Below the pieces are notes generated by a model. The model had not been told where the DNA came from and did no database searches. It worked only from the letters and a program-made list of their open reading frames with translations. A program made the translations under genes and the position numbers. Positions 1 through 64,000 of a stretch of DNA of 64,000 bases are shown here, piece by piece (the stretch's first letter is position 1; each line of letters begins with the position of its first letter). This DNA comes from Verrucomicrobiota bacterium (lineage in GTDB: Bacteria; Verrucomicrobiota; Verrucomicrobiia; JADLBR01): positions 1-64,000 of the forward strand of contig JAKQKQ010000123.1 of assembly GCA_029560585.1 (NCBI GenBank), written 5' to 3'.

Positions 1-1543
1 TGTCAAAACTCTTTAGAAATGTCCCCCTGTTAACTCACGAGAGAATGTCCCCTTTCTTTGTTTGTTGTCCGTTGTCTTCTTGTGCCGGCTGGGGGTGCGG
101 GACGCAGGGAGGCCGGAGCGTAGCGAAGGCCGACCGGAGTCCCGCGCCCCCAGCAGGGCTGCCGCTCGCGTGGCCTGCCCCTGGGCCTTGATCCCGCGCC
201 AAAACTTGCGCCCCACGCCCACTCCCAGACGCCGCCATGGGTGGTTGGCCGCCGGCACCGCCACCGCCCGCCCGGCCCGCGGCGGCCGGAGCTTGACTGG
301 CTTTGGACGCTCCGGGAGCGCGCGCCACTTGAGCTTCTGGCCCCGATACACCAATTGCACCCGCCCGTCCCGCAGGGTGCGCACGATCACTTTGCGCCGC
401 ACCAGGCTCAGCGTCTCGTGCCGCCGATCCAACTGATACCACTGCCCGCCGCAGGCCACCGTCCAGTCGCCTTGCACCACCCGCTCCTCCTCCCAGCTCA
501 ACACTTCGTCCAAGTTCCGCGGCACCGGCTGATGCGCGTCCAGCGGGCTGGCCGCCGCCACGTTGAACTTCCGATTGAACGCCGGCAAAAACTCCTCCTC
601 CAGAAACCGGTTGGCCCCTTCCAGATCCTGGATCCCCGCCAGGCGCAGGGCCTTGACCAGCCGGTCTTGCAGCACCCCGTTCATCCGCTCCACCCGTCCT
701 TTGGCCTGCGGGCTGTTCGCCAGAATCAGCCCCACGCCGAGTTGGTCCATCGCCCGCCCAAACTGTGTCCGAGGCTCCTTGCCGGCCATCTGCTCGGCGA
801 TGCTCCCCAACCCCTCGCATCGGTAGATGCTGTCCCGGTCCACGTACAGGCTGCGCGGCAGCCGATGCCGCCGCCCCCAGCCCTCCAACACATCGTAGCT
901 GGCTCGGGTGGTTTCCTCCTCGGAGAAGCGCGCCCCCACCCGGTTGGTCGCGTCATCCACCATCACCATCAAGACGCAGGGCCCGCGCCGCGCCTCGAAC
1001 CAGTCGTGGTGCGAGCCGTCCAGTTGCACCATCGCCCCGAAACACGGCCTGCGCTCCCGCCATTGCCGGTGCTTCTGCCGGCGCCGGCGCACCCTCCGCT
1101 GCCCCGTGGCCAACAGCCACCGCCGCAGCGTCTCGTGATCCACCTCCAGGCCTTCCTGGGCCAGATGCTCCGCCATGAGCGTCGGGCCAAAGTCCGCGTA
1201 GCGCTCCTGTTCACAGAGCCCCAGCACCCGCGCCCGTAACGCGGCCGGCTTGCGCCGCCCGCTGGGCTTGCCTCGAAGCCGATGCACCAAGCCCGCGTCG
1301 CCCTCGGCCTGAAAGCGCTGCCACACCCGCTTGATTTGGCGGTAGCCCAAGCCCAGCAAACCCGCCGCCTGCACCAGCCTCAGCTCCCGCCGCCTGACCC
1401 CGACCATCACGCTCAACCGTTCCCTCTCCTTCCGACTCATCCTTAACGTCTCCATTTTGTGGGCAGGGTGGCTGCTGCCGCCTCGCCAAAAAGGGGACAT
1501 TTCTATCGAGTCCAAAAGGGGACATTCTCAAAGAGCTCCGACA
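1..1543 (-). mobile_element. ISNCY-like insertion sequence
   Basis: A single DDE transposase gene lies between imperfect terminal inverted repeats. The left end reads TGTCAAAACTCTTTAGAAAT followed by GTCCCC. The reverse complement of the right end (1543 backwards) reads TGTCGGAGCTCTTTGAGAAT followed by GTCCCC, giving 20 of 26 matching positions. Each end carries a second AATGTCCCC copy about 25 bases further in (44-52 on the left, about 1493-1500 on the right), which suggests two transposase-binding boxes per end. The left tip coincides with the window edge, so a few outer bases and the target duplication cannot be judged. The right tip lies 16 bases upstream of the next open frame. Confidence 0.8.
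13..1440 (-). CDS. ISNCY-like DDE transposase
   Basis: This is the transposase of the left-edge insertion sequence. It begins with a helix-turn-helix region, continues into a basic stretch rich in arginine, and then has an rve-type DDE catalytic core. Candidate catalytic residues are Asp in QLDGSHHDW (about residue 141), Asp in YVDRDS (about 201) and Glu in GRVERMNG (about 251). The QLDGSxHDW form is typical of the ISNCY/ISDol1-like group; that assignment is from memory of the family. The open frame extends up to 1515, but a GGAG nine bases before the ATG at 1440 supports the shorter start. The gene fills almost the whole element, and its stop falls within the left terminal repeat. About 475 residues, apparently intact. 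Confidence 0.85.
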   Translation of the reverse strand: MSRKERERLSVMVGVRRRELRLVQAAGLLGLGYRQIKRVWQRFQAEGDAGLVHRLRGKPSGRRKPAALRARVLGLCEQERYADFGPTLMAEHLAQEGLEVDHETLRRWLLATGQRRVRRRRQKHRQWRERRPCFGAMVQLDGSHHDWFEARRGPCVLMVMVDDATNRVGARFSEEETTRASYDVLEGWGRRHRLPRSLYVDRDSIYRCEGLGSIAEQMAGKEPRTQFGRAMDQLGVGLILANSPQAKGRVERMNGVLQDRLVKALRLAGIQDLEGANRFLEEEFLPAFNRKFNVAAASPLDAHQPVPRNLDEVLSWEEERVVQGDWTVACGGQWYQLDRRHETLSLVRRKVIVRTLRDGRVQLVYRGQKLKWRALPERPKPVKLRPPRAGRAVAVPAANHPWRRLGVGVGRKFWRGIKAQGQATRAAALLGARDSGRPSLRSGLPASRTPSRHKKTTDNKQRKGTFSRELTGGHF

Positions 1544-1588
1544 TCCGGCCGTTGACCGGTGCCAGGGGACCCATCCATAGTTACGCTC

Positions 1589-3676
1589 ATGAACCATGTC
1601 ATGGGTCGGTTGGCCACGCGGATGATTATAATCCTTGCTGCCGCCGACTTTTTTTGGGGCATCGCGGCGGGGGAAACCCCCGTGGCGTGGATTCGTTTAG
1701 ACCATGTCGCCAGCGAATACAAGGGGACGCCGTACGTATTCCTGGGCGGCGGCGACATCGGCCTGACGCTGGACGCGCCGCTGGAGGCCGGTCAGCGCAT
1801 CGATCTGCGTTGGGGCGCAAAGAATGACACCCGTGTCGCATCGCTCGATGTGGGTGGGCAGATTGTTGCCCTGAGCCATGGCGGGTATGACGGATTCCAA
1901 TGGTTTGGCGTGCAGGTGCCGGCGGGCGTGCGCCCGGGCACCAAGGCGCTTGTCCTTCGGGCGGCGGCGGGCGGGAAGGCGGCATTCATCGCGGAGGTGC
2001 GGATAGTGACACCCGGGGAGAGCGACACCGGCGCGGCCGATCTGACCGCGCGAGCCCACGGCATCCGGCTTGCGCAGGCGGCCACCGTCGAGGCCTTCCC
2101 TCAGATGAGGGCGATGTGGGACCGCGAGCCCACTGCGGCCGCCCGCGACGAATCGCCATTCCGAATAGCAGAGCAGAATGCGCGCCGCGCGGCCGAGGGC
2201 TTTTACCGCTGCCGCAGGTACGTCGATGGCTGGCTGGCCCACGCGGACCCGGTCAGCGGACTCATTCCCAGAAACCTCACCGCGAGCCGCGATCTCTGGA
2301 ACGGGCGGGATTCGGCCGCCGACAACTACCCTTACATGGTCCTCACCTGCGCCCTCACAGATCGCGCGCTGTTCGAGGGGCGAATGCGCCAGATGCTCGA
2401 GACCGAGATCCGAATCACCTCCCGCCTCGGTCGGCTCGGCGACCATTACTCGTTCGAAAGAAAGGGCTTTGCGTATGACGCCGTGGATCTTGATCGGCTT
2501 GTGTTTGACAACGCAGAGTACGTGAAAGACGGACTTATCCCTCTCACGGAATGGCTCGGCCCGAGCCCGTGGTCGGAGCGCATGGTCGGCCTCATCGATG
2601 ACATCTGGGCAAACGCACTCGTCGAGACGCCCTTCGGCAAGGTCCCCACGCTGAATTTCGAGGTCAACGGGGATCTCCTCCAGGCGTGCTCGAGGCTGTT
2701 CTGGTTCACGGGTGAAAGAAAGTATCTGGATTGGGCGACCCGGCTTGGAGATTACTACCTGTTGGGGGACCATCATCCGACGCGCGACATGGAAGAGCTC
2801 AGGCTGTTCGACCACGGGTGCGAGGTGGTCAATGGACTTTCGGAACTCTACGTGGCCGTCTCCCGCGCTGCGCCCGAGAAGAAAAGGGCGTACGAGGTCC
2901 CGCTGCGGGCCATCTATGATAGCATCCTGGAGATCGGAAGGAATGGGGATGGCCTCCTGTACACGGTCATGCGCAAGGACGGGACGCACTCGAGCGGCCT
3001 GTGCGACACCTGGGGCTACAACTATGACGGATTCTACACGATGTATCTTGTCGATGGTGCGCCAGGGTACCGGGATGCCGTGAGGCACGTCCTGGGCAAT
3101 CTCTCGGGCAAGTACGAGGGCATGCCCTGGGCGGACCGAAGCGCCGATGGCCACGCCGACTCCATCGAGGGCGCGATCAACCTGCTCAATCGCGAGCCCG
3201 TGCCAAGCGCTGCCGAGTGGGTGGACCGCCAGATCCGACTGATGTGGGCGATTCAAAAAGCCGATGGCGTGATCGAGGGCTGGCACGGCGACGGCAACTT
3301 TGCGAGGACCACGATCATGTATTGCCTGTGGCAGACGCAGGGGTTGCATGCCGAACCGTGGCGGGAGGATGTTCGCATCGGAGCCGTGCGCGAAGGTGAT
3401 GGCATCGCCGTGAGCCTCGCCGCCGACAAGCCGTGGAAGGGGCGCGCCATTTTCGATAGGGCCCGCCACCGGGATAACATGAAGCTCCCCATCGATTACC
3501 CCCGGATCAATCAGTTCCCGGAATGGTTCGTGGCCGAACCGGGCAGGCGCTACGCCATACGCGATGAGGTTTCGGGCGCGGAGCGCGCCGTGGGCGGACA
3601 GGCACTGCTCGACGGTATCGAGATCACGCTTGAGCCGGGAGTCGAGCAACGCTGGCGGGTCCAGTCTGGACCGTAG
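1589..3676 (+). CDS. secreted six-hairpin glycosidase-like protein
   Basis: A protein of about 695 residues with a hydrophobic N-terminus ending near GIAAGE, consistent with a signal peptide. The N-terminal 150 residues look like a beta-rich domain (GGGDIGLTLDAPLEAG). The middle is rich in helix-forming repeats with conserved aromatic and acidic residues (DNYPYMVLTCALTD, GYNYDGFYTMYLVDG, DGVIEGWHGDGNFART), resembling an (alpha/alpha)6 six-hairpin glycosidase fold. I do not recognise a specific glycoside hydrolase family, so the substrate is unknown. The frame is open from 1559. I prefer one of the Met codons at 1589 or 1601 because they directly precede the signal peptide. The right end of the upstream insertion sequence is only about 45 bases away, so its promoter may have been displaced. 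The TAG stop is part of the adjacent REPIN-like repeat. Confidence 0.7.
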   Translation: MNHVMGRLATRMIIILAAADFFWGIAAGETPVAWIRLDHVASEYKGTPYVFLGGGDIGLTLDAPLEAGQRIDLRWGAKNDTRVASLDVGGQIVALSHGGYDGFQWFGVQVPAGVRPGTKALVLRAAAGGKAAFIAEVRIVTPGESDTGAADLTARAHGIRLAQAATVEAFPQMRAMWDREPTAAARDESPFRIAEQNARRAAEGFYRCRRYVDGWLAHADPVSGLIPRNLTASRDLWNGRDSAADNYPYMVLTCALTDRALFEGRMRQMLETEIRITSRLGRLGDHYSFERKGFAYDAVDLDRLVFDNAEYVKDGLIPLTEWLGPSPWSERMVGLIDDIWANALVETPFGKVPTLNFEVNGDLLQACSRLFWFTGERKYLDWATRLGDYYLLGDHHPTRDMEELRLFDHGCEVVNGLSELYVAVSRAAPEKKRAYEVPLRAIYDSILEIGRNGDGLLYTVMRKDGTHSSGLCDTWGYNYDGFYTMYLVDGAPGYRDAVRHVLGNLSGKYEGMPWADRSADGHADSIEGAINLLNREPVPSAAEWVDRQIRLMWAIQKADGVIEGWHGDGNFARTTIMYCLWQTQGLHAEPWREDVRIGAVREGDGIAVSLAADKPWKGRAIFDRARHRDNMKLPIDYPRINQFPEWFVAEPGRRYAIRDEVSGAERAVGGQALLDGIEITLEPGVEQRWRVQSGP

Positions 3677-3722
3677 GAGCGCGCTTGCGCGCGATTCGGG
3701 TCGCCTGCAAGCAGGCTCCTAC
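3673..3722 (+). repeat. REPIN-like palindromic doublet 1
   Basis: Two small hairpins sit in inverted order between outer arms GTAGGAG and CTCCTAC. The inner hairpins are GCGCTTGCGCGC and GCCTGCAAGCAGGC. The GTAG foot followed by a short imperfect palindrome is the layout of REP sequences mobilised by RAYT (TnpA-REP) enzymes, and two inverted REPs form a REPIN. A copy at 5029-5077 matches at about 48 of 50 positions in the opposite orientation. The TAG of the GTAG foot is the stop codon of the preceding gene. Confidence 0.8.
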
Positions 3723-3772
3723 AAACTGACTTGTGAAATTTGATGGCTACTGATCTTTGCATAAATAACAAC

Positions 3773-4366
3773 CTAATAGAGGCGCAAAGAGAGCGGGCTG
3801 TGGGCGATGAAGGCGCGCAGCAGCCCCTCGCGGCGCTGGAGGCTGCGGGCGTGGCGGTGCGCGGTGGCATGGAGCGCGCGGAGTTCGGCGATGGGCAGGT
3901 TGGCCATGGGATTCATCTTCAGGTACGACCAGAGGTTCTCGACCGGGTTGAGCTCCGGCGCGTAGGGCGGCAGGAACTCCGGATGCAGGCGCCCGGTTGG
4001 CTCCAGTCGTCGCCTGGCGGAGCGGTGGGCGTTGAGCCGGTCCCAGATCAGGATGGCCGGGCCGGGGAGCTGCCGCAGCAGGCCGCGGACGAATCCCAGC
4101 ACCTGCGGCCATCGGATATCCCGGTCCGGGTAGAGCCCGAAGCGCAGCGCCACCCGTGATCGTCGTGGCCCGACCAGCAGCGCGGCGATGGCCGAGACCT
4201 TCTGGCGGTGCCGGGCCCGCTCGCGGATCACCGGGGTCGCGCCGCGGGGCGCCCAGCTGCGCCGCAGCAGCGGGGCCATCAGGAACCCGCTCTCGTCGAG
4301 GAAGATCAGGTGCGCACCGAGCCGGCGGGCCTTTTTTTTAGCGCGGGCCAGCGACCCCTGACCCAC
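3773..4366 (-). CDS. IS630 transposase, DDE part (orfB)
   Basis: This frame carries the catalytic half of an IS630-type transposase. The DDE triad is visible as Asp in LIFLDESGF, Asp in ILIWDRLNAH and Glu in NPVENLWSYLK. The first ATG in this frame lies inside the upstream frame, and no clear ribosome-binding site precedes it. The natural product is therefore most likely the fusion made by a -1 frameshift on the run of eight A (complement of 4332-4339). Downstream of the slip site the frame continues as KKARRLGAHLIFLDES without a break. The element looks intact and recently active, since both ends and both frames are preserved. Confidence 0.85.
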   Translation of the reverse strand: MGQGSLARAKKKARRLGAHLIFLDESGFLMAPLLRRSWAPRGATPVIRERARHRQKVSAIAALLVGPRRSRVALRFGLYPDRDIRWPQVLGFVRGLLRQLPGPAILIWDRLNAHRSARRRLEPTGRLHPEFLPPYAPELNPVENLWSYLKMNPMANLPIAELRALHATAHRHARSLQRREGLLRAFIAHSPLSLRLY

Positions 4367-4797
4367 TGCCCGATGGCCGTCTCGTCCCGCTCGATGGCGC
4401 GGCGCGCCGGCCTCTGGCAGCTCCAGCCCATCGAGCGCAGCAGCCGCCAGACGTGGCTGGGGTGGTAGCTCACCCCGAAACGGCCCCCGATGAGCTCCGC
4501 CACCCGGGCGCAGGTCCAGAGATCGCCGGCAAAGCCGGCCCGCGCCGCGCCCCTGAGCAGCATCGCCTCCAGCCGCCGGGCCTGGGCCGGCCTGAGCTTC
4601 GGGGGCCGGCCCGGGCTCGGCCTGGCCCTGATGCCCTCGCTGCCCTTTTTGCGGTAGGCCGCCTTCCAGGCCCGCACCGTCCGCCGATCCACCCCGAGCA
4701 TCCCGGCCACCTCAACCGGCGGGTGACCCCGTTGCAACAACTCGATGGCGCGCCGGCGACGCCGCTCCAATTCCCGTGGGCTTCCCTTTGGTCTCAC
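4306..4797 (-). CDS. IS630 transposase, helix-turn-helix part (orfA)
   Basis: A frame of 163 residues carrying the DNA-binding half of the IS630 transposase. It has a basic N-terminus, a helix-turn-helix (VEVAGMLGVDRRTVRAWKAAY, about residues 28-48), and a second winged-helix region ending in WRLLRSMGWSCQRP. The pattern VSYHPSHVWRLLRSMGWS is characteristic of IS630 N-terminal regions. The frame overlaps the catalytic frame by 61 bases, and the two are joined by a slippery A-tract. Without the shift, translation ends shortly after the A-tract (KKRPAGSVRT). The short product could act as a repressor, as in other frameshifting insertion sequences, but that is inference. Confidence 0.85.
   Translation of the reverse strand: MRPKGSPRELERRRRRAIELLQRGHPPVEVAGMLGVDRRTVRAWKAAYRKKGSEGIRARPSPGRPPKLRPAQARRLEAMLLRGAARAGFAGDLWTCARVAELIGGRFGVSYHPSHVWRLLRSMGWSCQRPARRAIERDETAIGQWVRGRWPALKKRPAGSVRT
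4332..4339 (-). other. programmed -1 frameshift slip site
   Basis: Eight consecutive A on the minus strand lie in the overlap of the two IS630 frames. Read in the upstream frame the codons are CTA AAA AAA AGG; read in the catalytic frame they are GCT AAA AAA AAG. A one-base backward slip on A-AAA-AAA joins the frames without any other change. This is a classic slippery heptamer type. Confidence 0.75.
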
Positions 4798-4849
4798 TCA
4801 TCATCACCGCCCACAATCTAGCATAGGAGTTTATTTATGCAATAGTCAG

Positions 4850-5013
4850 TAGCTCGAAAATTGCGAATCTTGTAGGCCGTCTCTGTGAGACGGCAGGGGC
4901 GGACAGGGTGGCGTCTGACACAGACGCCCCACAACCCGATTTTCCGCCCAGGTGGTGCCCCGAATGCCCACCGTCAGGCGCGCGCCCGGGGCATGGGATC
5001 TAGCTCGAAAATT
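4850..5013. repeat. composite intergenic repeat, GTCTCTGTGAGAC type
   Basis: The stretch is delimited by two copies of TAGCTCGAAAATT (4850-4862 and 5001-5013). It contains a hairpin GCCGTCTCTGTGAGACGGC (4877-4895), a second hairpin GGCGTCTGACACAGACGCC, then CCACAACCCGATTTTCCG and a GC-rich stretch with GGTGGTGCCCCG and GGGGCATGGGATC. The same modules occur in reverse order and orientation at about 39770-39897. With the neighbouring REPIN they fill the gene-free space between the IS630 element and the FAD oxidoreductase gene. No coding capacity was seen. Confidence 0.75.
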
Positions 5014-5028
5014 CGGACGCCGAATCGC

Positions 5029-5077
5029 AGGAGCCTGCTTGCAGGCGATCCGAATCGCGCGCAAGCGCGCTCCTACG
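5029..5077 (-). repeat. REPIN-like palindromic doublet 2
   Basis: Near-identical inverted copy of the doublet at 3673. It starts CAGGAGCCTGCTTGCAGGCG and ends GCAAGCGCGCTCCTACG. It is followed by a module (CATTTTCTGCCCCGGTGG) that also follows the copy at 12111 and, more diverged, the copy at 33447. This suggests that the doublet and the downstream module spread together. Confidence 0.8.
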
Positions 5078-5159
5078 TCCCATTTTCTGCCCCGGTGGTG
5101 GCCGCCGAGGCGGGCATGATGTCTGCCTCAGAAAGTCCTGGCGCGCGGCCACGGCCGCC

Positions 5160-6581
5160 TCACGCGTTGGGAAGGTACGCCCCGAAACGTTTGAGTCGCC
5201 CCTGAAGATCCTTCACGTCCACGCGATGGGTCGAGACACCCTGTGACGCGCTCATCGCTGCCGCGATGCCGGCGGCCTGGCCCGTGATGAAGCAGCCGGG
5301 CATGACGCGGATGGAGCCGTGCACCCGCACGTCGGCACTCACGCAGCGGCCCGCCACCAGCACGTTGTCCAGCCCGCGCGGCGTCAGGATTCTGTACGGG
5401 ATTCCGTAGCTCTCCCCCTTGGCATAGCGATACATCTCGTCGAACTCCTTGCGGTGTTGCTCGTAGGAGTCTTTTCCGGGCCGCATGGGATGGATGTCGA
5501 TCGAATAGGCATAGCGGCCGATCTCGTCGGGAAATGTCGCGCGCCGCTTGTAGTCCTCGACGCTCAGGACGTAGTCCCCCATGATCCGCCGCGTCTCGCG
5601 AATGCCGAGGAGCGAGCCGCTGGCAAGGAGCCGCGCCTTCTCAAAGCCCTTCAGGTATTCGCGATAATAGCGCTCGTATTCTTTGAGGCTCTTGCGCCCC
5701 CAGACGAGCGCCCTGGTGAGCGACACCTCATCGGTCCCGTCCACGTCGAAGGTGTGGCCGATGTTCCCCGTACCAAACGTCTCCCCGAGCCGATACATGC
5801 CCGTCAGATGCTCATCGCGCACGGTGAACACGCCATCGGCGAAGGCCTTCTCCAACATGTGGCCATCGGGCTGCGGGCCCTTCGGTCGGGCGGCCTCCCA
5901 CGCGCCCCAATCGATGTCTCCCCACAGGCTGCAAAGCGTCCCGGGCATGAAGTGCCCCTGCTCGTCGCCTTTCTCGAAAGGCGCGCCTGCCCACGCCGCC
6001 AGATCGCCGTTGCCAGTCGCATCCACGTACGCCTTGGCGCGCACCGCGAATAATCCCCCCGGTGCCGAGCAGACCACATGCGCCACGCGGCCCGATTCGA
6101 CATCCACCCCAATAAGGTTGGTCTGGAAACTGAAGCCCGCCCCCGCCTCCGTCACGAGCGCGTCGTACACCCGCTTGAGGGCCTCGATGTCGTGGGCGGG
6201 CCCGCGCATGGATTGCTCTTTCTTCAGCCGCTCGAGGACCCGCCGCCCATAGCCCGCCGCGAGAAAGTTGACGCCATCGGTCATCTGCATGAATACAGGC
6301 ACCCTCGCCGCCGTGCCCATGCCGCCAAGGCACGTGTGGGCCTCCGCGAGAAACACGCTGGCACCCTCGCCGCGCGCCGCAACCGCCGCGGCCGTGCCCG
6401 CCGGACCGCCCCCAGCCACGAACACATCAACCTCATGGCGCACGGGGACATCGCGCCGGAAGACGACCGCCCCCTTCGCCGGGGCATCCCCCGCCCGCGC
6501 CGCGCCGCCAGTAACGGCCCACGCCCCCGAAGCCAGCGCCGTCGCCTTGACCCATTCCCTGCGATTTATGCGTCTGCCCAT
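5160..6581 (-). CDS. Tat-exported FAD-dependent oxidoreductase
   Basis: A protein of 473 residues. The N-terminus MGRRINRREWVKATALASGA has a basic pair, a hydrophobic stretch and an AARA cleavage-like site, fitting Tat export of a pre-folded flavoprotein. A dinucleotide-binding motif AGGGPAGTAA (about residues 56-65) is followed by LGGMGTAARVPVF, a pattern of the FAD_oxidored (PF12831) group often annotated in PVC genomes. The open frame runs upstream to 6860, but the ATG at 6581 has a good AAGGAG six to seven bases before it and the signal peptide starts there. The extension would also collide with the divergent CoA ligase gene. The substrate is unknown; the sugar-related neighbourhood suggests a carbohydrate or polyol. 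Confidence 0.8.
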   Translation of the reverse strand: MGRRINRREWVKATALASGAWAVTGGAARAGDAPAKGAVVFRRDVPVRHEVDVFVAGGGPAGTAAAVAARGEGASVFLAEAHTCLGGMGTAARVPVFMQMTDGVNFLAAGYGRRVLERLKKEQSMRGPAHDIEALKRVYDALVTEAGAGFSFQTNLIGVDVESGRVAHVVCSAPGGLFAVRAKAYVDATGNGDLAAWAGAPFEKGDEQGHFMPGTLCSLWGDIDWGAWEAARPKGPQPDGHMLEKAFADGVFTVRDEHLTGMYRLGETFGTGNIGHTFDVDGTDEVSLTRALVWGRKSLKEYERYYREYLKGFEKARLLASGSLLGIRETRRIMGDYVLSVEDYKRRATFPDEIGRYAYSIDIHPMRPGKDSYEQHRKEFDEMYRYAKGESYGIPYRILTPRGLDNVLVAGRCVSADVRVHGSIRVMPGCFITGQAAGIAAAMSASQGVSTHRVDVKDLQGRLKRFGAYLPNA

Positions 6582-6734
6582 GATGCTCTCCTTCGCCCAA
6601 CCTCCCCCGCATAGCGAACCCCGTTCCCAGACGCCAGCGCCAATGCCACCGGCACCTTCGCCATCCTTGAAAATCCACTCCGGCAACGCTAGCATCCCGC
6701 TCGATTTGCCCGTTCTCGAGCAGGAAAACTCATC

Positions 6735-8297
6735 GTGCTGACGCTTCCAGAGCAACTGAACGCCGCGACGGTTTTCGTCGATTCGCACCTCAAGGAAGGG
6801 CGCGGCGCGAAAGCGGCCATCCTGTGCGGGGACCAGGTGGTCACCTACGGCGAACTCCACGAAAACGTCAACCGCCTCGGCAACGCCCTATTGGGCCTGG
6901 ATGTCCGTATGGAGGAGCGGGTCGCGATCCTCATGCCCGATACGCCCGAACTGATCTACGCTTTCTTCGGCGCCATGAAGATCGGAGCCGTGGCGGTCCC
7001 GATCAACACGATGCTGATGCCAAAAGACTACCTCTACCTCTTAAACGACTGCCGCGCCCGCGTGCTCGTGATCCACAAATCGCTTTTCCAGAACTATGCG
7101 GCCAACCGCGAAGAACTGCGGTTCCTCAAACATGTGATTGTCGCGGGCGGAGAAGAGGCAGGTTCCTTGAACCTCGCGACTGTCACGGCGCAGGCTTCGC
7201 CAGAACTGGACGCGGCCGAGACGAGCAAGGACGACTCGGCGTTCTGGCTCTACAGCTCTGGCACGACCGGCTTCCCCAAGGGGACGATCCACCTCCATCA
7301 CGACATGATCGTGGAATCCGAGTACTATGGCCGCCAGACGATCGGGATCAGAGAAGACGACGTTTCCTTTTCTGTCGCGAAGCTGTTCTTCGCCTACGGG
7401 CTGGGGAATGGGCTCTGCTTCCCACTCTACACCGGCGGGACGACCATTCTGTTGCCCGGCCGGCCGACGCCGCCGCGCGCGTACGAGCTGATCGACCGCT
7501 ATCAGCCGACGGTCTTTTACGGCGTGCCCACGAGCTACGCGGGCATGCTCTATGCCGCCGAGATGGTGGGCAGGACGAGCCTCGGGCGAGTGCGCATGTG
7601 TGTCTCGGCCGGCGAACCGCTCCCAAAGACGATGTTCGAGCGATGGCTCAACAGGTTCGGGGTGGAGATCATCGACGGCATCGGCTCCACGGAGATCCTC
7701 CACATCTTCATCTCGAACCGACCGGGCCATGTTCGCCCCGGCAGCACCGGCCAGGTCGTGCCGGGCTACGTCGCAAAGATCATCGATGACAGCGGCGCCG
7801 AGTTGCCCGCGGGCCAGGTCGGGACGCTGCTGATCAAGGGCGATAGCATCGCCGCCGGATACTGGAACAAGCACGAGCAGACGAAGGAAACATTCCGCGG
7901 CGAATGGATCAACACGCACGACAAGTTCATGAAAGACCAGGATGGCTACTTCTGGTACGCCGGCCGCACCGACGACATGATCAAGGTCAGCGGACAGGCG
8001 GTCTGGCCGGCCGATGTCGAGGCCGTCCTCCAGACGCACCCGATGGTCCTCGATAGCGGTGTGGTCGGCACGACCGATAAGGACGGCCTGATGAAAGTGC
8101 GTGCGTTTGTCGTGCTGAAAGAAAAAGGCAAGGCGTCGCCCGAGCTGGCCGCGGAACTTCAAGAATTCGTCAAGCAGAACACCGCAAAGCACAAGTACCC
8201 GCGGACGGTCACGTTCGTCGACGAACTGCCAAAGACCCCCACCGGCAAGACGAAGCGCTATCTGCTCCGCAAGATGGCCGCCGAAGAGACGGTTTAG
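6735..8297 (+). CDS. benzoate-CoA ligase-like AMP-forming synthetase
   Basis: A 520-residue member of the ANL adenylating superfamily, which activates a carboxylate with ATP to an acyl-AMP and transfers it to CoA. The phosphate loop YSSGTTGFPKG is at residues 173-183, the acyl-adenylate motif GIGSTEILHIF at about 316-326, the hinge region YAGRTDDMIKVSG at about 412-424, and the catalytic lysine is in KTPTGKTKR (about 505). The spacing and the STEILH motif resemble benzoate- and hydroxybenzoate-CoA ligases, so an aromatic or short-chain acid is likely. The start is GTG, with AGGA nine bases upstream. No other benzoyl-CoA pathway gene is nearby, so the physiological acid is open. It is divergent from the FAD oxidoreductase and 71 bases upstream of a transporter on the same strand. 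Confidence 0.8.
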   Translation: MLTLPEQLNAATVFVDSHLKEGRGAKAAILCGDQVVTYGELHENVNRLGNALLGLDVRMEERVAILMPDTPELIYAFFGAMKIGAVAVPINTMLMPKDYLYLLNDCRARVLVIHKSLFQNYAANREELRFLKHVIVAGGEEAGSLNLATVTAQASPELDAAETSKDDSAFWLYSSGTTGFPKGTIHLHHDMIVESEYYGRQTIGIREDDVSFSVAKLFFAYGLGNGLCFPLYTGGTTILLPGRPTPPRAYELIDRYQPTVFYGVPTSYAGMLYAAEMVGRTSLGRVRMCVSAGEPLPKTMFERWLNRFGVEIIDGIGSTEILHIFISNRPGHVRPGSTGQVVPGYVAKIIDDSGAELPAGQVGTLLIKGDSIAAGYWNKHEQTKETFRGEWINTHDKFMKDQDGYFWYAGRTDDMIKVSGQAVWPADVEAVLQTHPMVLDSGVVGTTDKDGLMKVRAFVVLKEKGKASPELAAELQEFVKQNTAKHKYPRTVTFVDELPKTPTGKTKRYLLRKMAAEETV

Positions 8298-8368
8298 CCA
8301 GCCCATCACGAATGACCCGAAGTTCCTGCTCGTAATCCGTCGCGCGTTCGGACACAAACGGACCGATC

Positions 8369-9691
8369 ATGACCCAAGACCGTGATCCCTCCCCCGGCGC
8401 GCGCCCGCATTCCTCCACACCCCTGCTCGGTCGCCTCTCGCTAATGATGTTCCTGCAGTACTTCGTGCAGGGCTGCTACCTGCCGATCGCGGCCCTCTAC
8501 GTCGAAAGCACCTTGGGTTTCGCGCCGCGGCAGGTGGGCGTCTTTGTCGCCGCCCTGGCCATCGGCCCCATCCTCGCGCCGTTCATCCTGGGCCAGATCG
8601 TGGACCGAGCCTTCTCGACCGAACGGGTGATGGCCTTCTGCCATTTCGTCGGGGGCCTGCTCATGCTGGCGCTGTTCTACCAGAAATCCGCCGGGCCGGT
8701 GATCGCGCTGGGGACCGCGTACTCGATCCTGTATGTGCCAACGATGATGCTCTCGAACTCCCTCGCGTTCCGCCACCTACGCAACAGCGACATGGAATTC
8801 CCCTGGATCCGGCTCTTCGGCACCCTCGGCTTCATCGTCCCCGCCTTCATCATCGAATCCTGGTGGCTGCGCGGCCTCGGCGGGGCGGAACTGGCGCGCG
8901 CGCGCGGGATCGCCTTTGCGCTGTCGGGGATCTTCGGCCTGCTCATGGCCGCCTACTGCCTGACGCTGCCACACACGCCGCCCGTCCGCGATGAGCGGCA
9001 CAAATACGCCCCCGGCGTCGTCATGGCCATGCTGCGCCAACGGCCTTTCCTCGTCATCGTCGTGGTCACGTTCTTCATCTGCATCGCCCACCAGTTCTTC
9101 TTCGTCTTCAACAGCCCCTTCCTCCGCGACATCCTCGACACCGGCGGCTGGGGTGCGGTCGAACAGCGCATCAGTTCGATCGGGCAATGGTGCGAGCTCG
9201 GCGTCATGGCCATCCTAGGATTCCTCCTCAAGCGCATCGGATTCAAGAGGACCTTGCTCATCGGCGCATCGGCGTACACGGCCCGCTGCCTCCTGTTCTC
9301 GCTCGTCTTTGCCCTGGATCTCCCCTTTGCCGGCAGGCTGGCGCTCGCAGCGATCGGCCAGGCGTTGCACGGCTTCTGCTTCGGCTGTTTTCTGGCCGTC
9401 GGCTACATGTACGTCGACCGCATATCGCCCCCCGACGTGCGCGGCAGCATGCAGAATATCTACGGCGTCTTTTTCATCAGCCTCGGGTTCTTTTTCGGCG
9501 GCCTCGTCGGCGGCGAAGTCGGCGACTGGTTCACCGCCATTGCCGATGGCCACAAGATCCGAAACTGGACCGGGATCTGGCTCAGCTCGGCCGCGCTGTG
9601 CGCCGCATGCGTCGCGGCCCTCGCGGTGTTCTTCCCCGGCGAGAGGAACGCGCCCGGGCACGCATGCGGATCCCCTGAAAAGGGACGCTAG
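8369..9691 (+). CDS. MFS transporter, nucleoside/sugar:H+ symporter type
   Basis: A 440-residue integral membrane protein with about twelve hydrophobic segments. The first (RLSLMMFLQYFVQGCYLPIA) and the motif DRAFSTERVMAFCHFVGG after the second helix resemble the NupG/XapB nucleoside:H+ symporter branch of the major facilitator superfamily, which also contains LacY-like sugar carriers. The central part has RLFGTLGFIVPAF, and the second half KRIGFKRTLLIGASAYTARC; the C-terminus is charged. Its TAG stop overlaps by one base the GTG start of the following SUMF1 gene, so the two are translationally coupled. The substrate cannot be read from the sequence; the neighbours suggest a product of extracellular glycan breakdown or the acid used by the upstream CoA ligase. 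Confidence 0.75.
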   Translation: MTQDRDPSPGARPHSSTPLLGRLSLMMFLQYFVQGCYLPIAALYVESTLGFAPRQVGVFVAALAIGPILAPFILGQIVDRAFSTERVMAFCHFVGGLLMLALFYQKSAGPVIALGTAYSILYVPTMMLSNSLAFRHLRNSDMEFPWIRLFGTLGFIVPAFIIESWWLRGLGGAELARARGIAFALSGIFGLLMAAYCLTLPHTPPVRDERHKYAPGVVMAMLRQRPFLVIVVVTFFICIAHQFFFVFNSPFLRDILDTGGWGAVEQRISSIGQWCELGVMAILGFLLKRIGFKRTLLIGASAYTARCLLFSLVFALDLPFAGRLALAAIGQALHGFCFGCFLAVGYMYVDRISPPDVRGSMQNIYGVFFISLGFFFGGLVGGEVGDWFTAIADGHKIRNWTGIWLSSAALCAACVAALAVFFPGERNAPGHACGSPEKGR

Positions 9692-10557
9692 TGACCGCCA
9701 AATCCCTGGCATGTCTTGGCGTGGTGCTGGCGGCGCTGGGAACCGGAGTGGCGGCGGGCGCCGGAGCGGTCAGGGCCGGCGACGATCGACAGGTCGCACC
9801 GGTGGCCATCGGCCCAAACGACGCGACGATGGATCGTCCGTGGGTCAACTCGCTGGGCATGAAGTTTGTGCCGGTGAGGGGCACAACGGTGCTCTTCTGC
9901 ATCTGGGAGACCCGCGTGAAGGACTTCCGAGCGTTTGTCAAAGACAAGGGGTACGAGTGGAATGAGAAACCATCCTTTAAGCAGACGCCGAATGATCCGG
10001 TGGTCATGGTTAGCCATGGCGCGGCCAAGGCCTTCTGCGCCTGGCTGTCCAAGAAGGAGGGCTTGGATTATCGCCTCCCCACCGACGATGAATGGGATGC
10101 GGCGGTCGGAAAGGACAAGTACCCCTGGGGCGATCGGTGGCCACCGCCCAAAGGCGCCGAGAACCTCGCGGGGGAAGAAGCGATCATAGGAGACAGCGGA
10201 GATCCATCCTCGGTCATACGGGGGCACAGGGACGATTATCCGCGAACCGCCCCAGTCGGCAACCACCGTGCGACAAAGACGGGGCTCTACGATATGATTG
10301 GCAACGTCCGCGAATGGACCGACGACTGGTACACGGAGGCAATCTATCGAAAACAGAAGGAGTCGGGCGGGCCCGACCTCAGGCCCGAACAATTGGCCGA
10401 CATCAAGAGCGGCCAGCTCCGCCGCGTGGCGCGAGGTTGCCATTGGTGGGATAGCGTTGCGGGCATCGTCGTGGCATCCCGCCGATTCTGTCTTCGTCCT
10501 AACGAGCAGAACGACAAAACGGGATTCCGGTGCGTCGTCGTGATTTCCCGACGTTGA
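9691..10557 (+). CDS. secreted SUMF1-domain protein, probably non-catalytic
   Basis: A 288-residue protein with a signal peptide (hydrophobic core LACLGVVLAALGTGVAAGAG) and a formylglycine-generating-enzyme (SUMF1, PF03781) domain. Domain marks are NSLGMKFVPV near residue 53, YRLPTDDEWDAAV, GLYDMIGNVREWTDDW and the final TGFRCVV. In true formylglycine-generating enzymes a catalytic cysteine pair follows the RGG motif. Here the equivalent segment reads RGCHWWDSVAG and lacks the CxxxxC pair, so enzyme activity towards sulfatases is doubtful. The domain may instead serve as a binding module, as in many SUMF1 paralogs. The GTG start overlaps the stop of the upstream transporter. Confidence 0.75.
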   Translation: MTAKSLACLGVVLAALGTGVAAGAGAVRAGDDRQVAPVAIGPNDATMDRPWVNSLGMKFVPVRGTTVLFCIWETRVKDFRAFVKDKGYEWNEKPSFKQTPNDPVVMVSHGAAKAFCAWLSKKEGLDYRLPTDDEWDAAVGKDKYPWGDRWPPPKGAENLAGEEAIIGDSGDPSSVIRGHRDDYPRTAPVGNHRATKTGLYDMIGNVREWTDDWYTEAIYRKQKESGGPDLRPEQLADIKSGQLRRVARGCHWWDSVAGIVVASRRFCLRPNEQNDKTGFRCVVVISRR

Positions 10558-10576
10558 CCTCGTGGAGCATCTCGAC

Positions 10577-11881
10577 ATGAGCCGAAATCCCAGGCGTCGG
10601 CCACCAGTGTCACATGGCAGAAGAATGTCATATCCGACCGAGACACCGTCGTCGACCCTTCACGCGTGGTGCGCCATCGCTTTCTGCCTCGCGCTCTCGG
10701 GCGGACACGCCAGAGGCGAACAGGCAAGTCGCGGCGGCGGCGGTTACGATTGGCCCTGTTGGCGAGGGCCCCATCGGAACGGGATCTCCGCCGAGCGCGG
10801 GCTGAACTGGGCGTGGGCCCCCGAAGGCCCCAGGGTGCTGTGGAAGGCTTCGGTCGGAAAAGGGTTCTCCTCCTTTGCCATCACCCGGGGGAAAGCATAT
10901 ACGCTCGGGAACACCGGCAATGCCGATACGATCTTTTGCCTCGACGCCGAGACCGGGAAGGAGATCTGGAAACATTCCTACCCATGCCCACTCCAGCCGC
11001 TTTCGTACGAGGGCGGCCCAAGCGCCACGCCCGCGATCGATAACGGGAAGGCCTTCACGATCAGCAAATCGGGCCACTGCCTCTGCCTGGACGCGGCCAC
11101 CGGACGCATCGTTTGGTCCAAGGATTTCGACCCACCCCCCACGACTAAGCAGGACTACCGCGTCTGGTGGGGTTTCGCCGGATCGCCGCTGATCATGGGC
11201 GACAGACTCATCCTGGCGGTCGGTTCGGCCGGCGCCGCGCTGGATAAGGCCACCGGCCGCGTGGCCTGGGACAACGGCCCCGGCCGCCCGGGGTATTCCT
11301 CCCCTGTCCCGTTCCAGCGCGGCCCCGAGCAAGCCTTGGCCTTTCTCAGCGGGCACGAGATCGTGACGGTCCGGGCCAACGACGGCGGCGTGCTGGCGCG
11401 GGTGCCGTGGCGAACGACGTGGGACCAGAATGCGCCAGATGTCATCGTCGCGGCACAAAAGCTATTCGTCTCGACGGGGCACGGCGTGGGTTGCGCACTC
11501 TTTGACATCGCCCCGGCCATCCCCTTGCAGCTCTGGCGCAACAAGAACCTCCGGAGCCGACTATCCACCCCGGTGCTCTGGAAGGGCCACCTCTACGGCT
11601 TCGACGACAATCGATTGGCCTGCCTCGACTGGAACACCGGAGAGACAAGGTGGACGGCCGATGACACCCGCCAGGGCTCGCTCATCATCGCCGATGAGAA
11701 ACTCATCGCCCTTCAAGAAGATGGCACCCTGCTGGTCGCCGGGGCCTCCGGCGAAGGCTACAGGCCACTGATCAAGGCACGGGTCCTCGACGGCCGTTGC
11801 TGGACATCGCCGGTCCTTTCGGGCGGCAGGATCTTCGTTCGAAATGCCGAGGGCGCCGTCGCGTGCCTGGATCTACGGTAG
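10577..11881 (+). CDS. secreted PQQ-like beta-propeller protein
   Basis: A protein of about 434 residues with a long basic n-region followed by a signal sequence (WCAIAFCLALSGGHARGEQ). The mature part has repeated WD/PQQ-type blades: DWPCWRGPHRNGIS, CLDAETGKEIWKHSYPCP, CLDAATGRIVWSKDFD, ALDKATGRVAWDNGP, CLDWNTGETRWTADD. The DWPxWRGPxxxG opening is typical of the outer membrane assembly BamB-like/PQQ_2 proteins common in Planctomycetes and Verrucomicrobia. The role is probably protein binding or scaffolding rather than PQQ dehydrogenase activity, because no dehydrogenase active-site context is seen. I chose the ATG at 10577 (GGAG nine bases upstream) over GTG 10562; ATG 10625 is a third possibility. 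Confidence 0.75.
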   Translation: MSRNPRRRPPVSHGRRMSYPTETPSSTLHAWCAIAFCLALSGGHARGEQASRGGGGYDWPCWRGPHRNGISAERGLNWAWAPEGPRVLWKASVGKGFSSFAITRGKAYTLGNTGNADTIFCLDAETGKEIWKHSYPCPLQPLSYEGGPSATPAIDNGKAFTISKSGHCLCLDAATGRIVWSKDFDPPPTTKQDYRVWWGFAGSPLIMGDRLILAVGSAGAALDKATGRVAWDNGPGRPGYSSPVPFQRGPEQALAFLSGHEIVTVRANDGGVLARVPWRTTWDQNAPDVIVAAQKLFVSTGHGVGCALFDIAPAIPLQLWRNKNLRSRLSTPVLWKGHLYGFDDNRLACLDWNTGETRWTADDTRQGSLIIADEKLIALQEDGTLLVAGASGEGYRPLIKARVLDGRCWTSPVLSGGRIFVRNAEGAVACLDLR

Positions 11882-11995
11882 CGATCCGTCGCACGACCAG
11901 CGATTCCCGCGATCCGCCTGCGCCAACGCCTAACCGCACATTCAAAGTCGTCATCGATCTTCCATGACGGCCTGCGTGGCCCGTTCCCGCCGGGC

Positions 11996-12095
11996 GGGTT
12001 TTGGACTGCGGTGGCAGAGTCCGGCAACCGCCGGACGGCGCCACCGCTTTGGCCGCGCGCGAAGCGCGAGCCGGGGCCGGCGCTGACTGGAGAAT
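11996..12095 (+). repeat. GC-rich palindromic repeat, copy 1
   Basis: Core GGACTGCGGTGGCAGAGTCC, then GGCAACCGCCGGACGGCG and CCACCGCTTTGGC. These segments pair with each other to form long GC hairpins. It is followed by GAAGCGCGAGCC and by CCGGCGCTGACT, a trailing border shared with copies at 33567 and 37690. Confidence 0.75.
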
Positions 12096-12110
12096 CCAGA
12101 CACCGAATCG

Positions 12111-12166
12111 CAGGAGCCTGCTTGCAGGCGATTCCACGCGCGAATCGCGTGCAAGCGCGCTCCCAC
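12111..12166 (-). repeat. REPIN-like palindromic doublet 3
   Basis: Starts CAGGAGCCTGCTTGCAGGCG and ends GCAAGCGCGCTCCCACG, with a slightly longer spacer (ATTCCACGCGCGAATCGCGT) than the other copies. It is followed by the same CATTTTCTGCCCCGGTGGTGG module as the copy at 5029. Confidence 0.75.
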
Positions 12167-12234
12167 GTTTCATTTTCTGCCCCGGTGGTGGCCCCGAATG
12201 ACCGCCGACAGGAGGGCGCGCGGGAGCATGCGAT

Positions 12235-13413
12235 CTAGCACGAGAGCCTCCAGCGGGCCTGGCGCAACACGGCAAGCTTGGGCTCCCTCATGCTCTCGTA
12301 CCAGACCGTCAACAGCGACCCATCGGCGAACTCCACGGTGCTGGGATATCCGAGATCACCGCCGATGCCGTCGCCCGATATGATCATGGCCTCGCCCCAC
12401 GTCTTGCCACCATCGGTGCTGAGGCGCGCTTGGTTCCCAAAGGGCGCGCGGCGATGCCCGTACGTCATCAGCAGGCGGCCATCGCGCAGGCGCAGCAGGT
12501 GCGAGGGCAAACCCCACACCCCGATCGGGTGCGGCATGCTCCATGTTTTGCCCCCGTCTCTGGACTCCGTCTGCAAGGTCTCGCCCGCGTTCGCTTTGTT
12601 GTGGTTGCGGATCTGGGCGATGATCGCGCCTTCGGCGGTTTCGACCGCATGCAGTTCGTGGTAACCTTTCGGCACCTCGTCGCCATCGCGCGTCGGGATG
12701 TCCGCGAGCCACCGCCATGTCAGGCCGTCGTCCTTGGATTCGGCAACCCCGATCCTCCTATCCCCTGTCCAGAGCTGCTTCCCGGCATAGAGCAACCGAC
12801 CGTCCCCGAGCTGGATGGGACCATGGGGGCTGTTCGCGATGGTGGCGATGGGCGCCGACCAAGTGATTCCCCCATCCGCGGAACGCAACAGCCACTCGCC
12901 CAACGCAGCCTTCCGTTGCGCGGGAGTCATGAAATCGCGCGTCGCCTTCCAGAGCGCGATCTTTTCTGCTGGCCACTTGCCCGATTTCTCAGCCTTCGTC
13001 AGGATATCCTCATAGGCGAGCGAGCTGAAGGTTGTGACCAGCAGCGCGCCCTTCGCCGTCTCGATGACGCCCGAGTCACGGTCGTCGATCGCCCCATCAT
13101 AGAGCACCCGCGCGCGACTCCAGGTGGCACCGTCGTCCTTTGACGTCATCGAGCACACTTGGCCGAACGGGCACACGTGCGCCTCGCGTCCGCCAGACCA
13201 CGTCACCCAGAGTTCGCCGTTTCGCCGCCGCGCCACGGTCGGCCACCCGTGATAGAATTGGGGCTGCTGGCTGATGACTTTCGTCTCGATGATGTTCGCC
13301 ACCGGCGCGGCAACCCCGCGACGCGGCAGCCCAACCACTGCGGCGGCGGCCAGGCCCCCCGCCGCCCGCAGAAACCGACGACGAGAAATATGTGTGACTA
13401 AATCTGCGCTCAT
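12235..13413 (-). CDS. Tat-exported sialidase-like BNR-repeat protein
   Basis: A 392-residue protein with a Tat signal (HISRRRFLRAAGGLAAAAVV) and five Asp-box motifs of the BNR/sialidase propeller: SKDDGATW, SADGGITW, SKDDGLTW, SRDGGKTW and STDGGKTW. The family includes exo-alpha-sialidases (GH33-like) and related hydrolases; many PVC paralogs have unproven activity. The opening region (QFYHGWPTVARRRNGELWVTWSGG) fits the first blade. The longer frame to 13497 is rejected because the Tat motif begins just after ATG 13413. The gene is divergent from a Gfo/Idh/MocA gene, with 164 bases between them. Its TAG stop lies inside a dispersed repeat (GATCTAGC). It would release sialic-acid-like or other terminal sugars outside the cytoplasm. 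Confidence 0.8.
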   Translation of the reverse strand: MSADLVTHISRRRFLRAAGGLAAAAVVGLPRRGVAAPVANIIETKVISQQPQFYHGWPTVARRRNGELWVTWSGGREAHVCPFGQVCSMTSKDDGATWSRARVLYDGAIDDRDSGVIETAKGALLVTTFSSLAYEDILTKAEKSGKWPAEKIALWKATRDFMTPAQRKAALGEWLLRSADGGITWSAPIATIANSPHGPIQLGDGRLLYAGKQLWTGDRRIGVAESKDDGLTWRWLADIPTRDGDEVPKGYHELHAVETAEGAIIAQIRNHNKANAGETLQTESRDGGKTWSMPHPIGVWGLPSHLLRLRDGRLLMTYGHRRAPFGNQARLSTDGGKTWGEAMIISGDGIGGDLGYPSTVEFADGSLLTVWYESMREPKLAVLRQARWRLSC

Positions 13414-13577
13414 GGCGCGTGAGGTTCGGTTGTTGTGCACCGCGCCATGGTCTGCCATCGGGGTCGGGGCGGACAAGCAAAAAGGACCCGCCCCCAAAAA
13501 AACGGGCGCGTGAAACGGCGATCTCCGGGATAATGTTGGTTGCGGGCCGCGGCATCCGAGGGGTAAAAGGGGCCATC
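13414..13577. promoter_or_regulatory. divergent promoter region with shared leader block
   Basis: Intergenic space between two divergent exported-protein genes. At 13535-13570 it carries a block beginning GTTGGTTGCGGGCCGCGGCA and ending GTAAAAGG. A similar block stands at 17557-17595 in front of another Gfo/Idh/MocA gene. No clear -35/-10 pair is visible in either direction. Confidence 0.4.
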
Positions 13578-14948
13578 ATGGGGAAGAGGCAGGGAGAGGA
13601 TGGCGCGAAACATCGACTGACACGCCGTGCGTTCTTGAAGAATTCCGGGAAGGCGGCGGCCGGAGTCGCGCTGGCGGACGCGGCGATTCCACCGGTACAC
13701 GCCCGAGAAGACAACACCATCCGGCTGGCCTTGATCGGGTGCGGCGGCCGCGGCAGCGGCGCGGTGGCCGATGCCATGCAGTCACCCCATGGACCGGTGA
13801 AGCTCGTCGCGATGGCCGATCTCTTCGAGAAACGGCTGGAGGGTTCCCGCCGCGTGCTGGGCGAACAATTCGCGGACCGCATGGACGTGCCGGCCGATAG
13901 GCGCTTCATCGGATTCGACGCCTACAAGAAAGCCATCGATTGTCTGCGGCCGGGCGACATCGCGATGCTTGCCGGCTATGCGGCGTGGCGGCCCGCCCAA
14001 CTGGAATATGCGGTGGCCAAAGGCGTCAATGTCTTCATGGAGAAGTCCTTTGCGTGCGACCCGCCCGGCGTGCGCCGAATCATCCGGGCGGGCGAGGTGG
14101 CGAAAAAGAAGAACCTGAAGATCGCCGCCGGTCTGATGGCCCGCCATTCAAAAAACCGCCAGGAACTCATCAGCCGGATCCGCGACGGCCAACTCGGCGA
14201 CATCCAGTCCATCCGGACGTACCGGATGCACGCCTGCGGGATATTGAAACCGCGAAAACCTGAGGAAAGAGAGCTCGACTGGCAGATCGGCCATTTCACG
14301 CATTTCTTCTGGGTGTCCGGCGGCCTGTTCGCCGAGATGAACATCCACCAGGTCGACGAGATCTGCTGGATCAAGAATGCCTGGCCGATTGCCGCGCACG
14401 GCATCGGCGGCCGGATCGCCAATAGCGCCGACTGCGGGCAGAATCTGGATTCCCTCTCCATCGAGTGGACCTTTGCCGACGGAACCAAGGCCTATCACGT
14501 CACCCGCTGGCTCCCGAGTTGCCACAACGACTTCGCGACCTACATCCATGGGACGAAATGCGCGGCCCTCTTCCCCTGGCAGGGCGGCCACCGCGATGAG
14601 ACGCTCATCTTCAAAGATCAGCGGATCGCCAACGACAACGTGGCCTGGAAGGCCGAGAGGGAAAACTGCACGCACTGGCAGGCCGAATGGAACGCGCTGC
14701 TCTACGCCATCCGCAACGACCGGCCGCACAACGAGGCCGAGCGCGCGGCACTGTCCAACCTCGCGGACATCATGGGGCGAGCCGCCGTCCACTCCGGCAA
14801 AACGATCACCCGCGATGAGGCGATGGCTTCTGATTTCCAGTTCTGCCCGAACCTGGAAAGTCTTTCAACCGACAGCCCGCCACCGGTCCAGGCCGACGCC
14901 CGGGGACGATACCCGGTGCCAATCCCCGGCCAGTGGAGCGAGATATAG
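13578..14948 (+). CDS. Tat-exported Gfo/Idh/MocA oxidoreductase 1
   Basis: A 456-residue protein with a textbook Tat signal (LTRRAFLKNSGKAAAGVAL) and a Rossmann NAD(P)-binding motif (LIGCGGRGSGAV). Members oxidise or reduce sugars and polyols with NAD(P), and Tat-exported ones are typical of PVC and Bacteroidota glycan loci, some being glycosidases of the GH109 type. The usual catalytic EKP motif reads EKS here (VFMEKSFACDPPG), a departure from its two paralogs in this window. The C-terminal dimerisation and substrate domain is complete (SGGLFAEMNIHQVDEICWI). The ATG at 13578 follows AAAGGGG and opens directly into the Tat signal; the frame upstream to 13419 would overlap the divergent gene. 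A URO-D-like gene follows after 40 bases. Confidence 0.8.
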   Translation: MGKRQGEDGAKHRLTRRAFLKNSGKAAAGVALADAAIPPVHAREDNTIRLALIGCGGRGSGAVADAMQSPHGPVKLVAMADLFEKRLEGSRRVLGEQFADRMDVPADRRFIGFDAYKKAIDCLRPGDIAMLAGYAAWRPAQLEYAVAKGVNVFMEKSFACDPPGVRRIIRAGEVAKKKNLKIAAGLMARHSKNRQELISRIRDGQLGDIQSIRTYRMHACGILKPRKPEERELDWQIGHFTHFFWVSGGLFAEMNIHQVDEICWIKNAWPIAAHGIGGRIANSADCGQNLDSLSIEWTFADGTKAYHVTRWLPSCHNDFATYIHGTKCAALFPWQGGHRDETLIFKDQRIANDNVAWKAERENCTHWQAEWNALLYAIRNDRPHNEAERAALSNLADIMGRAAVHSGKTITRDEAMASDFQFCPNLESLSTDSPPPVQADARGRYPVPIPGQWSEI

Positions 14949-14988
14949 GTGGAGGGGAGGCACCCACATAACGTCGCCATATCCCGCA

Positions 14989-16032
14989 ATGACATCGCGC
15001 GAACGTGTCCTGGCCGCCCTGCGCCGAAAGATCCCCGACCGCGTGCCGTGGATGGAGGGCATCGTCGGCAACGCCATTGCCTCGGCGGTGTGCGGCGAAC
15101 CCATCCGCGTGGACTGGTCGGTCGCGCCCGACGGCTACCCGAAGGCCTCCGGCGCCCAACTCGCCGAGGAGCAGAAGAAGGTCAACCGCGCCCTCGGCAA
15201 AGACAATATCAACTTCTGTTTTTTCGCGCCGATCTTTGCGCGCAGGATGGAAAAGGCGCCCAACAGCCCCGTGATCGTGGGCGATGGCATGATCCGAACA
15301 AGAGACGACTACAGGAAGCACTTCAAGTTGCCGCCACCCGACGATCCCGCCTTTATCGCTAACGCGAAAGCGTTCGTTGCCCACAAGGGGGACTCCTGCG
15401 CGGTGGCCGCCGTGCGACTGGGGATCGGCGCGACCCTGCTCAGCATGGGCGTGGAGGGTTTCTCGTACGCCATGGCCGATGACCCGGACCTCATCCGGCT
15501 CGTCCATGACGGCTATGCCAACTGGACGACCCGATTGCTGCCGATCATCGCCGAGATTGGCTTTGATGTCGTCTGGGCCTTTGACGACGTGGCTTTCAAC
15601 GATGGCCCCCTCTTCCAGCCCTCCTTCTACGAGAAAGAGATACTCGCCGTGGAGAAAGAGGCCGTTGCTGCCTGCCCGCTGCCCCTCATCACGCACAGCG
15701 ACGGCAACATGACGCCCATGCTCGAGCCGTGGCTGCAACTGGGCCAGTCGGCGATCCACCCCATCCAACCCGACGTGATGGACATCGAGGCCGTGAAATC
15801 CGCCCACGGCCATCGCGTGGCGATCATCGGAAACATCTTCATGGATGACCTGGTGCACAAACGGCCGCCCGACATCGAGGCGCAGGTCCGACGGCGGATC
15901 GAGGTCATCGGCCAAGGCGGCGGCTACGTCATCTCCTCGAGCAATAGCCTCACCGACGACATGAGACCCGAGAACGTGATGGCGATGCGCGACGCGATCT
16001 TAAGGTACGGCAGTTACTCCCGAGAGAATTGA
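14989..16032 (+). CDS. URO-D superfamily protein
   Basis: A 347-residue TIM-barrel protein of the uroporphyrinogen decarboxylase superfamily (start MTSRERVLAALRRKIPDRVP, end GGGYVISSSNSLTDDMRPENVMAMRDAI). True HemE acts in haem synthesis. The superfamily also contains corrinoid:CoM methyltransferases and many uncharacterised proteins found beside sugar genes, and the sugar context here points to that last group. The His-x-Cys zinc motif of the MtaA/MtbA methyltransferases is not present; the equivalent segment reads ITHSDGN. The frame is open far upstream (14377), but ATG 14989 matches the family N-terminus. Its ribosome-binding site is weak, with a GGAGGGGAGG block about 30 bases upstream. 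Probably co-transcribed with the preceding oxidoreductase gene. Confidence 0.75.
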   Translation: MTSRERVLAALRRKIPDRVPWMEGIVGNAIASAVCGEPIRVDWSVAPDGYPKASGAQLAEEQKKVNRALGKDNINFCFFAPIFARRMEKAPNSPVIVGDGMIRTRDDYRKHFKLPPPDDPAFIANAKAFVAHKGDSCAVAAVRLGIGATLLSMGVEGFSYAMADDPDLIRLVHDGYANWTTRLLPIIAEIGFDVVWAFDDVAFNDGPLFQPSFYEKEILAVEKEAVAACPLPLITHSDGNMTPMLEPWLQLGQSAIHPIQPDVMDIEAVKSAHGHRVAIIGNIFMDDLVHKRPPDIEAQVRRRIEVIGQGGGYVISSSNSLTDDMRPENVMAMRDAILRYGSYSREN

Positions 16033-16349
16033 GCATCGATTCCGGAGGACTCGATCCGGCCGTCTCGATCACACGGAAGGGCGGGGCCGTTTGGGACTGC
16101 GGTGGCAAAGCGAATCGACGGCACAGCACAAGCTCGCGCCCTTTCCCGGAGCCCTGGACCATGCCTCGCGTTTTGGAGTGCGGCGGCGACGCCGCCGCTT
16201 TCCGCGGTCGGCGGAGCCGGCGTCCCGCCCGGTGCCAAAGCGGTGGCGCCGTCCGGCGGTTGCCGGACTCTGCCACCGCAGTCCAAAGCCCTCCCGGCCC
16301 GGATCCTGGGTCGGGGCACGAGCCGCGCCCGCGAACACTGCCTGAAGTT
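16033..16349. repeat. GC-rich palindromic repeat, copy 2 (nested)
   Basis: The whole gene-free interval from about 16088 is made of two nested units of the GC-rich palindrome family. It has TTGGGACTGCGGTGGCAAAG and TTTTGGAGTGCGGCGGCGAC in one direction, and GCGGTTGCCGGACTCTGCCA then CCGCAGTCCAAAGCCC in the other. It ends with the border CCTGAAGTTT, whose inverted first bases form the TGA stop of the minus-strand regulator gene. No coding potential is credible here. Confidence 0.75.
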
Positions 16350-17516
16350 TCAGATCCGCCCCAGGATCTTCCTGTAGCGCAAAGGCGTGATGCCGACGAT
16401 GCGGTGGAAGACCTGGATGAAGTACTTGGATTCGCGATATCCGACCCGCCCCGCCACCTCGGCCACGGGAAGGTGCGTCTCGCAGAGAAGTTCCTTGGCC
16501 CGCTCCAGCCGCACGCGCGTCATCTCGTCCTTGGGCGAACGACCCAGCGCCTCCTTGAACCGTCGGAACAGGGCGCTCCGGGACACCGGAACATCCCCCA
16601 GCAGGCCCCCCACGCCCAGGCCCTCGCACGCATGCTCGCGTATGAGCCGCACGGATCGTGCCACCTGCGCGTCATCCACGGCCGTGATGTCCGTGGACTG
16701 CCGCACGACGAGGCCACGGGCCTCGATCAGATGTGGGCGCCGCGGGGGTTTTCGGCCGCGCATGAGCCGGTCCAAAAGGGCCGCCGCCTCGTAGCCGATG
16801 CGATCCGGGTTCACGTCGATGCTCGATAGCGGTGGCGTCGTGAGGTTGCAGAGGAACGGGTCGTTGTCCACCCCGAGAACGGCGACCTCGTCCGGCACCG
16901 CAAGGCCCGCCCGCAGGCAGGCGTCCAGAACCTGCTGGCCCCGGTCATCGTGGCAGGCCATCACGGCCACCGGCTTGGGGAGCGCCCTGAGCCATCCGGC
17001 GATATGGTTCTGCTCCTGCTCCCACGAGGTGGGAAGTGGCCTCGGGTGCTGGTAGACGTCGCAGCGGAACCCTCGCGCCGCCACCATCCGGGCAAACTGA
17101 TCAGAGCGCTCGTCCTGATAGCGGTGCTCGCCGTAGGGTGTCCCACAAAAACCAAAGTGCCGAAAGGCGCGATCCAGGAAATGCCCGACCGCCAAGCGCA
17201 CCACCGAGAGAGTGTCGATCCCCACGATGGGCACCCCGGCATCGTGAAGCGCGCTCCGGAGGTCAATCGCCGGCACCCCCGTCCGCAGCACCGCCCTGGC
17301 CATGCGCCGGTCGTTGATGCGCGCGAGGATGCCGTCGCCTCGCCACGCCGCGAGCCATGACGGCGGCGGTTCCCCGAGCCCGTGCGGCTTGAAATAGATG
17401 GACCACGGACCATGTTCCCGCTGGTAACGGATGATGCCCCGCAGCAGGCCCCGGCCGTATTCCCGGGATGTCTCCACCAGCAGCGCGATATGCGGTATCG
17501 AGGGGGGTTGGCGCAT
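16350..17516 (-). CDS. XylR-type AraC-family transcriptional regulator
   Basis: A 388-residue regulator with an N-terminal periplasmic-binding-protein-like sugar sensor (IPHIALLVETSREYGRGLLRG; VLGVDNDPFLCNLTTPPLSSID) and a C-terminal AraC/XylS double helix-turn-helix (ERAKELLCETHLPVAEVAGR, then GYRESKYFIQVFHRIVGITP). This architecture matches E. coli XylR and its many PVC relatives, which bind a sugar and activate or repress a linked catabolic operon. It is divergent from the second Gfo/Idh/MocA gene with 105 bases between, so that gene and the beta-helix gene after it are the likely targets. The start codon at 17516 directly precedes the family N-terminus. The TGA stop coincides with the border of a dispersed repeat. 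Confidence 0.85.
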   Translation of the reverse strand: MRQPPSIPHIALLVETSREYGRGLLRGIIRYQREHGPWSIYFKPHGLGEPPPSWLAAWRGDGILARINDRRMARAVLRTGVPAIDLRSALHDAGVPIVGIDTLSVVRLAVGHFLDRAFRHFGFCGTPYGEHRYQDERSDQFARMVAARGFRCDVYQHPRPLPTSWEQEQNHIAGWLRALPKPVAVMACHDDRGQQVLDACLRAGLAVPDEVAVLGVDNDPFLCNLTTPPLSSIDVNPDRIGYEAAALLDRLMRGRKPPRRPHLIEARGLVVRQSTDITAVDDAQVARSVRLIREHACEGLGVGGLLGDVPVSRSALFRRFKEALGRSPKDEMTRVRLERAKELLCETHLPVAEVAGRVGYRESKYFIQVFHRIVGITPLRYRKILGRI

Positions 17517-17621
17517 GGATCCCGCCTTGTCAAAAAGTGGTATTTTTTTGGACGGAGTTGGATTGTCGGCCGCAGCATCGCGAGAGTAAAAGTGGATGTC
17601 AAAGAGATTGGAGAGCCTACG
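17517..17621. promoter_or_regulatory. divergent promoter region with shared leader block
   Basis: Between the XylR-type gene and a Gfo/Idh/MocA gene. At 17557-17595 it has GTTGGATTGTCGGCCGCAGC through GTAAAAGTGG, about 75 percent matching the block at 13535. It is a candidate operator for the adjacent regulator, or a leader retained after gene duplication. Confidence 0.4.
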
Positions 17622-18980
17622 ATGAACAAACTCACACGCCGCTCATTCCTGGAAACTTCGGGCAAAACCGCCGCCGGGATGGCGCTCGCCGGGACGACCC
17701 TATCGGCCGCGCGCGCCCAGCAGGTGGCGGGCGCGAACGAGAGGCCGAATGTCGCCCTGATCGGCTGTGGCGGCCGGGGGCGGTTCGTCATCCGAGTCAT
17801 GATCGAGGAGGGCGGGGCCAATTGCGCCGCCCTCTGCGACCTGAGCGATGACCGCCTCGAAAAATGCTGGCAGTTCATCTCGGAGCCGCAGAAGACCAAA
17901 CCGCGGCTCGAAAAGGACTACCGGAAGATCCTCGACGCAAAAGATATCGACGCGATCGTCATCGCGACCCCGGACATCTGGCACGCCCCGCTGGCGATCA
18001 TGGCCTGCCAGGCGGGCAAGGACGTCTACGTCGAGAAGCCGCACTCGCACAACATCTGGGAGAGCGGCAAGATGGTCGAGGCCGCGCGCAAGTACAACAA
18101 GATCGTCCAGGTGGGGACCCAGAACCGCTCCAAGGAGTACAACCTCGCGGCGCGGGAGATCGTGAGGAGCGGGAAACTGGGGAAGATCGGCCTGGTCAAG
18201 GTGTTCAACCTGAAATCCGGCAACGCCTTCAAGCTGGGCGATCCGGGCACGCAGCCGCCGGGGTTCGATTGGGACCGCTGGCTGGGGCGCGCGCCGGTGC
18301 GGCCCTATCACCAGCAGATCTTCTCGGGGGGCTGGCATAACTACTGGGACTTCTGCGGCGGCGACACGTGCGACGATGGCATCCACCAGATCGATCTCGC
18401 CCTGATGCTCATGGGCGACCCGGGCTTCCCGACGAACGTCCGATCCATCGGCGGACGATACGCCCACAGGGGCGATGACTCCGAGGTGCCCGATGTCCAG
18501 ATCAGCAACTGGGACTTCGGGTCGTTCGTGATGACCTTCGAGCTCTCGGGATACCCTAAATACATGGAGAAGAGCAGCGACGCGCTGCGCCGCAAGACCC
18601 TGGTGCCCGATTGGACCCAGAACTCCACGCGCATCGAGCTCTACGGCTCGGAGCTCCTGATGATCGTGGGCCGGCACGGCGGCGGCTTCGTCGTCGAGCA
18701 GTCCAAGTCGCGCATCGTTGAGAAGATGCTCGGCGAGGCTGGCGATGCGGAGCACTACAAGAATTTCCTGGAGTGCATCAAGGGCAGGAAGAAGCCGAAC
18801 GCGGACATCTCCATCGCACACGCGAGCAACGTGATCGCGCACATGAGCAACATCGCGCATCGCGTCGGCAACGTGGCGCTGAAGTACGATGCCGAGAAGG
18901 TGTGCTTCGACAACGAGCGGGCCAACAAGTTCATCAAGCCCGAATACCGCAAGGGCTACGAGATCCCCGAGAATGTCTGA
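17622..18980 (+). CDS. Tat-exported Gfo/Idh/MocA oxidoreductase 2
   Basis: A 452-residue protein with a Tat signal (LTRRSFLETSGKTAAGMALA), a Rossmann motif (LIGCGGRGRFVI) and the catalytic motif EKP in YVEKPHSHN. The C-terminal domain is complete (GGDTCDDGIHQIDLALMLMG; EHYKNFLECIKGRKKPNADI). It is a NAD(P)-dependent sugar or inositol-type oxidoreductase or a GH109-like hydrolase; the sequence alone does not decide. The ATG at 17622 has GGAG eight bases upstream, and the signal peptide begins there; upstream extension of the frame is spurious. It overlaps the following beta-helix gene by eight bases (ATGTCTGA), so the two are an operon. The divergent XylR-type regulator probably controls both. 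Confidence 0.85.
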   Translation: MNKLTRRSFLETSGKTAAGMALAGTTLSAARAQQVAGANERPNVALIGCGGRGRFVIRVMIEEGGANCAALCDLSDDRLEKCWQFISEPQKTKPRLEKDYRKILDAKDIDAIVIATPDIWHAPLAIMACQAGKDVYVEKPHSHNIWESGKMVEAARKYNKIVQVGTQNRSKEYNLAAREIVRSGKLGKIGLVKVFNLKSGNAFKLGDPGTQPPGFDWDRWLGRAPVRPYHQQIFSGGWHNYWDFCGGDTCDDGIHQIDLALMLMGDPGFPTNVRSIGGRYAHRGDDSEVPDVQISNWDFGSFVMTFELSGYPKYMEKSSDALRRKTLVPDWTQNSTRIELYGSELLMIVGRHGGGFVVEQSKSRIVEKMLGEAGDAEHYKNFLECIKGRKKPNADISIAHASNVIAHMSNIAHRVGNVALKYDAEKVCFDNERANKFIKPEYRKGYEIPENV

Positions 18981-20370
18981 GGCAGCGGGAAGGGGTTGGC
19001 CCAGGCAATGTGGCCGACTGCCCGCGCCGCTGCCGTTGGTGGCGGCCGTCGGGTGGGCTTTGTTCACCACGGTCGCCGCACGCGCCGCGGATGATCTGGC
19101 CCTCGCGGGCGACGGCAGGACCGATGACACCGCGGCCCTGCAACGCCTGGTGGACCGCGGTGGGCCGGTGACATTGCCGCGCGGCACCTTTCGAATCACC
19201 CGCCCCGTTACCGCGGCATTGGATCGCGTGGGCCCGCTCTCCATCGCGGGCGGCGGCACCGCCACGCTATTGATGGAGGGTCCAGGGCCGGCCCTGCACC
19301 TGATCGGCACGCACGGCGGCACGGCCGGCCCCTCCTCGTTCAAACCCGAGGTGTGGCCGCATGAGCGGACGCCGATGATCGATGGCCTGGAGATCGTCGG
19401 CCGCCATCCGCAGGCAGTCGGCATCCGCATCGAGGGCACCATGCAGGCGACGGTCACCCGGGTCACGGTGCGCGAGGCGCTGCACGGCCTGCATCTCGTG
19501 CGGCGTAACCGGAACGTGATCATCTCCGAATGCCATCTCTACAACAACCGGGAGGTCGGCCTGCTGCTCGAGGACCTCAACCTCCACCAGATCAACGTCG
19601 GCAACTGCCACATCAGCTACAACGCCGGCGGCGGGATCGTCGTCCGCAACAGCGAGATCCGAAATCTCCAGATCGGCACCTGCGACATCGAGGCCAACAT
19701 GTCGCGCTCCCCGGGGGCACCCCCGGCCGCCAATATACTCATCGACACAACGAGTGGATCAGTCCGCGAAGGCGCGATCGTCGGGTGCACGCTGCAGCAC
19801 ACCGCGGGGGGGACCAACTCGGCCAACATCCGCTTCGTGGGCCGAAGCGCCGCCGAACCGCATAAGGCCGGGATCTTCCAGATAGGCCACAACGTGCTCA
19901 GCGACGTCCAGGCGAACATCCACCTGAAGCATGCCCGCGGCGTCACCATCACGGGGAATCACTTCATGGGGGCCGCCAGTCACAATCTGCTGGTCGAGGA
20001 CTGCTCGAACATCCTGCTGGGCTCGAACCTCTTCGATCGCAACCCCGACTACCCTCCGGGCAGCCGCGACGGCCTGCTCTTCTCCGGATGCGCCGATTGC
20101 ACGCTCGTGGGCCTGCAGATCAACGGCACGCTGGCGGACGGCGCCGGGCTCATCCTGCGCGACTGCCGCCGCATGAACGTCACCGGTTGCACCATCCTGA
20201 ATTGCGCCAACGGTGGCGTGCTCGTGGAGAACTGCGAGCGAGTGCGCGTATCCGACTGCATCGTGGAGGACAATCGCCCCGCGGGTGGAAGGGCCGCGCC
20301 TATCCGCATCGTCGGCGGCAAGGGCAACCAGATCGCCGACAACCTGCTCCCGGATACCGCCCCGCCATGA
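18973..20370 (+). CDS. secreted right-handed beta-helix protein
   Basis: A 465-residue protein with a signal peptide (PLPLVAAVGWALFTTVAARA) and an opening motif DGRTDDTAALQRLVDRGGPV followed by LPRGTFRIT. This motif is typical of pectate-lyase-3 and polygalacturonase-like beta-helices. The rest is a run of NosD/PbH1-type coils (ISECHLYNNREVGLLLEDLN, VTITGNHFMGAASHNLLVED, CTILNCANGGVLVENCERVR). Such folds bind or cleave acidic polysaccharides. No catalytic triad of a known lyase family is evident to me, so the activity is open. The start ATG lies inside the last codons of the upstream oxidoreductase gene (eight-base overlap), implying translational coupling. Confidence 0.75.
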   Translation: MSEAAGRGWPRQCGRLPAPLPLVAAVGWALFTTVAARAADDLALAGDGRTDDTAALQRLVDRGGPVTLPRGTFRITRPVTAALDRVGPLSIAGGGTATLLMEGPGPALHLIGTHGGTAGPSSFKPEVWPHERTPMIDGLEIVGRHPQAVGIRIEGTMQATVTRVTVREALHGLHLVRRNRNVIISECHLYNNREVGLLLEDLNLHQINVGNCHISYNAGGGIVVRNSEIRNLQIGTCDIEANMSRSPGAPPAANILIDTTSGSVREGAIVGCTLQHTAGGTNSANIRFVGRSAAEPHKAGIFQIGHNVLSDVQANIHLKHARGVTITGNHFMGAASHNLLVEDCSNILLGSNLFDRNPDYPPGSRDGLLFSGCADCTLVGLQINGTLADGAGLILRDCRRMNVTGCTILNCANGGVLVENCERVRVSDCIVEDNRPAGGRAAPIRIVGGKGNQIADNLLPDTAPP

Positions 20371-20455
20371 GCACGCACGCCCGCGCCACGATGATCACGG
20401 CACGGGCCTCGTGCAGGCGACGTTCCGTTCCAGAATCCCCAAGGAGGACCCCATC

Positions 20456-21808
20456 GTGAAACAGCCACCCGAATTGACACGCAGAGGATTCATCCGGGCC
20501 ACCGCAGCGATGCTCGGCGCCCCATGCATCCTCCCGGCATCGGCCAGCGGCACCGTCGCCCCGAGCAACCGCATCAACGTCGCGATGATCGGCACGGGCA
20601 ACCAGGGCTCCCAGGATACCCGCGCGTTCCTCGCGGAGCCGGACGTCCAGGTCGTCGCCGTCTGCGACGTGAACCGCGCAAGCTACGGCTACAAGACCGA
20701 CCAGCAGTTCCTCGGCCGCGAGCCAGTCCGCGCGATGGTGGAGAAGCATTACGCCGAACAGCGGCGCTCGGGGACATACCATGGCTGCGATGCCTATCGC
20801 GATTTCCGCGAGGTGCTGGCCCGCAAGGACGTGGATGTCGTGGCGATCGTCACGCCTGACCACTGGCACGCGACGATGGCGATCATGGCGGCGAGGGCCG
20901 GCAAGGATATCTATTGCGAGAAACCGCTCAGCCTGACGGTCGAGGAGGGCCGGGCGATGGCCGATGCCGTGCGCCGCCACGGCGTCGTGCTCCAAACCGG
21001 CAGCCACCACCGCTCGGCACCACGGTTGAGGTTCGTCTGCGAGCTCGTTCGAAACGGCCGCATCGGCGAATTGAAACGGATGACCGCGTATGTCCCCGGT
21101 TGGAACAAGACCGGCCCGACCGCCGCGTGGAAGCCGATGCCGGTTCCCGAGGGTTTCGACTACGACATGTGGCTCGGCCCCGCACCGTGGGAACCGTACC
21201 ACAAGGACAGGTGCCTCTATAACTTCCGGTTCATCCTCGACTACTCGGGCGGACAGGTGACCAACACCGGCGCGCACTCGCTCGACCTGGCGCAATGGGC
21301 CAATGGCACCGATCACTCCGGCCCCGTCGAGGTCGAAGACGCCGGCAGCGAATTTCCCACCGACGGCCTCTTCAACGTCGCCACAAAAGTCCACTTCCGC
21401 GCCCGCTACGCCAACGGCGTCGAACTGGAATGCGCGCAGAGCGACGAGCCCATCGCCTGCCGCTTCGAGGGCACCGAGGGCTTCGTCCAAACCGGCTTCT
21501 GGACGGCCGGCTTCCTCTGCGACCCGCCATCCCTCAGGACTGCGATCATCGGTCCCAGCGACATCCACCTCGGCTCCGGCACCAACCACTTCCGCAACTT
21601 CCTCGATTGCGTCAAGAACCGCCGCGAGCCACTGGCCCCGGTCGAGGTCGGCCACCGCACCGCCACGCTCTGCCACATCGGCAACATCGCCATGCGCCTG
21701 AAGCGCAACCTGCGCTGGGACCCCACCACAGAACGATTCACGAACGACGACCTCGCCAATCACCTGCTGGGCCGCAGCTACCGCGCACCCTGGTCGCTCG
21801 CCGGATAA
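20456..21808 (+). CDS. Tat-exported Gfo/Idh/MocA oxidoreductase 3
   Basis: A 450-residue protein beginning at a GTG preceded by a perfect AAGGAGG eight bases upstream, which fixes the start. Tat signal ELTRRGFIRATAAMLGAP; Rossmann motif MIGTGNQGSQDT; catalytic EKP in IYCEKPLSLTVEEG; VTPDHWHATMAIMAARAGKD is the usual stretch before it. The C-terminal domain contains DYSGGQVTNTGAHSLDLAQW and NHFRNFLDCVKNRREPLAPV. It is of the type abundant in PVC genomes and acts on exported or periplasmic sugars or polyols; the substrate is unknown. It lies 85 bases after the beta-helix gene and may share its transcript or have its own promoter. Confidence 0.85.
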   Translation: MKQPPELTRRGFIRATAAMLGAPCILPASASGTVAPSNRINVAMIGTGNQGSQDTRAFLAEPDVQVVAVCDVNRASYGYKTDQQFLGREPVRAMVEKHYAEQRRSGTYHGCDAYRDFREVLARKDVDVVAIVTPDHWHATMAIMAARAGKDIYCEKPLSLTVEEGRAMADAVRRHGVVLQTGSHHRSAPRLRFVCELVRNGRIGELKRMTAYVPGWNKTGPTAAWKPMPVPEGFDYDMWLGPAPWEPYHKDRCLYNFRFILDYSGGQVTNTGAHSLDLAQWANGTDHSGPVEVEDAGSEFPTDGLFNVATKVHFRARYANGVELECAQSDEPIACRFEGTEGFVQTGFWTAGFLCDPPSLRTAIIGPSDIHLGSGTNHFRNFLDCVKNRREPLAPVEVGHRTATLCHIGNIAMRLKRNLRWDPTTERFTNDDLANHLLGRSYRAPWSLAG

Positions 21809-21910
21809 CCAGCCCCCCTCCCCACCCGGCCCCCGCGGACCGCGCCCCCTTTGGCGGCAGCCCGCACCCCGGGTCCACTTCGCGGGCCAGCCAGGCGCCC
21901 AAAAATGCGC

Positions 21911-21966
21911 TTGACGCGGGCCACGGTTTATATAACTTACCCCATAAGGTTAATCATATTTGCGCC
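21911..21966 (+). promoter_or_regulatory. candidate promoter and Rrf2 operator
   Basis: TTGACG (21911-21916) and TATAAC (21931-21936) resemble a sigma-70 promoter, but the 14-base spacer is short. An imperfect dyad AACTTA-CCCCA-TAAGGTT follows immediately. The string TTATATAACTTACC (21928-21941) recurs as TTATATGACTAAGCC at 22381, in front of the next gene. Autoregulation by the Rrf2 protein is the natural reading. Confidence 0.45.
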
Positions 21967-22368
21967 ATGAAACTCACCGCGCGAAGCGAATACGCCCTGC
22001 TGGCGCTCCTGCGACTGGCCCGCGAGAAGTCCGACGGCTACGTGACCGTCGAGACCATCGCGAGGGCGCAGCGGATCCCGCCCAAGTTTCTCGAACAACT
22101 GCTGCTCGCGCTGAAGCGCGCCAAATACGTTCGCAGCCAGAAGGGCCAGGGCGGGGGCTACCGCCTCGCCCAGCCCGCGAAGTCAATCTCCCTGGCGCAG
22201 GTCATCCGGCTCTTCGACGGCGCCCTCGCCCCAACGGACTCCGTCAGCGAATACTTCTATGAGCCAACGCCGATCGAAAAGGAGAAGGGTCTCGTGAAGG
22301 TGTTCCGGCAAATCCGGAATTTCGTGTCCGACACGCTGGAGGGGACGACGCTCGCCGACGTCATGTGA
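21967..22368 (+). CDS. Rrf2-family transcriptional regulator without cluster cysteines
   Basis: A 133-residue winged-helix protein (MKLTARSEYALLALLRLARE; IARAQRIPPKFLEQLLLALK; SQKGQGGGYRLAQPAKSIS). This is the canonical Rrf2 N-terminal fold of IscR, NsrR, CymR and RsrR. IscR and NsrR sense Fe-S state through three cysteines in the C-terminal half. This protein contains no cysteine at all, so it cannot hold such a cluster by cysteine ligation and may sense something else, as CymR does through a partner protein. It heads an operon for sulfur and metal-cluster handling. The frame continues upstream to 21295, but only the ATG at 21967 gives the family N-terminus. Confidence 0.85.
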   Translation: MKLTARSEYALLALLRLAREKSDGYVTVETIARAQRIPPKFLEQLLLALKRAKYVRSQKGQGGGYRLAQPAKSISLAQVIRLFDGALAPTDSVSEYFYEPTPIEKEKGLVKVFRQIRNFVSDTLEGTTLADVM

Positions 22369-22380
22369 TCTTTTGCCGCA

Positions 22381-22395
22381 TTATATGACTAAGCC
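22381..22395 (+). promoter_or_regulatory. second copy of the TTATAT operator-like motif
   Basis: TTATATGACTAAGCC lies between the Rrf2 gene and the ATPase gene and matches the motif at 21928 at 12 of 15 positions. It is a candidate Rrf2 binding site controlling the downstream genes separately. A GGAG follows eight to ten bases before the ATG at 22417. Confidence 0.35.
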
Positions 22396-22416
22396 GATGG
22401 GATAGGAGATGTACAC

Positions 22417-23202
22417 ATGATAAAGACGATAACGATACTGGGCGGACACGGCCGCGACGGCCAAAGGGAGCCGGTCGAACAGATCGAGCTGAAGATGGGT
22501 GACGTGGCGAGCATCGTTGGGCCCACGGGCTCTGGAAAGACCACGCTGATCAACGACATCGAACTATTCGCCAATGCGAACACGCCGACGGGTCGCCGCA
22601 TCCTGATCAACGGCCAGGTCGCGCCCGCAGAATACCGCGACAATCCGGCCCGCAACCCGATCGCGCTGATAACCCAGCACACGACATTCCTCGCGGACCT
22701 TCCTGTGAACGAATTCCTGACGACGCACGCGAGGATCCGGACGACCGACCACAGCCAGGTCGACGCGCTGGTGGGCAAGGCTCTCTCTTTCGCAAACCAG
22801 CTCACGGGCGAACCGATCCTGGTGCACAGCCGCATGACGGAGCTCTCCGGCGGGCAGACGCGCGCCCTGCTCATCGCCGACGCGACGATCATCTGCAACA
22901 CGCCGATCGTCCTCCTGGACGAGGTCGAGAACGCGGGCATCCACCGCACCCGCGCGCTGGAGCTGCTTCGCCAGTACCAAAAGATCTTCATCTTCGTGAC
23001 GCACGACCCCCGCATCGCCCTTCTGTCCGATTACAGGATCGTGATCGGCGGTGGCTCCATGACTCAGGTCCTCCACACCGACGAGCACGAGCGCGCCTGC
23101 TCCGTTCGCGTCAGCAGGCTCGATGACCTGCTGTCGGGCCTGCGCGACCGGATTCGCATCGGCGGGCGCCTGACCGCGGAGATGATGGAGGAGTTCTCTT
23201 GA
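22417..23202 (+). CDS. ABC-type ATPase without membrane partner
   Basis: A 261-residue soluble ATP-binding cassette protein. Walker A GPTGSGKT is at residues 35-42, the signature LSGGQ at about 144-148, Walker B IVLLDEVENAG follows, and the switch His is in FVTHDPRIALLSDY. No transmembrane permease gene adjoins it. The order of genes around it (Rrf2, GTPase, NifS, Fe-S protein) suggests it drives an assembly or transfer step, as the soluble ABC ATPase SufC does in Fe-S biogenesis. It is not an obvious SufC, having an unusual N-terminus (TITILGGHGRDGQREPVEQI) and a C-terminal extension after residue 215. It overlaps the next gene by four bases (TTGA). Confidence 0.8.
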   Translation: MIKTITILGGHGRDGQREPVEQIELKMGDVASIVGPTGSGKTTLINDIELFANANTPTGRRILINGQVAPAEYRDNPARNPIALITQHTTFLADLPVNEFLTTHARIRTTDHSQVDALVGKALSFANQLTGEPILVHSRMTELSGGQTRALLIADATIICNTPIVLLDEVENAGIHRTRALELLRQYQKIFIFVTHDPRIALLSDYRIVIGGGSMTQVLHTDEHERACSVRVSRLDDLLSGLRDRIRIGGRLTAEMMEEFS

Positions 23203-23900
23203 AACTGGTCATCTGCGCGGGGCCGGCCACCACCGGCAAAACATCGGTCCTCCGGCACATGATCCGGAAATTGATCGACGCCGGCGATCGCGTGGTCTTC
23301 CTGAAGATCGATGTCCAATACGCCGAGGAGGACGAGCAATTCGCCCGGGAGTTTGGGATCCCGACGAAAAAGGTCTATTCGGGCGAACTCTGTCCCGATC
23401 ACTGCAACGTGATGGTGCTGGGCGACGCGCTCCAGTGGGCCAACAGGACCGGCAGCACCGCGCTGGTGGTGGAAACCGCGGGCCTCTGCCTGCGCTGTTC
23501 CCCCTATGTGGACACCGGGCTCGGGATGATCGTGCTCGAGGCCACGAGCGGAATGAACCTCCCCCTGAAGGTTGGGCCGATGCTATCGCTGGCCGATGTC
23601 GCGGTGGTGACCAAGATCGACCGCGTCTCCCAGGCGGAGCGCGAGGTCTTCCGCGCTCGGATCCAGGATGTCGCACCCTCGGTGCGCATCCGCGAGGTCA
23701 ATGCCCTCCACGGGATCGGCATCGACCCGCTGGTGGACATGGTCCGCTCCTCCCCGGACGCGGCGGGCCGCATGCTGCTTCGGGGCAATCCCCCGGTCGG
23801 CACGTGCACCATCTGCGTCGGTAAAAAGGAAGTTGGGTGGCAGTCGCATTTCGGTGTCGTCCGCCCGCTGGAGAATCAGGTGTTCTACCGGGGCGAATAG
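23199..23900 (+). CDS. HypB/UreG-like SIMIBI GTPase with CxxC pairs
   Basis: A 233-residue P-loop GTPase of the type that inserts metals into enzymes. G1 is GPATTGKTS (8-16), the switch region VVETAGLCLRC corresponds to VVENVGNLVCP of HypB, G4 is TKID (138-141), and NALHGIGID resembles the G5 end. It has three cysteine pairs, C65-x3-C69, C97-x2-C100 and C203-x2-C206, well placed for metal or cluster binding. The start is TTG preceded by GGAGGAG at seven bases and overlaps the stop of the ATPase (TTGA). No hydrogenase, urease or CO dehydrogenase genes are in the window, so the client enzyme is unknown. The next gene starts two bases after the stop. Confidence 0.8.
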   Translation: MKLVICAGPATTGKTSVLRHMIRKLIDAGDRVVFLKIDVQYAEEDEQFAREFGIPTKKVYSGELCPDHCNVMVLGDALQWANRTGSTALVVETAGLCLRCSPYVDTGLGMIVLEATSGMNLPLKVGPMLSLADVAVVTKIDRVSQAEREVFRARIQDVAPSVRIREVNALHGIGIDPLVDMVRSSPDAAGRMLLRGNPPVGTCTICVGKKEVGWQSHFGVVRPLENQVFYRGE

Positions 23901-23902
23901 CC

Positions 23903-25084
23903 ATGGCCTTGCGGATCTATATGGACCATGCGGCCACCACGCCCGTGGACCCGCGCGTCGCTTCGGCGATGGAGCCGTACCTGCGGGCCGAGTTTGGCAA
24001 CGCATCCAGCCTGCACGAACCCGGCAGGAGGGCACGCGCCGCCGTTGAGGAGGCGCGGGAGCGGGTGGCCGCCCTGATAAGTGCGTCACCGGACGAGATC
24101 GTCTTCACGGCGAGCGGCACCGAGTCCAACAACATGGCGCTGGCTGGCACCGCCGATGCCTCGGGTTTATCGGGCGCCCGCATCATAACCAGCGCGATCG
24201 AACACCCGTCCGTCCTAGAGACGGCGCGCCACCTTTCGCGGCGCGGGACGATGGTCACGAGCCTGCCCGTAAATGACGAGGGGCTCGTGGATCCGGCCGC
24301 GCTGTTGGCGGCGCTGCGCCCGGAAGTGCGCCTGATCTCGATCATGGCGGCCAACAACGTTGTCGGAACCATTCAGTTCTTGACCGAATTGGCCCAAATG
24401 GCCCGCGAGTCCGGCGTCCTGTTTCACACGGACGCGGTGCAGGCGGCAGGCAAGATCCCCCTGAACGTGCGGGAGACGCCCGTCGATCTGATGTCGATTT
24501 CCGCCCACAAGCTCCACGGGCCGAAGGGCGTCGGCGCACTGTACGTCCGCAGGGGCGCAAGGATCGAACCCCTGATTCGCGGCGGCGGCCAGGAGCGCGG
24601 GCTGCGTTCCGCCACGGAAAATGTCGCCGGGATCGTGGGCTTCGGTTGCGCGGCCGAGCTGGCGCGTACCACGATGGCCGCCGAAAACGTCAAGCTTGTC
24701 GCGCTGCGCGACCGCATCATCGGGGCGGTGATCGAGCGAGTCCCGGGCACCAACCTGATCGGCCATCCGACCCGGCGTCTCCCGGGGCACATCTGCCTTG
24801 GGTTTCACGGCCTGGAGGGCGAGGCCATCAAGCTTCTGCTGGAGTTGGACGAGGCGGGAATCGCCATATCGTCGGGCAGTGCCTGCAGCGCGCACCACGC
24901 GGGCGAACCGTCGCACGTTCTGCTGGCGATGGGCTTCGACCCGGTCTGCGCGCGCGGCTCGCTCAGAATCACATTGGGCCGATTCAACACCCACAAGGAA
25001 GTCGATCGACTTCTGAAGATTCTACCCAACGCCGTGGCCTCCCTGCGTCCAGGGATGACGCGTTGCGCCACGACAAAGCCATGA
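23903..25084 (+). CDS. cysteine desulfurase, NifS/IscS type
   Basis: A 393-residue PLP enzyme that takes sulfur from L-cysteine as a persulfide for cluster assembly or thiolation. It begins YMDHAATTPVDPRV, has the PLP lysine in SAHKLHGPKG and the active-site cysteine in SSGSACSAHHAGEPSHVL, and RGGGQERGLRSATENVAGIV lies between them. The short active-site loop without a long insertion and overall length place it with the NifS/IscS group I enzymes. ATG 23903 gives the family N-terminus; the frame upstream from 23837 overlaps the GTPase and is ignored. Placed third of four structural genes in the Rrf2-led operon, it is the sulfur donor of that system. Confidence 0.9.
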   Translation: MALRIYMDHAATTPVDPRVASAMEPYLRAEFGNASSLHEPGRRARAAVEEARERVAALISASPDEIVFTASGTESNNMALAGTADASGLSGARIITSAIEHPSVLETARHLSRRGTMVTSLPVNDEGLVDPAALLAALRPEVRLISIMAANNVVGTIQFLTELAQMARESGVLFHTDAVQAAGKIPLNVRETPVDLMSISAHKLHGPKGVGALYVRRGARIEPLIRGGGQERGLRSATENVAGIVGFGCAAELARTTMAAENVKLVALRDRIIGAVIERVPGTNLIGHPTRRLPGHICLGFHGLEGEAIKLLLELDEAGIAISSGSACSAHHAGEPSHVLLAMGFDPVCARGSLRITLGRFNTHKEVDRLLKILPNAVASLRPGMTRCATTKP

Positions 25085-25099
25085 AGAAAGGGAATCGAA

Positions 25100-25837
25100 A
25101 TGACAACGACTGCAAATGAACTGCCGGGACTCGATTGCGGGGTCTGCGGATTCAGAACCTGCGCGGAGATGGCCGTGCGACTGGAGACCGAACCCCAGAT
25201 GCTGAAGCGATGCATCCATCTTTCATCAAACCGGATCACGGGATCCGAAAACGCGGTGGCGGTCGCGCCGACGCGACCGATCTCGGATGCGCCCTGTGAT
25301 CCCGCGTCGTGCGGCCCATCTGCCTGCGCGGCGTGCGGCGCGGCAGGTCCCGGGGCGCACGAGTCCCCGCAGTGGCGCGATAGCCTCGGGCGCGAGTTCG
25401 ATTTCTACCTCGAACATTTTCCCGAAGAGCCCGGACCACGCGAAATCATCCTCCCGCACAATCCCCTCATCACGCGCGAGATGGATGTGCGGGTGGGCGA
25501 TGTCCTGATCGGGCGGCCTCTCGGCATGTCCTGCGGTTGCCCCATCACGCATTGCGGCATCGCGATGAATGTCGATCCGCGCACGGGCGTCATCGTTTGG
25601 TGCGTGACGGGTCCCCTCCAGCCCCGGCAGCAGGGCTACAAGGACCTCGGCTACTACATCGCCGAGGGATACGAGGGCCTGGCCACGCACCCCCGCTCCG
25701 AGATCAAGATCGGCATGCGGTACTATTTCCAGCCCCGCATGTGCATGCTACAGTGGCGGCACAGCGGGCTCGTGAATTTCGTCAACCGGTCAAACGAGGG
25801 CCTGCAAATCCGCGTCGAGGGCCTTTGGATCGGTTAG
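25100..25837 (+). CDS. Fe-S protein with RnfB/AcsC-type cluster domain
   Basis: A 245-residue protein. Residues 13-38 carry Cx2CGx3Cx16C (LDCGVCGFRTC ... KRC), the PF04060 4Fe-4S motif also found in RnfB and the corrinoid Fe-S protein of acetyl-CoA synthesis. A short cysteine-rich linker follows (CDPASCGPSACAACG). The C-terminal half is a conserved domain with MSCGCPITHCGIAMNVDPRT and RYYFQPRMCMLQW that I do not recognise by name. AAAGGG precedes the ATG by seven bases. As the last gene of the Rrf2 operon it could be a scaffold, the electron donor for cluster assembly, or the product to be matured. At least four cysteines beyond the first motif suggest more than one cluster. Confidence 0.75.
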   Translation: MTTTANELPGLDCGVCGFRTCAEMAVRLETEPQMLKRCIHLSSNRITGSENAVAVAPTRPISDAPCDPASCGPSACAACGAAGPGAHESPQWRDSLGREFDFYLEHFPEEPGPREIILPHNPLITREMDVRVGDVLIGRPLGMSCGCPITHCGIAMNVDPRTGVIVWCVTGPLQPRQQGYKDLGYYIAEGYEGLATHPRSEIKIGMRYYFQPRMCMLQWRHSGLVNFVNRSNEGLQIRVEGLWIG

Positions 25838-25991
25838 ACCGCAGTCGCCTTCGGATTCCGCGCGAGAATGGCGGGAGGGCGGCAGCGGCGGGCGCGATCG
25901 AGCCTTCTGCGCACGTTCGCCCCAAGCGAGAGCACGGGCTCAACCGCCGTCATTGACCGCATCGCCCTGCCACCCTTATAACACCCCACCG

Positions 25992-26846
25992 ATGCCCCAG
26001 ACTGACTCCCGCCATCGGACGCCCGCCTTCACCGGTCCGGTCGAGTTCGCTCCGGGCTTCGCACCGCGCGGGGGCATCCACCACGTCCTCTTCGATTGGG
26101 ATGGGACCCTTTCGCTCATCCGCGCGGGATGGGCCGAGGTCATGACCCCGATGTTTGCCGAGATGCTCCCGCCGCTGCCCGGCGAAAGCGAAAAGGACCG
26201 CCGGGATTTGGCCTTCGAGGACATCATGCGCCTCAACGGCAAGCAGACGATCTATCAGATGATCCAATTGGCCGATCGCGTTCGGGAACGCGGCGGCGAA
26301 CCCCGCGAGCCCCTCTGGTATAAGCACGAATACCTTCGCCGGCTCGATGTGCGCATACGGCACCGGCTCGAAGGCATCGAGGCCGGGACCATCCGGCCGG
26401 ATGACATGCTGGTCCACGGCGCACGCGATCTGCTCGAGGCCCTGGCGCGCCGAGGCCTGACCCTGCATCTCGCAAGCGGCACCGACGAGCCGTTCGTCAG
26501 GCGCGAGGCCGACCTCCTGGATGTCACCCGTTACTTCGGACGCCGCGTGCATGGCGCGCTCGACGACTACAAGAAGTTTTCAAAAAAAATGGTCATCGAC
26601 CGCATCCTCGAGGAAAATCGAATCGCTGGCGCCACCCTGCTGGCGTTTGGCGATGGCTATGTTGAGATCGAGAACACTGTCGAGGTCGGCGGCCTGGCCG
26701 TCGCCGTCGCCAGCGACGAGCAGCACAACGGCTCGGGTCGCATGGACGCCTGGAAGCGTGCCCGCCTCCTCGGCGTTGGGGCCCATGCCGTCATACCCGA
26801 TTATCGCGATGCGCAATCGCTGTTGGAATTGATTCTTGGCCCGTGA
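25992..26846 (+). CDS. HAD-family hydrolase
   Basis: A 284-residue phosphatase-like protein of the haloacid dehalogenase superfamily. Motif I is FDWDGTLS (Asp35 and Asp37), motif II lies in HLASGTDEP, the conserved lysine is in FSKKMVIDR, and motif IV is FGDGYVE. The long cap region between motifs I and II (about 100 residues) resembles phosphoglycolate- or beta-phosphoglucomutase-type enzymes; the substrate is probably a sugar phosphate. The ATG at 25992 was chosen over 25953 because the preceding residues have no family character; no clear ribosome-binding site is seen for either. The TGA overlaps the GTG start of the next gene (GTGA), so both products are likely to work together. Confidence 0.75.
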   Translation: MPQTDSRHRTPAFTGPVEFAPGFAPRGGIHHVLFDWDGTLSLIRAGWAEVMTPMFAEMLPPLPGESEKDRRDLAFEDIMRLNGKQTIYQMIQLADRVRERGGEPREPLWYKHEYLRRLDVRIRHRLEGIEAGTIRPDDMLVHGARDLLEALARRGLTLHLASGTDEPFVRREADLLDVTRYFGRRVHGALDDYKKFSKKMVIDRILEENRIAGATLLAFGDGYVEIENTVEVGGLAVAVASDEQHNGSGRMDAWKRARLLGVGAHAVIPDYRDAQSLLELILGP

Positions 26847-27994
26847 GCACGACCGCACCAAACGGGGACCCTCGCCCAGCGGTCCGCCGAAAGGCGGGGC
26901 CTATCGATCTCGCGAAGCTCCGCACGCGGCCCCTCGCCGAGCGCAACAGCCTCACCCGGGCCGAGGACATCCTCATCGATCCCGATGCGTCGCCACCCCC
27001 CCTTCCCGCCCTGGCCGTCGGCGCGGTCGGCGAATGCGCGGCACGAATCAGATCAGCCCGCGCCCGCGGAGCCGCCATCATGCTCATCTACGGCGCCCAT
27101 CTGCTTCGCAATGGCGCCGCAGCCATCGTCGGTCGCCTGATCGAGCGCGGCTGGCTGACGCATGTGGCCACCAACGGCGCCGGCGCCATCCATGACTGGG
27201 AGTATGCATGGCTGGGCCGTTCCACGGAAAGCGTCCGCGAAAACGTTGCGGCCGGCTGTTTCGGCACCTGGGATGAGACGTCGCGCAACATCCATCTGGC
27301 CCTGATGGCCGGCGCGCTCGACGGCCTCGGTTTCGGCCAATCGGTCGGGCGCTTCATCGCGGAGGACGGCACCGCCCTGCCCGAAGTCAATACCCTCGCC
27401 AACGCGATCGCCGACGATCCCGCCCACCCCCTGACCGCCGCCCGCGCCGATCTCCTTCGCGCCATGCGCGAGCAACGCATCCCAGGCGGCACCGCGCGCA
27501 TCGAGCACCGCTGGAGACACGCCTCGATCCTCGCGCAGGCTTGGAGCCTCGGCATTCCCGCAACCGTTCATCCCGGCATCGGCTACGACATCATCACCTG
27601 CCATCCCGTTTTCAACGGCGCGGTGATCGGACGAGCGGGGGATCTGGACTTCAGGCTCTTCGCGGGATCCGTGGATCGCCTCGACGGCGGGGTCGCACTC
27701 TCCGTCGGTTCCGCCATCATGGGCCCGCAGGTTTTTGAGAAGTCTCTCAGTTGCGCGAACAACCTGCGGCTTCAGCATGGGCGCCCCATCGTCTCGGACC
27801 ACGCCATCTATGTCGTCGATCTCCAAGACGGCGGCGGCTGGGATTGGTCGCAGGGCGAACCCCCGAAGACAAGCGCCGCATATTACCTCCGCTTCTGCAA
27901 GAGCTACGTCCGCATGGGCGGCGCGATGCACTACGTCCAGTGCGACAACGCCGCATTCGCCCACCACCTCCTCCGCGCCCTGGAGAGCGCCTAA
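26843..27994 (+). CDS. conserved protein of unknown function
   Basis: A 383-residue soluble protein that I cannot name. It has strongly conserved-looking glycine-rich segments: IMLIYGAHLLRNGAAAIVGR (80-99), then THVATNGAGAIHDWEYAWLG (107-126), a segment ATVHPGIGYDIITCHPVFNG, and a C-terminus with RMGGAMHYVQCDNAAFAHHL. The NGAGAIHD stretch and the alternation of short hydrophobic strands suggest a Rossmann-like nucleotide or sugar-phosphate binding fold. A distant likeness to deoxyhypusine-synthase-like folds crossed my mind but is unproven. It starts with GTG overlapping the stop of the HAD hydrolase (GTGA), arguing for a shared pathway, possibly a sugar-phosphate route with the PfkB kinase at 33.9 kb. 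Confidence 0.65.
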   Translation: MSTTAPNGDPRPAVRRKAGPIDLAKLRTRPLAERNSLTRAEDILIDPDASPPPLPALAVGAVGECAARIRSARARGAAIMLIYGAHLLRNGAAAIVGRLIERGWLTHVATNGAGAIHDWEYAWLGRSTESVRENVAAGCFGTWDETSRNIHLALMAGALDGLGFGQSVGRFIAEDGTALPEVNTLANAIADDPAHPLTAARADLLRAMREQRIPGGTARIEHRWRHASILAQAWSLGIPATVHPGIGYDIITCHPVFNGAVIGRAGDLDFRLFAGSVDRLDGGVALSVGSAIMGPQVFEKSLSCANNLRLQHGRPIVSDHAIYVVDLQDGGGWDWSQGEPPKTSAAYYLRFCKSYVRMGGAMHYVQCDNAAFAHHLLRALESA

Positions 27995-28544
27995 CAGCAT
28001 ATTGAAAGACGCCAGGTCATCACCTCTACGCTCGTGTCTCAGTATCGGTTGGGAGGGACGCCGGCCCCGGCGTCCGCGATTCACCAGTCGCGCAACGCCC
28101 GGGCCAACCCGGCCCGCGAGGCGAGCGTGTCTCAAAATCTATGAACCGCGCCGCCTGGCACAGGCGGCCTACAAATTTTGTAGGGCATCTCTGTGAGATG
28201 CCGTGCATTGTCGCGCGCCACACACCATTGGAAGTCCCCTCTATCATCAGATGGGCATTGATTGTTGGGTGTTCCATGTTGGGCGTTTGAGTTTTGAGAC
28301 AGCCTCAGGCCTCGGGCCCTCCCCAGGATGCTCGCATGGCGAATCCATCGAAAGGCCATGTCGATGTTGCTTGCTGGGCGTTGATATCTGTTGTTCCCAC
28401 GGAACAATGACGTTTTGAGACAGGCACGGCCCGGCGTCCCTCCCGTGCCCATCGCTCGACCGCCGGGACGTGGAGAATCCCCCCCCCGCGCGCAATTCCA
28501 TCTCTGGACTTGGCACGGATACCACTTGGCGTTCATCCTCAATC
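27995..28544. other. gene-free interval with hairpin repeats
   Basis: There is no credible gene here. A hairpin GACGCCGGCCCCGGCGTC stands near 28059. The stretch 28127-28205 holds TCTCAAAATCTATGAACCGC, a GCCTGGCACAGGC hairpin, TACAAATTTTGTAGG and GGCATCTCTGTGAGATGCC, related to the GTCTCTGTGAGAC repeats at 4877 and 39868. Two further TTTTGAGACAG copies stand near 28293 and 28412. The promoter of the esterase gene must lie near its right end but is not recognisable. Confidence 0.6.
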
Positions 28545-30680
28545 ATGGACAGCGCTCGTCTGGATTGGCGTCATCCCGAAATCACCCATCGCTCACCGCG
28601 GCCCGCACCGTGGACTCGGCGCGACATGCTGCGCACCGGTGCGCTGGCGGCAGCCTATTGGACGATCGCCTCGCACGATCGCGCCTTCGCCGCAAGTCCC
28701 CCGCCGCCCAAAGCCCCGACCCCTGCCGTGCTGAACCGCTTCCCCGAAATGCTCCAGCGATATTTCGCGGGACGGGTGCGCGAGGCCGAGGCCCGATCGG
28801 ATGCGACCCGCGCGGCCCTGCGCACGCGCGAGGACGCCGAGGCCTATGTCCGCACCGTGAGGGAGAAGATCCGCGACTCGTTTGCGCCCTTTCCCGAAAA
28901 GACACCCCTGAACCCAAAGGTCACCGGGGTGGTCGAGCGAGATCCGTACAACATCGAGAAGATCATCTTCGAAAGCCGACCGGGGTTCTATGTCACCGCC
29001 AATCTCTATGTCCCAAAGGGAAAGAAGTTCCCGGCTCCGGGCGTAGTCGGAAGCTGCGGGCACTCGGCCAATGGCAAGGCTGCCGAGACCTACCAGTCGT
29101 TCGCCCAGGGCCTCGCGCGCCAAGGTTACATCGTCCTGATCTACGATCCCATCGGCCAGGGGGAACGACTCCAGTATCCCGACGCAAAGCTAAAGTCCAC
29201 GGTCGGTGTCGGCGTGAAGGAACACCTCCATGCCGGCAACCAGCAGATACTGGTGGGCGAATCCATGGCGTCGTGGCGCGCCTGGGATGGGATCCGCGCA
29301 CTCGATTACCTCCTGGGCCGCCCCGAGGTCGATCCGCGCCACGTCGGCATCACCGGAAACTCCGGCGGTGGCACGATGACCACGTGGCTCTGCGGCGTGG
29401 AACAGCGCTGGACCATGGGCGCGCCGAGCTGCTTCGTCACAACGTTCCGCCGCAATTTCGAAAACGAGCTCCCGGCGGATGCCGAGCAATATCCGCCTCG
29501 AGCGATCGCCCTCGGACTCGACCACGCCGATTTCCTTGCCGCCCTCGCCCCGAAACCCGTCCTCATCGTCGCGCAAGAGAAAGACTTCTTCGACGTGCGA
29601 GGCGCGCGCGAGGCGCATGCCCGCCTGCGCCAACTCTATCGTCTGCTCGGCCACGAGGACCGGATCGGGCTGTACGTCGGGCCGGGCCCGCATGGCTATG
29701 CGAAGGACGGCCGCGAGGCCATGTACCGGTGGTTCAACGGCGCCACGGGCATCTCGGATGCCCAGTCGGAACCCGAGTTGACCATCGAGAAAGACGAGGC
29801 TCTCCAGTGTACCAAGACCGGACAGGTCGTCGAACTGGGCGGGCGCACCGTGTTCTCTTTCACCCGCGACAAGGCCAAGGCCCTCGCGGGCGAGCGTCCC
29901 GCGCAGACCGACGCCCAGACCCTCGCGACCACCGTGAGGGCGCTGCTCAAAATGCCCCAGGCCAAAGGCGATCCCGGCGCGCGCGTCCTGCGCCCGCTGC
30001 CTTCGCGCGGTTACCCGAGACGCCACGCCACACCGTACGCGGTCTGCACCGAGCCGGGCATCGAAGCCATTGTCTACCGTCTCGCGGATGAACGGCTCGA
30101 GTCCTTCCCCCCGCCCGACCAGCGCCGCGCCCTGCTATACATCTCCCACGTTTCAAGCGACGCGGAACTCCGTTCCGAACCCCTCATCCGCGATCTCATC
30201 ACCGCCGAGCCCGAGGCCACCCTATACGCGTGCGACCTTCGCGGCACGGGCGAATCCCAGCCCAATACCTGCGGCATCGACACGTTCTATGACCGCTACG
30301 GCAATGACTATTTCTACGCGGGCTACTCGCTCATGCTCGACCACCCCTTCCCGGGCCAGCGCACCCTGGACGTCCTGCGCGTCATCGATTGGCTGGGCAC
30401 CATCGGCCACGCCGACGTGCACCTGGTCGCCCGCGGCCGGGGTGCGATCCCCGCCACGTTCGCGGCCCTCCTGTCCCCCCGCGTGGCGCGCGTCACCCTC
30501 AAGAACGCACCGGCCTCCTATGGCGAAATCGCCATGACCGAGGACTATGCCTGGCCGCTGTCGGCCCTCGTGCCCGGCGCCCTAGAGAAATTCGATCTCC
30601 CCGACTGCTATCGGGCCCTTGAATCCAAGGGCCTCCGCCTGATCGAACCCTGGGGCGCCAAGGCCGACCCCGGCACGTAG
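28545..30680 (+). CDS. Tat-exported tandem alpha/beta-hydrolase (esterase-like)
   Basis: A 711-residue protein with a Tat signal (PWTRRDMLRTGALAAAYW). The N-terminal alpha/beta-hydrolase domain (about 120-420) has a nucleophile elbow GNSGGG with Ser273, the acid region near QEKDFFD and a catalytic His in GPGPHGY, resembling acetyl-xylan or cephalosporin-type esterases (AXE/prolyl oligopeptidase branch). A second hydrolase-like domain (about 510-711) has the right strand order (LLYISHVSSD; TLYACDLRGTGES), but its elbow reads VARGRGA, without a serine, so it is probably catalytically dead. Start: ATG 28545 places the Tat motif at residue 24; GTG 28470 is possible but unsupported. It probably removes acetyl or other ester groups from glycans outside the cytoplasm. 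Confidence 0.75.
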   Translation: MDSARLDWRHPEITHRSPRPAPWTRRDMLRTGALAAAYWTIASHDRAFAASPPPPKAPTPAVLNRFPEMLQRYFAGRVREAEARSDATRAALRTREDAEAYVRTVREKIRDSFAPFPEKTPLNPKVTGVVERDPYNIEKIIFESRPGFYVTANLYVPKGKKFPAPGVVGSCGHSANGKAAETYQSFAQGLARQGYIVLIYDPIGQGERLQYPDAKLKSTVGVGVKEHLHAGNQQILVGESMASWRAWDGIRALDYLLGRPEVDPRHVGITGNSGGGTMTTWLCGVEQRWTMGAPSCFVTTFRRNFENELPADAEQYPPRAIALGLDHADFLAALAPKPVLIVAQEKDFFDVRGAREAHARLRQLYRLLGHEDRIGLYVGPGPHGYAKDGREAMYRWFNGATGISDAQSEPELTIEKDEALQCTKTGQVVELGGRTVFSFTRDKAKALAGERPAQTDAQTLATTVRALLKMPQAKGDPGARVLRPLPSRGYPRRHATPYAVCTEPGIEAIVYRLADERLESFPPPDQRRALLYISHVSSDAELRSEPLIRDLITAEPEATLYACDLRGTGESQPNTCGIDTFYDRYGNDYFYAGYSLMLDHPFPGQRTLDVLRVIDWLGTIGHADVHLVARGRGAIPATFAALLSPRVARVTLKNAPASYGEIAMTEDYAWPLSALVPGALEKFDLPDCYRALESKGLRLIEPWGAKADPGT

Positions 30681-30771
30681 CCCATACGACCTCACGCGGA
30701 CCCAAAAACGTCAGCCGCCGAAGGCCTGGGTCATCAATCGGGCCACGGCCCAATCCGCGCGCCCGGTCCCG

Positions 30772-31881
30772 TCACACGTCTCTGCGACGCCGCACCGCCT
30801 CGGCGAGGGTCTCGAGCGCACCGAACGAATCGTCCCAGCCAAGGCACGCATCCGTGATGCTCTGGCCGAAAGTCGGCTGCGTTCCGGGTGTAAGGTCCTG
30901 TCGCCCCTCGACCAGGTGCGACTCTATCATGACCCCGAAGATGGCCCGCGAGCCGCCCGCGATCTGCCCCGCCACGTCGCGGCACACGTCCAACTGGCGC
31001 CTGAAGTCTTTCCTGCTGTTGGCGTGCGAGAAATCAATCATGAGCCGCGGGGTGAGCCCGGCCTTCTCCAGATCGGCGCACGCCTTGCGCACGCTCTCGG
31101 CATCGTAGTTCGGGCGCGAGCCCCCGCGAAGGATGATATGGCAATCATCGTTGCCGCGCGTGGCGACAATCGCCACCTGGCCGATCTTGTGGACCGAAAG
31201 AAAATGGTGGCGCTGCCGGGCCGCCAAGATCGCATCCAGCGCAATCTTGACGTTTCCGTCGGTCCCATTCTTGAACCCAATCGGCGCCGAGATACCGGAA
31301 GCCAGTTCCCGATGAACCTGCGACTCGGTGGTGCGCGCACCGATCGATCCCCATGACACTAGGTCGCCCACGTACTGCGGCGAAATCGTGTCCAAAAACT
31401 CGCAGCCGGTCGGCACGCCCGTCTCGTTGATGCGGACCAGCAGGTCGCGCGCTATCCGGAGGCCCTCGCTGATCCGGAAACTGCCGTTGAGATAGGGATC
31501 GTTGATCAGACCCTTCCAGCCCACGGTCGTCCGCGGCTTCTCGAAGTACACGCGCATCACGATTTCGAGATCCACCGCGAACTGTCCCCTCGCGCAGGCC
31601 AGCTTGCCCGCGTACGCGAGCGCCGCCGCGGGATCGTGGATGGAACACGGCCCAATCACCACCAAGAGCCGATCGGATCTTCCGTGCAAGATATCCCGGA
31701 TTCGGCCCCGCGTCCCCGCGATCAAATGCTCCGCCCCCGTTCCCTTGATCGGAAAGAACCGGATCAGGTGCGCCGGCGGCGGCAACGGCACGATGCTCTC
31801 GATGTGCTCGTCGTCCGTCAGCGACGTCTTGTCCACCGGCGCAATCTCGAACTCGGTATCTTCGGGCTGGGCCATGTTCAT
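30772..31881 (-). CDS. DAHP synthase, class I (AroF/G/H type)
   Basis: A 369-residue enzyme that condenses phosphoenolpyruvate and erythrose 4-phosphate to DAHP, the first step of the shikimate pathway. Family blocks are all present: IGPCSIHDPAAALAYA, GWKGLINDPYLNGSF, IGARTTESQVHRELASG, IGFKNGTDG, HIILRGG, MIDFSHANS, IESHLVEG and GQSITDACLGW. These are the sequences of AroF, AroG and AroH, whose N-terminal extension carries the amino-acid feedback site. The frame is open upstream to 33027 over the divergent gene, which is an artefact. ATG 31881 (MNMAQ) or 31875 gives the normal length; GGGAGG lies about 14 bases upstream of the first. It is a housekeeping gene without pathway neighbours here. 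It is convergent with the esterase gene. Confidence 0.93.
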   Translation of the reverse strand: MNMAQPEDTEFEIAPVDKTSLTDDEHIESIVPLPPPAHLIRFFPIKGTGAEHLIAGTRGRIRDILHGRSDRLLVVIGPCSIHDPAAALAYAGKLACARGQFAVDLEIVMRVYFEKPRTTVGWKGLINDPYLNGSFRISEGLRIARDLLVRINETGVPTGCEFLDTISPQYVGDLVSWGSIGARTTESQVHRELASGISAPIGFKNGTDGNVKIALDAILAARQRHHFLSVHKIGQVAIVATRGNDDCHIILRGGSRPNYDAESVRKACADLEKAGLTPRLMIDFSHANSRKDFRRQLDVCRDVAGQIAGGSRAIFGVMIESHLVEGRQDLTPGTQPTFGQSITDACLGWDDSFGALETLAEAVRRRRDV

Positions 31882-32127
31882 TAGAATAGACGGCATCCTC
31901 CCGCAGTCGAGGGCCGACACGATCGGATGCTTGAGCCACGCACGTCCCCGCCGTGGCGCAGGCAATCCTGCCTGCGGCGATGTTTCTCGGCGGATGTCAG
32001 CAGATAAGACTGTTGTCCCGCCCCGGTTGGGGATTTTCGGGCGACGCAGTCTGGCGCCACGCACCGGCGATCCCAACACTGAGCCGATCCACCTTGCACC
32101 ACCGCGGGGGAACGATATGGTGCCCGC
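31882..32127. promoter_or_regulatory. divergent intergenic region
   Basis: 246 bases separate the DAHP synthase start from the ceramidase-like start. A palindromic stretch GGCAATCCTGCCTGCGGCGA near 31961 resembles half of a REP hairpin. No clear promoter hexamers could be assigned. Confidence 0.35.
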
Positions 32128-33423
32128 ATGATCCCGATCCGATCCAGACGGGCCCTCCTCCTTTTCTGCTCCCTCGCGATCCCAATTCTCTCCACCGGGC
32201 AAACAGAGGGCCTGCGTGTCGGGGTCGCCAAGGCGGACATCACGCCCGCGCGACCCTGCATGCTGGGGGGCTACGCAAGCCGGACCAACCTTTCCACGGG
32301 TGTGCACGATCCACTGTCGGCCCGCGCCACGGTGTTCGAGCACGATGGCCGTCGCCTCGCCCTCGTCTCCGTGGACATTCTCGGCTTTTACAACGAGACG
32401 GCGGAGCCCCTCCGCAATGCGATCGTCGACGCTTGTGGCCTGCAGCCAGCGCAGCTCATGCTCGCCGCCATCCACACGCATGCCGCCCCAATCCCGGTCC
32501 TTGCGGCGGGCAAATTCCACCCCAACAACGTCGACTACACGAAGACACTCAAGGATCGGCTGGTCAAGGTGACCAAGGACGCCATCGACGGACTGCGCCC
32601 CGCCCGAATTGGGATTGGCGTTGGCGCATCTCCCGTCGGTGTGAATCGGCGGGAGCGCGCGACCGACAAGAACGGGCAACCCTTGATCCGGCTCGGCCGC
32701 AACCCCCCCGGCATCACCGACCACGATGTGCAGGTCCTTCAGGTCCGTGAAAGGGATACGGATCAAATAGCCGCAACGCTGTTCGCCTACGCGACACACG
32801 GCACATCCCTCGGCGGCAAGAATCTTGTCGTCAGCGGCGATGTGCTCGGCCTCGCGGAACAGTTCGTCGAAAAATACCTTGGCAACGGCATTGTCGGGCC
32901 CGCATTCGCCGGGGCCTCCGGCGACATCGACCCGTGGTTCCGCGTCTTGCCCGAGATCAAGACCGCAGACAATTGGATTCCCGAACCCGTCCTGCTCGGC
33001 ACCTTCCTCGGAGAAGAGGCGATCCACACCTCCGAGGGCATCCGGGATTTCAGCCCAAATGGTCCCGTCGCATCCTTGCTAAAGACCATACAGCTCCCCG
33101 CGAAAGCCGATCCGCAAAATCCGGGGCAGACCAATTCTCCCCCCCTCCCATTCGCCATCACCGCGGCCAGAGTGGGCGACGTGGCCCTGGTCGGGCTCGG
33201 CGGGGAGGTGTTCAACGAGATCGGGCGTGCCATCAAAGACCTGTCGCCCTTCCCCCGCACCATAATCATCACGCATTGCAACGGCGCCGCCGGTTATCTC
33301 GTCCCCGCACGGGCCTATCCCGAGGGCGGCTATGAGGTGAAGACCACCCATTTCTCCCCCGAGGCGTCCGATGCTGTTATCAAAGAGGTCGCATCGCTCC
33401 TCCGGCAACTGAAGAACGAATAG
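32128..33423 (+). CDS. secreted neutral/alkaline ceramidase-like protein
   Basis: A 431-residue protein with a signal peptide (RSRRALLLFCSLAIPILSTG). It opens with LRVGVAKADITPARPCMLGG and contains LAAIHTHAAP (His116/His118) and CNGAAGYLVPARAYPEGGYE, hallmarks of the neutral/alkaline non-lysosomal ceramidase N-terminal domain (PF04734). At 431 residues it holds only the N-terminal metal-binding domain; the C-terminal immunoglobulin-like domain of true ceramidases is absent, as in most PVC paralogs. The natural substrate of those single-domain proteins is not established; an amide or ester of a lipid or glycan is plausible. It is divergent from DAHP synthase. A REPIN-like repeat begins about 24 bases after the stop. 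Confidence 0.8.
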   Translation: MIPIRSRRALLLFCSLAIPILSTGQTEGLRVGVAKADITPARPCMLGGYASRTNLSTGVHDPLSARATVFEHDGRRLALVSVDILGFYNETAEPLRNAIVDACGLQPAQLMLAAIHTHAAPIPVLAAGKFHPNNVDYTKTLKDRLVKVTKDAIDGLRPARIGIGVGASPVGVNRRERATDKNGQPLIRLGRNPPGITDHDVQVLQVRERDTDQIAATLFAYATHGTSLGGKNLVVSGDVLGLAEQFVEKYLGNGIVGPAFAGASGDIDPWFRVLPEIKTADNWIPEPVLLGTFLGEEAIHTSEGIRDFSPNGPVASLLKTIQLPAKADPQNPGQTNSPPLPFAITAARVGDVALVGLGGEVFNEIGRAIKDLSPFPRTIIITHCNGAAGYLVPARAYPEGGYEVKTTHFSPEASDAVIKEVASLLRQLKNE

Positions 33424-33446
33424 GAAATTCAGTTGCCGGACAGCAT

Positions 33447-33500
33447 GAGCCTGCTTGCAGGCGATTTCATGCGCGAATCGCGCGCAAGTGCGTTCCCGCG
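33447..33500 (-). repeat. REPIN-like palindromic doublet 4
   Basis: GAGCCTGCTTGCAGGCGATT is followed by TCATGCGCGAATCGCGCGCA and AGTGCGTTCCCGCG. It is the most diverged of the four doublets; the GTAG foot is lost on the left. It is followed by a CATTTTCACCCCCGGTGG module and GGGCATGGGATCTAGC, so all modules seen at 5 and 12 kb are present. Confidence 0.7.
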
Positions 33501-33566
33501 TCGCATTTTCACCCCCGGTGGCGCCCCGGATGTCCGCCGGCGGGCGGGCGTCCAGGGCATGGGATC

Positions 33567-33827
33567 TAGCCAGAAACTTCGGGCGCTGTTCGCGGGCGCG
33601 GCTCGTGCCCCGACCCAGGATTCGGGCCGGGAGGGTTTCGGACTGCGGTGGCAGAGTCCGGCAACCGCCGGACGGCGCCACCGCTTTGGCAGCGCGCAAA
33701 GCGCGAGCCGAGCCCATCGGCTTCGGCTCCGCCGGAGGCAAAAGCGGTGTCGTCGCTTCGCTCTGCCACCGCAGTCCAAAACGGCCCCGCCGCGCGCCGG
33801 GGGCGGCGCTGACTCGAAAGTTCCCGC
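33567..33827 (+). repeat. GC-rich palindromic repeat, copy 3
   Basis: It begins TAGCCAGAAACTTCGGGCGC, continues GTTCGCGGGCGCGGCTCG and TGCCCCGACCCAGG, and then has the palindrome core CGGACTGCGGTGGCAGAG with GTCCGGCAACCGCCGGACGG. A second inverted arm (CTCTGCCACCGCAGTCC) follows at about 33763. It ends with GCGGCGCTGACTCGAAAGTT. The first 70 bases are nearly identical to the copy at 37690. Of the 519-base gap before the kinase gene, the part from 33828 on holds only the unrecognised kinase promoter. Confidence 0.75.
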
Positions 33828-33942
33828 AGCCGACCGAATGGGCGTTTGACGGCCAAGGTCTCTTGCGCCAGCTGCCAGCTGCATCCTGCACCGGCATTCC
33901 CCTTTTCGTCCTGCGCCAAGGCCGTATAGTGATTCTTTCGGC

Positions 33943-34962
33943 ATGGATCTGTCCGGATTTCGTGAGATTGCCGCGCGGTGCATGCGGCTGCGCATCGCCG
34001 TGGCGGGTGATTTTTGCCTCGACCGCTATCTCGAGATCGATCCGGCGCGCGCCGAGACATCCATCGAGACGGGCCTGCCCGTGCGCAACGTGGTGCGCGT
34101 CCGCCCACAGCCCGGTGCGGCGGGCACGGTGCTGAACAACCTCGCCTCGCTTGGCGTTGGCGAATTGTACCCGGTCGGCTTCTGCGGGGACGATGGCGAG
34201 GGCTACGAGCTGCGATGCGCGCTGGCCAAGCTTCCGGGTGCCCGTCTCGACGCATTCGTCACCACGCCCGAGCGCCGCACGTTCACCTACTGCAAACCCC
34301 TCCTGATCGAACCCGGCAAGGCGCCCCGAGAATTGGAGCGTCTCGACTCCAAGAACTGGACCCCCACGCCCGCCCCTCTGCAGCGCCAGCTCATCAATCA
34401 TATCGGTCGCCTCGCGCCCGAGATCGACGCGCTCATCCTCATGGATCAGGTAGATGTTACCGAAACCGGCGTGGTCACGAGCGCGGTGCGCGATGCCGCC
34501 CTCGATGCGCTTCGCAAGCGCCCATCCCTGTTGGTGCTGGCGGATTCCCGCCGCGGGCTCGGCGATTACCCGCCGCTTGCATTTAAGATGAACGCCGCAG
34601 AACTCGCCGCACTCTCCGGCGCGCATGCCCCGGCAGACGTGTCCGCGGCGACAGAAATGGCGACCCACTTGGCCCGCCGCAACCGGCAGCCCGTCTTCGT
34701 CACGTTGTCCGAACACGGCATCGTCGCCGCCTCGCCCGATGGCGCCGCCGAGCACGCCCCCGCGCTGGCCGTTCGCGGACCCATCGACATCGTCGGCGCC
34801 GGCGATTCCGTGACGGCCAATCTCGCCGCCGCACTCGCCGCCGGCGCATCGATGCGGCACGCCATCGAGATCGCCATGGCCGCCGCGTCGGTAGTGGTTC
34901 ACAAGCTCGGCACCACCGGAACGGCATCGCCCCAAGAGATCGAAGCGCTGCTCGAAACCTGA
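33943..34962 (+). CDS. PfkB-family sugar kinase, RfaE/HldE-like
   Basis: A 339-residue ribokinase-fold kinase. It opens with MRLRIAVAGDFCLDRYLEID and has RPQPGAAGTVLNNLASLGVG, the gly-rich substrate segment, and ends with the PfkB signature IDIVGAGDSV (Asp288 the likely catalytic base). The layout resembles the heptose-7-phosphate kinase domain of HldE/RfaE, but no cytidylyltransferase domain is fused. Pairing with the HAD hydrolase at 26 kb is possible but speculative. The start at ATG 33943 fits the family N-terminus; no strong ribosome-binding site is visible. It stands alone between a repeat-filled interval and the fucosidase gene 113 bases downstream. Confidence 0.8.
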   Translation: MDLSGFREIAARCMRLRIAVAGDFCLDRYLEIDPARAETSIETGLPVRNVVRVRPQPGAAGTVLNNLASLGVGELYPVGFCGDDGEGYELRCALAKLPGARLDAFVTTPERRTFTYCKPLLIEPGKAPRELERLDSKNWTPTPAPLQRQLINHIGRLAPEIDALILMDQVDVTETGVVTSAVRDAALDALRKRPSLLVLADSRRGLGDYPPLAFKMNAAELAALSGAHAPADVSAATEMATHLARRNRQPVFVTLSEHGIVAASPDGAAEHAPALAVRGPIDIVGAGDSVTANLAAALAAGASMRHAIEIAMAAASVVVHKLGTTGTASPQEIEALLET

Positions 34963-35075
34963 CCCGAGAATTGCGGGCAAAAGTCCAGGTGGAAGAACTG
35001 CGCGTGCCCAATATGAATTTATCAGTGGACGAGAGCCCTGCCCACGGCCCAATTTGTTCGCAAGGTTGAACCATC

Positions 35076-36146
35076 ATGAGAAATCATACCGCCGCACTGC
35101 TGTCGGCCGCGCTGTTTTGCTCCGCATGCACCGAGGCCCAACAAACATCCCCGGCCCCCGACATGGCCGTCCGAGCAAAAGAACTGCAGGCCCTGGGCTT
35201 CGGGATGTTCGTCTGTTGGAGCTTCAGCACATTCAGCGGATACGAGTGGACCTGGGGGGTGAAGGACGTCGGCTTCTTCAACCCCACCGGCTTTGATCCC
35301 GACGACTGGTGCCGTGCCGCCAAGGGCGCCGGCATGGGCTACGTCCTCTTCCTCACGAAACACCATGACGGCTTCTGTCTCTGGGACACCGCCACCACCG
35401 ATCGCAAGGTGACAAAAAGCCCGCTGCACGCCGACGTACTGGCCAAGGTGCGAGAGGCCTGCGAGCGCCACGGCCTGAAGCTGGCCCTCTATTTCTCCGA
35501 GGGAGAATTCGACTGGGAGGACGGGGGCGAGCATCAGGACCGAGGGGGTTCCGGATACTTCCGCAATGGCCGAAACCCGAAGATGAAAGCCGCCCAGCTC
35601 CGCGAGCTGCTCACGCGCTACGGGCCGATAGAGTTCATCTGGTTTGACCACGCGGTCGGCGACGGCGGATTGAGCCACGCCGACACCACCGCACTCGTGA
35701 AATCGATCCAACCCGGCTGTTTCTGCGGCTTCAACAGCGGCGATCAGACCGGCGCCGATATCCAGCTCCGCGAACGCGGCAAGGCCGGGCCCCTGAATGA
35801 CGCCGATGCGAACGGCATCGCCAAGAAGTCCGGGACCGAGGGCGCCCTCTATCGCCTTGCGGAGTTCACCTATCCCATACTTCCCACCAAGAGCATCAAG
35901 CGCGGTGCCAACTGGTTCTATTCGCTCCCGGAAAATGATCGGATATGCCTACCCGCCGACGTCATCTATCGCGATTACGTCGAGGCCAAGCGAAACGGGA
36001 ATATTTTCTCGCTCGATGTTGGCCCCGGCCGCGACGGCAGGCTCCGCCACGTCGATGTGGAGACGCTGGCGCAAGTGGGAAGGTATGTCCGCGGAGAGGT
36101 GGCGCCACCATCGCCGTCCCCCGCCGCAACCGATCACCGGCGATGA
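35076..36146 (+). CDS. alpha-L-fucosidase, GH29
   Basis: A 356-residue glycoside hydrolase. Family marks are LGFGMFVCWSFSTFSGYEWT, the block VLFLTKHHDGFCLWDTATTD (91-110), and the nucleophile Asp191 in IEFIWFDHAVGD. N-terminal MRNHTAALLSAALFCSACTE looks like a lipoprotein signal with Cys18, although Cys at -3 is an unusual lipobox. GH29 enzymes remove fucose from host glycans or algal fucans with retention of configuration. The length is that of the catalytic domain only; the C-terminal beta-sandwich of many fucosidases is missing. Next to the sulfatase and in the same window as a sialidase, it supports growth on sulfated fucose-containing glycans. Confidence 0.85.
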   Translation: MRNHTAALLSAALFCSACTEAQQTSPAPDMAVRAKELQALGFGMFVCWSFSTFSGYEWTWGVKDVGFFNPTGFDPDDWCRAAKGAGMGYVLFLTKHHDGFCLWDTATTDRKVTKSPLHADVLAKVREACERHGLKLALYFSEGEFDWEDGGEHQDRGGSGYFRNGRNPKMKAAQLRELLTRYGPIEFIWFDHAVGDGGLSHADTTALVKSIQPGCFCGFNSGDQTGADIQLRERGKAGPLNDADANGIAKKSGTEGALYRLAEFTYPILPTKSIKRGANWFYSLPENDRICLPADVIYRDYVEAKRNGNIFSLDVGPGRDGRLRHVDVETLAQVGRYVRGEVAPPSPSPAATDHRR

Positions 36147-36240
36147 CCGATCGGTGGCGCGGCGACGGGCGCAGGCGAACCGTCACCATGGCGGGGATGG
36201 GGTTCTTGCCTTCACGCTTGCTCGGCCCCAGACTTGACGC

Positions 36241-37692
36241 ATGCGCGCGCGCATGCACCCAGCGGGCCTCGCGGTTCTCCTGACTCTAGCCAACCCCCTG
36301 GGCGCCCCTGCGGGCGAAGCGCCCCCCAACTTCGTGTTCCTCTTGGCCGATGATCTCGGCTGGAGCGACCTGGCCTGCTACGGTTCCGACCTCCACGAGA
36401 CACCGAACATCGACGGTCTCGCGCGCCAGGGCATCCGATTCACCCAGGCGTACGCGATGTGCGTCTGTTCCCCAACGCGCGCCGCGATCATGTCTGGCAA
36501 GCACGCGGCCCGCCTCCACATGACGATCTGGCGCGAGGGGTCGGTCGAACGAGAGGCCCGGGCCGCCAAGGCGAAGCTACCCCTCCTTCCCCCTGCCACC
36601 ATCCACGACCTTCCGCTGGAAGAGACAACCATCGCCGAGGCGCTCAAGGGCAAAGGCTACCTGACGTTCCACGTGGGCAAGTGGCACCTCGGCGACAGCG
36701 CGCACTACCCAGAGGCGCAGGGTTTCGATGTCAACATCGGAGGCACCCAATGGGGCGCGCCAAATACCTACTTCTGGCCGTTCACCGGGACCAATACCTT
36801 CGGCGATCTCCGCTACGTCCCCGGCCTCGGCCTCGGGAAACCCGGCGACTACCTTACCGACAGATTGACCGACAAGGCGCTGGAGTGCATCGACACCGCG
36901 GGCGACCGTCCCTTCTACCTCAACCTCTGCTTCCACAATCCCCACACCCCGATCGAGGGCAAAACCGACTTTGTCAAGTACTGCAGAACGAAGATCCGGC
37001 CCGGCCTGAGGCACGCGAACGCCGACTACGCCGCCATGGTCGCCTGCCTCGACGAAAACGTCGGACGCATCCTCACCCGCATCCGCGAACGAGGGATGGA
37101 AAAACGGACGCTCGTGATCTTCACATCCGACAACGGCGGCTACAATGGCAGGTTCCACAAGGTGCAGGTGACCGACAATGCGCCCCTGCGCTCGGGCAAG
37201 GGCTCGCTGTACGAGGGCGGCATCCGCGTTCCCCTCATCGCCCGGCTCCCGGGGATCACACCCGCGGGCTCCACGTGCGCGACTCCCGTGATCTGCATGG
37301 ACTTCTTCCCCACGTTCGCAGAATTGTCCGGCGCCCCTTCCCCTGCCGCCACCGACGGCCTCAGCCTCGTGCCCCTGCTCCGTGATCCCGCATCCCAACT
37401 CGAGCGCGACGCGCTCTTCTTTCACTACCCCCACTACTACGCCACCACTTCACCCGTCGGCGCCATCCGCTCCGGACCGTGGAAACTCCTCGAATACTTC
37501 GAGGACGGGCGCACCGAACTCTATAATTTGAACGACGATCCCTCCGAGGCCACCGACTTGGCACCGAACATGCCCGCCAAGGTCCGCGACCTGCGCGAGA
37601 GACTGGATCGCTGGCGCCGGGATGTCGGCGCCCAAATGCCCGAGCCCAACCCCAACGCCGCCAAGAAGACCCGCGGTTCCTGGCGCCCATAG
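36241..37692 (+). CDS. secreted type I sulfatase (arylsulfatase family)
   Basis: A 483-residue sulfatase with a signal peptide (AGLAVLLTLANPLGAPAGEA). The formylglycine motif CSPTR (Cys76 to Arg80) is followed by AAIMSGKH, the calcium-binding pair is in LLADDLGWSD, and the distal metal site in IFTSDNGGYN. HVGKWHLGDS holds the conserved Lys and His. Activity requires conversion of Cys76 to formylglycine, by an FGE or a radical SAM enzyme. The SUMF1 proteins in this window lack the catalytic cysteines, so the maturase must lie elsewhere. The fucosidase directly upstream (95 bases) points to a sulfated fucan or mucin substrate. The TAG stop is the first three bases of a dispersed repeat. Confidence 0.88.
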   Translation: MRARMHPAGLAVLLTLANPLGAPAGEAPPNFVFLLADDLGWSDLACYGSDLHETPNIDGLARQGIRFTQAYAMCVCSPTRAAIMSGKHAARLHMTIWREGSVEREARAAKAKLPLLPPATIHDLPLEETTIAEALKGKGYLTFHVGKWHLGDSAHYPEAQGFDVNIGGTQWGAPNTYFWPFTGTNTFGDLRYVPGLGLGKPGDYLTDRLTDKALECIDTAGDRPFYLNLCFHNPHTPIEGKTDFVKYCRTKIRPGLRHANADYAAMVACLDENVGRILTRIRERGMEKRTLVIFTSDNGGYNGRFHKVQVTDNAPLRSGKGSLYEGGIRVPLIARLPGITPAGSTCATPVICMDFFPTFAELSGAPSPAATDGLSLVPLLRDPASQLERDALFFHYPHYYATTSPVGAIRSGPWKLLEYFEDGRTELYNLNDDPSEATDLAPNMPAKVRDLRERLDRWRRDVGAQMPEPNPNAAKKTRGSWRP

Positions 37693-37885
37693 CCAGAAAC
37701 TTCGGGCGCTGTTCGCGGGCGCGACTCGTGCCCCGACCCAGGATCCGGGCCGGGAGGGCTTTGGACTGCGGTGGCAGAGTCCGGCAACCGCCGGACTCTG
37801 CCACCGCAGTTCAAAACGGCCCCGCCCCCAGAAGTTTCATCATGAATTATCCGGCGCGTGGACGGCTCTGGCCGGCGCTGACCTG
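37690..37885 (+). repeat. GC-rich palindromic repeat, copy 4
   Basis: Begins TAGCCAGAAACTTCGGGCGC exactly at the sulfatase stop codon. The core at about 37762-37817 is an almost perfect palindrome: GGACTGCGGTGGCAGAGTCC, GGCAACC, then GCCGGACTCTGCCACCGCAG. It ends with CCGGCGCTGACCTGAAGC. In this copy nothing separates the two arms, so it may be the ancestral form of the family. It occupies most of the 273-base gap between the sulfatase and fumarase genes. Confidence 0.78.
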
Positions 37886-37965
37886 AAGCTTCGCACGCGC
37901 TTGGCGCCTCACAGAGACGCCCCACACCGCCTGCGGCTCAGCGCTGGCCACCGGTCTCGGACGCG

Positions 37966-39606
37966 TCAGCCCGGGCACACGGGACACTTCCCGGCGTCCT
38001 TGAAAAAATCGTTGCCCTTGTCATCGATCAGGATGAATGCGGGGAAATCCTCAACGTCGATCTTGTAGATCGCCTCCATGCCCAGCTCGGGGAACTCCAC
38101 CAGTTCGATCTTTCTGATATTCTCCTGGGCAAGCAGCGCCGCCGGCCCGCCGATGGAGCCAAGGTAGAAACCCCCGTTGCTCTTGCACGCGTCCACGACC
38201 TCCTGACCGCGGTTGCCCTTCGCGATCATCACCATAGAGCCACCCCGCTTCTGGAACGTGTCCACGTAGGGATCCATCCGGCGCGACGTCGTCGGCCCAA
38301 ACGAGCCGGAGGGCATGCCCTTCGGGGTCTTCGCCGGACCGGCGTAGTACACCGGATGGTCTTTGAAATACTGCGGGAGATCGCCCCCTGCATCGAGCCG
38401 CTCCTGGAGCTTCGCGTGCGCGATGTCGCGCGCCACGATCATCGGACCGGTCAGCGCCAGCCGCGTCGTCACGGGATACTTGGTGAGCTGCGCGCGGATC
38501 TCTTTCATCGGGCGATTCAGGTCGATCTTCACCGGGTCGCCGAAGCTCTGTTTGCGGTAGCGCTCTGGGATGAGGCGCCCCGGATTCATCTCGAGCTGCT
38601 CGACCCAGACCCCGTCGCGGTCGATCTTCGCCTTGATGTTGCGGTCCGCCGAACAGGAGACCCCTAGCCCGATCGGACAGATCGCCCCGTGCCGCGGCAG
38701 CCGGATCACCCGCACGTCCAGCGCGTAGTACTTCCCGCCAAATTGCGCCCCAAAGCCCAGTTTCTCCGACGCCTTCTGCAGCTTCGCCTCCAACTCCAGA
38801 TCGCGGAATGCGCGCCCGTGCGCATTGCCCGTCGTCGGGAGATGATCCAGGTACTTCGTCGACGCCAGTTTCACCGTTTTCAGGCAGGCCTCGGCCGAGG
38901 TGCCTCCCACGACGAACGCCAGGTGATAAGGCGGGCACCCCGCCGTGCCGAGGGTCGCCATCTTGGCCACCAGGAATTTCTCCAAGGCCTCGGGGTTCAG
39001 CACCGCCTTGGTCTCCTGATAGAGGTACGTCTTGCTCGCCGACCCGCCGCCCTTCGCGACAAACAGGAACTTGTACGTCATCCCCTCGGTCGCGTAGATG
39101 TCGATCTGCGCGGGCAGATTTGTCCCGGTGTTTTTCTCCTCGTACATCGTAAGAGGCACCACGTGCGAATAGCGGAGGTTCTCCTCCGTGTAGACCCGAT
39201 AGATGCCGTGCGAGAGCTGCTCCGCGTCATTGGCCCCTGTCCACACCCGCTGGCCCTTCTTCGCGATCACCGTCGCCGTCCCCGTGTCCTGGCAAAAGGG
39301 CAGGAGCCCCCGCGCCGAGATCTCCGCGTTGCGCAACAACGCCAGCGCCACGAAACGGTCGTTCTCGCTCGCCTCCGGATCCTCCAGTATCGCAGCCACC
39401 TGCTTGAGGTGCGCCGTCCTCAGATGAAACGAAACGTCCCTCATCGCCGCGTGCGCCAAATCCGACAGCACCCGGGGCTCGATACTCAGGACCTCCTGCC
39501 CCGCGAAACGTTCAACGCTCAACCCATGCCGCGTCAGCAGGCGGTATTCTGTCTCATCCTTCCCCAGCGGGAACGGATCCTCGTAGTGAAACTCCGGTGC
39601 GGCCAT
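37966..39606 (-). CDS. fumarate hydratase, class I
   Basis: A 546-residue 4Fe-4S hydro-lyase that interconverts fumarate and malate. The alpha-type domain comes first ([17 protein letters not shown]) and the beta-type domain last ([30 protein letters not shown]). Likely cluster ligands are Cys105 (LPFCQD), Cys224 (GTAGCPPY) and Cys318 (VSCSADRN). Single-chain class I enzymes (FumA/FumB type) are oxygen-sensitive, so this fits anaerobic or microaerobic metabolism. The start is ATG 39606, which has AAGGAG eight bases upstream; the codon at 39621 has no such site. It stands alone; its convergent neighbour is the sulfatase across a repeat. Confidence 0.92.
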
Positions 39607-40043
39607 CGTTCGCTCCTTCAACTGTTAGCTTTTACTATACACTCGCCTGCGCCCGGCACGCGAGTCCGGAGGAGTTATAAGCACCGCCACTCCGTGTCAA
39701 GCCGCATGTGAAGCGGCGCTGATGCCATGCGCCCGCACCGCTTTTCGGGCCGACGAATTCTCAAGCCAGATCCCGTGCCCCACGCGGCGGGGCACCACCG
39801 GGCCGGAAAATCGGGTTGTGGGGCGTCTGTGTCAGACACCACCCTATCCGCCGCTGCCGTCTCACAGAGACGGCCTACAAGATTCGCAATTTTTGAGTCA
39901 GAATCTGCGCACGGAAACCCGCATCGGTCTCCGGCGACAGGTGGCGTGGCGGAGCGGACTTCGGCCGTTGGATCGGTGTGGGTATTTCGCTGGACTCCAC
40001 AGGGGGGAAGGATGAGACTGCCCGTCGTCTTCGAAGAGGGATC
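39607..40043. other. gene-free divergent interval
   Basis: A fumarase promoter must lie in the left part; an AT-rich patch TTAGCTTTTACTATACACTC (39627-39646) is the only candidate. The middle (about 39768-39897) is the inverted copy of the composite repeat at 4850. The rest, 39898-40043, shows only an AAGAGGG ribosome-binding site before ATG 40044. Confidence 0.5.
39768..39897. repeat. composite intergenic repeat, inverted copy of 4850
   Basis: Reads GTGCCCCACGCGGCGGGGCA, CCACCGGGCCGGAAAATCGG, GTTGTGGGGCGTCTGTGTCA, GACACC, then GCCGTCTCACAGAGACGGCC and TACAAGATTCGCAATTTTTG. Taken in reverse complement this matches 4852-5010 module by module. The two copies lie 35 kb apart in opposite orientation, so recombination between them could invert the whole left part of the window. 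Confidence 0.75.
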
Positions 40044-42059
40044 ATGCGCAAGACGTTGCTGGGCTTTGTCGCGGTGTGCCTGATGCCGCACCTGTCTGGT
40101 GCGGTGACGATCGATGTGGTGCTGGTGGGTGATCCGGGCAATGCCCCCGACCCGCTGAATACAAACTCGGTGCCGGGGATTGGTTCAGTCGACCACACGT
40201 ACTGCATTGGCAAGTTTGAGGTGTGCAACGCCGAGTACGTCGCGTTCCTCAACGCGGTGGCGAAAACCGACACCTACGGGCTCTACACCACGAACATGTC
40301 CTCCGATGCCTGCGGGGGGATCGACCGCTCCGGCTCGAGCGGCAGCTACACGTACTCGGCAAAGTCCGGCTACGAGAACATGCCCGTCGTCTTCGTTTCG
40401 TTCCACGACGCGGTGCGGTTCGTGAACTGGCTGGAGAACGGACAACCAACCGGCACAAACCAGATCGCCGGCACCACCGAGACCGGTAGCTATGCGATCT
40501 CAGTCGAGGGTTCGACCACCACCGTCAGCCCCCGCTCATCCGACGCGACCTGGGTGATCCCGAGCGAAAACGAATGGTACAAGGCGGCATATTTCGATCC
40601 GGCCGCCGCCGAGACAACCAACTACTGGATGTATCCGACGCGGAGCAACGCGATTCCCAATAGCCGCCCGCCCAACGGCACCGACTCCAACAGCGCCAAT
40701 TTTTTCCGCGACGACGATTCGCCGGACGATTCCTTGAACGACGGCTTTGCGAAGACGGGAAACCCCACCTTCTGCGATGGCACGAACTACCTGACGAATG
40801 TCGGTTCCTACAGGTTGGCCAAGAGCTATTGCGGCACTTTCGACCAGGGGGGCAATGTCTGGGAGTGGAACGAGACAGTCCTGGGCACGGATCGCGGGCT
40901 GCGCGGCGGCGAATGGGGCGGCGGCGAGGACAACCTCCAGACGTCGTCCCAGCGCAGCGGCGAGCCCTCGGCCGAGTTTAACACCCTCGGTTTCCGCGTC
41001 GCGGCGATCCCCACGGTACCCGTGCTAGGCGCATCCAGTCCGACGAGTGGTGGTATCCGCTTGACCTTGGACGGGGGCGTCGGACTGTCGCACCAGATCG
41101 AGGTTTCCGACAACCTGACCAACTGGCAACTCTGGGCGAGCGTTGCGCTCCCGTCGCAGGGGTGGTCCACCAACCTAATGGCACGGCCGGGCGCCGCGCG
41201 CCGTTTCTGGCGCGCCCGCCTGGGATCCGCGCCGCCGGGCTTTGTCGTGATCCCGGCGGGGGATTTCCAGATGGGGGATAATTTCTCCGAAGGTGGCTCG
41301 TCCGAGGTCCCCGTGCACACGGTGTCGGTGGGTGCGTTTTACATACAGGCGACCGAGGTGACAAAGGCGCAGTGGGACGATGTGGCAAGCTGGGCTTCCA
41401 CGCACGGCTACACCGATCTCCCCGCGGGCGACGGAAAGGCGCCGGACCACCCGGTCCAGGCGATCACGTGGTACGCGGCGGTGAAGTGGTGCAACGCGCG
41501 CAGCGAGAAGGAGAACTTGACCCCCTCCTACACCGTGAGCGGGGCGACATACAGGACCGGCTCGATGGCGCCAGAATGCGACTGGGGCGCGAACGGCTAC
41601 CGGCTGCCGACCGAAGCGGAGTGGGAGAAGGCCGCGCGCGGCGGGACCAATGGGCACCGGTTTCCCTGGAGCGACGAGGAGACGATCACGCACAGCCGGG
41701 CGAACTACAATAGCTCCAGTTTTTACGCCCCCGATGTGAGCCCGACGCGGGGCAATCACCCGACGTACAATGACGGGGTGCGTCCATTCACCTCACCGGT
41801 CGCCACATTCGCGGCGAACGGGTACGGCCTCTTTGACATGGCCGGCAACGTCTGGGAATGGTGCTGGGACTGGTACTCCGCGAGCTACTACGCCAGTTCG
41901 CCGCCCTCGGATCCTTCCGGTCCCGCCTCGGGTCCGAACCGCGTCTTGCGCGGCGGCAGCTGGGACTCCTACGGTTATTTCTGCCGCGTCGCACGCAGGG
42001 ACAGCAATCTTCCGGACTACGGCTACTACTATGGCGGGTTTCGCCCCGTCCGCCGGTAG
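40044..42059 (+). CDS. secreted protein with two SUMF1 domains
   Basis: A 671-residue protein with a signal peptide (KTLLGFVAVCLMPHLSGAV). The first SUMF1-like domain (about 20-325) contains CIGKFEVCNAEYVAFLNAVA, WVIPSENEWYKAAYFDP, GGNVWEWNET and LGFRVAAIP. A linker (about 330-395) follows, then the second domain (about 395-671): GFVVIPAGDFQMGDNF, YRLPTEAEWEKAARGG, GLFDMAGNVWEWCWDWY and RGGSWDSYGYFCRVARR. The catalytic cysteine pair of formylglycine-generating enzymes is absent from both domains, so it is probably a binding or scaffold protein. Such duplicated SUMF1 proteins are common in Verrucomicrobia and Planctomycetes. AAGAGGG five to six bases upstream supports the ATG at 40044. Confidence 0.78.
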   Translation: MRKTLLGFVAVCLMPHLSGAVTIDVVLVGDPGNAPDPLNTNSVPGIGSVDHTYCIGKFEVCNAEYVAFLNAVAKTDTYGLYTTNMSSDACGGIDRSGSSGSYTYSAKSGYENMPVVFVSFHDAVRFVNWLENGQPTGTNQIAGTTETGSYAISVEGSTTTVSPRSSDATWVIPSENEWYKAAYFDPAAAETTNYWMYPTRSNAIPNSRPPNGTDSNSANFFRDDDSPDDSLNDGFAKTGNPTFCDGTNYLTNVGSYRLAKSYCGTFDQGGNVWEWNETVLGTDRGLRGGEWGGGEDNLQTSSQRSGEPSAEFNTLGFRVAAIPTVPVLGASSPTSGGIRLTLDGGVGLSHQIEVSDNLTNWQLWASVALPSQGWSTNLMARPGAARRFWRARLGSAPPGFVVIPAGDFQMGDNFSEGGSSEVPVHTVSVGAFYIQATEVTKAQWDDVASWASTHGYTDLPAGDGKAPDHPVQAITWYAAVKWCNARSEKENLTPSYTVSGATYRTGSMAPECDWGANGYRLPTEAEWEKAARGGTNGHRFPWSDEETITHSRANYNSSSFYAPDVSPTRGNHPTYNDGVRPFTSPVATFAANGYGLFDMAGNVWEWCWDWYSASYYASSPPSDPSGPASGPNRVLRGGSWDSYGYFCRVARRDSNLPDYGYYYGGFRPVRR

Positions 42060-42145
42060 GGCGCGCGAGATCGTTAGGCCGATCACTTAAGCACCGATTA
42101 TGAGGCATTACCGCCAGGTGCCGGACAGCGGCGGCTCATCTGCCG

Positions 42146-42346
42146 TCAAATCTCGGGAGTTAAATCGGCGGGGGCGGTGTCATCCGAAGTCTCCAGCGTG
42201 TAACCGATGAGCCTGCCATCGCCCTTGTCGCGTCGAGCGACGACCCATCCCGCCGCCAGCAACTCATTCAGCCGCTTGATGCTGATGTAGGAAGATGTGG
42301 TCAGTTTTGCGGTCGGGTCCACCGTCACGGCCATCTGTCTTTTCAT
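42146..42346 (-). CDS. small hypothetical protein, 66 residues
   Basis: Sequence features: basic start (MKRQMAVTVDPTAKL), then TTSSYISIKRLNELLAAGWV and VARRDKGDGRLIGYTLE. The middle looks like a helix-turn-strand unit and could be a small DNA-binding or toxin-antitoxin-type protein, but no family is recognised. AAAAGGGGACATGCC precedes the ATG and gives a usable ribosome-binding site. The same AAAAGGGGACAT string occurs in the terminal repeat of the insertion sequence at the left edge, so this may be an insertion-sequence scar rather than a resident gene. It lies next to the truncated tRNA and convergent to the SUMF1 gene. Confidence 0.4.
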   Translation of the reverse strand: MKRQMAVTVDPTAKLTTSSYISIKRLNELLAAGWVVARRDKGDGRLIGYTLETSDDTAPADLTPEI

Positions 42347-42500
42347 GGCATGTCCCCTTTTCCATTTCCGGTGTCCACTAGGCCACCTGCGCGCAGCCTA
42401 TCGACTCATCCGATGGATCACAACCCCCGCCCAGCCACCGGGCAACCCTTGATCTTGCCCTTGCGGCGCGGCGGTGGCACGCTATAGAGAGAAGCCTCGC

Positions 42501-42537
42501 GGGTCGGTAGCTCAGTGGTAGAGCAGTTGGCTTTTAA
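42501..42537 (+). tRNA. tRNA-Lys(UUU), 5' half only
   Basis: GGGTCGG (acceptor arm), TA, then GCTC-AGTGGTA-GAGC (D arm), A, GTTGG and the anticodon loop CTTTTAA form a perfect 5' half of a lysine tRNA with anticodon UUU. The expected 3' strand of the anticodon stem (CCAAC) and the T arm (GGTTCGAATCC) do not follow. The next bases are GTACTTACCACTTG. The gene is therefore broken right after the anticodon loop. This is a common crossover point of tyrosine-recombinase elements, so the site may be an attachment remnant. Confidence 0.6.
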
Positions 42538-43003
42538 GTACTTACCACTTGTTTCACCCAAATTATCCCGAGTGCTCTCCTGTGCTCCTCCCTCTGAAAC
42601 GCGCCTCGCGCCAAGCTCCCAAATGCTCCTCAATGCTCCCATTTTCTGAGAGCAGTATACAAAATCAGTATACAAAGAATGGAGCCGCACAACGGCTGCT
42701 CGCATCCTCGATCGACCCATCTGGTGCCATCCTCAAGACGCAGGGGGGCAACTTCCCCTCCCGCCAGAGTCTCACAAGGAACTCGTAATCCCCATCCATG
42801 CACCCGGTGCTGTCGCCCCCCATCGGCCTGTAAGCGCTGCCGGCAGTTCATTCCAGGACGTGAATGTCTTTGTTCCTGCCCTCGTCCAATAGCCATCCGA
42901 TGATTCGCCGCCCACTGCTCGGTCCCTCCTGACCACCGCTGGCATCGCCTTCGGATGTCCCAGCCGGCGCATCCGGGGACACCGATCCTGCGGCGGCGCA
43001 CGC
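42538..43003. other. gene-free interval right of the broken tRNA
   Basis: The left part is AT-richer than its surroundings and carries repeated TGCTCC words. A direct repeat CAGTATACAAA stands at 42653-42663 and 42666-42676. The right part (from about 42700) is ordinary GC-rich sequence without recognisable features. Short frames on both strands here look spurious. Confidence 0.5.
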
Positions 43004-44032
43004 TCAGCGAGCCGCCGCGGCGCGCGACGACGCCTTTTCCCTGGCTGCCGCACCCACGGCCGACGGATCGGCCTGGCGCAAGAAGAAGGCTACATCCGCG
43101 GCCTGCGGTCCCCTGATCTTCATGGCCAACTGGAGGCCCTCCGGTGGTCGCTCGCCCGCTTCCCTCCACGCATCAGCTGCATCGTCATCCCGTCCGAGCG
43201 CTTCGAGCGCGACCGCCTTGCCCCGCCATGCTCCCGCTTGTGCCCTATGACTCTTCAACGCACGGTCAAATTGCGCCAACGCATCCTCCCACCGCCGGAG
43301 TCCGAGTAGCGCCACGCCCCTGCCCAACTGAGCCGCCGACAACTCGCGCGCGCCCTTCGGCAAGGCGTCATAATCCGCTAGAGCAAGGTCGAAACGCCCC
43401 TGGCAGAGACGGGTCTGGCCGCGCAACAGAAATGCCATGGCCTGGAGCGGATTCAACCGGATCAGTTCGTCGAAATCCCCGCATGCCGAGTCCAGGTTGC
43501 CCAGCTCGCTCTGAATCGCCCCGCGTAATAACAGGACCTCCTGACGGCCCACGCCTGCCGCAAGGGCGGCGTCGAATTCGGCGAGCGCCTCTCGGTATGA
43601 ACCGAGGCCGGTCTTTGCCCGCGCGATCAGCACCCGGACCTCACCATCGGGGGCCCCGAGTTCTCGGGCCCTCCGGGCATCCTCGATCGCGCCAACAAAA
43701 TCCTGCAATGTCAATCGGCACCAGCCTCGTCCCAGGTGTGCCGCGGGATCGCCGGGCTTCATGCCTATCGCGCCCGAATACATCTCGATCGCCCGCCCAC
43801 AATCCCCAGCCTTCGACAACGCTTGTGCCCGCTCGACCGCGTCTTGCACGTCGCGTGTGGACCCCCGGTGTGTCACGCTCCAGTCGGACGCCCACCACAC
43901 CCCGCCCAGCACCAATCCAACGCCGACGATCCAGCCCCACCTCTCCAGCGATCGCCGGCACGTCCAGCGGGGCACTGCGGGAACCACCACGCGATATCCG
44001 GGACTATTGTCGAACTCGGACTCGCGCTTCAT
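43004..44032 (-). CDS. membrane-anchored TPR protein
   Basis: A 342-residue protein with one N-terminal membrane segment (WGWIVGVGLVLGGVWWASDW, about 31-50) and then tetratricopeptide repeats: AIEMYSGAIGMKPGDPAAHL, ALAEFDAALAAGVGRQEVLL, SACGDFDELIRLNPLQAMAF, DALAQFDRALKSHRAQAGAW. The C-terminus is alanine-rich. TPR domains form protein-binding superhelices on the periplasmic side here. ATG 44032 was chosen; the TTG at 44071 has no supporting site. It follows the TPR/TonB cluster on the same strand after a 417-base gap, so it may have its own promoter. Confidence 0.7.
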   Translation of the reverse strand: MKRESEFDNSPGYRVVVPAVPRWTCRRSLERWGWIVGVGLVLGGVWWASDWSVTHRGSTRDVQDAVERAQALSKAGDCGRAIEMYSGAIGMKPGDPAAHLGRGWCRLTLQDFVGAIEDARRARELGAPDGEVRVLIARAKTGLGSYREALAEFDAALAAGVGRQEVLLLRGAIQSELGNLDSACGDFDELIRLNPLQAMAFLLRGQTRLCQGRFDLALADYDALPKGARELSAAQLGRGVALLGLRRWEDALAQFDRALKSHRAQAGAWRGKAVALEALGRDDDAADAWREAGERPPEGLQLAMKIRGPQAADVAFFLRQADPSAVGAAAREKASSRAAAAR

Positions 44033-44449
44033 CTGCAATATTGAAATGCTCACGACCGGTAGTCCCCCCAAGTACGCCGATCAACGTGGTCCGCGCCCTT
44101 GGATCACACACCAAGGCTCAACTGGGAAGTCTTCATCGACCTGCGTTGCTCCAAACATCGGCCCCAATAGAACCGCGCCGCGCCCCACGCGCAAGACGCC
44201 CAGGGAAACTTCTGCGCATCAATACCGCGGTTCCTTAGCAGAGAAACGGTGATGAAATGGCATCGAATTGAAGGCGGACAACATCCCCAGCGCATCATGG
44301 CATGGCCATGCCCGATCGAAAGTCTACCGTGGACGGGTGTCCCTCTCGGCCAAAAAGTGTCGTAATGCCGGGGCCGGGGTACCATCGGCCACCCTGCAGG
44401 GCGGCACGTAACGCTGGAGACGATTCTTTGGGCGAGGTTGGATTCCCTC
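44033..44449. other. gene-free interval between two TPR genes
   Basis: About 417 bases without a credible gene on either strand. It should contain the promoter for the downstream TPR gene, and possibly the end of the TonB-module transcript. I see no convincing terminator hairpin, promoter hexamers or repeat. Confidence 0.5.
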
Positions 44450-45832
44450 TTAGGACCCGCTACGTATGGCGCGCTCGACCTCAACGAGGAGTTGGCCCAC
44501 GTCGGACCGCGGCATTATCTCCTGCGCGCGCTTCAAGAGGGGCACCGCTCCCTCAAGCTTGCCCTGATCCACCAACACTTGGGCGTGCCGGACCCTCGCA
44601 TCGGCCTCGAAAGCCGGGATGCCCTCGGCCCGCTCGCACATGAAGATCGCCTCATCGAGCTCGCCCTTGCTCCGATGGTATCGGGCAAGTGATAATAGCG
44701 CTTCGCCGTCGAGGGGATTCATTTCAACGATCTGATGAAGTGTCTGGGCCGCCCCGTCATCCTTGCCCTCCGCCACCGTCACCCGCACCTCCGCCTTCAG
44801 CAACCGCATCCTGTCCTCCGCCACGAGGCCATCCGACCCGGCGGCGCGCAAGGTGGCAACGACCTCCTTGGTGGCCGACAGCGCTCCCCGTCCGGCAAGG
44901 GTCTCCGCCCCTCGGACCGCCATCGAAAGACCGTTCTCCGGCGCCACGTCGATCCCCAGCACGTATACGCGCGCCGCCAGCCCATAGAGTTTCTCGCCCA
45001 CGTAGATGTCGCTTAGCAAACCCAGCACCTCGGGGGTGACCTTGTTCAATCGGATCAGCATCTCGAAGTTCTCCGCGGCCTTCATGGGTTGGTTCGAGCC
45101 GATGAACGCGCGGGCCTGAAGCATCCAGTATTCGGTCTGATCGGGGGCCTCGGCGATCATCTCTTCCATCAGGGCCGCGACCTCGCCGAATTTCTGTTGA
45201 GGGAAAAGCGCACGGGCCAGACCTAACTTCCAGTCTGGCACGTCAGGTTGAAGCAACAGCGCGCTGCGGTACGCGGACTCCGCCGAAAGCCACCGCTCGG
45301 CGTTCAGATAGGCCAATCCCAGAATACCCAGCACCGTGCCATCCGCGCCGCCCAGTTCCACCGCTCGGGTGAGCGACTTGATCGCCTCGGCGTTCCTTCC
45401 CTTCTGAAACAGGGCGATCCCCAGATTCTTGTGGGCCCGCAGAAAGTTCGGCGACTTCTTGGTGGCCTGAAAAAATCTTGCCGCGGCCCGATCGATATCG
45501 CCGCCCTGAAAATACAGGTTGCCGAGCGTAAGATCGAACAGCGCGTTGGTCCCATCCCTGACGTATTCCTCGAGCGCACCGACGGCCTGCCGAGGATTGG
45601 TCGCGATCAAGTCCGAGATCTCCCTCATCCGCTGTTTCTCCTCGGCCGTTGCAAGGCGCGGCTCGAGCTCGGCACGGGTCCCTTCACCGGCGAGGAAGTG
45701 CCTCTTGAACTCGTCGGAGCCAAGATACGGCGTCATTATTGGCGCAGGCTGCGATCGGCACGGCCCGATCAACCCCGCCAGCAGAGCCAGCGTCAACGCC
45801 GCAGATCTCGCACGGGCACAGTGGAACCGCAT
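44450..45832 (-). CDS. secreted TPR protein of TonB module B
   Basis: A 460-residue protein with a signal peptide (SAALTLALLAGLIGPCRSQP) and about ten tetratricopeptide units: NALFDLTLGNLYFQGGDIDR, NFLRAHKNLGIALFQKGRNA, EAIKSLTRAVELGGADGTVL, DQTEYWMLQARAFIGSNQPM and others. It is a clear paralog of the TPR protein at 59269, with the same length, domain order and phrases (LTLGNLYFQGGDIDRA against LLGNIYFQVGDLDRAG). In related bacteria a periplasmic TPR protein is the last gene of the DUF3450-ExbB-ExbD-TonB cluster. The start ATG 45832 has GGAGG five bases upstream; the alternative at 45847 overlaps the TonB stop. Last of the tightly packed module B genes. Confidence 0.8.
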   Translation of the reverse strand: MRFHCARARSAALTLALLAGLIGPCRSQPAPIMTPYLGSDEFKRHFLAGEGTRAELEPRLATAEEKQRMREISDLIATNPRQAVGALEEYVRDGTNALFDLTLGNLYFQGGDIDRAAARFFQATKKSPNFLRAHKNLGIALFQKGRNAEAIKSLTRAVELGGADGTVLGILGLAYLNAERWLSAESAYRSALLLQPDVPDWKLGLARALFPQQKFGEVAALMEEMIAEAPDQTEYWMLQARAFIGSNQPMKAAENFEMLIRLNKVTPEVLGLLSDIYVGEKLYGLAARVYVLGIDVAPENGLSMAVRGAETLAGRGALSATKEVVATLRAAGSDGLVAEDRMRLLKAEVRVTVAEGKDDGAAQTLHQIVEMNPLDGEALLSLARYHRSKGELDEAIFMCERAEGIPAFEADARVRHAQVLVDQGKLEGAVPLLKRAQEIMPRSDVGQLLVEVERAIRSGS

Positions 45833-45843
45833 ACTTTCCTCCC

Positions 45844-46476
45844 TCATGGTCTGAATGCTATTGGGATCCGCATCCGGCTAGCGATTGCACCCCCCCCCTT
45901 GCGCGCCGGTTCAAAGCGCCACTGCCGCACCGCAGCGACCGCCGATGCGTCGAACGCCGGGTTGGCCGATTGCTCCACGCGCACGTCTGTCACTCGTCCC
46001 TCGCGCGTCACGACGAACGCGACGAGCACTCGGCCGGCCATCTCCTGTTGACGCAGTTCGCTTGGGTAGTCGGGCTTGACCGCGTTGATCAACCGCGGCG
46101 CCCGCTCGGGTTCCGCGAAGGAGGCCATTTCTGGAGCATCGGGTCCGCCAGAATCCACATCTGTCTTCGCCATTCCGATTTGATTGGCAGAGTCCACCCC
46201 TCCCGTGTGAACAGTCTCCAGGGCACCGTCGACCCGCGCCATCGCCTGCGCCAACGACCCCCGATCATCACGCTTTCCCGCCCGCTGGTCGCTCGGCGCA
46301 TCCCATGAGATTGTCGGCGTGGGCACTGGCCCCACGTGTCTTGCGGGCCCCATGCGGTCCATGGCCATGCCCAGGAGATAACAGATCCCCGCGAAACAGG
46401 CGCCAACAATGAGTGAAGCCGTCGTCACAGATGCATCGCCGCCAGTCGGCATTTCAAGCGACGGAGACTTGCGCAT
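45844..46476 (-). CDS. tonB: TonB-family protein of module B
   Basis: A 210-residue protein with one N-terminal membrane anchor (ASLIVGACFAGICYLLGMAM), a periplasmic linker without the classic proline-lysine repeats, and a C-terminal TonB domain: PRLINAVKPDYPSELRQQEM, AGRVLVAFVVTREGRVTDVR, VAAVRQWRFEPARKGG, SRMRIPIAF. TonB couples the proton motive force, harvested by ExbB-ExbD, to outer-membrane receptors. ATG 46476 follows GGAGGAGG and overlaps the 3' end of the ExbB gene by 23 bases, leaving no space for an ExbD gene. It is a paralog of the TonB at 60672; the end phrase RxRIPIAFRP is identical in both. Confidence 0.85.
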   Translation of the reverse strand: MRKSPSLEMPTGGDASVTTASLIVGACFAGICYLLGMAMDRMGPARHVGPVPTPTISWDAPSDQRAGKRDDRGSLAQAMARVDGALETVHTGGVDSANQIGMAKTDVDSGGPDAPEMASFAEPERAPRLINAVKPDYPSELRQQEMAGRVLVAFVVTREGRVTDVRVEQSANPAFDASAVAAVRQWRFEPARKGGGAIASRMRIPIAFRP

Positions 46477-47908
46477 GCCACGCCTCCTCCCCCGCGGGGC
46501 GCACATCGTGCCCCATCGCCCCATGTTCTTCGCGGTCGGGCAGCCGGTTGAGGAACACCGATGCCGCCATTTCCATGTTTTGGACGAGACTCGCCGCCCG
46601 TCTGGTCAAGAGCGCGTGCAGGAGCAGTGATGAAATCGCCACGATCAAGCCGAGTTCGGTGACCAACAGAGCATCTGAAATGCCCGCCGACAGTGCCCTA
46701 GTGTCGCAGACATCCGCGCAGGCACTCGCACGGAACGCCCCGATCATCCCCATGATCGTACCCAGCAAGCCGAGCAGAGGGGCGGCGGAACCGCACAGCC
46801 CGATGACGGGCAGGAGACGATTCAATCTCGTCCTCGTTGCCAACACCCTCTCCGCCATAATCGCCTCCACGAATCGCTTCGGTTGTTCGATGTGGCAGAG
46901 GGCGGCATCGAACATCTCACCCACGGGACCACCCATCCGCCGAGCGTATACCGATCCCGCATGCACCCCGCGCTGGTTGACCTCCCGGAATGCCCCCTCG
47001 ATCTGGGCGGCGCTCCATGGGCGCATCCATCGCCATCGAAGACCGCTTCCGGCACCGACAGAGAGTGAAACAAGCCCAAGCAACAGGACCGGAATCGTAA
47101 GTGGACCTCCCCTGGCAAGGATCTCTCCGGGCATCCGCAAGGTGCCGGGCATGCCAGTCGCCGGCGCTATGGGCAATTCCCCCCGCCCAGTGGTCACGAG
47201 CTCCCGGGCCCGCCGGAGCATCGTCCCGCCCAAGCCACCGCGGATCTTGACGGGGGTTGGACCACCGCCGCTTCCCACGAGACCAGCCACCGCACCGTCT
47301 TCAGAAACAAACAGCGCCATCGGCCCCACGACGGCAAACGAACCACGCTTGAGTTCGCCGCCGGGCGCGATCGCCTGACCCTTGAGGACCTCGCCGCCCG
47401 CCAATCGCCCGATGCGATCAACCGCCGCCTCCACCACCTTGATTTGGTCGTCGAACCGTTGCGCCAGGGTGGCTCCCGGATCGCTTGCTGCAGCCCGAGC
47501 CGCCTCCGTCACCTGCCGAAGCGCCTCGGTCTCTCCGACGCGTGCGCGCATTTCAAAATCGCGGACAAAAGTCCCAAGCACATCCGCGACGGCCCTCGAC
47601 TCTCGATTCAGCGTTTCGATCGCGCCACGCAGATTCTCCGCTTCGAGTGCCGTTCCCTCCCGGCCGCGTATCGCCGCGTTGCGCTCTCGCTGGGCCACGA
47701 GCGCCTTCTGTTCGAGCTCGCTTAGCCTCTTGACCAACGGAGCCCGTTCCGAGTTTATCTTCTCGCGCACCGCCGCGAGTTCGTGGAGTGCGTCTTCCGA
47801 ATCTGCCTGCGCCTGATTCGCCACGGCTTGCAGCGCATCTTGACCACGTGCCGCCCACCCGCACATCGCCAGCGCCAGTACCGCATTCAGTCTCTTGGGC
47901 ACCTTCAT
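46454..47908 (-). CDS. exbB: long ExbB/TolQ-like proton channel of module B
   Basis: A 484-residue protein. A signal peptide is followed by a long coiled coil (about 25-110: QAQADSEDALHELAAVREKI), a beta-rich periplasmic domain with GPMALFVSEDGAVAGLVGSG, and then the MotA/TolQ/ExbB channel. Its three membrane segments are TIPVLLLGLVSLSVGAGSGL, LLPVIGLCGSAAPLLGLLGT and DALLVTELGLIVAISSLLLH. This long form resembles TtpC of the Vibrio TonB2 systems. It normally works with ExbD, but no exbD gene is adjacent. It is a close architectural paralog of the protein at 61820. DUF3450 lies directly upstream (25-base gap) and TonB overlaps downstream. Confidence 0.85.
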   Translation of the reverse strand: MKVPKRLNAVLALAMCGWAARGQDALQAVANQAQADSEDALHELAAVREKINSERAPLVKRLSELEQKALVAQRERNAAIRGREGTALEAENLRGAIETLNRESRAVADVLGTFVRDFEMRARVGETEALRQVTEAARAAASDPGATLAQRFDDQIKVVEAAVDRIGRLAGGEVLKGQAIAPGGELKRGSFAVVGPMALFVSEDGAVAGLVGSGGGPTPVKIRGGLGGTMLRRARELVTTGRGELPIAPATGMPGTLRMPGEILARGGPLTIPVLLLGLVSLSVGAGSGLRWRWMRPWSAAQIEGAFREVNQRGVHAGSVYARRMGGPVGEMFDAALCHIEQPKRFVEAIMAERVLATRTRLNRLLPVIGLCGSAAPLLGLLGTIMGMIGAFRASACADVCDTRALSAGISDALLVTELGLIVAISSLLLHALLTRRAASLVQNMEMAASVFLNRLPDREEHGAMGHDVRPAGEEAWHAQVSVA

Positions 47909-47933
47909 GGTTTCCGTCCCCCTTTCGCGCGCG

Positions 47934-48707
47934 TCATTTGATCGTGATCGGCAGGGTTACCGGTGCCGCCGCCCTTCCCGTCGCCACAACATGGATGGCG
48001 TTCGCGATATGCTTCGCCGCGCCAGGGATCTCTTCCCACTGCCATCCGCTCTCCCCTGGTACCCCGCGACCCGCGATCCCGGCCGCTGCGTTAGCATAGA
48101 ATGCCTGGCCGAGGCCGAGGTAGAGCGTTTGTACATCGACCGCCTTCCCATCTGATGCCGCGCGTCGCTCGTTCACCACCGTGGCCTTCCCATTGAACTG
48201 GGCCACCTCGTCGAGGATCGTGATCAGATTTTGCCATCGCGCCGCCAGCGACGGCAAAGTGCCGCGCGCATCCCCGGTCGACCCTCGCATCATGGGCTCG
48301 ATCCTCTGCCTCAGAACATCCGGCAAAAGAGGCGGCAGGTGAGAACTGACCCGCTCTTCCAAGGCGGCCAGTCGCCGTTCGAGCAACGTCGCCACATCCC
48401 CAAGCCGGGCGCGCTCGGCCGCAAGCTCTGCGCTCTCTGCCCCTCCCCGTCCGTCCCCTCTCGCTTCGGAAACGTGTCCCTCCAGCCCCTGGATCTCACG
48501 CTCCAAAATCTTGATCCGATCCCCGAGGATCTGTCGTGCCAGATCCCAGTCGGCTTTCTCTCTTGAGATCGACTTCTGGGTCTCCAGCCATTTCTCCAGC
48601 GTGGCCCGCGCGTCCTTGAGCGCGGGGGCCGACTGTTGCGCCCGCATCCCGCACGGCGCCAGGCATGCCCATATGACCAATGCCCCAAGCCACCGATATG
48701 TTCTCAT
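47934..48707 (-). CDS. DUF3450 periplasmic protein of module B
   Basis: A 257-residue protein with a signal peptide (WLGALVIWACLAPCGMRAQQ), a central coiled coil (ARQILGDRIKILEREIQGLE; GDVATLLERRLAALEERVSS) and a C-terminal half with NLITILDEVAQFNGKATVVN and VQTLYLGLGQAFYANAAAGI. This is the DUF3450 pattern. In Gram-negative bacteria the family is encoded directly before the long ExbB of TonB2-type clusters, and its role is unknown, perhaps a periplasmic contact between energiser and receptor. The start at 48707 has AAGGGA nine bases upstream. It lies 20 bases downstream of the TonB-dependent receptor gene. Paralog of the gene at 63250. Confidence 0.82.
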   Translation of the reverse strand: MRTYRWLGALVIWACLAPCGMRAQQSAPALKDARATLEKWLETQKSISREKADWDLARQILGDRIKILEREIQGLEGHVSEARGDGRGGAESAELAAERARLGDVATLLERRLAALEERVSSHLPPLLPDVLRQRIEPMMRGSTGDARGTLPSLAARWQNLITILDEVAQFNGKATVVNERRAASDGKAVDVQTLYLGLGQAFYANAAAGIAGRGVPGESGWQWEEIPGAAKHIANAIHVVATGRAAAPVTLPITIK

Positions 48708-48727
48708 ACCATAGGTCCCTTCGATCC

Positions 48728-51700
48728 TCACCACGTGAAACCCAGGCCCAGGGAAAAGTCCCTGCCCTCGTAATTGCTGCTGTAGATGTATTCAGTCCCG
48801 CCATACGGGATCGTTCGCCTCCTCTCGGAGTCCAACAGATTCTTCGCCCTGAGGGTTACCTTCCAGTGGTCCGACAGCCTCTGGCTCAGCGTGAGGTCCA
48901 GCTGGGGCGCAGGCTGCTCGTAGACATCGACGGCAAAGGCGGACGCCGATGCCCGGTACAGGAACGGGCCGGCAATGCCGAAGAAGAGGCCCGCGAAGGT
49001 GCCGCTTGCTTCGTCGTCGTAAGCGATGCTCGCGTTCGCGGTGTACGTCGGCTGCCCCTGCAGTGTCCGCGTCGGGGCCGGCGGTATCAAACCAGCATTG
49101 CGGGCCTCCTCCAAGATCCGCTCCTGCTTCTCGACGATCGACTCGATGTATGCGGCATTGAGGCCCACCTCGACATGCTTCAGCCAATCCCACCCCCCGA
49201 GCACACGCGCCAGATCATCGAACCGCTTCCGCGCCTCGATCTCGACGCCATAGACGCGCGCCTCCGGCGAATTCTCATAGAAATCGGATGTCGGATCGCC
49301 AGAGAATTCTATCGGATTCCTGATCCGCTTGTAGAAGAGGCCGGCGCTCACCACGTCGCCCTGCTTGGGAAACCACTCCCACCGGATGTCGAAGTTATCG
49401 ATCGCGGACATCTCCAGATCCGGGTTTCCCCGGAAAAGCGTGCCCTCGATCAGATCGCGCTCGAATGCGGGAGCCAGTTCCCGGAAGGTCGGCCTCGCCA
49501 CCGTCTGGCTCGCCGCCAGTCGCACCTTCATCTTCGCTGCGACATCGACGTTGACGAGCGCGGCCGGAAGCACGTCGGTCTGCTTAATCTCCCCAGCCCG
49601 ACTCGGAAAAAATGAACCCGGCCCGAACCTGTCATCGGGCGCCCGGCTGATCGCCTCGATGTCCGTGGCCTCGATCCGCGCCCCGGCGATGACCTCGACC
49701 GCCGGTCCGAACTTGGCCGTCACCATCGCGTACGCGGCCGTGATTTTTTGGTCCGCGTCGTACTCCGCGAAGGGATCGTCATAGTTATAAATGTACCAGT
49801 ACATTGCCCGGTTCAGCAGGTTTGGGGGGAGCGACACTTCGCCCGGATGGACCCTTCCGATAGTCTCGGGCAGATCATAGAACACCTCGGCCCAGCTCTC
49901 GTCCCCTGTCGGCTGATAGCGCGTGGTCCCGGCCCTGTTGGCGCCAAGCCCCGGGAAATACGCGTACACGTCGTTGATAAAGTCGCGAGTGGTCGTGTCG
50001 TAGTAGATCCCCAGATCAAGACGCGGCCCGCTCGTTCCCTCGGACGTGAACGGGATCGAGACGTCCATCGAAAAATGGTAGCTGTCGTCCCGGTAGTCGA
50101 GCCACTGCCGAAGGATGGAAGGGTCCGAACTCTGCCCGCTCGTTCCGGGGGTATACGCGCCCGAGGCATCGATGACCGACCGGAATCGCCGCCCGTCGGG
50201 CTCGTATTGCCTGGAATGATTCCGCGATGCGCGCCACCGGATCTCCGTCTCGTTCAAACCATCGAAACTATGGTCGCCATGCAGTTGAACCGAGTACAGT
50301 GACCTCTCCGAGTAGACCAAGACCTGCTCCTCGTAGCGGTGGTCCAGGTCGTAGATCGTGTCGTCCAGCCTCCCGCGCAGATCTTCCGCCGGTGGCGTGA
50401 TCTTTATCTGTGTCGTATCCTTGGCGGACTGCGTGAAAAGCAGGGTGAGCCCGATGCTGTTGTCATCCGACGGTTTGAAAGCGAGGTTGAACAGCCCGCT
50501 CATCAGGAGTTTCTCGGTGCCCCTGGCCACGTCGGAAAGGTTCGGGATGTCGCCGACCGCATTCCTGGGTCTCAGGGTCCTTCCGCCGTCGAGGTCGTTG
50601 ATCGCCCAGCGCCCCGCGAATCCGTCATCGAAAAAGTTGTATTCCCTCTCGTATGACGCGCCGAAGAGCATCCCGAGCGGGCGCCCCAAGAAATCAACGG
50701 TGTCGCCGAGGAGCCCGGAGTAATTGTGGCTCAGTGGCGGCGCCTCCTCGCTGGCGCCGAGCACCGGCTCGAATGCCCGCGTGGCCCGGTCCCATTTGTC
50801 TGCGGTCGCCGAATCGGGGGCCAGCGAGCCGGGCGGTCCGGTCAGCGCCAGATCGGCCTCATCCGGCAACGACCTGTCGTGGTCAAAGCCAAAACCGGGA
50901 ACACCGCCACCCTTATATGTCAGGAACTTGTCGTTGAATGTGGCGCGGCTGTTGTACTTGATGCCGCCGCCCAGTTTGAAAACAAACTTATCGGGTAGAG
51001 ATAGGGTGCCTATATCAACGTTCCCCCCGCTAGAATCTCCGGGGAGGTTAGGCTGGTAGGCCTTGGTCACCCTGATGTTGTCGATGACCTCGGTTGGGAA
51101 TATGTCCACGTTGACGGCGCGTTTCTCCGGATCTGAGCTGGGGATGGGCGCCCCGTTCAAAAGGGTGGTGACATAGCGGTCGCTCAGGCCGCGAATGACC
51201 ACGTAGCGGTCATCCTGCACGGACGTGCCTGTCACCTTCTTGAGGGCCGCGGCAGCCGTGCTGAGACCCTGTCGGGAAAAGGCCTCCTTGCCGATGGCCT
51301 CGAATAGCGCCGATGACTCGGACCGCTGCAGGAGCAGTTGCTGCTCGGTCTCACGACCGACCACCTCATCCGTCACCACCAGTTCCTCCATCTCGATGAC
51401 CTGGGGATTCAGCCGGACCTCGACCTCGCGAAATGAGCCGGCCACCACGGCGACATCCCGGACGCCCCCTCGTTCAAATCCTCCCTTGGAGCATATGATC
51501 TCATGGATTCCCGGCCTGACGTTATCGAACACAAACCGGCCGGCCGAATCGGTCGCGGCCGCCTGACCCGTTGTCGAAAGAACCACGCGCGCACCCGGGA
51601 CGGGCACACCCCCTTCCGCGTCGATCACGATGCCACGGACACCGCCCACTGTCCCGGCTTCCTGGCCGCGCAGCGCTCCCCCGAAGAACATCACCGCCAG

Positions 51701-51772
51701 GGCGACGAGACGGGCGGACGCCGCAGAGTCCAAGGTACGGGCGCCACACGCCCCGTGCACCGCATATCGCAT
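48728..51772 (-). CDS. TonB-dependent outer-membrane receptor
   Basis: A 1,014-residue receptor. The signal peptide and a carboxypeptidase-regulatory-like domain come first (VRGIVIDAEGGVPVPGARVV, about 45-120). A TonB-box-like segment IEMEELVVTDEVV follows, then the plug domain (GTSVQDDRYVVIRGLSDRYV; NVDIFPTEVIDNIRVTKAYQ) and a 22-strand-type barrel ending in the aromatic GLGFTW needed for membrane assembly. The size and the regulatory-like domain are those of receptors for large substrates such as glycans or metal chelates. The neighbouring beta-helix and PEP-CTERM proteins suggest a polymeric substrate. Module B energiser genes follow immediately on the same strand. Confidence 0.9.
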   Translation of the reverse strand: MRYAVHGACGARTLDSAASARLVALAVMFFGGALRGQEAGTVGGVRGIVIDAEGGVPVPGARVVLSTTGQAAATDSAGRFVFDNVRPGIHEIICSKGGFERGGVRDVAVVAGSFREVEVRLNPQVIEMEELVVTDEVVGRETEQQLLLQRSESSALFEAIGKEAFSRQGLSTAAAALKKVTGTSVQDDRYVVIRGLSDRYVTTLLNGAPIPSSDPEKRAVNVDIFPTEVIDNIRVTKAYQPNLPGDSSGGNVDIGTLSLPDKFVFKLGGGIKYNSRATFNDKFLTYKGGGVPGFGFDHDRSLPDEADLALTGPPGSLAPDSATADKWDRATRAFEPVLGASEEAPPLSHNYSGLLGDTVDFLGRPLGMLFGASYEREYNFFDDGFAGRWAINDLDGGRTLRPRNAVGDIPNLSDVARGTEKLLMSGLFNLAFKPSDDNSIGLTLLFTQSAKDTTQIKITPPAEDLRGRLDDTIYDLDHRYEEQVLVYSERSLYSVQLHGDHSFDGLNETEIRWRASRNHSRQYEPDGRRFRSVIDASGAYTPGTSGQSSDPSILRQWLDYRDDSYHFSMDVSIPFTSEGTSGPRLDLGIYYDTTTRDFINDVYAYFPGLGANRAGTTRYQPTGDESWAEVFYDLPETIGRVHPGEVSLPPNLLNRAMYWYIYNYDDPFAEYDADQKITAAYAMVTAKFGPAVEVIAGARIEATDIEAISRAPDDRFGPGSFFPSRAGEIKQTDVLPAALVNVDVAAKMKVRLAASQTVARPTFRELAPAFERDLIEGTLFRGNPDLEMSAIDNFDIRWEWFPKQGDVVSAGLFYKRIRNPIEFSGDPTSDFYENSPEARVYGVEIEARKRFDDLARVLGGWDWLKHVEVGLNAAYIESIVEKQERILEEARNAGLIPPAPTRTLQGQPTYTANASIAYDDEASGTFAGLFFGIAGPFLYRASASAFAVDVYEQPAPQLDLTLSQRLSDHWKVTLRAKNLLDSERRRTIPYGGTEYIYSSNYEGRDFSLGLGFTW

Positions 51773-51848
51773 TGCGATAGACTTATCCTATCTGCGTTAC
51801 GACCGCGTCACGTTGGAGCAACGTGCCTGCAACACATTCTCGTGCCAT

Positions 51849-53051
51849 CTACGGCATGGCGTTCGCGACGGCCTCGTCCCTCCCGTGATCCTCAGCCACC
51901 CGAGCGACCAACCCGGAGATTGCCCCCGATCGCCCCGACCCCGCGCTGATCCGATCCAGCAACACCGCGATCAACCCACTCGCCCGGAGGCGCGCGGTCT
52001 GATGTCCGGCCGCCTGTCGCGCGGCGTCGAGCCAGAGCGTCTCGGCTCGCTGGCCATCCCCCACGAGATACCGTCCCTTGGCGACAGCACTTAGTGCCAT
52101 CGGCCGCTCAAACCGCTGCAGCGATTCGATCCCCGATGCCGCCTCTTCCAGCAGGCCGCGCGCGACCCCCGGATCCCCCAGCACCGATCGGCAGACGGAC
52201 AGGCGAGCTATCATGACAGCCTTGCATTCCAGCATCGGCGAAAGTGAGCGGGCTCTCCCTTCGGCGACCGCCAGCCAGTTCGGCGCCTTTTCCCTCAGAA
52301 CCGCCGCCGCGGCAGGGCAATTGAGGGCCTCCCGCAAAAGGGCGCCCGGCTCACTGACGTCACAGTTCTCGATCGACGCCCGGATCGCCCTCCTCCAGAA
52401 CATGGCCTGCCTCGACGGATCGTCCGCATGGCGCGCGAGTTCCGCGTAGGCGGAAGCCTGCGCCTCAGCCGGGGGACCGGTGCCCGCCAAGGCGGGTTCA
52501 CCCAACAGCGCTTCCGCCTCCACGACCTTGCCGACCCGGCTCAGCCCCAGGGCGAATAGCATCCTTCCCAGGGCCACATCGTCGTTGGGCAAAAGTTCCA
52601 CCAGGGCGCGGGCCTCCTCGGTCCGATCCAACTGCACGAGCACAGCCGCGCGCCTCGCGTGGATCAGGCCCGCCTGCCAACTATTAGGATAGTCGTTCGC
52701 GCAGCGCCCCGCCTCCTCGAGCAGAGACTGGGCGTCGCGCACCCTGCCTGTCCGCATCATCGCATCCGCCACCCGCGCCGCCCCGACGCCGCGACGCCAA
52801 TCCCGTATCCTGCGGATCGCACCGACGGCCAGATCCGGGCAACCGGCATGGCAGGCACCATCGGCGAAAGCGAGCAACGTTCTGGCCTCGACGTCCACAT
52901 CGCTCGTCAATAGCGGGAAAAGCGCCTGCGCCTCCTCGAATGCGCCCGCCCCCTCTGAAGCCCGGCATGCACCGGATCCGAGAATCGCAGCCAGACCAGC
53001 CACCAAAGTCCATGTTTTCATAGCCATAAAGCAAGAGGGGGGCAATCGCAT
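51849..53051 (-). CDS. TPR-like lipoprotein
   Basis: A 400-residue protein with a lipoprotein signal (TWTLVAGLAAILGSGACRAS, lipobox LGSGAC). The rest is made of helical repeats of TPR or similar type: ALFPLLTSDVDVEARTLLAF, HAGCPDLAVGAIRRIRDWRR, RDAQSLLEEAGRCANDYPNS, LVQLDRTEEARALVELLPND. No enzymatic motif is seen. It lies between the beta-helix gene and the receptor gene, so it is likely part of the surface complex. The start at 53051 has a run GGGGGG seven bases upstream, but that run is paired with CCCCCC in codons 4-6 in a strong hairpin. Internal Met codons at 53027 and 53021 are alternative starts. Confidence 0.7.
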   Translation of the reverse strand: MRLPPSCFMAMKTWTLVAGLAAILGSGACRASEGAGAFEEAQALFPLLTSDVDVEARTLLAFADGACHAGCPDLAVGAIRRIRDWRRGVGAARVADAMMRTGRVRDAQSLLEEAGRCANDYPNSWQAGLIHARRAAVLVQLDRTEEARALVELLPNDDVALGRMLFALGLSRVGKVVEAEALLGEPALAGTGPPAEAQASAYAELARHADDPSRQAMFWRRAIRASIENCDVSEPGALLREALNCPAAAAVLREKAPNWLAVAEGRARSLSPMLECKAVMIARLSVCRSVLGDPGVARGLLEEAASGIESLQRFERPMALSAVAKGRYLVGDGQRAETLWLDAARQAAGHQTARLRASGLIAVLLDRISAGSGRSGAISGLVARVAEDHGRDEAVANAMP

Positions 53052-53066
53052 CGGATTACCCCCCTC
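53035..53066 (-). promoter_or_regulatory. hairpin enclosing ribosome-binding site and start codon
   Basis: On the minus strand GAGGGGGG (53066-53059) pairs with CCCCCCTC (53042-53035) over eight base pairs. The 16-base loop contains the ATG at 53051. The left arm is the Shine-Dalgarno run itself and the right arm is codons 4-6. The structure would hide the ribosome-binding site, or act as a terminator-like block between the beta-helix gene and the TPR gene. Confidence 0.6.
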
Positions 53067-53094
53067 ATATCCCTCGTCTAACGCCCCTGCATCA

Positions 53095-55101
53095 TCAGTG
53101 GGCGATCACCCGATAGAATGACTGGGTGCTGATCCCGGCGCCGATGTTGGTGACCACGGCGGTTAGACCGTTGCCCGTAACCACTGCGAGCGGCGTGTAG
53201 TGCTTCAGGTCCACCGACTTGTCCACGGTATAGACCACGCCGTTCACGGTCGGAAAACTGACCGTCGGATCGCTGCCCGCGAATGCGATCTTCACCGCCG
53301 GCCCGTCATCCAGGTTGGCCGCGTTCGTGAAGACACCCAGCGCCTCCATCACCGACCAACCACGGAGCCAGTTGTTGTCCAAAAACGCGCCCTGGAAACC
53401 GACCGGGTTGAAGAACCCGTCATTTGACGCGCTCGGCGCGGTGCGCGCCAGAGACGCCGCCTGCAGCCTCGGGTCCAGCTTGCCCTCCGAAAGGCGCCCG
53501 ATCCCGTTCAGGAGCGGGGCCACGGCGTAACTGTTGCTGCTGGATACGCTGAAAAGGTTCGCGGCGATCGTTGCCCTGTTGGCCGACGCGATCACCTGAT
53601 TCGTGCTCTCGGTCGCCGAGTTGTAGAAACGGACATTCTTGATCGTCAGGTCCGGCTGCGTCGGCGCGCTGTAGATCGCGGGGTTGAATCCCCACTCGTC
53701 GCCCAGCGTGCGGGTGTACACATACCGGTCGATCGTCTGGAAGTTCGTGTTCGCCCCCGCAACGTCTGCCGAAAGGGCGCCATCGATACGGAGCATGCCC
53801 GCGATGTTCGTCGCGCAGTCCGTCACGATGGTGTTCCGGATGTGGCCGCCGCAGTTCGCCCGGAACCGCACCATGTTGTCGCGCTCTGCAGGATTGCCCC
53901 ACGACCTGACGCCCCGTCCGATCAGGGTCATGTTGTACTCCGTCGGGATAGAGAACGGCCGGGAGACCGCGCCTTCCGCCGTGTCGCTCTTCGTCACGTT
54001 CTCGCCGCCGTCCATCTCCATGAGCTGGTTTCCGGGCTCATCGCCCGCGCTGTAGCGCCCCGACGCCTGCGAGCTGTCCTGGACACCACCCGCGTTGTAC
54101 TCCCCGGTATCGTCCATGATCCCGAACCAGAACTGGCCCTTGCCCCGGTAGCCCTCATCCATGTCAAAACAATCATCGCCCTGATACTGGACGGCCATGT
54201 ACTTCGAGTTCACCGTGCCCCCGAACCACTCGATCCCATCGTCCTTATTATTGAAGATCTCGACGAACTCCAGCGCCGTGTTGCGACCCACCGCGCCGAG
54301 TGACAGGCCGTTGATCTCGTTATTGGGCGACAGCACGAAGCCCGCGTAGCGGATCGAGAGAAACCTCATCACGCCGCTGTCATCCTCGTCGTCCGTGCCT
54401 CCATAAATGCCCTCGGGCGTGAAGGTCTGGAAGCCCTCGATGTAGTCCGTGCCGACACCCGATTGCTTCGTGTTGGTCGATACCAGGGGCGTGTCCACGC
54501 CGGTGATGTTGTTCTGTGAGATCCGAGTCTTGCCCAGCACAATCACACCGCCCCACTGCTCGTCGTATGTGAAGCCGTTGTCGCCATAATTCGTGAATCC
54601 CACCATGTCCAGGGGACCATAACCCCTGCGCACGAAGGTGGAGCCGTTCATCACCGGGGGTACTGTCGCCAACCCCCCTGGCACGTTGTAGTCGTCGATC
54701 GATGTGAAGACGATCGGAGATTCGTAGGTGCCGTTGGCGATGATCTTCGCGCCCCTGCATATGACCAGCGTGCCGGGATCCGCCGGGTCGTTGACGCTGG
54801 TGCCCGACTTCGTGGCGACCTCGCCGCGAACGATCGTTCCCGGCTCGATCGTGAGCTTCGCCCCGTCCTCGACGAACGTCAGCTTGTCCAGAACATATAC
54901 GTTGTTCGCCGTCCAGCGCGTGTCGTTCGTGATCCTCGTCGCAGCCTGGCCGGACTGCGTCACGAGGACAAACGTCACGCCGTTCGTCGTCTGGGGCACA
55001 CCGTTCGTGTACTGGCTGACGCTAAACTGCGCCCGCACACACATCGTCGCCGCCCCGAGCGCCACCGCTATACCGGCAAATTTCAAGAATCCATTTCTCA
55101 T
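53095..55101 (-). CDS. large secreted beta-helix surface protein
   Basis: A 668-residue protein with a signal peptide (KFAGIAVALGAATMCVRAQF). It then has a conserved opening, VLDKLTFVEDGAKLTIEPGT and VICRGAKIIANGTYESPIVF, common to secreted right-handed beta-helix proteins that accompany TonB-dependent receptors in Bacteroidota and Verrucomicrobiota. Acidic turns such as GGTDDEDDSGVMRF and GDDCFDMDEGYRGKG may bind calcium. The C-terminus contains VDKSVDLKHYTPLAVVTGNG and FYRVIAH, resembling a small C-terminal beta-sandwich often seen on Verrucomicrobia surface proteins. ATG 55101 has GGGAG eight bases upstream. Likely a cell-surface carbohydrate- or protein-binding component. Confidence 0.75.
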   Translation of the reverse strand: MRNGFLKFAGIAVALGAATMCVRAQFSVSQYTNGVPQTTNGVTFVLVTQSGQAATRITNDTRWTANNVYVLDKLTFVEDGAKLTIEPGTIVRGEVATKSGTSVNDPADPGTLVICRGAKIIANGTYESPIVFTSIDDYNVPGGLATVPPVMNGSTFVRRGYGPLDMVGFTNYGDNGFTYDEQWGGVIVLGKTRISQNNITGVDTPLVSTNTKQSGVGTDYIEGFQTFTPEGIYGGTDDEDDSGVMRFLSIRYAGFVLSPNNEINGLSLGAVGRNTALEFVEIFNNKDDGIEWFGGTVNSKYMAVQYQGDDCFDMDEGYRGKGQFWFGIMDDTGEYNAGGVQDSSQASGRYSAGDEPGNQLMEMDGGENVTKSDTAEGAVSRPFSIPTEYNMTLIGRGVRSWGNPAERDNMVRFRANCGGHIRNTIVTDCATNIAGMLRIDGALSADVAGANTNFQTIDRYVYTRTLGDEWGFNPAIYSAPTQPDLTIKNVRFYNSATESTNQVIASANRATIAANLFSVSSSNSYAVAPLLNGIGRLSEGKLDPRLQAASLARTAPSASNDGFFNPVGFQGAFLDNNWLRGWSVMEALGVFTNAANLDDGPAVKIAFAGSDPTVSFPTVNGVVYTVDKSVDLKHYTPLAVVTGNGLTAVVTNIGAGISTQSFYRVIAH

Positions 55102-55164
55102 TTTCGTTTCTCCCTCTTGCAACAGTTCTCCTAACCGAAAAGCTCCTCCTGGGCCGTGGCCCGG

Positions 55165-55830
55165 TCACCTGCGCCTGCGGATCCCGCGCCGCCCCGCCAC
55201 CACGATGCCGAGACCAAACACCACCAGCGCCCATGTCCCGGGCTCGGGTATCACGACGGCAGTCATCTCAAATCCCCCACTGATGAAGTTGCCCACCAAT
55301 CCCGTCATGAGTGACGCATCAACAAAGCCACCGGATGTGACCGGTGTCACCCCCGTGACCGGGAACAACCCACCGGACCCATTGTCGCCGTCGTTGCGCA
55401 GCAGGCCGAACTCCGTCGCGGAGTCGATCGACCCCTGGTCGGTGACGTTGTAGACGAGCATGTACATCCGCTCACCGCTGAATGCGGACGCATTATTCGT
55501 GCTGAAGGACACATCGAACGTCCCCGCGGCGTCACCCGTCCCATCACCAATCTGCCACGTAAACAGCGGCTGGAATGCCGCGTTCATCGAGGCCAGTTCC
55601 GTCGGCGTCAGACCCCCGAGCCCGAAGTCTGACAACTGCGTGTCCGTATAGGTTCCGCCAAAATTCCCGTACATCACGAGGCTGTTGTCCGCCAACGACA
55701 GCCCCGACGAGTTCAAGACGTTCGTGAACCCCAGGTCATTGCCAGCGGAATAGAACCCATCGGCGGATTGAGCCAGCGCGCCGATGATCGGCACCAAGGC
55801 CAGAAATCCCGTTGCGACTATCTTCTTCAT
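55165..55830 (-). CDS. PEP-CTERM-sorted secreted protein
   Basis: A 221-residue protein with an N-terminal signal peptide (KKIVATGFLALVPIIGALAQ) and a C-terminal PEP-CTERM tripartite signal: VIPEPGTW, a hydrophobic stretch (ALVVFGLGIVVAG) and the basic tail RRGIRRRR. PEP-CTERM proteins are processed by an exosortase and usually delivered to an exopolysaccharide-linked surface. No exosortase gene is in the window. The body contains PLFTWQIGDGTGDAAGTFDV and MLVYNVTDQGSIDSATEFGL, a small beta-rich domain typical of the Verrucomicrobia. The gene lies between the TIGR02597-like and beta-helix genes, all on the same strand. Confidence 0.85.
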   Translation of the reverse strand: MKKIVATGFLALVPIIGALAQSADGFYSAGNDLGFTNVLNSSGLSLADNSLVMYGNFGGTYTDTQLSDFGLGGLTPTELASMNAAFQPLFTWQIGDGTGDAAGTFDVSFSTNNASAFSGERMYMLVYNVTDQGSIDSATEFGLLRNDGDNGSGGLFPVTGVTPVTSGGFVDASLMTGLVGNFISGGFEMTAVVIPEPGTWALVVFGLGIVVAGRRGIRRRR

Positions 55831-55874
55831 TTAATTCCCTTCCTTTTCTTGGTTTATCGTGCCCCTGAATTCGC

Positions 55875-56927
55875 TCACTTGATCACCTGGGGATCGACCG
55901 CGATATAGGCGGAACCCGCAGGGCTTCGTTTGAAGATCAGCCCCTCGCCCGCGCCGATCGGCGTGGACCCCAAATCCCCCGAGGTGGTCCCGGACCGCAA
56001 CCACTGGTGCTGGGTGCTGCGGTGGTAGTAATTTGTGGCCGAGTTGTTCGAGCCGAAGAACCGCGTGACCTCATCGGCCGTCGTAAATACGGTCGCCTCC
56101 TGGACGCTGTTGGATGACGAGCTCTCCCCGAAGGCGTTGTACATTCCCGAGGAGTTCAGCGTCATCGGAAACACGTTCGGATTCGCCAACATGGCCTTAG
56201 TGTTTGAAATCGCGCTCCCGACCGGCGCGAGCGTCCGGCTCTTTCGCACCTCGCCGCTCACCAGGACCGACGCCGCCCCGGCGCCGCCCCCCTCAGTGAT
56301 GAAGAACGCGTTCCGGGGCCCCAGCCGAATGTCGTAGAGGTTCGTCACGGTGTTCTGAGAATTGACCAGGCGCCACTGCCCGACCGTGCTCCGGAAGAAC
56401 ACCTCCGTGGTGAAGGCATTCGCGGCCGCGTCAAACAGCCCGATCTGGGTCGACGCCAGGAAAGTGGATCCCGCCTTCAGGCCGTTTCCCGTCACTTCGG
56501 TGAGATTCGTCCCGAACAGGCTTCCGGGAGTCCAGCTCTTGCGCACCACAAAGGTCGTGCCAATCTGGACCGACGCCGGCAGCTCTCCGGTCAGGAACAC
56601 CGAGTTCGCGCTGTTGCTCACCACCGCCAGTACCAAGCCGATGTGCCTGCCCGACGTGATCTCCAGTTCGTACTTGTTGTCTCCGGCGGCGTCGTTGAAC
56701 TGCCCCGCGGTAAAGGCGCCTGTCTGCGACACGTAATTTGAACCGCCGCCGCTCGTCACGCCCTCAAACTCCACGGGCCGTACCAGCGGCACGCTGACGA
56801 GCCTGCGCTCGCCTCCGGCCAGATCGATCCTGACAAACCCGTTGTCCCGCCCCAGTTGTGACGCCATGCTATCGGATAATCCGCCGAGGCCGGCCAATAC
56901 CAGGATGATTGCACTTACCTTTTTCAT
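55875..56927 (-). CDS. TIGR02597-like secreted protein
   Basis: A 350-residue protein with a signal peptide (KKVSAIILVLAGLGGLSDSM). The body has RRLVSVPLVRPVEFEGVTSG, a region of small beta repeats, and near the end QHQWLRSGTTSGDLGSTPIG followed by AGEGLIFKRSPAG. The combination of a SVPLxRP opening and an xGEGLxFKR closing motif recalls the TIGR02597 family, uncharacterised proteins of Verrucomicrobia that often accompany PEP-CTERM proteins; this is from memory and not verified. GGAGG eight bases upstream supports the start at 56927. Neighbours on both sides are also exported, so this belongs to the surface set. Confidence 0.6.
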   Translation of the reverse strand: MKKVSAIILVLAGLGGLSDSMASQLGRDNGFVRIDLAGGERRLVSVPLVRPVEFEGVTSGGGSNYVSQTGAFTAGQFNDAAGDNKYELEITSGRHIGLVLAVVSNSANSVFLTGELPASVQIGTTFVVRKSWTPGSLFGTNLTEVTGNGLKAGSTFLASTQIGLFDAAANAFTTEVFFRSTVGQWRLVNSQNTVTNLYDIRLGPRNAFFITEGGGAGAASVLVSGEVRKSRTLAPVGSAISNTKAMLANPNVFPMTLNSSGMYNAFGESSSSNSVQEATVFTTADEVTRFFGSNNSATNYYHRSTQHQWLRSGTTSGDLGSTPIGAGEGLIFKRSPAGSAYIAVDPQVIK

Positions 56928-57054
56928 TCTTCTCGCCTCCATTTTCCCTGTTTCTGTTCCTCAAGAACCCAATACGTCTCAAGCTATGCCGATACCCTAT
57001 ATACCCATTGTTACGGCCGTATGTCTTCCCAGTAACTCGTCGGCAACTTTTGCC

Positions 57055-58017
57055 CTAGAAGCGGAAGTTGATTCCCCCCGAATAGGTGTGGCTCTGCGCG
57101 CCGTCGAACTGGACCCCGTCCAGTTCTCCATTATAGGAGAAATCGCTCGTGGCCATGTACTTGTACATGCCCTGGATGCCTATATCCTTGCTGATCTCCC
57201 ACCGGACTCCCCCAAACCACTGCCACGCGGGCACGACCACCGTGCCGCTCGCCCTATCGTCTTTCGGGATCGGTTGGCCGTCCGGATCGATCCCGTCCGT
57301 CAGCCCGAAGGCCTGGGCCGACTCCGGCTCAATCGATGTGTACATGAACACGAGGCCTCCGCCGATACCCACGAATGGTGTGATGTTGAGACGGTTCGGG
57401 TACTGTAAGACAAAGTTCGCCAGCACCGGGATCTGCCAAAGGCTTCCACCGGTCAGCTCCGACGAGGCCCCGTGCCCACCTCCGCCCGGCACGTCGACCG
57501 CCGTCAAACGCGAGTATAGGGCGGATACCTCCAACTCGATGCCCGCATATTCCGTGAAATTGTATCCGGCCGCGGCGCTGACCCGCACGCCGCCCTCGGT
57601 CTTGAGTTCGGGCCGGGTGCCCTTGAAGTCGTCTTTCGACAGGAACACGCTGCTATTCTTTCCCTCCTTGACGAAGATGCCGTTGTCGGGCGCGAATTCG
57701 ATCGGCATCGTCTCTCCGTAGCCCACGTCGAGCCGAAAATACTGTCCCTTGAGCGAGTGCGGTTTCTTCTTCTGCGCGTCCTGCGCGATCGAGTCCTGGA
57801 CGCCGAAGTTCATCCAGTCCTCCCCGGCGGGGCCGGGACTGCCGTTGGTCGTCCCAGTGGCCGCGGCCACGTTGGTGGCGGTGTTCCCCCCCGCGGTTGC
57901 GGCGACTGCGGCAGCTGGGGCGGGGGACTCCTTCGCCGAGCCATCCGCCCCGGCAGCACCGGTGCCGATGACTGCGCAGATCGCGCCGCAATGACATATG
58001 GCAAGTACTTTATTCAT
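57055..58017 (-). CDS. outer-membrane beta-barrel protein
   Basis: A 320-residue protein with a signal peptide (ICHCGAICAVIGTGAAGADG) and a low-complexity Ala/Thr/Pro stretch (about 28-65). The rest is an OmpA/OmpW-like eight-strand barrel with alternating strands (GQYFRLDVGYGETMPIEFAP; VSAAAGYNFTEYAGIELEVS; LNITPFVGIGGGLVFMYTSI; GGVRWEISKDIGIQGMYKYM). It ends in SGGINFRF, the aromatic C-terminus recognised by the BAM complex. No peptidoglycan-binding domain follows. It may be a small porin or adhesion protein. It is first of the surface-protein group after a 210-base gap from the Sel1 gene. Confidence 0.75.
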   Translation of the reverse strand: MNKVLAICHCGAICAVIGTGAAGADGSAKESPAPAAAVAATAGGNTATNVAAATGTTNGSPGPAGEDWMNFGVQDSIAQDAQKKKPHSLKGQYFRLDVGYGETMPIEFAPDNGIFVKEGKNSSVFLSKDDFKGTRPELKTEGGVRVSAAAGYNFTEYAGIELEVSALYSRLTAVDVPGGGGHGASSELTGGSLWQIPVLANFVLQYPNRLNITPFVGIGGGLVFMYTSIEPESAQAFGLTDGIDPDGQPIPKDDRASGTVVVPAWQWFGGVRWEISKDIGIQGMYKYMATSDFSYNGELDGVQFDGAQSHTYSGGINFRF

Positions 58018-58226
58018 AAGTCTCCTCTGAGTGCGTCATTCCCCTGATGCCTTATGACTCTTTGGCAGTCAAGACCGGGACTGTCATAATCGCGTTACGG
58101 TTCGACGGCATATATAAGTCGTCGGCGTGTTTGCCTCCTGTTACATGTCTGTAACACGAATCCCAGACTGCGTCGGTCCGGGTTTCCGGTGATGGGTCGG
58201 GGATCCACACCGCGGCCGAGCGCGAT

Positions 58227-59264
58227 TTACTTCTGCGTGGCTGCAATCGGGCCCGCCTGGACTTCAACCCCGGTATCCTTCAGGGCCCGTGCGGCGTAGG
58301 AATCGCCCTGTGCGGCGGCCAGTCGAAGCCAGCGCCCTCCTTCCGTTGGATTGGGGCGGACTCCATCGCCCATGATCAGGAGGACGCCGAGATTGTACTG
58401 CGCCTTCGGATCGCCGAGTTCTGCCGCCGCGCGGTAGTATCGGGCGGCCTCGCGGGGATTCGCCGGCACCCCGATGCCGTTTTCGTACATGACGCCTAGA
58501 TTGTACTGGGCCGGCACAAAGCTTTGCCGTGCCGCCTCCCGATACCAGCGGAAGGTCTCCCTCAGGTCTTTCGGACCGCCGATACCCTCGGCGCGCATGC
58601 GGCCGAGATTGTACTGGGAGGGCGCATATCCCTTCGCCGCGGCCTGCCGATACAGGTCTAGCGCCCTCGCGGGATCCCTGGCGACGCCCAGCCCTTGCGC
58701 GTACAGGTGCGCGAGGTTGTGTATGCTGGCCGGCAGGCCCGCCGCCGCGGCGAGCCCAAACCACCTGGCGGCCGCACGCGGGTCCGGCTGCCCAGAGATC
58801 GCGCCCCGCATCGACAAGAGGCCCATGTACTCCTGCGCCCGCGGGTTTCCGCCGTCGGCGGCGCACCTGAACCAGTGCGCCGCCCTTTGCAGATCCTGCG
58901 TGCCACAGGTGCCATAGTAGAAGCATTGGCCCAGCAAGACCTGACCTTCCGGCTCGTCGGCATCCGCTGATTTCTGGAACCAAACCAGCGCCGCGGCCCG
59001 GTCCACTGGGGCACCAACACCCGCCAACGCGCACCGTCCCACGAGAGCCTGGGCCTTGGAGTCGCCCGCAACGGCGCGTCCCACCACATTCGACAGCCCT
59101 TCGGGACCCAGGGCGATCGCCAACCGATCGGGCGGAAGCTGCAGCCATTCCGCCACGGGTGCCCTCGCGTCTCCATGCACCATCGCGTCGCCATTGCCGG
59201 CGCACTCGATGCCACGGGCAATGGCCGCGACCGAGATAGCCGCGGCAAGGACGACCCACCTCAT
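58227..59264 (-). CDS. secreted Sel1-repeat protein
   Basis: A 345-residue protein with a signal peptide (RWVVLAAAISVAAIARGIEC) and about seven Sel1-like repeats, each about 36 residues: AALVWFQKSADADEPEGQVL, AAHWFRCAADGGNPRAQEYM, ALDLYRQAAAKGYAPSQYNL, TFRWYREAARQSFVPAQYNL, AARYYRAAAELGDPKAQYNL. The repeats form a solenoid for protein contact. The start ATG 59264 lies four bases beyond the stop of the upstream TPR gene, so the two are translationally coupled; upstream extension of the frame is ignored. It ends module A. Confidence 0.82.
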   Translation of the reverse strand: MRWVVLAAAISVAAIARGIECAGNGDAMVHGDARAPVAEWLQLPPDRLAIALGPEGLSNVVGRAVAGDSKAQALVGRCALAGVGAPVDRAAALVWFQKSADADEPEGQVLLGQCFYYGTCGTQDLQRAAHWFRCAADGGNPRAQEYMGLLSMRGAISGQPDPRAAARWFGLAAAAGLPASIHNLAHLYAQGLGVARDPARALDLYRQAAAKGYAPSQYNLGRMRAEGIGGPKDLRETFRWYREAARQSFVPAQYNLGVMYENGIGVPANPREAARYYRAAAELGDPKAQYNLGVLLIMGDGVRPNPTEGGRWLRLAAAQGDSYAARALKDTGVEVQAGPIAATQK

Positions 59265-59268
59265 GCGG

Positions 59269-60663
59269 TCAGCGCGCGGCCTTTGCGGCGCGTTCCACCT
59301 GATCGATGTATTTGGCGAGACCATCGTTCGGTTTCAGTTCGGCGGCCCGTTTCAATAGGCCGATGGCGTCGGCATATCGCTGCTGACCCACGAGCAGTTG
59401 CGCGTGCCGCAGTTTCGCCTCAGCCTCCAAGGATTCGATGCCGCCGGCCCTCTCAAACAGCAGCATGGCTTTTTCTATCTCCTTCTTCTTGGCGTAGTGT
59501 TGGCCGAGCAACATCAGGGCCTCGCCGTCCATCGGATCGGTCGCGATCACCCCTTCCAGAATCCTCGCGGCTTCATCGCTCGCCCCGTCCGCGAGGGCGA
59601 GCCGCGCATCGACCTTCTGGAGCCGGACGGATTCCTCGGGCGCGATGGCCGACTTGCCTTTTGTCCGGATAAGGTCAACCAGTCTGCGCGCTGCGTCCGT
59701 CTCCTTGCGCCCCGCAAGCAGCTCGACGGCCCTTGTGGCGGGTCCCACGGCCTTTGCCGGGTCCCGGTCGATGGCCCGTTCAAAGGCCACGGTCGCCATG
59801 TCCACGAGCCCCTCGTTGACGTAGATGTTCCCCATCAGTACCGCGCCGTCGACGGTGCCCTTGCCGATACCCTCCACGATCTCGAGGTCCTGTGCGGCAC
59901 GCATCGGCTGTTTCATCTCGATGTATGCGTTGGCCTGGATCATCCAAAACTCCGCCTTCTCCGGCATCTTCCGAAGCAATTCGTCCAGCAGCACCACCAC
60001 ATCCGAGAACTTCCGCCCGTCGTACTGCGCGCGCACCATGCCGATCCGGTACTCGAACGAGCCTGGCTCCAGCATGGATGCCGATCGAAAGGCCGCTTCG
60101 GCCGATCCGAAGTTCGCCTTCGCCAAATGCGACTGCCCAAGCGCTCCGTAGACCGCCGCATCCGCCCCGCCCAGCTCCACCACCTTCGAGAGCGACTCGA
60201 TCGCAAGGTCATGGCGCCCTTTGGCCGAGTGGATGAGCCCAAGATTCCGGTGCGCCAATAGGTAGTTGGGGAATTTTTTAATGGCTTGGTAGAATCGCGC
60301 TCCGGCCCGATCGAGGTCGCCGACCTGGAAGTAAATATTCCCCAGCAGGAAATCGAACTTTGCGCTGCACTGAGGCGTGATGAATTCGATGAGGGAGCGG
60401 CCCGCGGCCCTGAGGTCGGTCCCCATGAGATTCAGGATCTCGTCCAGCTTGGTCTTCTCCTCCGTCGCGACAAACGGTTCCACGTCCGACCGGGACCCGT
60501 AGGTGCCGAGAAATGCCTTCTGAAATGACGGATCACGGGCCAGGGCGAGCGCGGGCCTGGGCGGCACGGGTACGGGCCGCAGTGGCACCGCGGTGCCGCG
60601 GGCGTCCATCGCGGCGATCGCGCACAGCGCCAGCGCCACGCCTCTGATCGGAACCCTATTCAC
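59269..60663 (-). CDS. secreted TPR protein of TonB module A
   Basis: A 464-residue tetratricopeptide protein with a signal peptide (VPIRGVALALCAIAAMDARG). Repeats include KFDFLLGNIYFQVGDLDRAG, NYLLAHRNLGLIHSAKGRHD, ADAAVYGALGQSHLAKANFG, EKAEFWMIQANAYIEMKQPM. It matches the module B protein at 44450 in length and order, including LLGNIYFQVGDLDRA and HAQLLVGQQRYADAIGLLKR near the C-terminus. The start is GTG at 60663, eight bases after the TonB stop and with GAGG six bases upstream. The longer frame to 60756 overlaps TonB and is rejected. It probably scaffolds receptor or substrate-binding partners in the periplasm. Confidence 0.8.
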   Translation of the reverse strand: MNRVPIRGVALALCAIAAMDARGTAVPLRPVPVPPRPALALARDPSFQKAFLGTYGSRSDVEPFVATEEKTKLDEILNLMGTDLRAAGRSLIEFITPQCSAKFDFLLGNIYFQVGDLDRAGARFYQAIKKFPNYLLAHRNLGLIHSAKGRHDLAIESLSKVVELGGADAAVYGALGQSHLAKANFGSAEAAFRSASMLEPGSFEYRIGMVRAQYDGRKFSDVVVLLDELLRKMPEKAEFWMIQANAYIEMKQPMRAAQDLEIVEGIGKGTVDGAVLMGNIYVNEGLVDMATVAFERAIDRDPAKAVGPATRAVELLAGRKETDAARRLVDLIRTKGKSAIAPEESVRLQKVDARLALADGASDEAARILEGVIATDPMDGEALMLLGQHYAKKKEIEKAMLLFERAGGIESLEAEAKLRHAQLLVGQQRYADAIGLLKRAAELKPNDGLAKYIDQVERAAKAAR

Positions 60664-60671
60664 GCGGAACC

Positions 60672-61364
60672 TCACGCCGGCGGCCGGAATGCGATGGGCA
60701 CACGAAGTTTCGTGGCGACCTTCCTCCCGCCGCGCACCCCCGGCTCGAACCGCCACTGCCGCACGGCATCGAGGGCGGCCTGGGCGAACGAAGGATGCGT
60801 GGCCTCTTCGGCTCTCGGTTGAATCACCCGGCCTTCCCGGTCGACCGTGAACGCCACGATCACCCTGCCATCGATCTTTTGTCGCTTCAGATCGACCGGA
60901 TAACTGGGCCTGACCTGGTTCACGACTTTCGGGCGCTCGTCGATGTCATTCAGGGAAAATGCTCCATCCTCGACTCCGCCGCCTCCACCGAATCCGCGCC
61001 CGCCGCCGATGCGCCCGCCGCCCACGGCCAACCCCGCACCGCCGCCGGGATTCAGCGCGCTCTCAAGATCGCCGAGGCTCATCGGCGCCAGTTCGGGACC
61101 CGCGGGGACCGACGCGCTCTGCGGCGCGGCCACGACGATGCGCTCCGGCATCGCCACAGGCGGGGCCTGCTTTATCTGCTCCTGGTCCACCTCCTCGGGT
61201 TCCTGCTTCTTCTCGACGGGCGAAACCAGGTCGGCCTCCACCACACGCTCCCGCTCCTTCTTCGGGAATAACTTGGACTTGGGGAATAGCAGCCCTCCGG
61301 CGAGCCACGCGCCCATCAGCACGCAGCCGCAGGTTACCATCGCGAAGAATTGGTGCTTTTTCAT
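60672..61364 (-). CDS. tonB: TonB-family protein of module A
   Basis: A 230-residue protein with an N-terminal anchor (FFAMVTCGCVLMGAWLAGGL). An acidic/lysine linker follows (VEKKQEPEEVDQEQIKQAPP), then a glycine-rich segment (ALNPGGGAGLAVGGGRIGGG and RGFGGGGG), which is unusual in place of the proline-rich spacer of classical TonB. The C-terminal TonB domain is clear: PKVVNQVRPSYPVDLKRQKI, DGRVIVAFTVDREGRVIQPR, AVRQWRFEPGVRGG, KLRVPIAFRP. It overlaps the ExbD gene by four bases (ATGA). It is one of two TonB proteins in the window and should serve the receptor at 48.7 kb or receptors elsewhere. Confidence 0.88.
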   Translation of the reverse strand: MKKHQFFAMVTCGCVLMGAWLAGGLLFPKSKLFPKKERERVVEADLVSPVEKKQEPEEVDQEQIKQAPPVAMPERIVVAAPQSASVPAGPELAPMSLGDLESALNPGGGAGLAVGGGRIGGGRGFGGGGGVEDGAFSLNDIDERPKVVNQVRPSYPVDLKRQKIDGRVIVAFTVDREGRVIQPRAEEATHPSFAQAALDAVRQWRFEPGVRGGRKVATKLRVPIAFRPPA

Positions 61365-61786
61365 TTGCTCTTGGTCGATAGTCCAACTTTTGGGATGCCA
61401 ATCTTGCGAGTCTCATCCAGGACGCCCACAACGTCCTGGTAGTTCGCCTTGGCATCCGCGTTGATGACGATGCGGGGGTCAGGGCTGGAGGCTTTCAAGG
61501 CCTGCAACCGAAAAGGGAGTTGCGCCATTGTGATCTTATCCTGGTTGTAATAGACCTCACCGTCTTTCGTGACGCTCAGCGTGACTGATTCCGCGCTCTG
61601 GTCCTTTGCAGCGGAAGTGCTGGCGCCGGCCAGCGCAACCGCCACGCCCTCGTTCTTCACCATCGAGAGCGACACCATCACGAAAGTGGCCAGGAGGAAA
61701 AACATGATATCGATCAGGGGCACGATCTCGATCCGCGCCTTCCTTTGTCCCCCCGGTGTCCTGCCTCCGCCTCCTCCGCCCGCCAT
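61361..61786 (-). CDS. exbD: ExbD/TolR-type protein
   Basis: A 141-residue protein with one membrane segment after a basic N-terminus (RIEIVPLIDIMFFLLATFVM). Asp26 in PLIDIMF is the conserved proton-carrying aspartate of ExbD/TolR. The periplasmic domain has VYYNQDKITMAQLPFRLQAL and DPRIVINADAKANYQDVVGV. Together with ExbB it forms the motor that energises TonB. It follows the ExbB gene by 33 bases and overlaps TonB by four. It is the only ExbD seen in the window, while two ExbB and two TonB genes are present. Confidence 0.9.
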   Translation of the reverse strand: MAGGGGGGRTPGGQRKARIEIVPLIDIMFFLLATFVMVSLSMVKNEGVAVALAGASTSAAKDQSAESVTLSVTKDGEVYYNQDKITMAQLPFRLQALKASSPDPRIVINADAKANYQDVVGVLDETRKIGIPKVGLSTKSK

Positions 61787-61819
61787 GTGCCGCTCCCGCG
61801 TCGTCCTTGCCTCTCACCG

Positions 61820-63247
61820 TCACTTCCCGGCAAAAGACGCCACCTCCGGCCGCGCGTCCCGGCCGTCACCGATTCTTTTTAGCAATAGCGACAGGCGCGC
61901 GCCCGCGTCCTCAAGCTCATGCCGCGCGATCTCGCAGCAGCGGTTCACATAGTTGTATGGGAACAGACATAGGATCGCCACGCCGAGGCCACAGGCTGTC
62001 GCAATCAGGGCCTCCGCGATACCCCCCGTGATGGCCGTTGGCGCCCCCAACTCGTTCTCGCCCAGCAACCCGAAGGACGCCATCATTCCGGTCACGGTCC
62101 CCAGCAGCCCGAGCAGGGGGGCCGCCGTAATGACGGTATCCAGCACCACGGTCCCGCGCTGGTAGCGCTGCATCTCGGTGGAGATAGCCTTGTGGAGGGC
62201 CTCCTCGTACGACACATCCCGGTGTTCGATCGCATACCCGAGGGCGCGCGCGATGAAATCCTTCGAGTCCTGGGCGATGCGCAGCGCGGCTTCCGTCGCG
62301 CCCTTCGCCACCTCCTCAAAGAACGTGGCGACGATCCTCGGGTTCCGCCGGTGCCTCTCCGACTGGAGGAAGAGCAATCGCTCGACGACCACCGCCAGCG
62401 CCGCGATGAAACAGAGCAGGATCGGCCACATGATGGGCCCCCCCTTCTTAAAATAGTAGGTCACGCTGTTGTCGTGGAGCAGCCGATTCAACGCGCCGCC
62501 CAAGGTCGGATCCACCGGCAGAAGCCCCGCCCCTTCGGCCGTCAGTTTCTGGATCGCCTGGGTCATGTCCGACTTGGGCAACGGTACCACGGCCGGCTCA
62601 TTGGATGGCTTGCGCTTGGTCACGACGCCCGCCGCGGATCCGTCGGTGGCCCCAAACACCGCCACCGGTCCGACGACCACAAACTTCCCCTTTTTTACGT
62701 TGCCCGACATGTCCACGGCCTGCCCCTCAAACGACACTCCGCCCCTTGCGCGGAAGACCCGATCTACGGTCGTGCGCACAAAATCCAGTTGCGACTTTAA
62801 CCTATCGACCGGCGCGACGTTGATGTTCTCCGGCGCTTGGATGGCCCGCTGGAGACTCGCCCGATACAGGGGCGCCTCGGCCACCGTGACGGACTGCTCG
62901 AAATTCCTGAAGTACTCCTCCAGCAGGCTTCGAACATAGGCCGCCTCCTGTTGCTTGACCTTGAGCAGCGCGCGCGCGTTGGTCAGGTCGAGATTCTTCG
63001 TGTCGCGGGATCTCGCCGCCTCCTCCGACCGCTTCTTGGCATCCAGGAGGGTCGCCTCGGCGCGAGAGAGGCGCTGGGCCAACGGGAGTTTCTCGGCGTC
63101 GATCTTCCCGCGCGCGGAGGTGAGTTCCGTCATCGCTGCCTTCAGGTCCCGGTCTGCGGACTGGGCGATGTCGGCTATGACGTCCTGGGCCAAGCCACGC
63201 CCTGCGCCCAAGGCGGCCAACAAGACGGCCGACAGCATAGCTCTCAT
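61820..63247 (-). CDS. exbB: long ExbB/TolQ-like proton channel of module A
   Basis: A 475-residue protein. A signal peptide (MLSAVLLAALGAGRGLAQDV) precedes a coiled coil (DRDLKAAMTELTSARGKIDA; EATLLDAKKRSEEAARSRDT) and a periplasmic domain with GPVAVFGATDGSAAGVVTKR. The channel has three membrane segments (MWPILLCFIAALAVVVERLL; ITAAPLLGLLGTVTGMMASF; IAEALIATACGLGVAILCLF). The LLGLLGTVTGM stretch is the core of the ExbB/MotA/TolQ fold. The start at 63247 follows GGAGG by ten bases; a GTG at 63253 overlaps the DUF3450 stop and is an alternative. Module order DUF3450-ExbB-ExbD-TonB-TPR resembles the Vibrio/Shewanella TonB2-type clusters. Confidence 0.9.
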   Translation of the reverse strand: MRAMLSAVLLAALGAGRGLAQDVIADIAQSADRDLKAAMTELTSARGKIDAEKLPLAQRLSRAEATLLDAKKRSEEAARSRDTKNLDLTNARALLKVKQQEAAYVRSLLEEYFRNFEQSVTVAEAPLYRASLQRAIQAPENINVAPVDRLKSQLDFVRTTVDRVFRARGGVSFEGQAVDMSGNVKKGKFVVVGPVAVFGATDGSAAGVVTKRKPSNEPAVVPLPKSDMTQAIQKLTAEGAGLLPVDPTLGGALNRLLHDNSVTYYFKKGGPIMWPILLCFIAALAVVVERLLFLQSERHRRNPRIVATFFEEVAKGATEAALRIAQDSKDFIARALGYAIEHRDVSYEEALHKAISTEMQRYQRGTVVLDTVITAAPLLGLLGTVTGMMASFGLLGENELGAPTAITGGIAEALIATACGLGVAILCLFPYNYVNRCCEIARHELEDAGARLSLLLKRIGDGRDARPEVASFAGK

Positions 63248-63249
63248 GA

Positions 63250-63990
63250 TCACCGCGCCTCCAGTTTGACCGGAAGGGGCACGAACTCGGCCCCCCCGTG
63301 TTTTGAATCAAGCATGCCGATGGCGCGCTTTATCGCAGCCGCGCTCACCGGGGCATCGCGCCACGTCCATCCGCCATCCCCGGGTTCCCCGACGGCCGCC
63401 AGATCCCCCTTGGGGCTCACGCAGTACGCCTGACCAATGCCCAGATACAATGTCTTCACCTGCTTGGCCCCGCCCCCGGCCATGGATCGGATCTCGCTCA
63501 CGACGTTCACTTGGCCGTTGAACTTATTGACCTCGTTCAGGATCCCGATCGCGTTCTGGTAGCGCTCAGCCATCGCCAACTGGGTGTTTGCCGGATCCGC
63601 CGGAATCCGCTGGATCAACGGCGCCAGTTTCTCCTTCAGTGGATCCGGCAGCGACTTGAGCAACCGCCTGCCCAGATCGTCCTCAAGGAGGCGCACCTGC
63701 TCCAAGAGAAAAGCGGAGGCGGCATCCAGCGCCTTTGTCTCGGCCAGCACGGGCTCGAGCTGATTCTCCAATTCCTGCGCGGCGCTTAGATCTTCGGTGA
63801 TCTTCTTTTCCAACTGCGCGGCCTCCTCCTCGATCAGCTGAATCCGGCCCACAAGCACTTCCCGGTTCTCGCGCCACTCGCGTCTCTCCCGTGAGATCGC
63901 CTGATAGATCTCGACCCGTTTGTCCATCGTCTCGCGCAGAAGGCCAAGCGCGTCGGCATCGGCGCCAGCGCACGCACTGGCCAAGAGCAT
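63250..63990 (-). CDS. DUF3450 periplasmic protein of module A (start at or beyond edge)
   Basis: At least 246 residues. The visible N-terminus (MLLASACAGADADALGLLRE) is the end of a signal peptide, so the true start probably lies a few codons outside the window. A coiled coil follows (GRIQLIEEEAAQLEKKITED), and then the DUF3450 core: NAIGILNEVNKFNGQVNVVS and VKTLYLGIGQAYCVSPKGDL. It matches the module B protein at 47934 in all of these (LITILDEVAQFNGKATVVN; VQTLYLGLGQAFYANA). The stop overlaps the possible GTG start of ExbB. First visible gene of module A. Confidence 0.82.
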   Translation of the reverse strand: MLLASACAGADADALGLLRETMDKRVEIYQAISRERREWRENREVLVGRIQLIEEEAAQLEKKITEDLSAAQELENQLEPVLAETKALDAASAFLLEQVRLLEDDLGRRLLKSLPDPLKEKLAPLIQRIPADPANTQLAMAERYQNAIGILNEVNKFNGQVNVVSEIRSMAGGGAKQVKTLYLGIGQAYCVSPKGDLAAVGEPGDGGWTWRDAPVSAAAIKRAIGMLDSKHGGAEFVPLPVKLEAR

Positions 63991-64000
63991 GACCGGGCCG

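Follow-up and report, generated by a model that had tools for sequence, protein, structure and literature searches.

The activation of methyl-coenzyme M reductase (MCR) is assisted by an ABC ATPase that has no permease, and nitrogenase-type Fe-S clusters form the electron path (PMC12176620). The SUF and SMS systems also join a permease-free ABC ATPase to an Fe-S protein (for SMS, see PMC12192291), and a cysteine desulfurase is absent in SMS. UreG and HypB are nickel-insertion GTPases of the SIMIBI fold with metal-ligand Cys/His pairs. The N-terminal [4Fe-4S] motif of family PF04060 is found both in RnfB and in AcsC, the CFeSP large subunit.

The window, a 64,000-nucleotide stretch of DNA from a Verrucomicrobiota bacterium, was analysed through its open reading frames and through Pfam and NCBIfam profiles, by which protein families were assigned. 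It holds a five-gene operon at 21967-25837, entirely on the + strand. The first-pass annotation had described five genes on one strand with junctions of 48, -4, 2 and 15 bases from 5' to 3', and the coordinates reproduce this exactly. Each of the five proteins is also matched by a profile over at least part of its length. The features are the following.

21967..22368, + strand: Rrf2-family regulator, 133 aa, no cysteine (PF02082)
22417..23202, + strand: ABC ATPase without permease, 261 aa (PF00005)
23199..23900, + strand: UreG/HypB-like SIMIBI GTPase, 233 aa, TTG start (PF02492)
23903..25084, + strand: NifS-type cysteine desulfurase, 393 aa (TIGR03402)
25100..25837, + strand: two-part Fe-S protein, 245 aa (PF04060 at the N-terminus)
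25121..25216, + strand: N-terminal [4Fe-4S] motif of the Fe-S protein, C13-x2-C16-x4-C21-x16-C38, CFeSP large subunit / RnfB type
25358..25834, + strand: C-terminal beta domain of the Fe-S protein, with invariant C147, H151, C215 and H221 (alignments and model)
21934..21951, + strand: probable operator 5' of rrf2, AACTTACCCCATAAGGTT, an imperfect palindrome
22387..22401, + strand: probable second operator in the rrf2-ABC intergenic gap, GACTAAGCCGATGGG, differing from KACTAANNNNATAGG at one position

This is a genuine operon, and the searches made found no earlier description of it. Synteny was counted in 59 well-flanked loci, and 55 of them keep the gene order ABC-GTPase-(NifS)-FeS with median gaps of 2-14 bases. 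Because order and tight junctions are kept so widely, the operon lies far beyond chance. The ABC ATPase, GTPase and Fe-S protein occur together in 55/59 loci. The ABC gene adjoins the GTPase gene in 57, most commonly through a 4-base overlap, and the Fe-S protein gene is present in 56. An apparent ABC-GTPase fusion (L028) is an artefact of an ambiguous base and a contig frameshift. NifS (29/59 loci) and Rrf2 (17/59) are optional, missing from about half and about 70% of the loci, respectively. Rhodoblastus sphagnicola, for example, has ABC-GTPase-NifS-FeS, and Heliobacterium mobile has the three core genes only. The five genes had been presented as a single system. What stands is a conserved operon with the named parts, whose core genes stay together in other genomes across many phyla, but the obligatory unit is ABC-GTPase-FeS only. 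A query with the Fe-S protein against 56 relatives gave no credible operon.

Relatives of the gene set span 19 phylum-level groups, and GTPase identity between phyla reaches 87%. Few members of the window's own phylum carry the set, and the window GTPase has its closest relatives in Chloroflexota; therefore, the set has moved horizontally. Bacillota members have neither NifS nor Rrf2, and most of their Fe-S proteins are divergent (~30% identity) and lie in mixed contexts. The literature searched holds no description of the gene set and no matching maturation set for a named enzyme, in agreement with its proposed novelty. The mlp/methyltransferase clusters (PMC10418091) were considered as an earlier description and set aside, as these parts are not mentioned there.

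The GTPase belongs to the cobW/HypB/UreG superfamily (PF02492, 41 bits, 2.3e-10), and UreG (2e-11) and HypB (7e-10) are its best metal-chaperone matches among PDB profiles. Like them it has the SIMIBI fold, with a TKID G4 motif, and metal-ligand Cys/His pairs, among which is a CPDH motif. However, it falls far below the equivalog cutoffs for both (HypB, 48 vs 121 bits; UreG, 20 vs 204 bits) and carries three invariant pairs, C65-x2-H68, C97-x2-C100 and C203-x2-C206. These are 100% conserved in 80 sequences; the first-pass annotation had counted three CxnC pairs. The partners of this GTPase, unlike those of UreG and HypB, are the ABC ATPase and the Fe-S protein, and neither urease nor NiFe hydrogenase was found in the neighbourhood inspected, except for one NiFe hydrogenase seen by eye near L022 on the other strand, probably by chance. 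Somewhat similar pairs occur elsewhere in the window's phylum (L011, L012, L013 and L014), where an SBP_bac_6 gene accompanies adjoining genes for a GTPase (36-37% identity) and an ABC ATPase (41%). These clusters differ from the window operon in that the Fe-S protein, NifS and Rrf2 are all absent. Two of them were examined: the solute-binding-like protein beside the pair has no evident signal sequence, and L011 adds a DUF1858 protein.

The ABC ATPase (PF00005, 58 bits, 2.5e-15) has a complete set of motifs: Walker A GPTGSGKTT, the LSGGQ signature, Walker B LLDE and the H-loop. Its best relatives of solved structure are ordinary transporter ATPases. The window operon encodes no membrane permease, and none recurs as a partner among the neighbours of 80 loci. 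The protein may resemble component A2 of the MCR activation complex, in that a permease-free ABC ATPase drives activation along an Fe-S electron path (PMC12176620). The homology seen is that of the ABC fold only: A2 has two fused ABC domains, unlike the window protein, and the window operon has no McrC/Mmp proteins or MCR and adds a GTPase and NifS.

The Fe-S protein is the only one of the core three that is not an NTPase. As first noted, it joins an RnfB/AcsC-type motif to an unnamed domain: PF04060 matches its N-terminus (30.8 bits against a cutoff of 23, and 42/42 homologues), and the C-terminal half matches no Pfam family. It differs from AcsC in having no corrinoid-binding TIM barrel, and from RnfB in having no Rnf complex or membrane-bound ferredoxin chain. 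The AlphaFold model of the whole protein has a mean pLDDT of 84, and that of the C-terminal domain reaches pLDDT 92 and pTM 0.86. No Foldseek match to this fold was found in PDB or BFVD at E<=0.001. The C-terminal domain is new, without known family, and a highly conserved module spread across phyla thus contains a domain whose family and fold are absent from the libraries searched. Its C147/H151/C215/H221 set is invariant in 60 homologues and probably forms a metal site, these residues acting as the ligands.

NifS scores 477 bits against TIGR03402 (2.9e-143), below the equivalog cutoff of 531, with the PLP lysine in SAHK and the catalytic cysteine in SSGSACSAHH. The regulator matches PF02082 (116 bits, 1.5e-33), and its best NCBIfam equivalog is the cysteine-responsive Rrf2 regulator CymR, at 75 bits, below the cutoff of 195. 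Unlike the Fe-S-sensing IscR, NsrR and RirA, it lacks cluster-ligand cysteines; it is in fact cysteine-free, as are 18 of 26 relatives. A conserved palindrome, KACTAANNNNATAGG, precedes rrf2 and/or the ABC gene in relatives, and the window site AACTTACCCCATAAGGTT matches it only approximately. In the genomes scanned, operator matches fall almost only at the operon itself. The Rrf2 protein is probably autoregulating. A wider regulon was considered and rejected, strict matches lying at the operon with one exception (G348:C233, L175). Because the sites are so confined in these genomes, no wider sulfur regulon is assigned to this protein.

In relatives, the neighbourhood of the operon points to sulfur. 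Sulfur-assimilation genes lie near 22/80 loci and, as a control, in 1/39 regions taken from the same genomes, at 34.6 vs 1.5 hits per Mb, for a Fisher p of 5e-4 that is to be read knowing that the query set was picked after inspection of the loci and that these are not phylogenetically independent. The neighbours are CysK (14), MetY (10), MetX (4), MetW (4), sulfate-binding protein (3), CysE (3), MetQ (2) and CysD (1), and they are spread over about ten phyla. Downstream of the operon and on the same strand are cysK and metY in L043, and cysK and cysE in L019. Once shadow frames are excluded, the only non-core families in at least 10 loci are CysK, MetY and the generic ABC-ATPase superfamily. 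In 58/80 loci, and in the window itself, no sulfur gene is nearby; the window holds no sulfur-assimilation gene over its whole 64,000 nucleotides.

We tentatively favour, as plausible rather than probable, a nucleotide-driven three-protein module that would mature its own Fe-S protein and power it to supply reduced sulfur. The match of the regulator to CymR, though below cutoff, is in keeping with this. The sulfur donor would be NifS or, in carriers that lack it, a desulfurase of the host. Through its three Cys/His pairs, the GTPase would bring metal to the C147/H151/C215/H221 site, and the ABC ATPase would drive either a conformational step or the transfer of low-potential electrons into the [4Fe-4S] centre of CFeSP/RnfB type. 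Both NTPases would thus act on the Fe-S protein, at once the product and the working part. Once matured, it would help to provide the reduced sulfur from which cysteine and homocysteine are made, the role that the module as a whole is presumed to have. The metallocluster assembly that was first proposed is possible, its likeliest target being the operon's own Fe-S protein. Against this reading, relatives showed no downstream enzyme or substrate in common, most loci have no sulfur gene nearby, and the operator sites give no wider sulfur regulon.

The first-pass annotation had instead looked to a distant enzyme. Beside the window operon no metalloenzyme was indeed found, nor any permease or scaffold. 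That the operon assembles a complex metal-sulfur centre and passes it to a metalloenzyme encoded elsewhere is possible but doubtful. NifS, a UreG-like GTPase, an ABC ATPase and an Fe-S protein are parts typical of maturation systems, and in L036 the operon has a family 2A encapsulin and NifB/NifD/NifK-like genes close by. None of the three candidate client families counted is common to carriers, however: nitrogenase-like proteins are in 8/50 and not in the window genome, the CODH/HCP (hybrid-cluster) family in 26/50, and siroheme sulfite reductase in 18/49. The first two were therefore rejected as clients, and NifS is missing from half of the loci.

General Fe-S assembly or repair under cysteine shortage, in which the ABC ATPase would take the role of SufC and the Fe-S protein would be a new scaffold, is unlikely. 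A NifS, a permease-free ABC ATPase and an Fe-S protein do follow SUF/SMS logic, and the regulator is from the Rrf2 family. IscU-like and Mrp-like genes are seen by eye upstream in L087, and L054 and L082 also have Mrp-like genes nearby. Against this, no chain named SufC or SmsC is among the 60 best solved matches of the ABC protein, which is closest to transporter ATPases. Family profiles find no U-type or SufB scaffold in the operon proteins, nor SufD, which agrees with the claim that the scaffold differs from those of Isc, Suf and Nif. The Fe-S protein is different, there is an extra GTPase, the regulator lacks Fe-S ligand cysteines, and most loci have no linked general Fe-S client or carrier. 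A metal-insertion GTPase is not known to play a part in ISC, SUF, NIF, MIS or SMS.

The sulfur link could also reflect an assimilatory reductase for sulfite, or another oxidised sulfur compound, that works without siroheme, the Fe-S protein reducing sulfite in an ATP-driven reaction. Siroheme sulfite reductase (PF01077) is absent from 31/49 carriers, several of which have CysH and/or CysD, and in L033 a sulfate-binding protein adjoins the operon in a genome without this reductase, but where no CysH or CysD is seen either. Among 198 Bacteroidales genomes, however, the siroheme enzyme is equally rare with the operon (1/13) and without it (12/185), CysH without siroheme reductase is common where the operon is absent, and the window genome has both. 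Since this control gives no association, siroheme-independent sulfite reduction was rejected and is improbable. A further reading, which we consider rather unlikely, is a new kind of redox metalloenzyme powered by nucleotides and not related to the nitrogenase-like reductases: the ABC ATPase and metal-loading GTPase would drive a two-centre Fe-S protein, with its new domain, to reduce a sulfur compound that is then assimilated, and horizontal transfer would have carried the system between phyla. If the sulfur link holds, the module would point to a step that is missing from the picture of how uncultivated lineages acquire sulfur or mature metal centres. Cultured carriers are already available for testing it: Rhodoblastus sphagnicola, Pararhodospirillum oryzae, Heliobacterium mobile and H. 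chlorum.

The five open reading frames proposed by the first-pass annotation (21967-25837, forward strand) are present with identical coordinates and junctions, and Pfam and curated-model searches uphold the family assignments of all five proteins: an Rrf2 regulator, an ABC ATPase, a UreG/HypB-like GTPase, NifS, and a two-part Fe-S protein of 245 residues. The genome assembly, of 7.06 Mb, is 95.7% complete. The ABC protein carries the full set of ATPase motifs, and in NifS both the catalytic cysteine and the PLP lysine are retained. The GTPase is a PF02492 member whose closest solved metal-chaperone relatives are UreG and HypB, and its C65-P-D-H68, C97-x2-C100 and C203-x2-C206 are invariant in every sequence compared. 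The Fe-S protein begins with a PF04060 4Fe-4S motif, in which C13, C16, C21 and C38 are conserved for one cluster, followed by a second half that matches no Pfam model. C147, H151, C215 and H221 are conserved within a 155-residue beta domain (predicted model with pLDDT 92, pTM 0.86). Foldseek finds no match to this domain at E<=0.001 in PDB or BFVD, nor any PDB match to the full-length model, and the predicted domain would have no known fold as far as these two libraries extend. At 26843-27994, a gene for a 383-residue protein, with no Pfam family at E 1e-5, shares 4 bases with the HAD hydrolase gene upstream of it.

The module is not ISC, NIF, SUF, SMS or MIS (for SMS and MIS composition, see PMC12192291), as it has no scaffold. 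The GTPase falls far under the cutoffs for HypB and UreG, and the Fe-S protein lacks the other domains of CFeSP and RnfB. Searches of the open literature turned up no account of the gene set, in keeping with its being undescribed; subscription papers or unnamed annotations could still hold a description.

A GTPase-alignment scan of 84,980 genomes yields at least 568 relatives; identity is 50-87% for the best 80, whose hosts belong to Chloroflexota, Planctomycetota, Omnitrophota, Acidobacteriota, Bacteroidota, Pseudomonadota, Bacillota, Actinomycetota and others, including two archaeal groups. In 55 of the 59 loci with enough flank, the ABC, GTPase and Fe-S genes lie on one strand in this order, most commonly with a 4-base overlap at the ABC-GTPase junction. 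These three form the conserved core; NifS is found in 29 of the 59, and in 17 an Rrf2 gene stands ahead of the ABC gene. Closer to home, no credible match to the Fe-S protein exists among 56 relatives drawn from the genus, order and class of the window. Only four other genomes among 289 of its phylum have a similar GTPase (36-41% identity), and there its gene is part of another kind of cluster, in which the neighbouring ABC ATPase shows 41% identity. In a maximum-likelihood tree, whose bootstrap values are rough and to which metagenome binning errors add noise, the window's GTPase is nearest Chloroflexota, and 30 phylum-label changes are needed against a minimum of 18. Both results, and the scattered occurrence within the window's own phylum, fit horizontal transfer. 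A GTPase and an ABC ATPase of these types are paired in a sister module at four loci of this phylum (L011 to L014). In L011 and L012 the Fe-S protein is replaced by an SBP_bac_6 solute-binding-like protein in which no signal sequence is evident, accompanied in L011 by a DUF1858 domain; judged by eye, TonB-receptor and Fec-type genes precede the module in L014.

When all ORFs of the 80 loci are clustered, setting aside the core, its shadow frames and the unspecific ABC-ATPase superfamily, the most recurrent neighbour families are cysteine synthase/cystathionine beta-synthase and O-acetylhomoserine sulfhydrylase/cystathionine gamma-synthase. Curated models confirm MetX, MetW, CysD, a sulfate-binding protein, MetN, MetQ and serine acetyltransferase as neighbours. 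With fixed queries, at least one sulfur-assimilation gene is found in the fetched flanks of 22/80 loci versus 1/39 control regions from the same genomes (p = 5e-4, for families picked after inspection and relatives that are not independent). The link between operon and sulfur assimilation is therefore strongly supported, though not proven. None of these families occurs in the window's own 64 kb. In Pelotomaculum (L093), the three-gene core lies, by eye, in an NAD-biosynthesis region, with nadA-like and nadB-like genes upstream and nadC-like and birA-like genes downstream.

Rrf2 contains no cysteine and so cannot sense through an Fe-S cluster as IscR, RirA and NsrR do; its top curated match is CymR, under cutoff. 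The palindromic site KACTAANNNNATAGG occurs upstream of rrf2 and/or the ABC gene in relatives from several phyla, and the window holds two putative operators:

22387-22401: putative operator copy, one mismatch to KACTAANNNNATAGG
21934-21951: looser palindrome, putative operator

The seven genomes scanned contain ten strict matches, nine of them at the operon and one elsewhere. A reversed-pattern control gives per-genome counts of the same size, so that the evidence is the position of the palindrome, not its number. Since all strict matches bar one are at the operon, this looks like dedicated autoregulation by Rrf2.

Both the sulfur genes around the relatives and the type of regulator suggest a role in supplying reduced sulfur for cysteine and homocysteine. 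Because the three core genes are inseparable and the Fe-S protein is the sole non-NTPase among them, the simplest reading is that both NTPases mature and energise it. The UreG-like GTPase would load a metal into the C/H site. A conformational or low-potential electron step would be powered by the ABC ATPase; the activation of methyl-coenzyme M reductase (PMC12176620) offers a parallel, since there too an ABC ATPase lacking a permease plays this part. NifS would be an optional local sulfur source.

The distant metalloenzyme client first envisaged is not borne out, as none of three families looked for is shared by the carriers of the operon: siroheme sulfite/nitrite reductase is found in only 18/49, nitrogenase-like proteins in 8/50, and the CODH/hybrid-cluster family in 26/50. 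In Pararhodospirillum oryzae (L036, 2768-8805), the operon adjoins a family 2A encapsulin gene as well as NifB/NifD/NifK-like genes, which are similar to the sulfur-acquiring nitrogenase-like reductases of the MarBHDK/IsrBHDK type. The scarcity of siroheme reductase among carriers raises the idea that the operon replaces this enzyme. However, across 198 Bacteroidales genomes there is no association between the operon and absence of the reductase (13 with the operon's Fe-S protein, 13 with the reductase, overlap 1), and replacement is demoted to a rival reading. Of these genomes (G358, G370-G566), 127 encode CysH (APS/PAPS reductase), about 110 of them at >44% identity; 11 of the 13 operon carriers are among the 127. 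Such an excess over the 13 siroheme reductases implies either an unknown sulfite reducer or another role for CysH. In two Chloroflexota carriers without siroheme reductase (L099, 5997-8395; L101, 1777-4193), the gene immediately after a CysH-like gene encodes, judged by eye, an Elp3-like radical SAM protein and is about 550 codons long.
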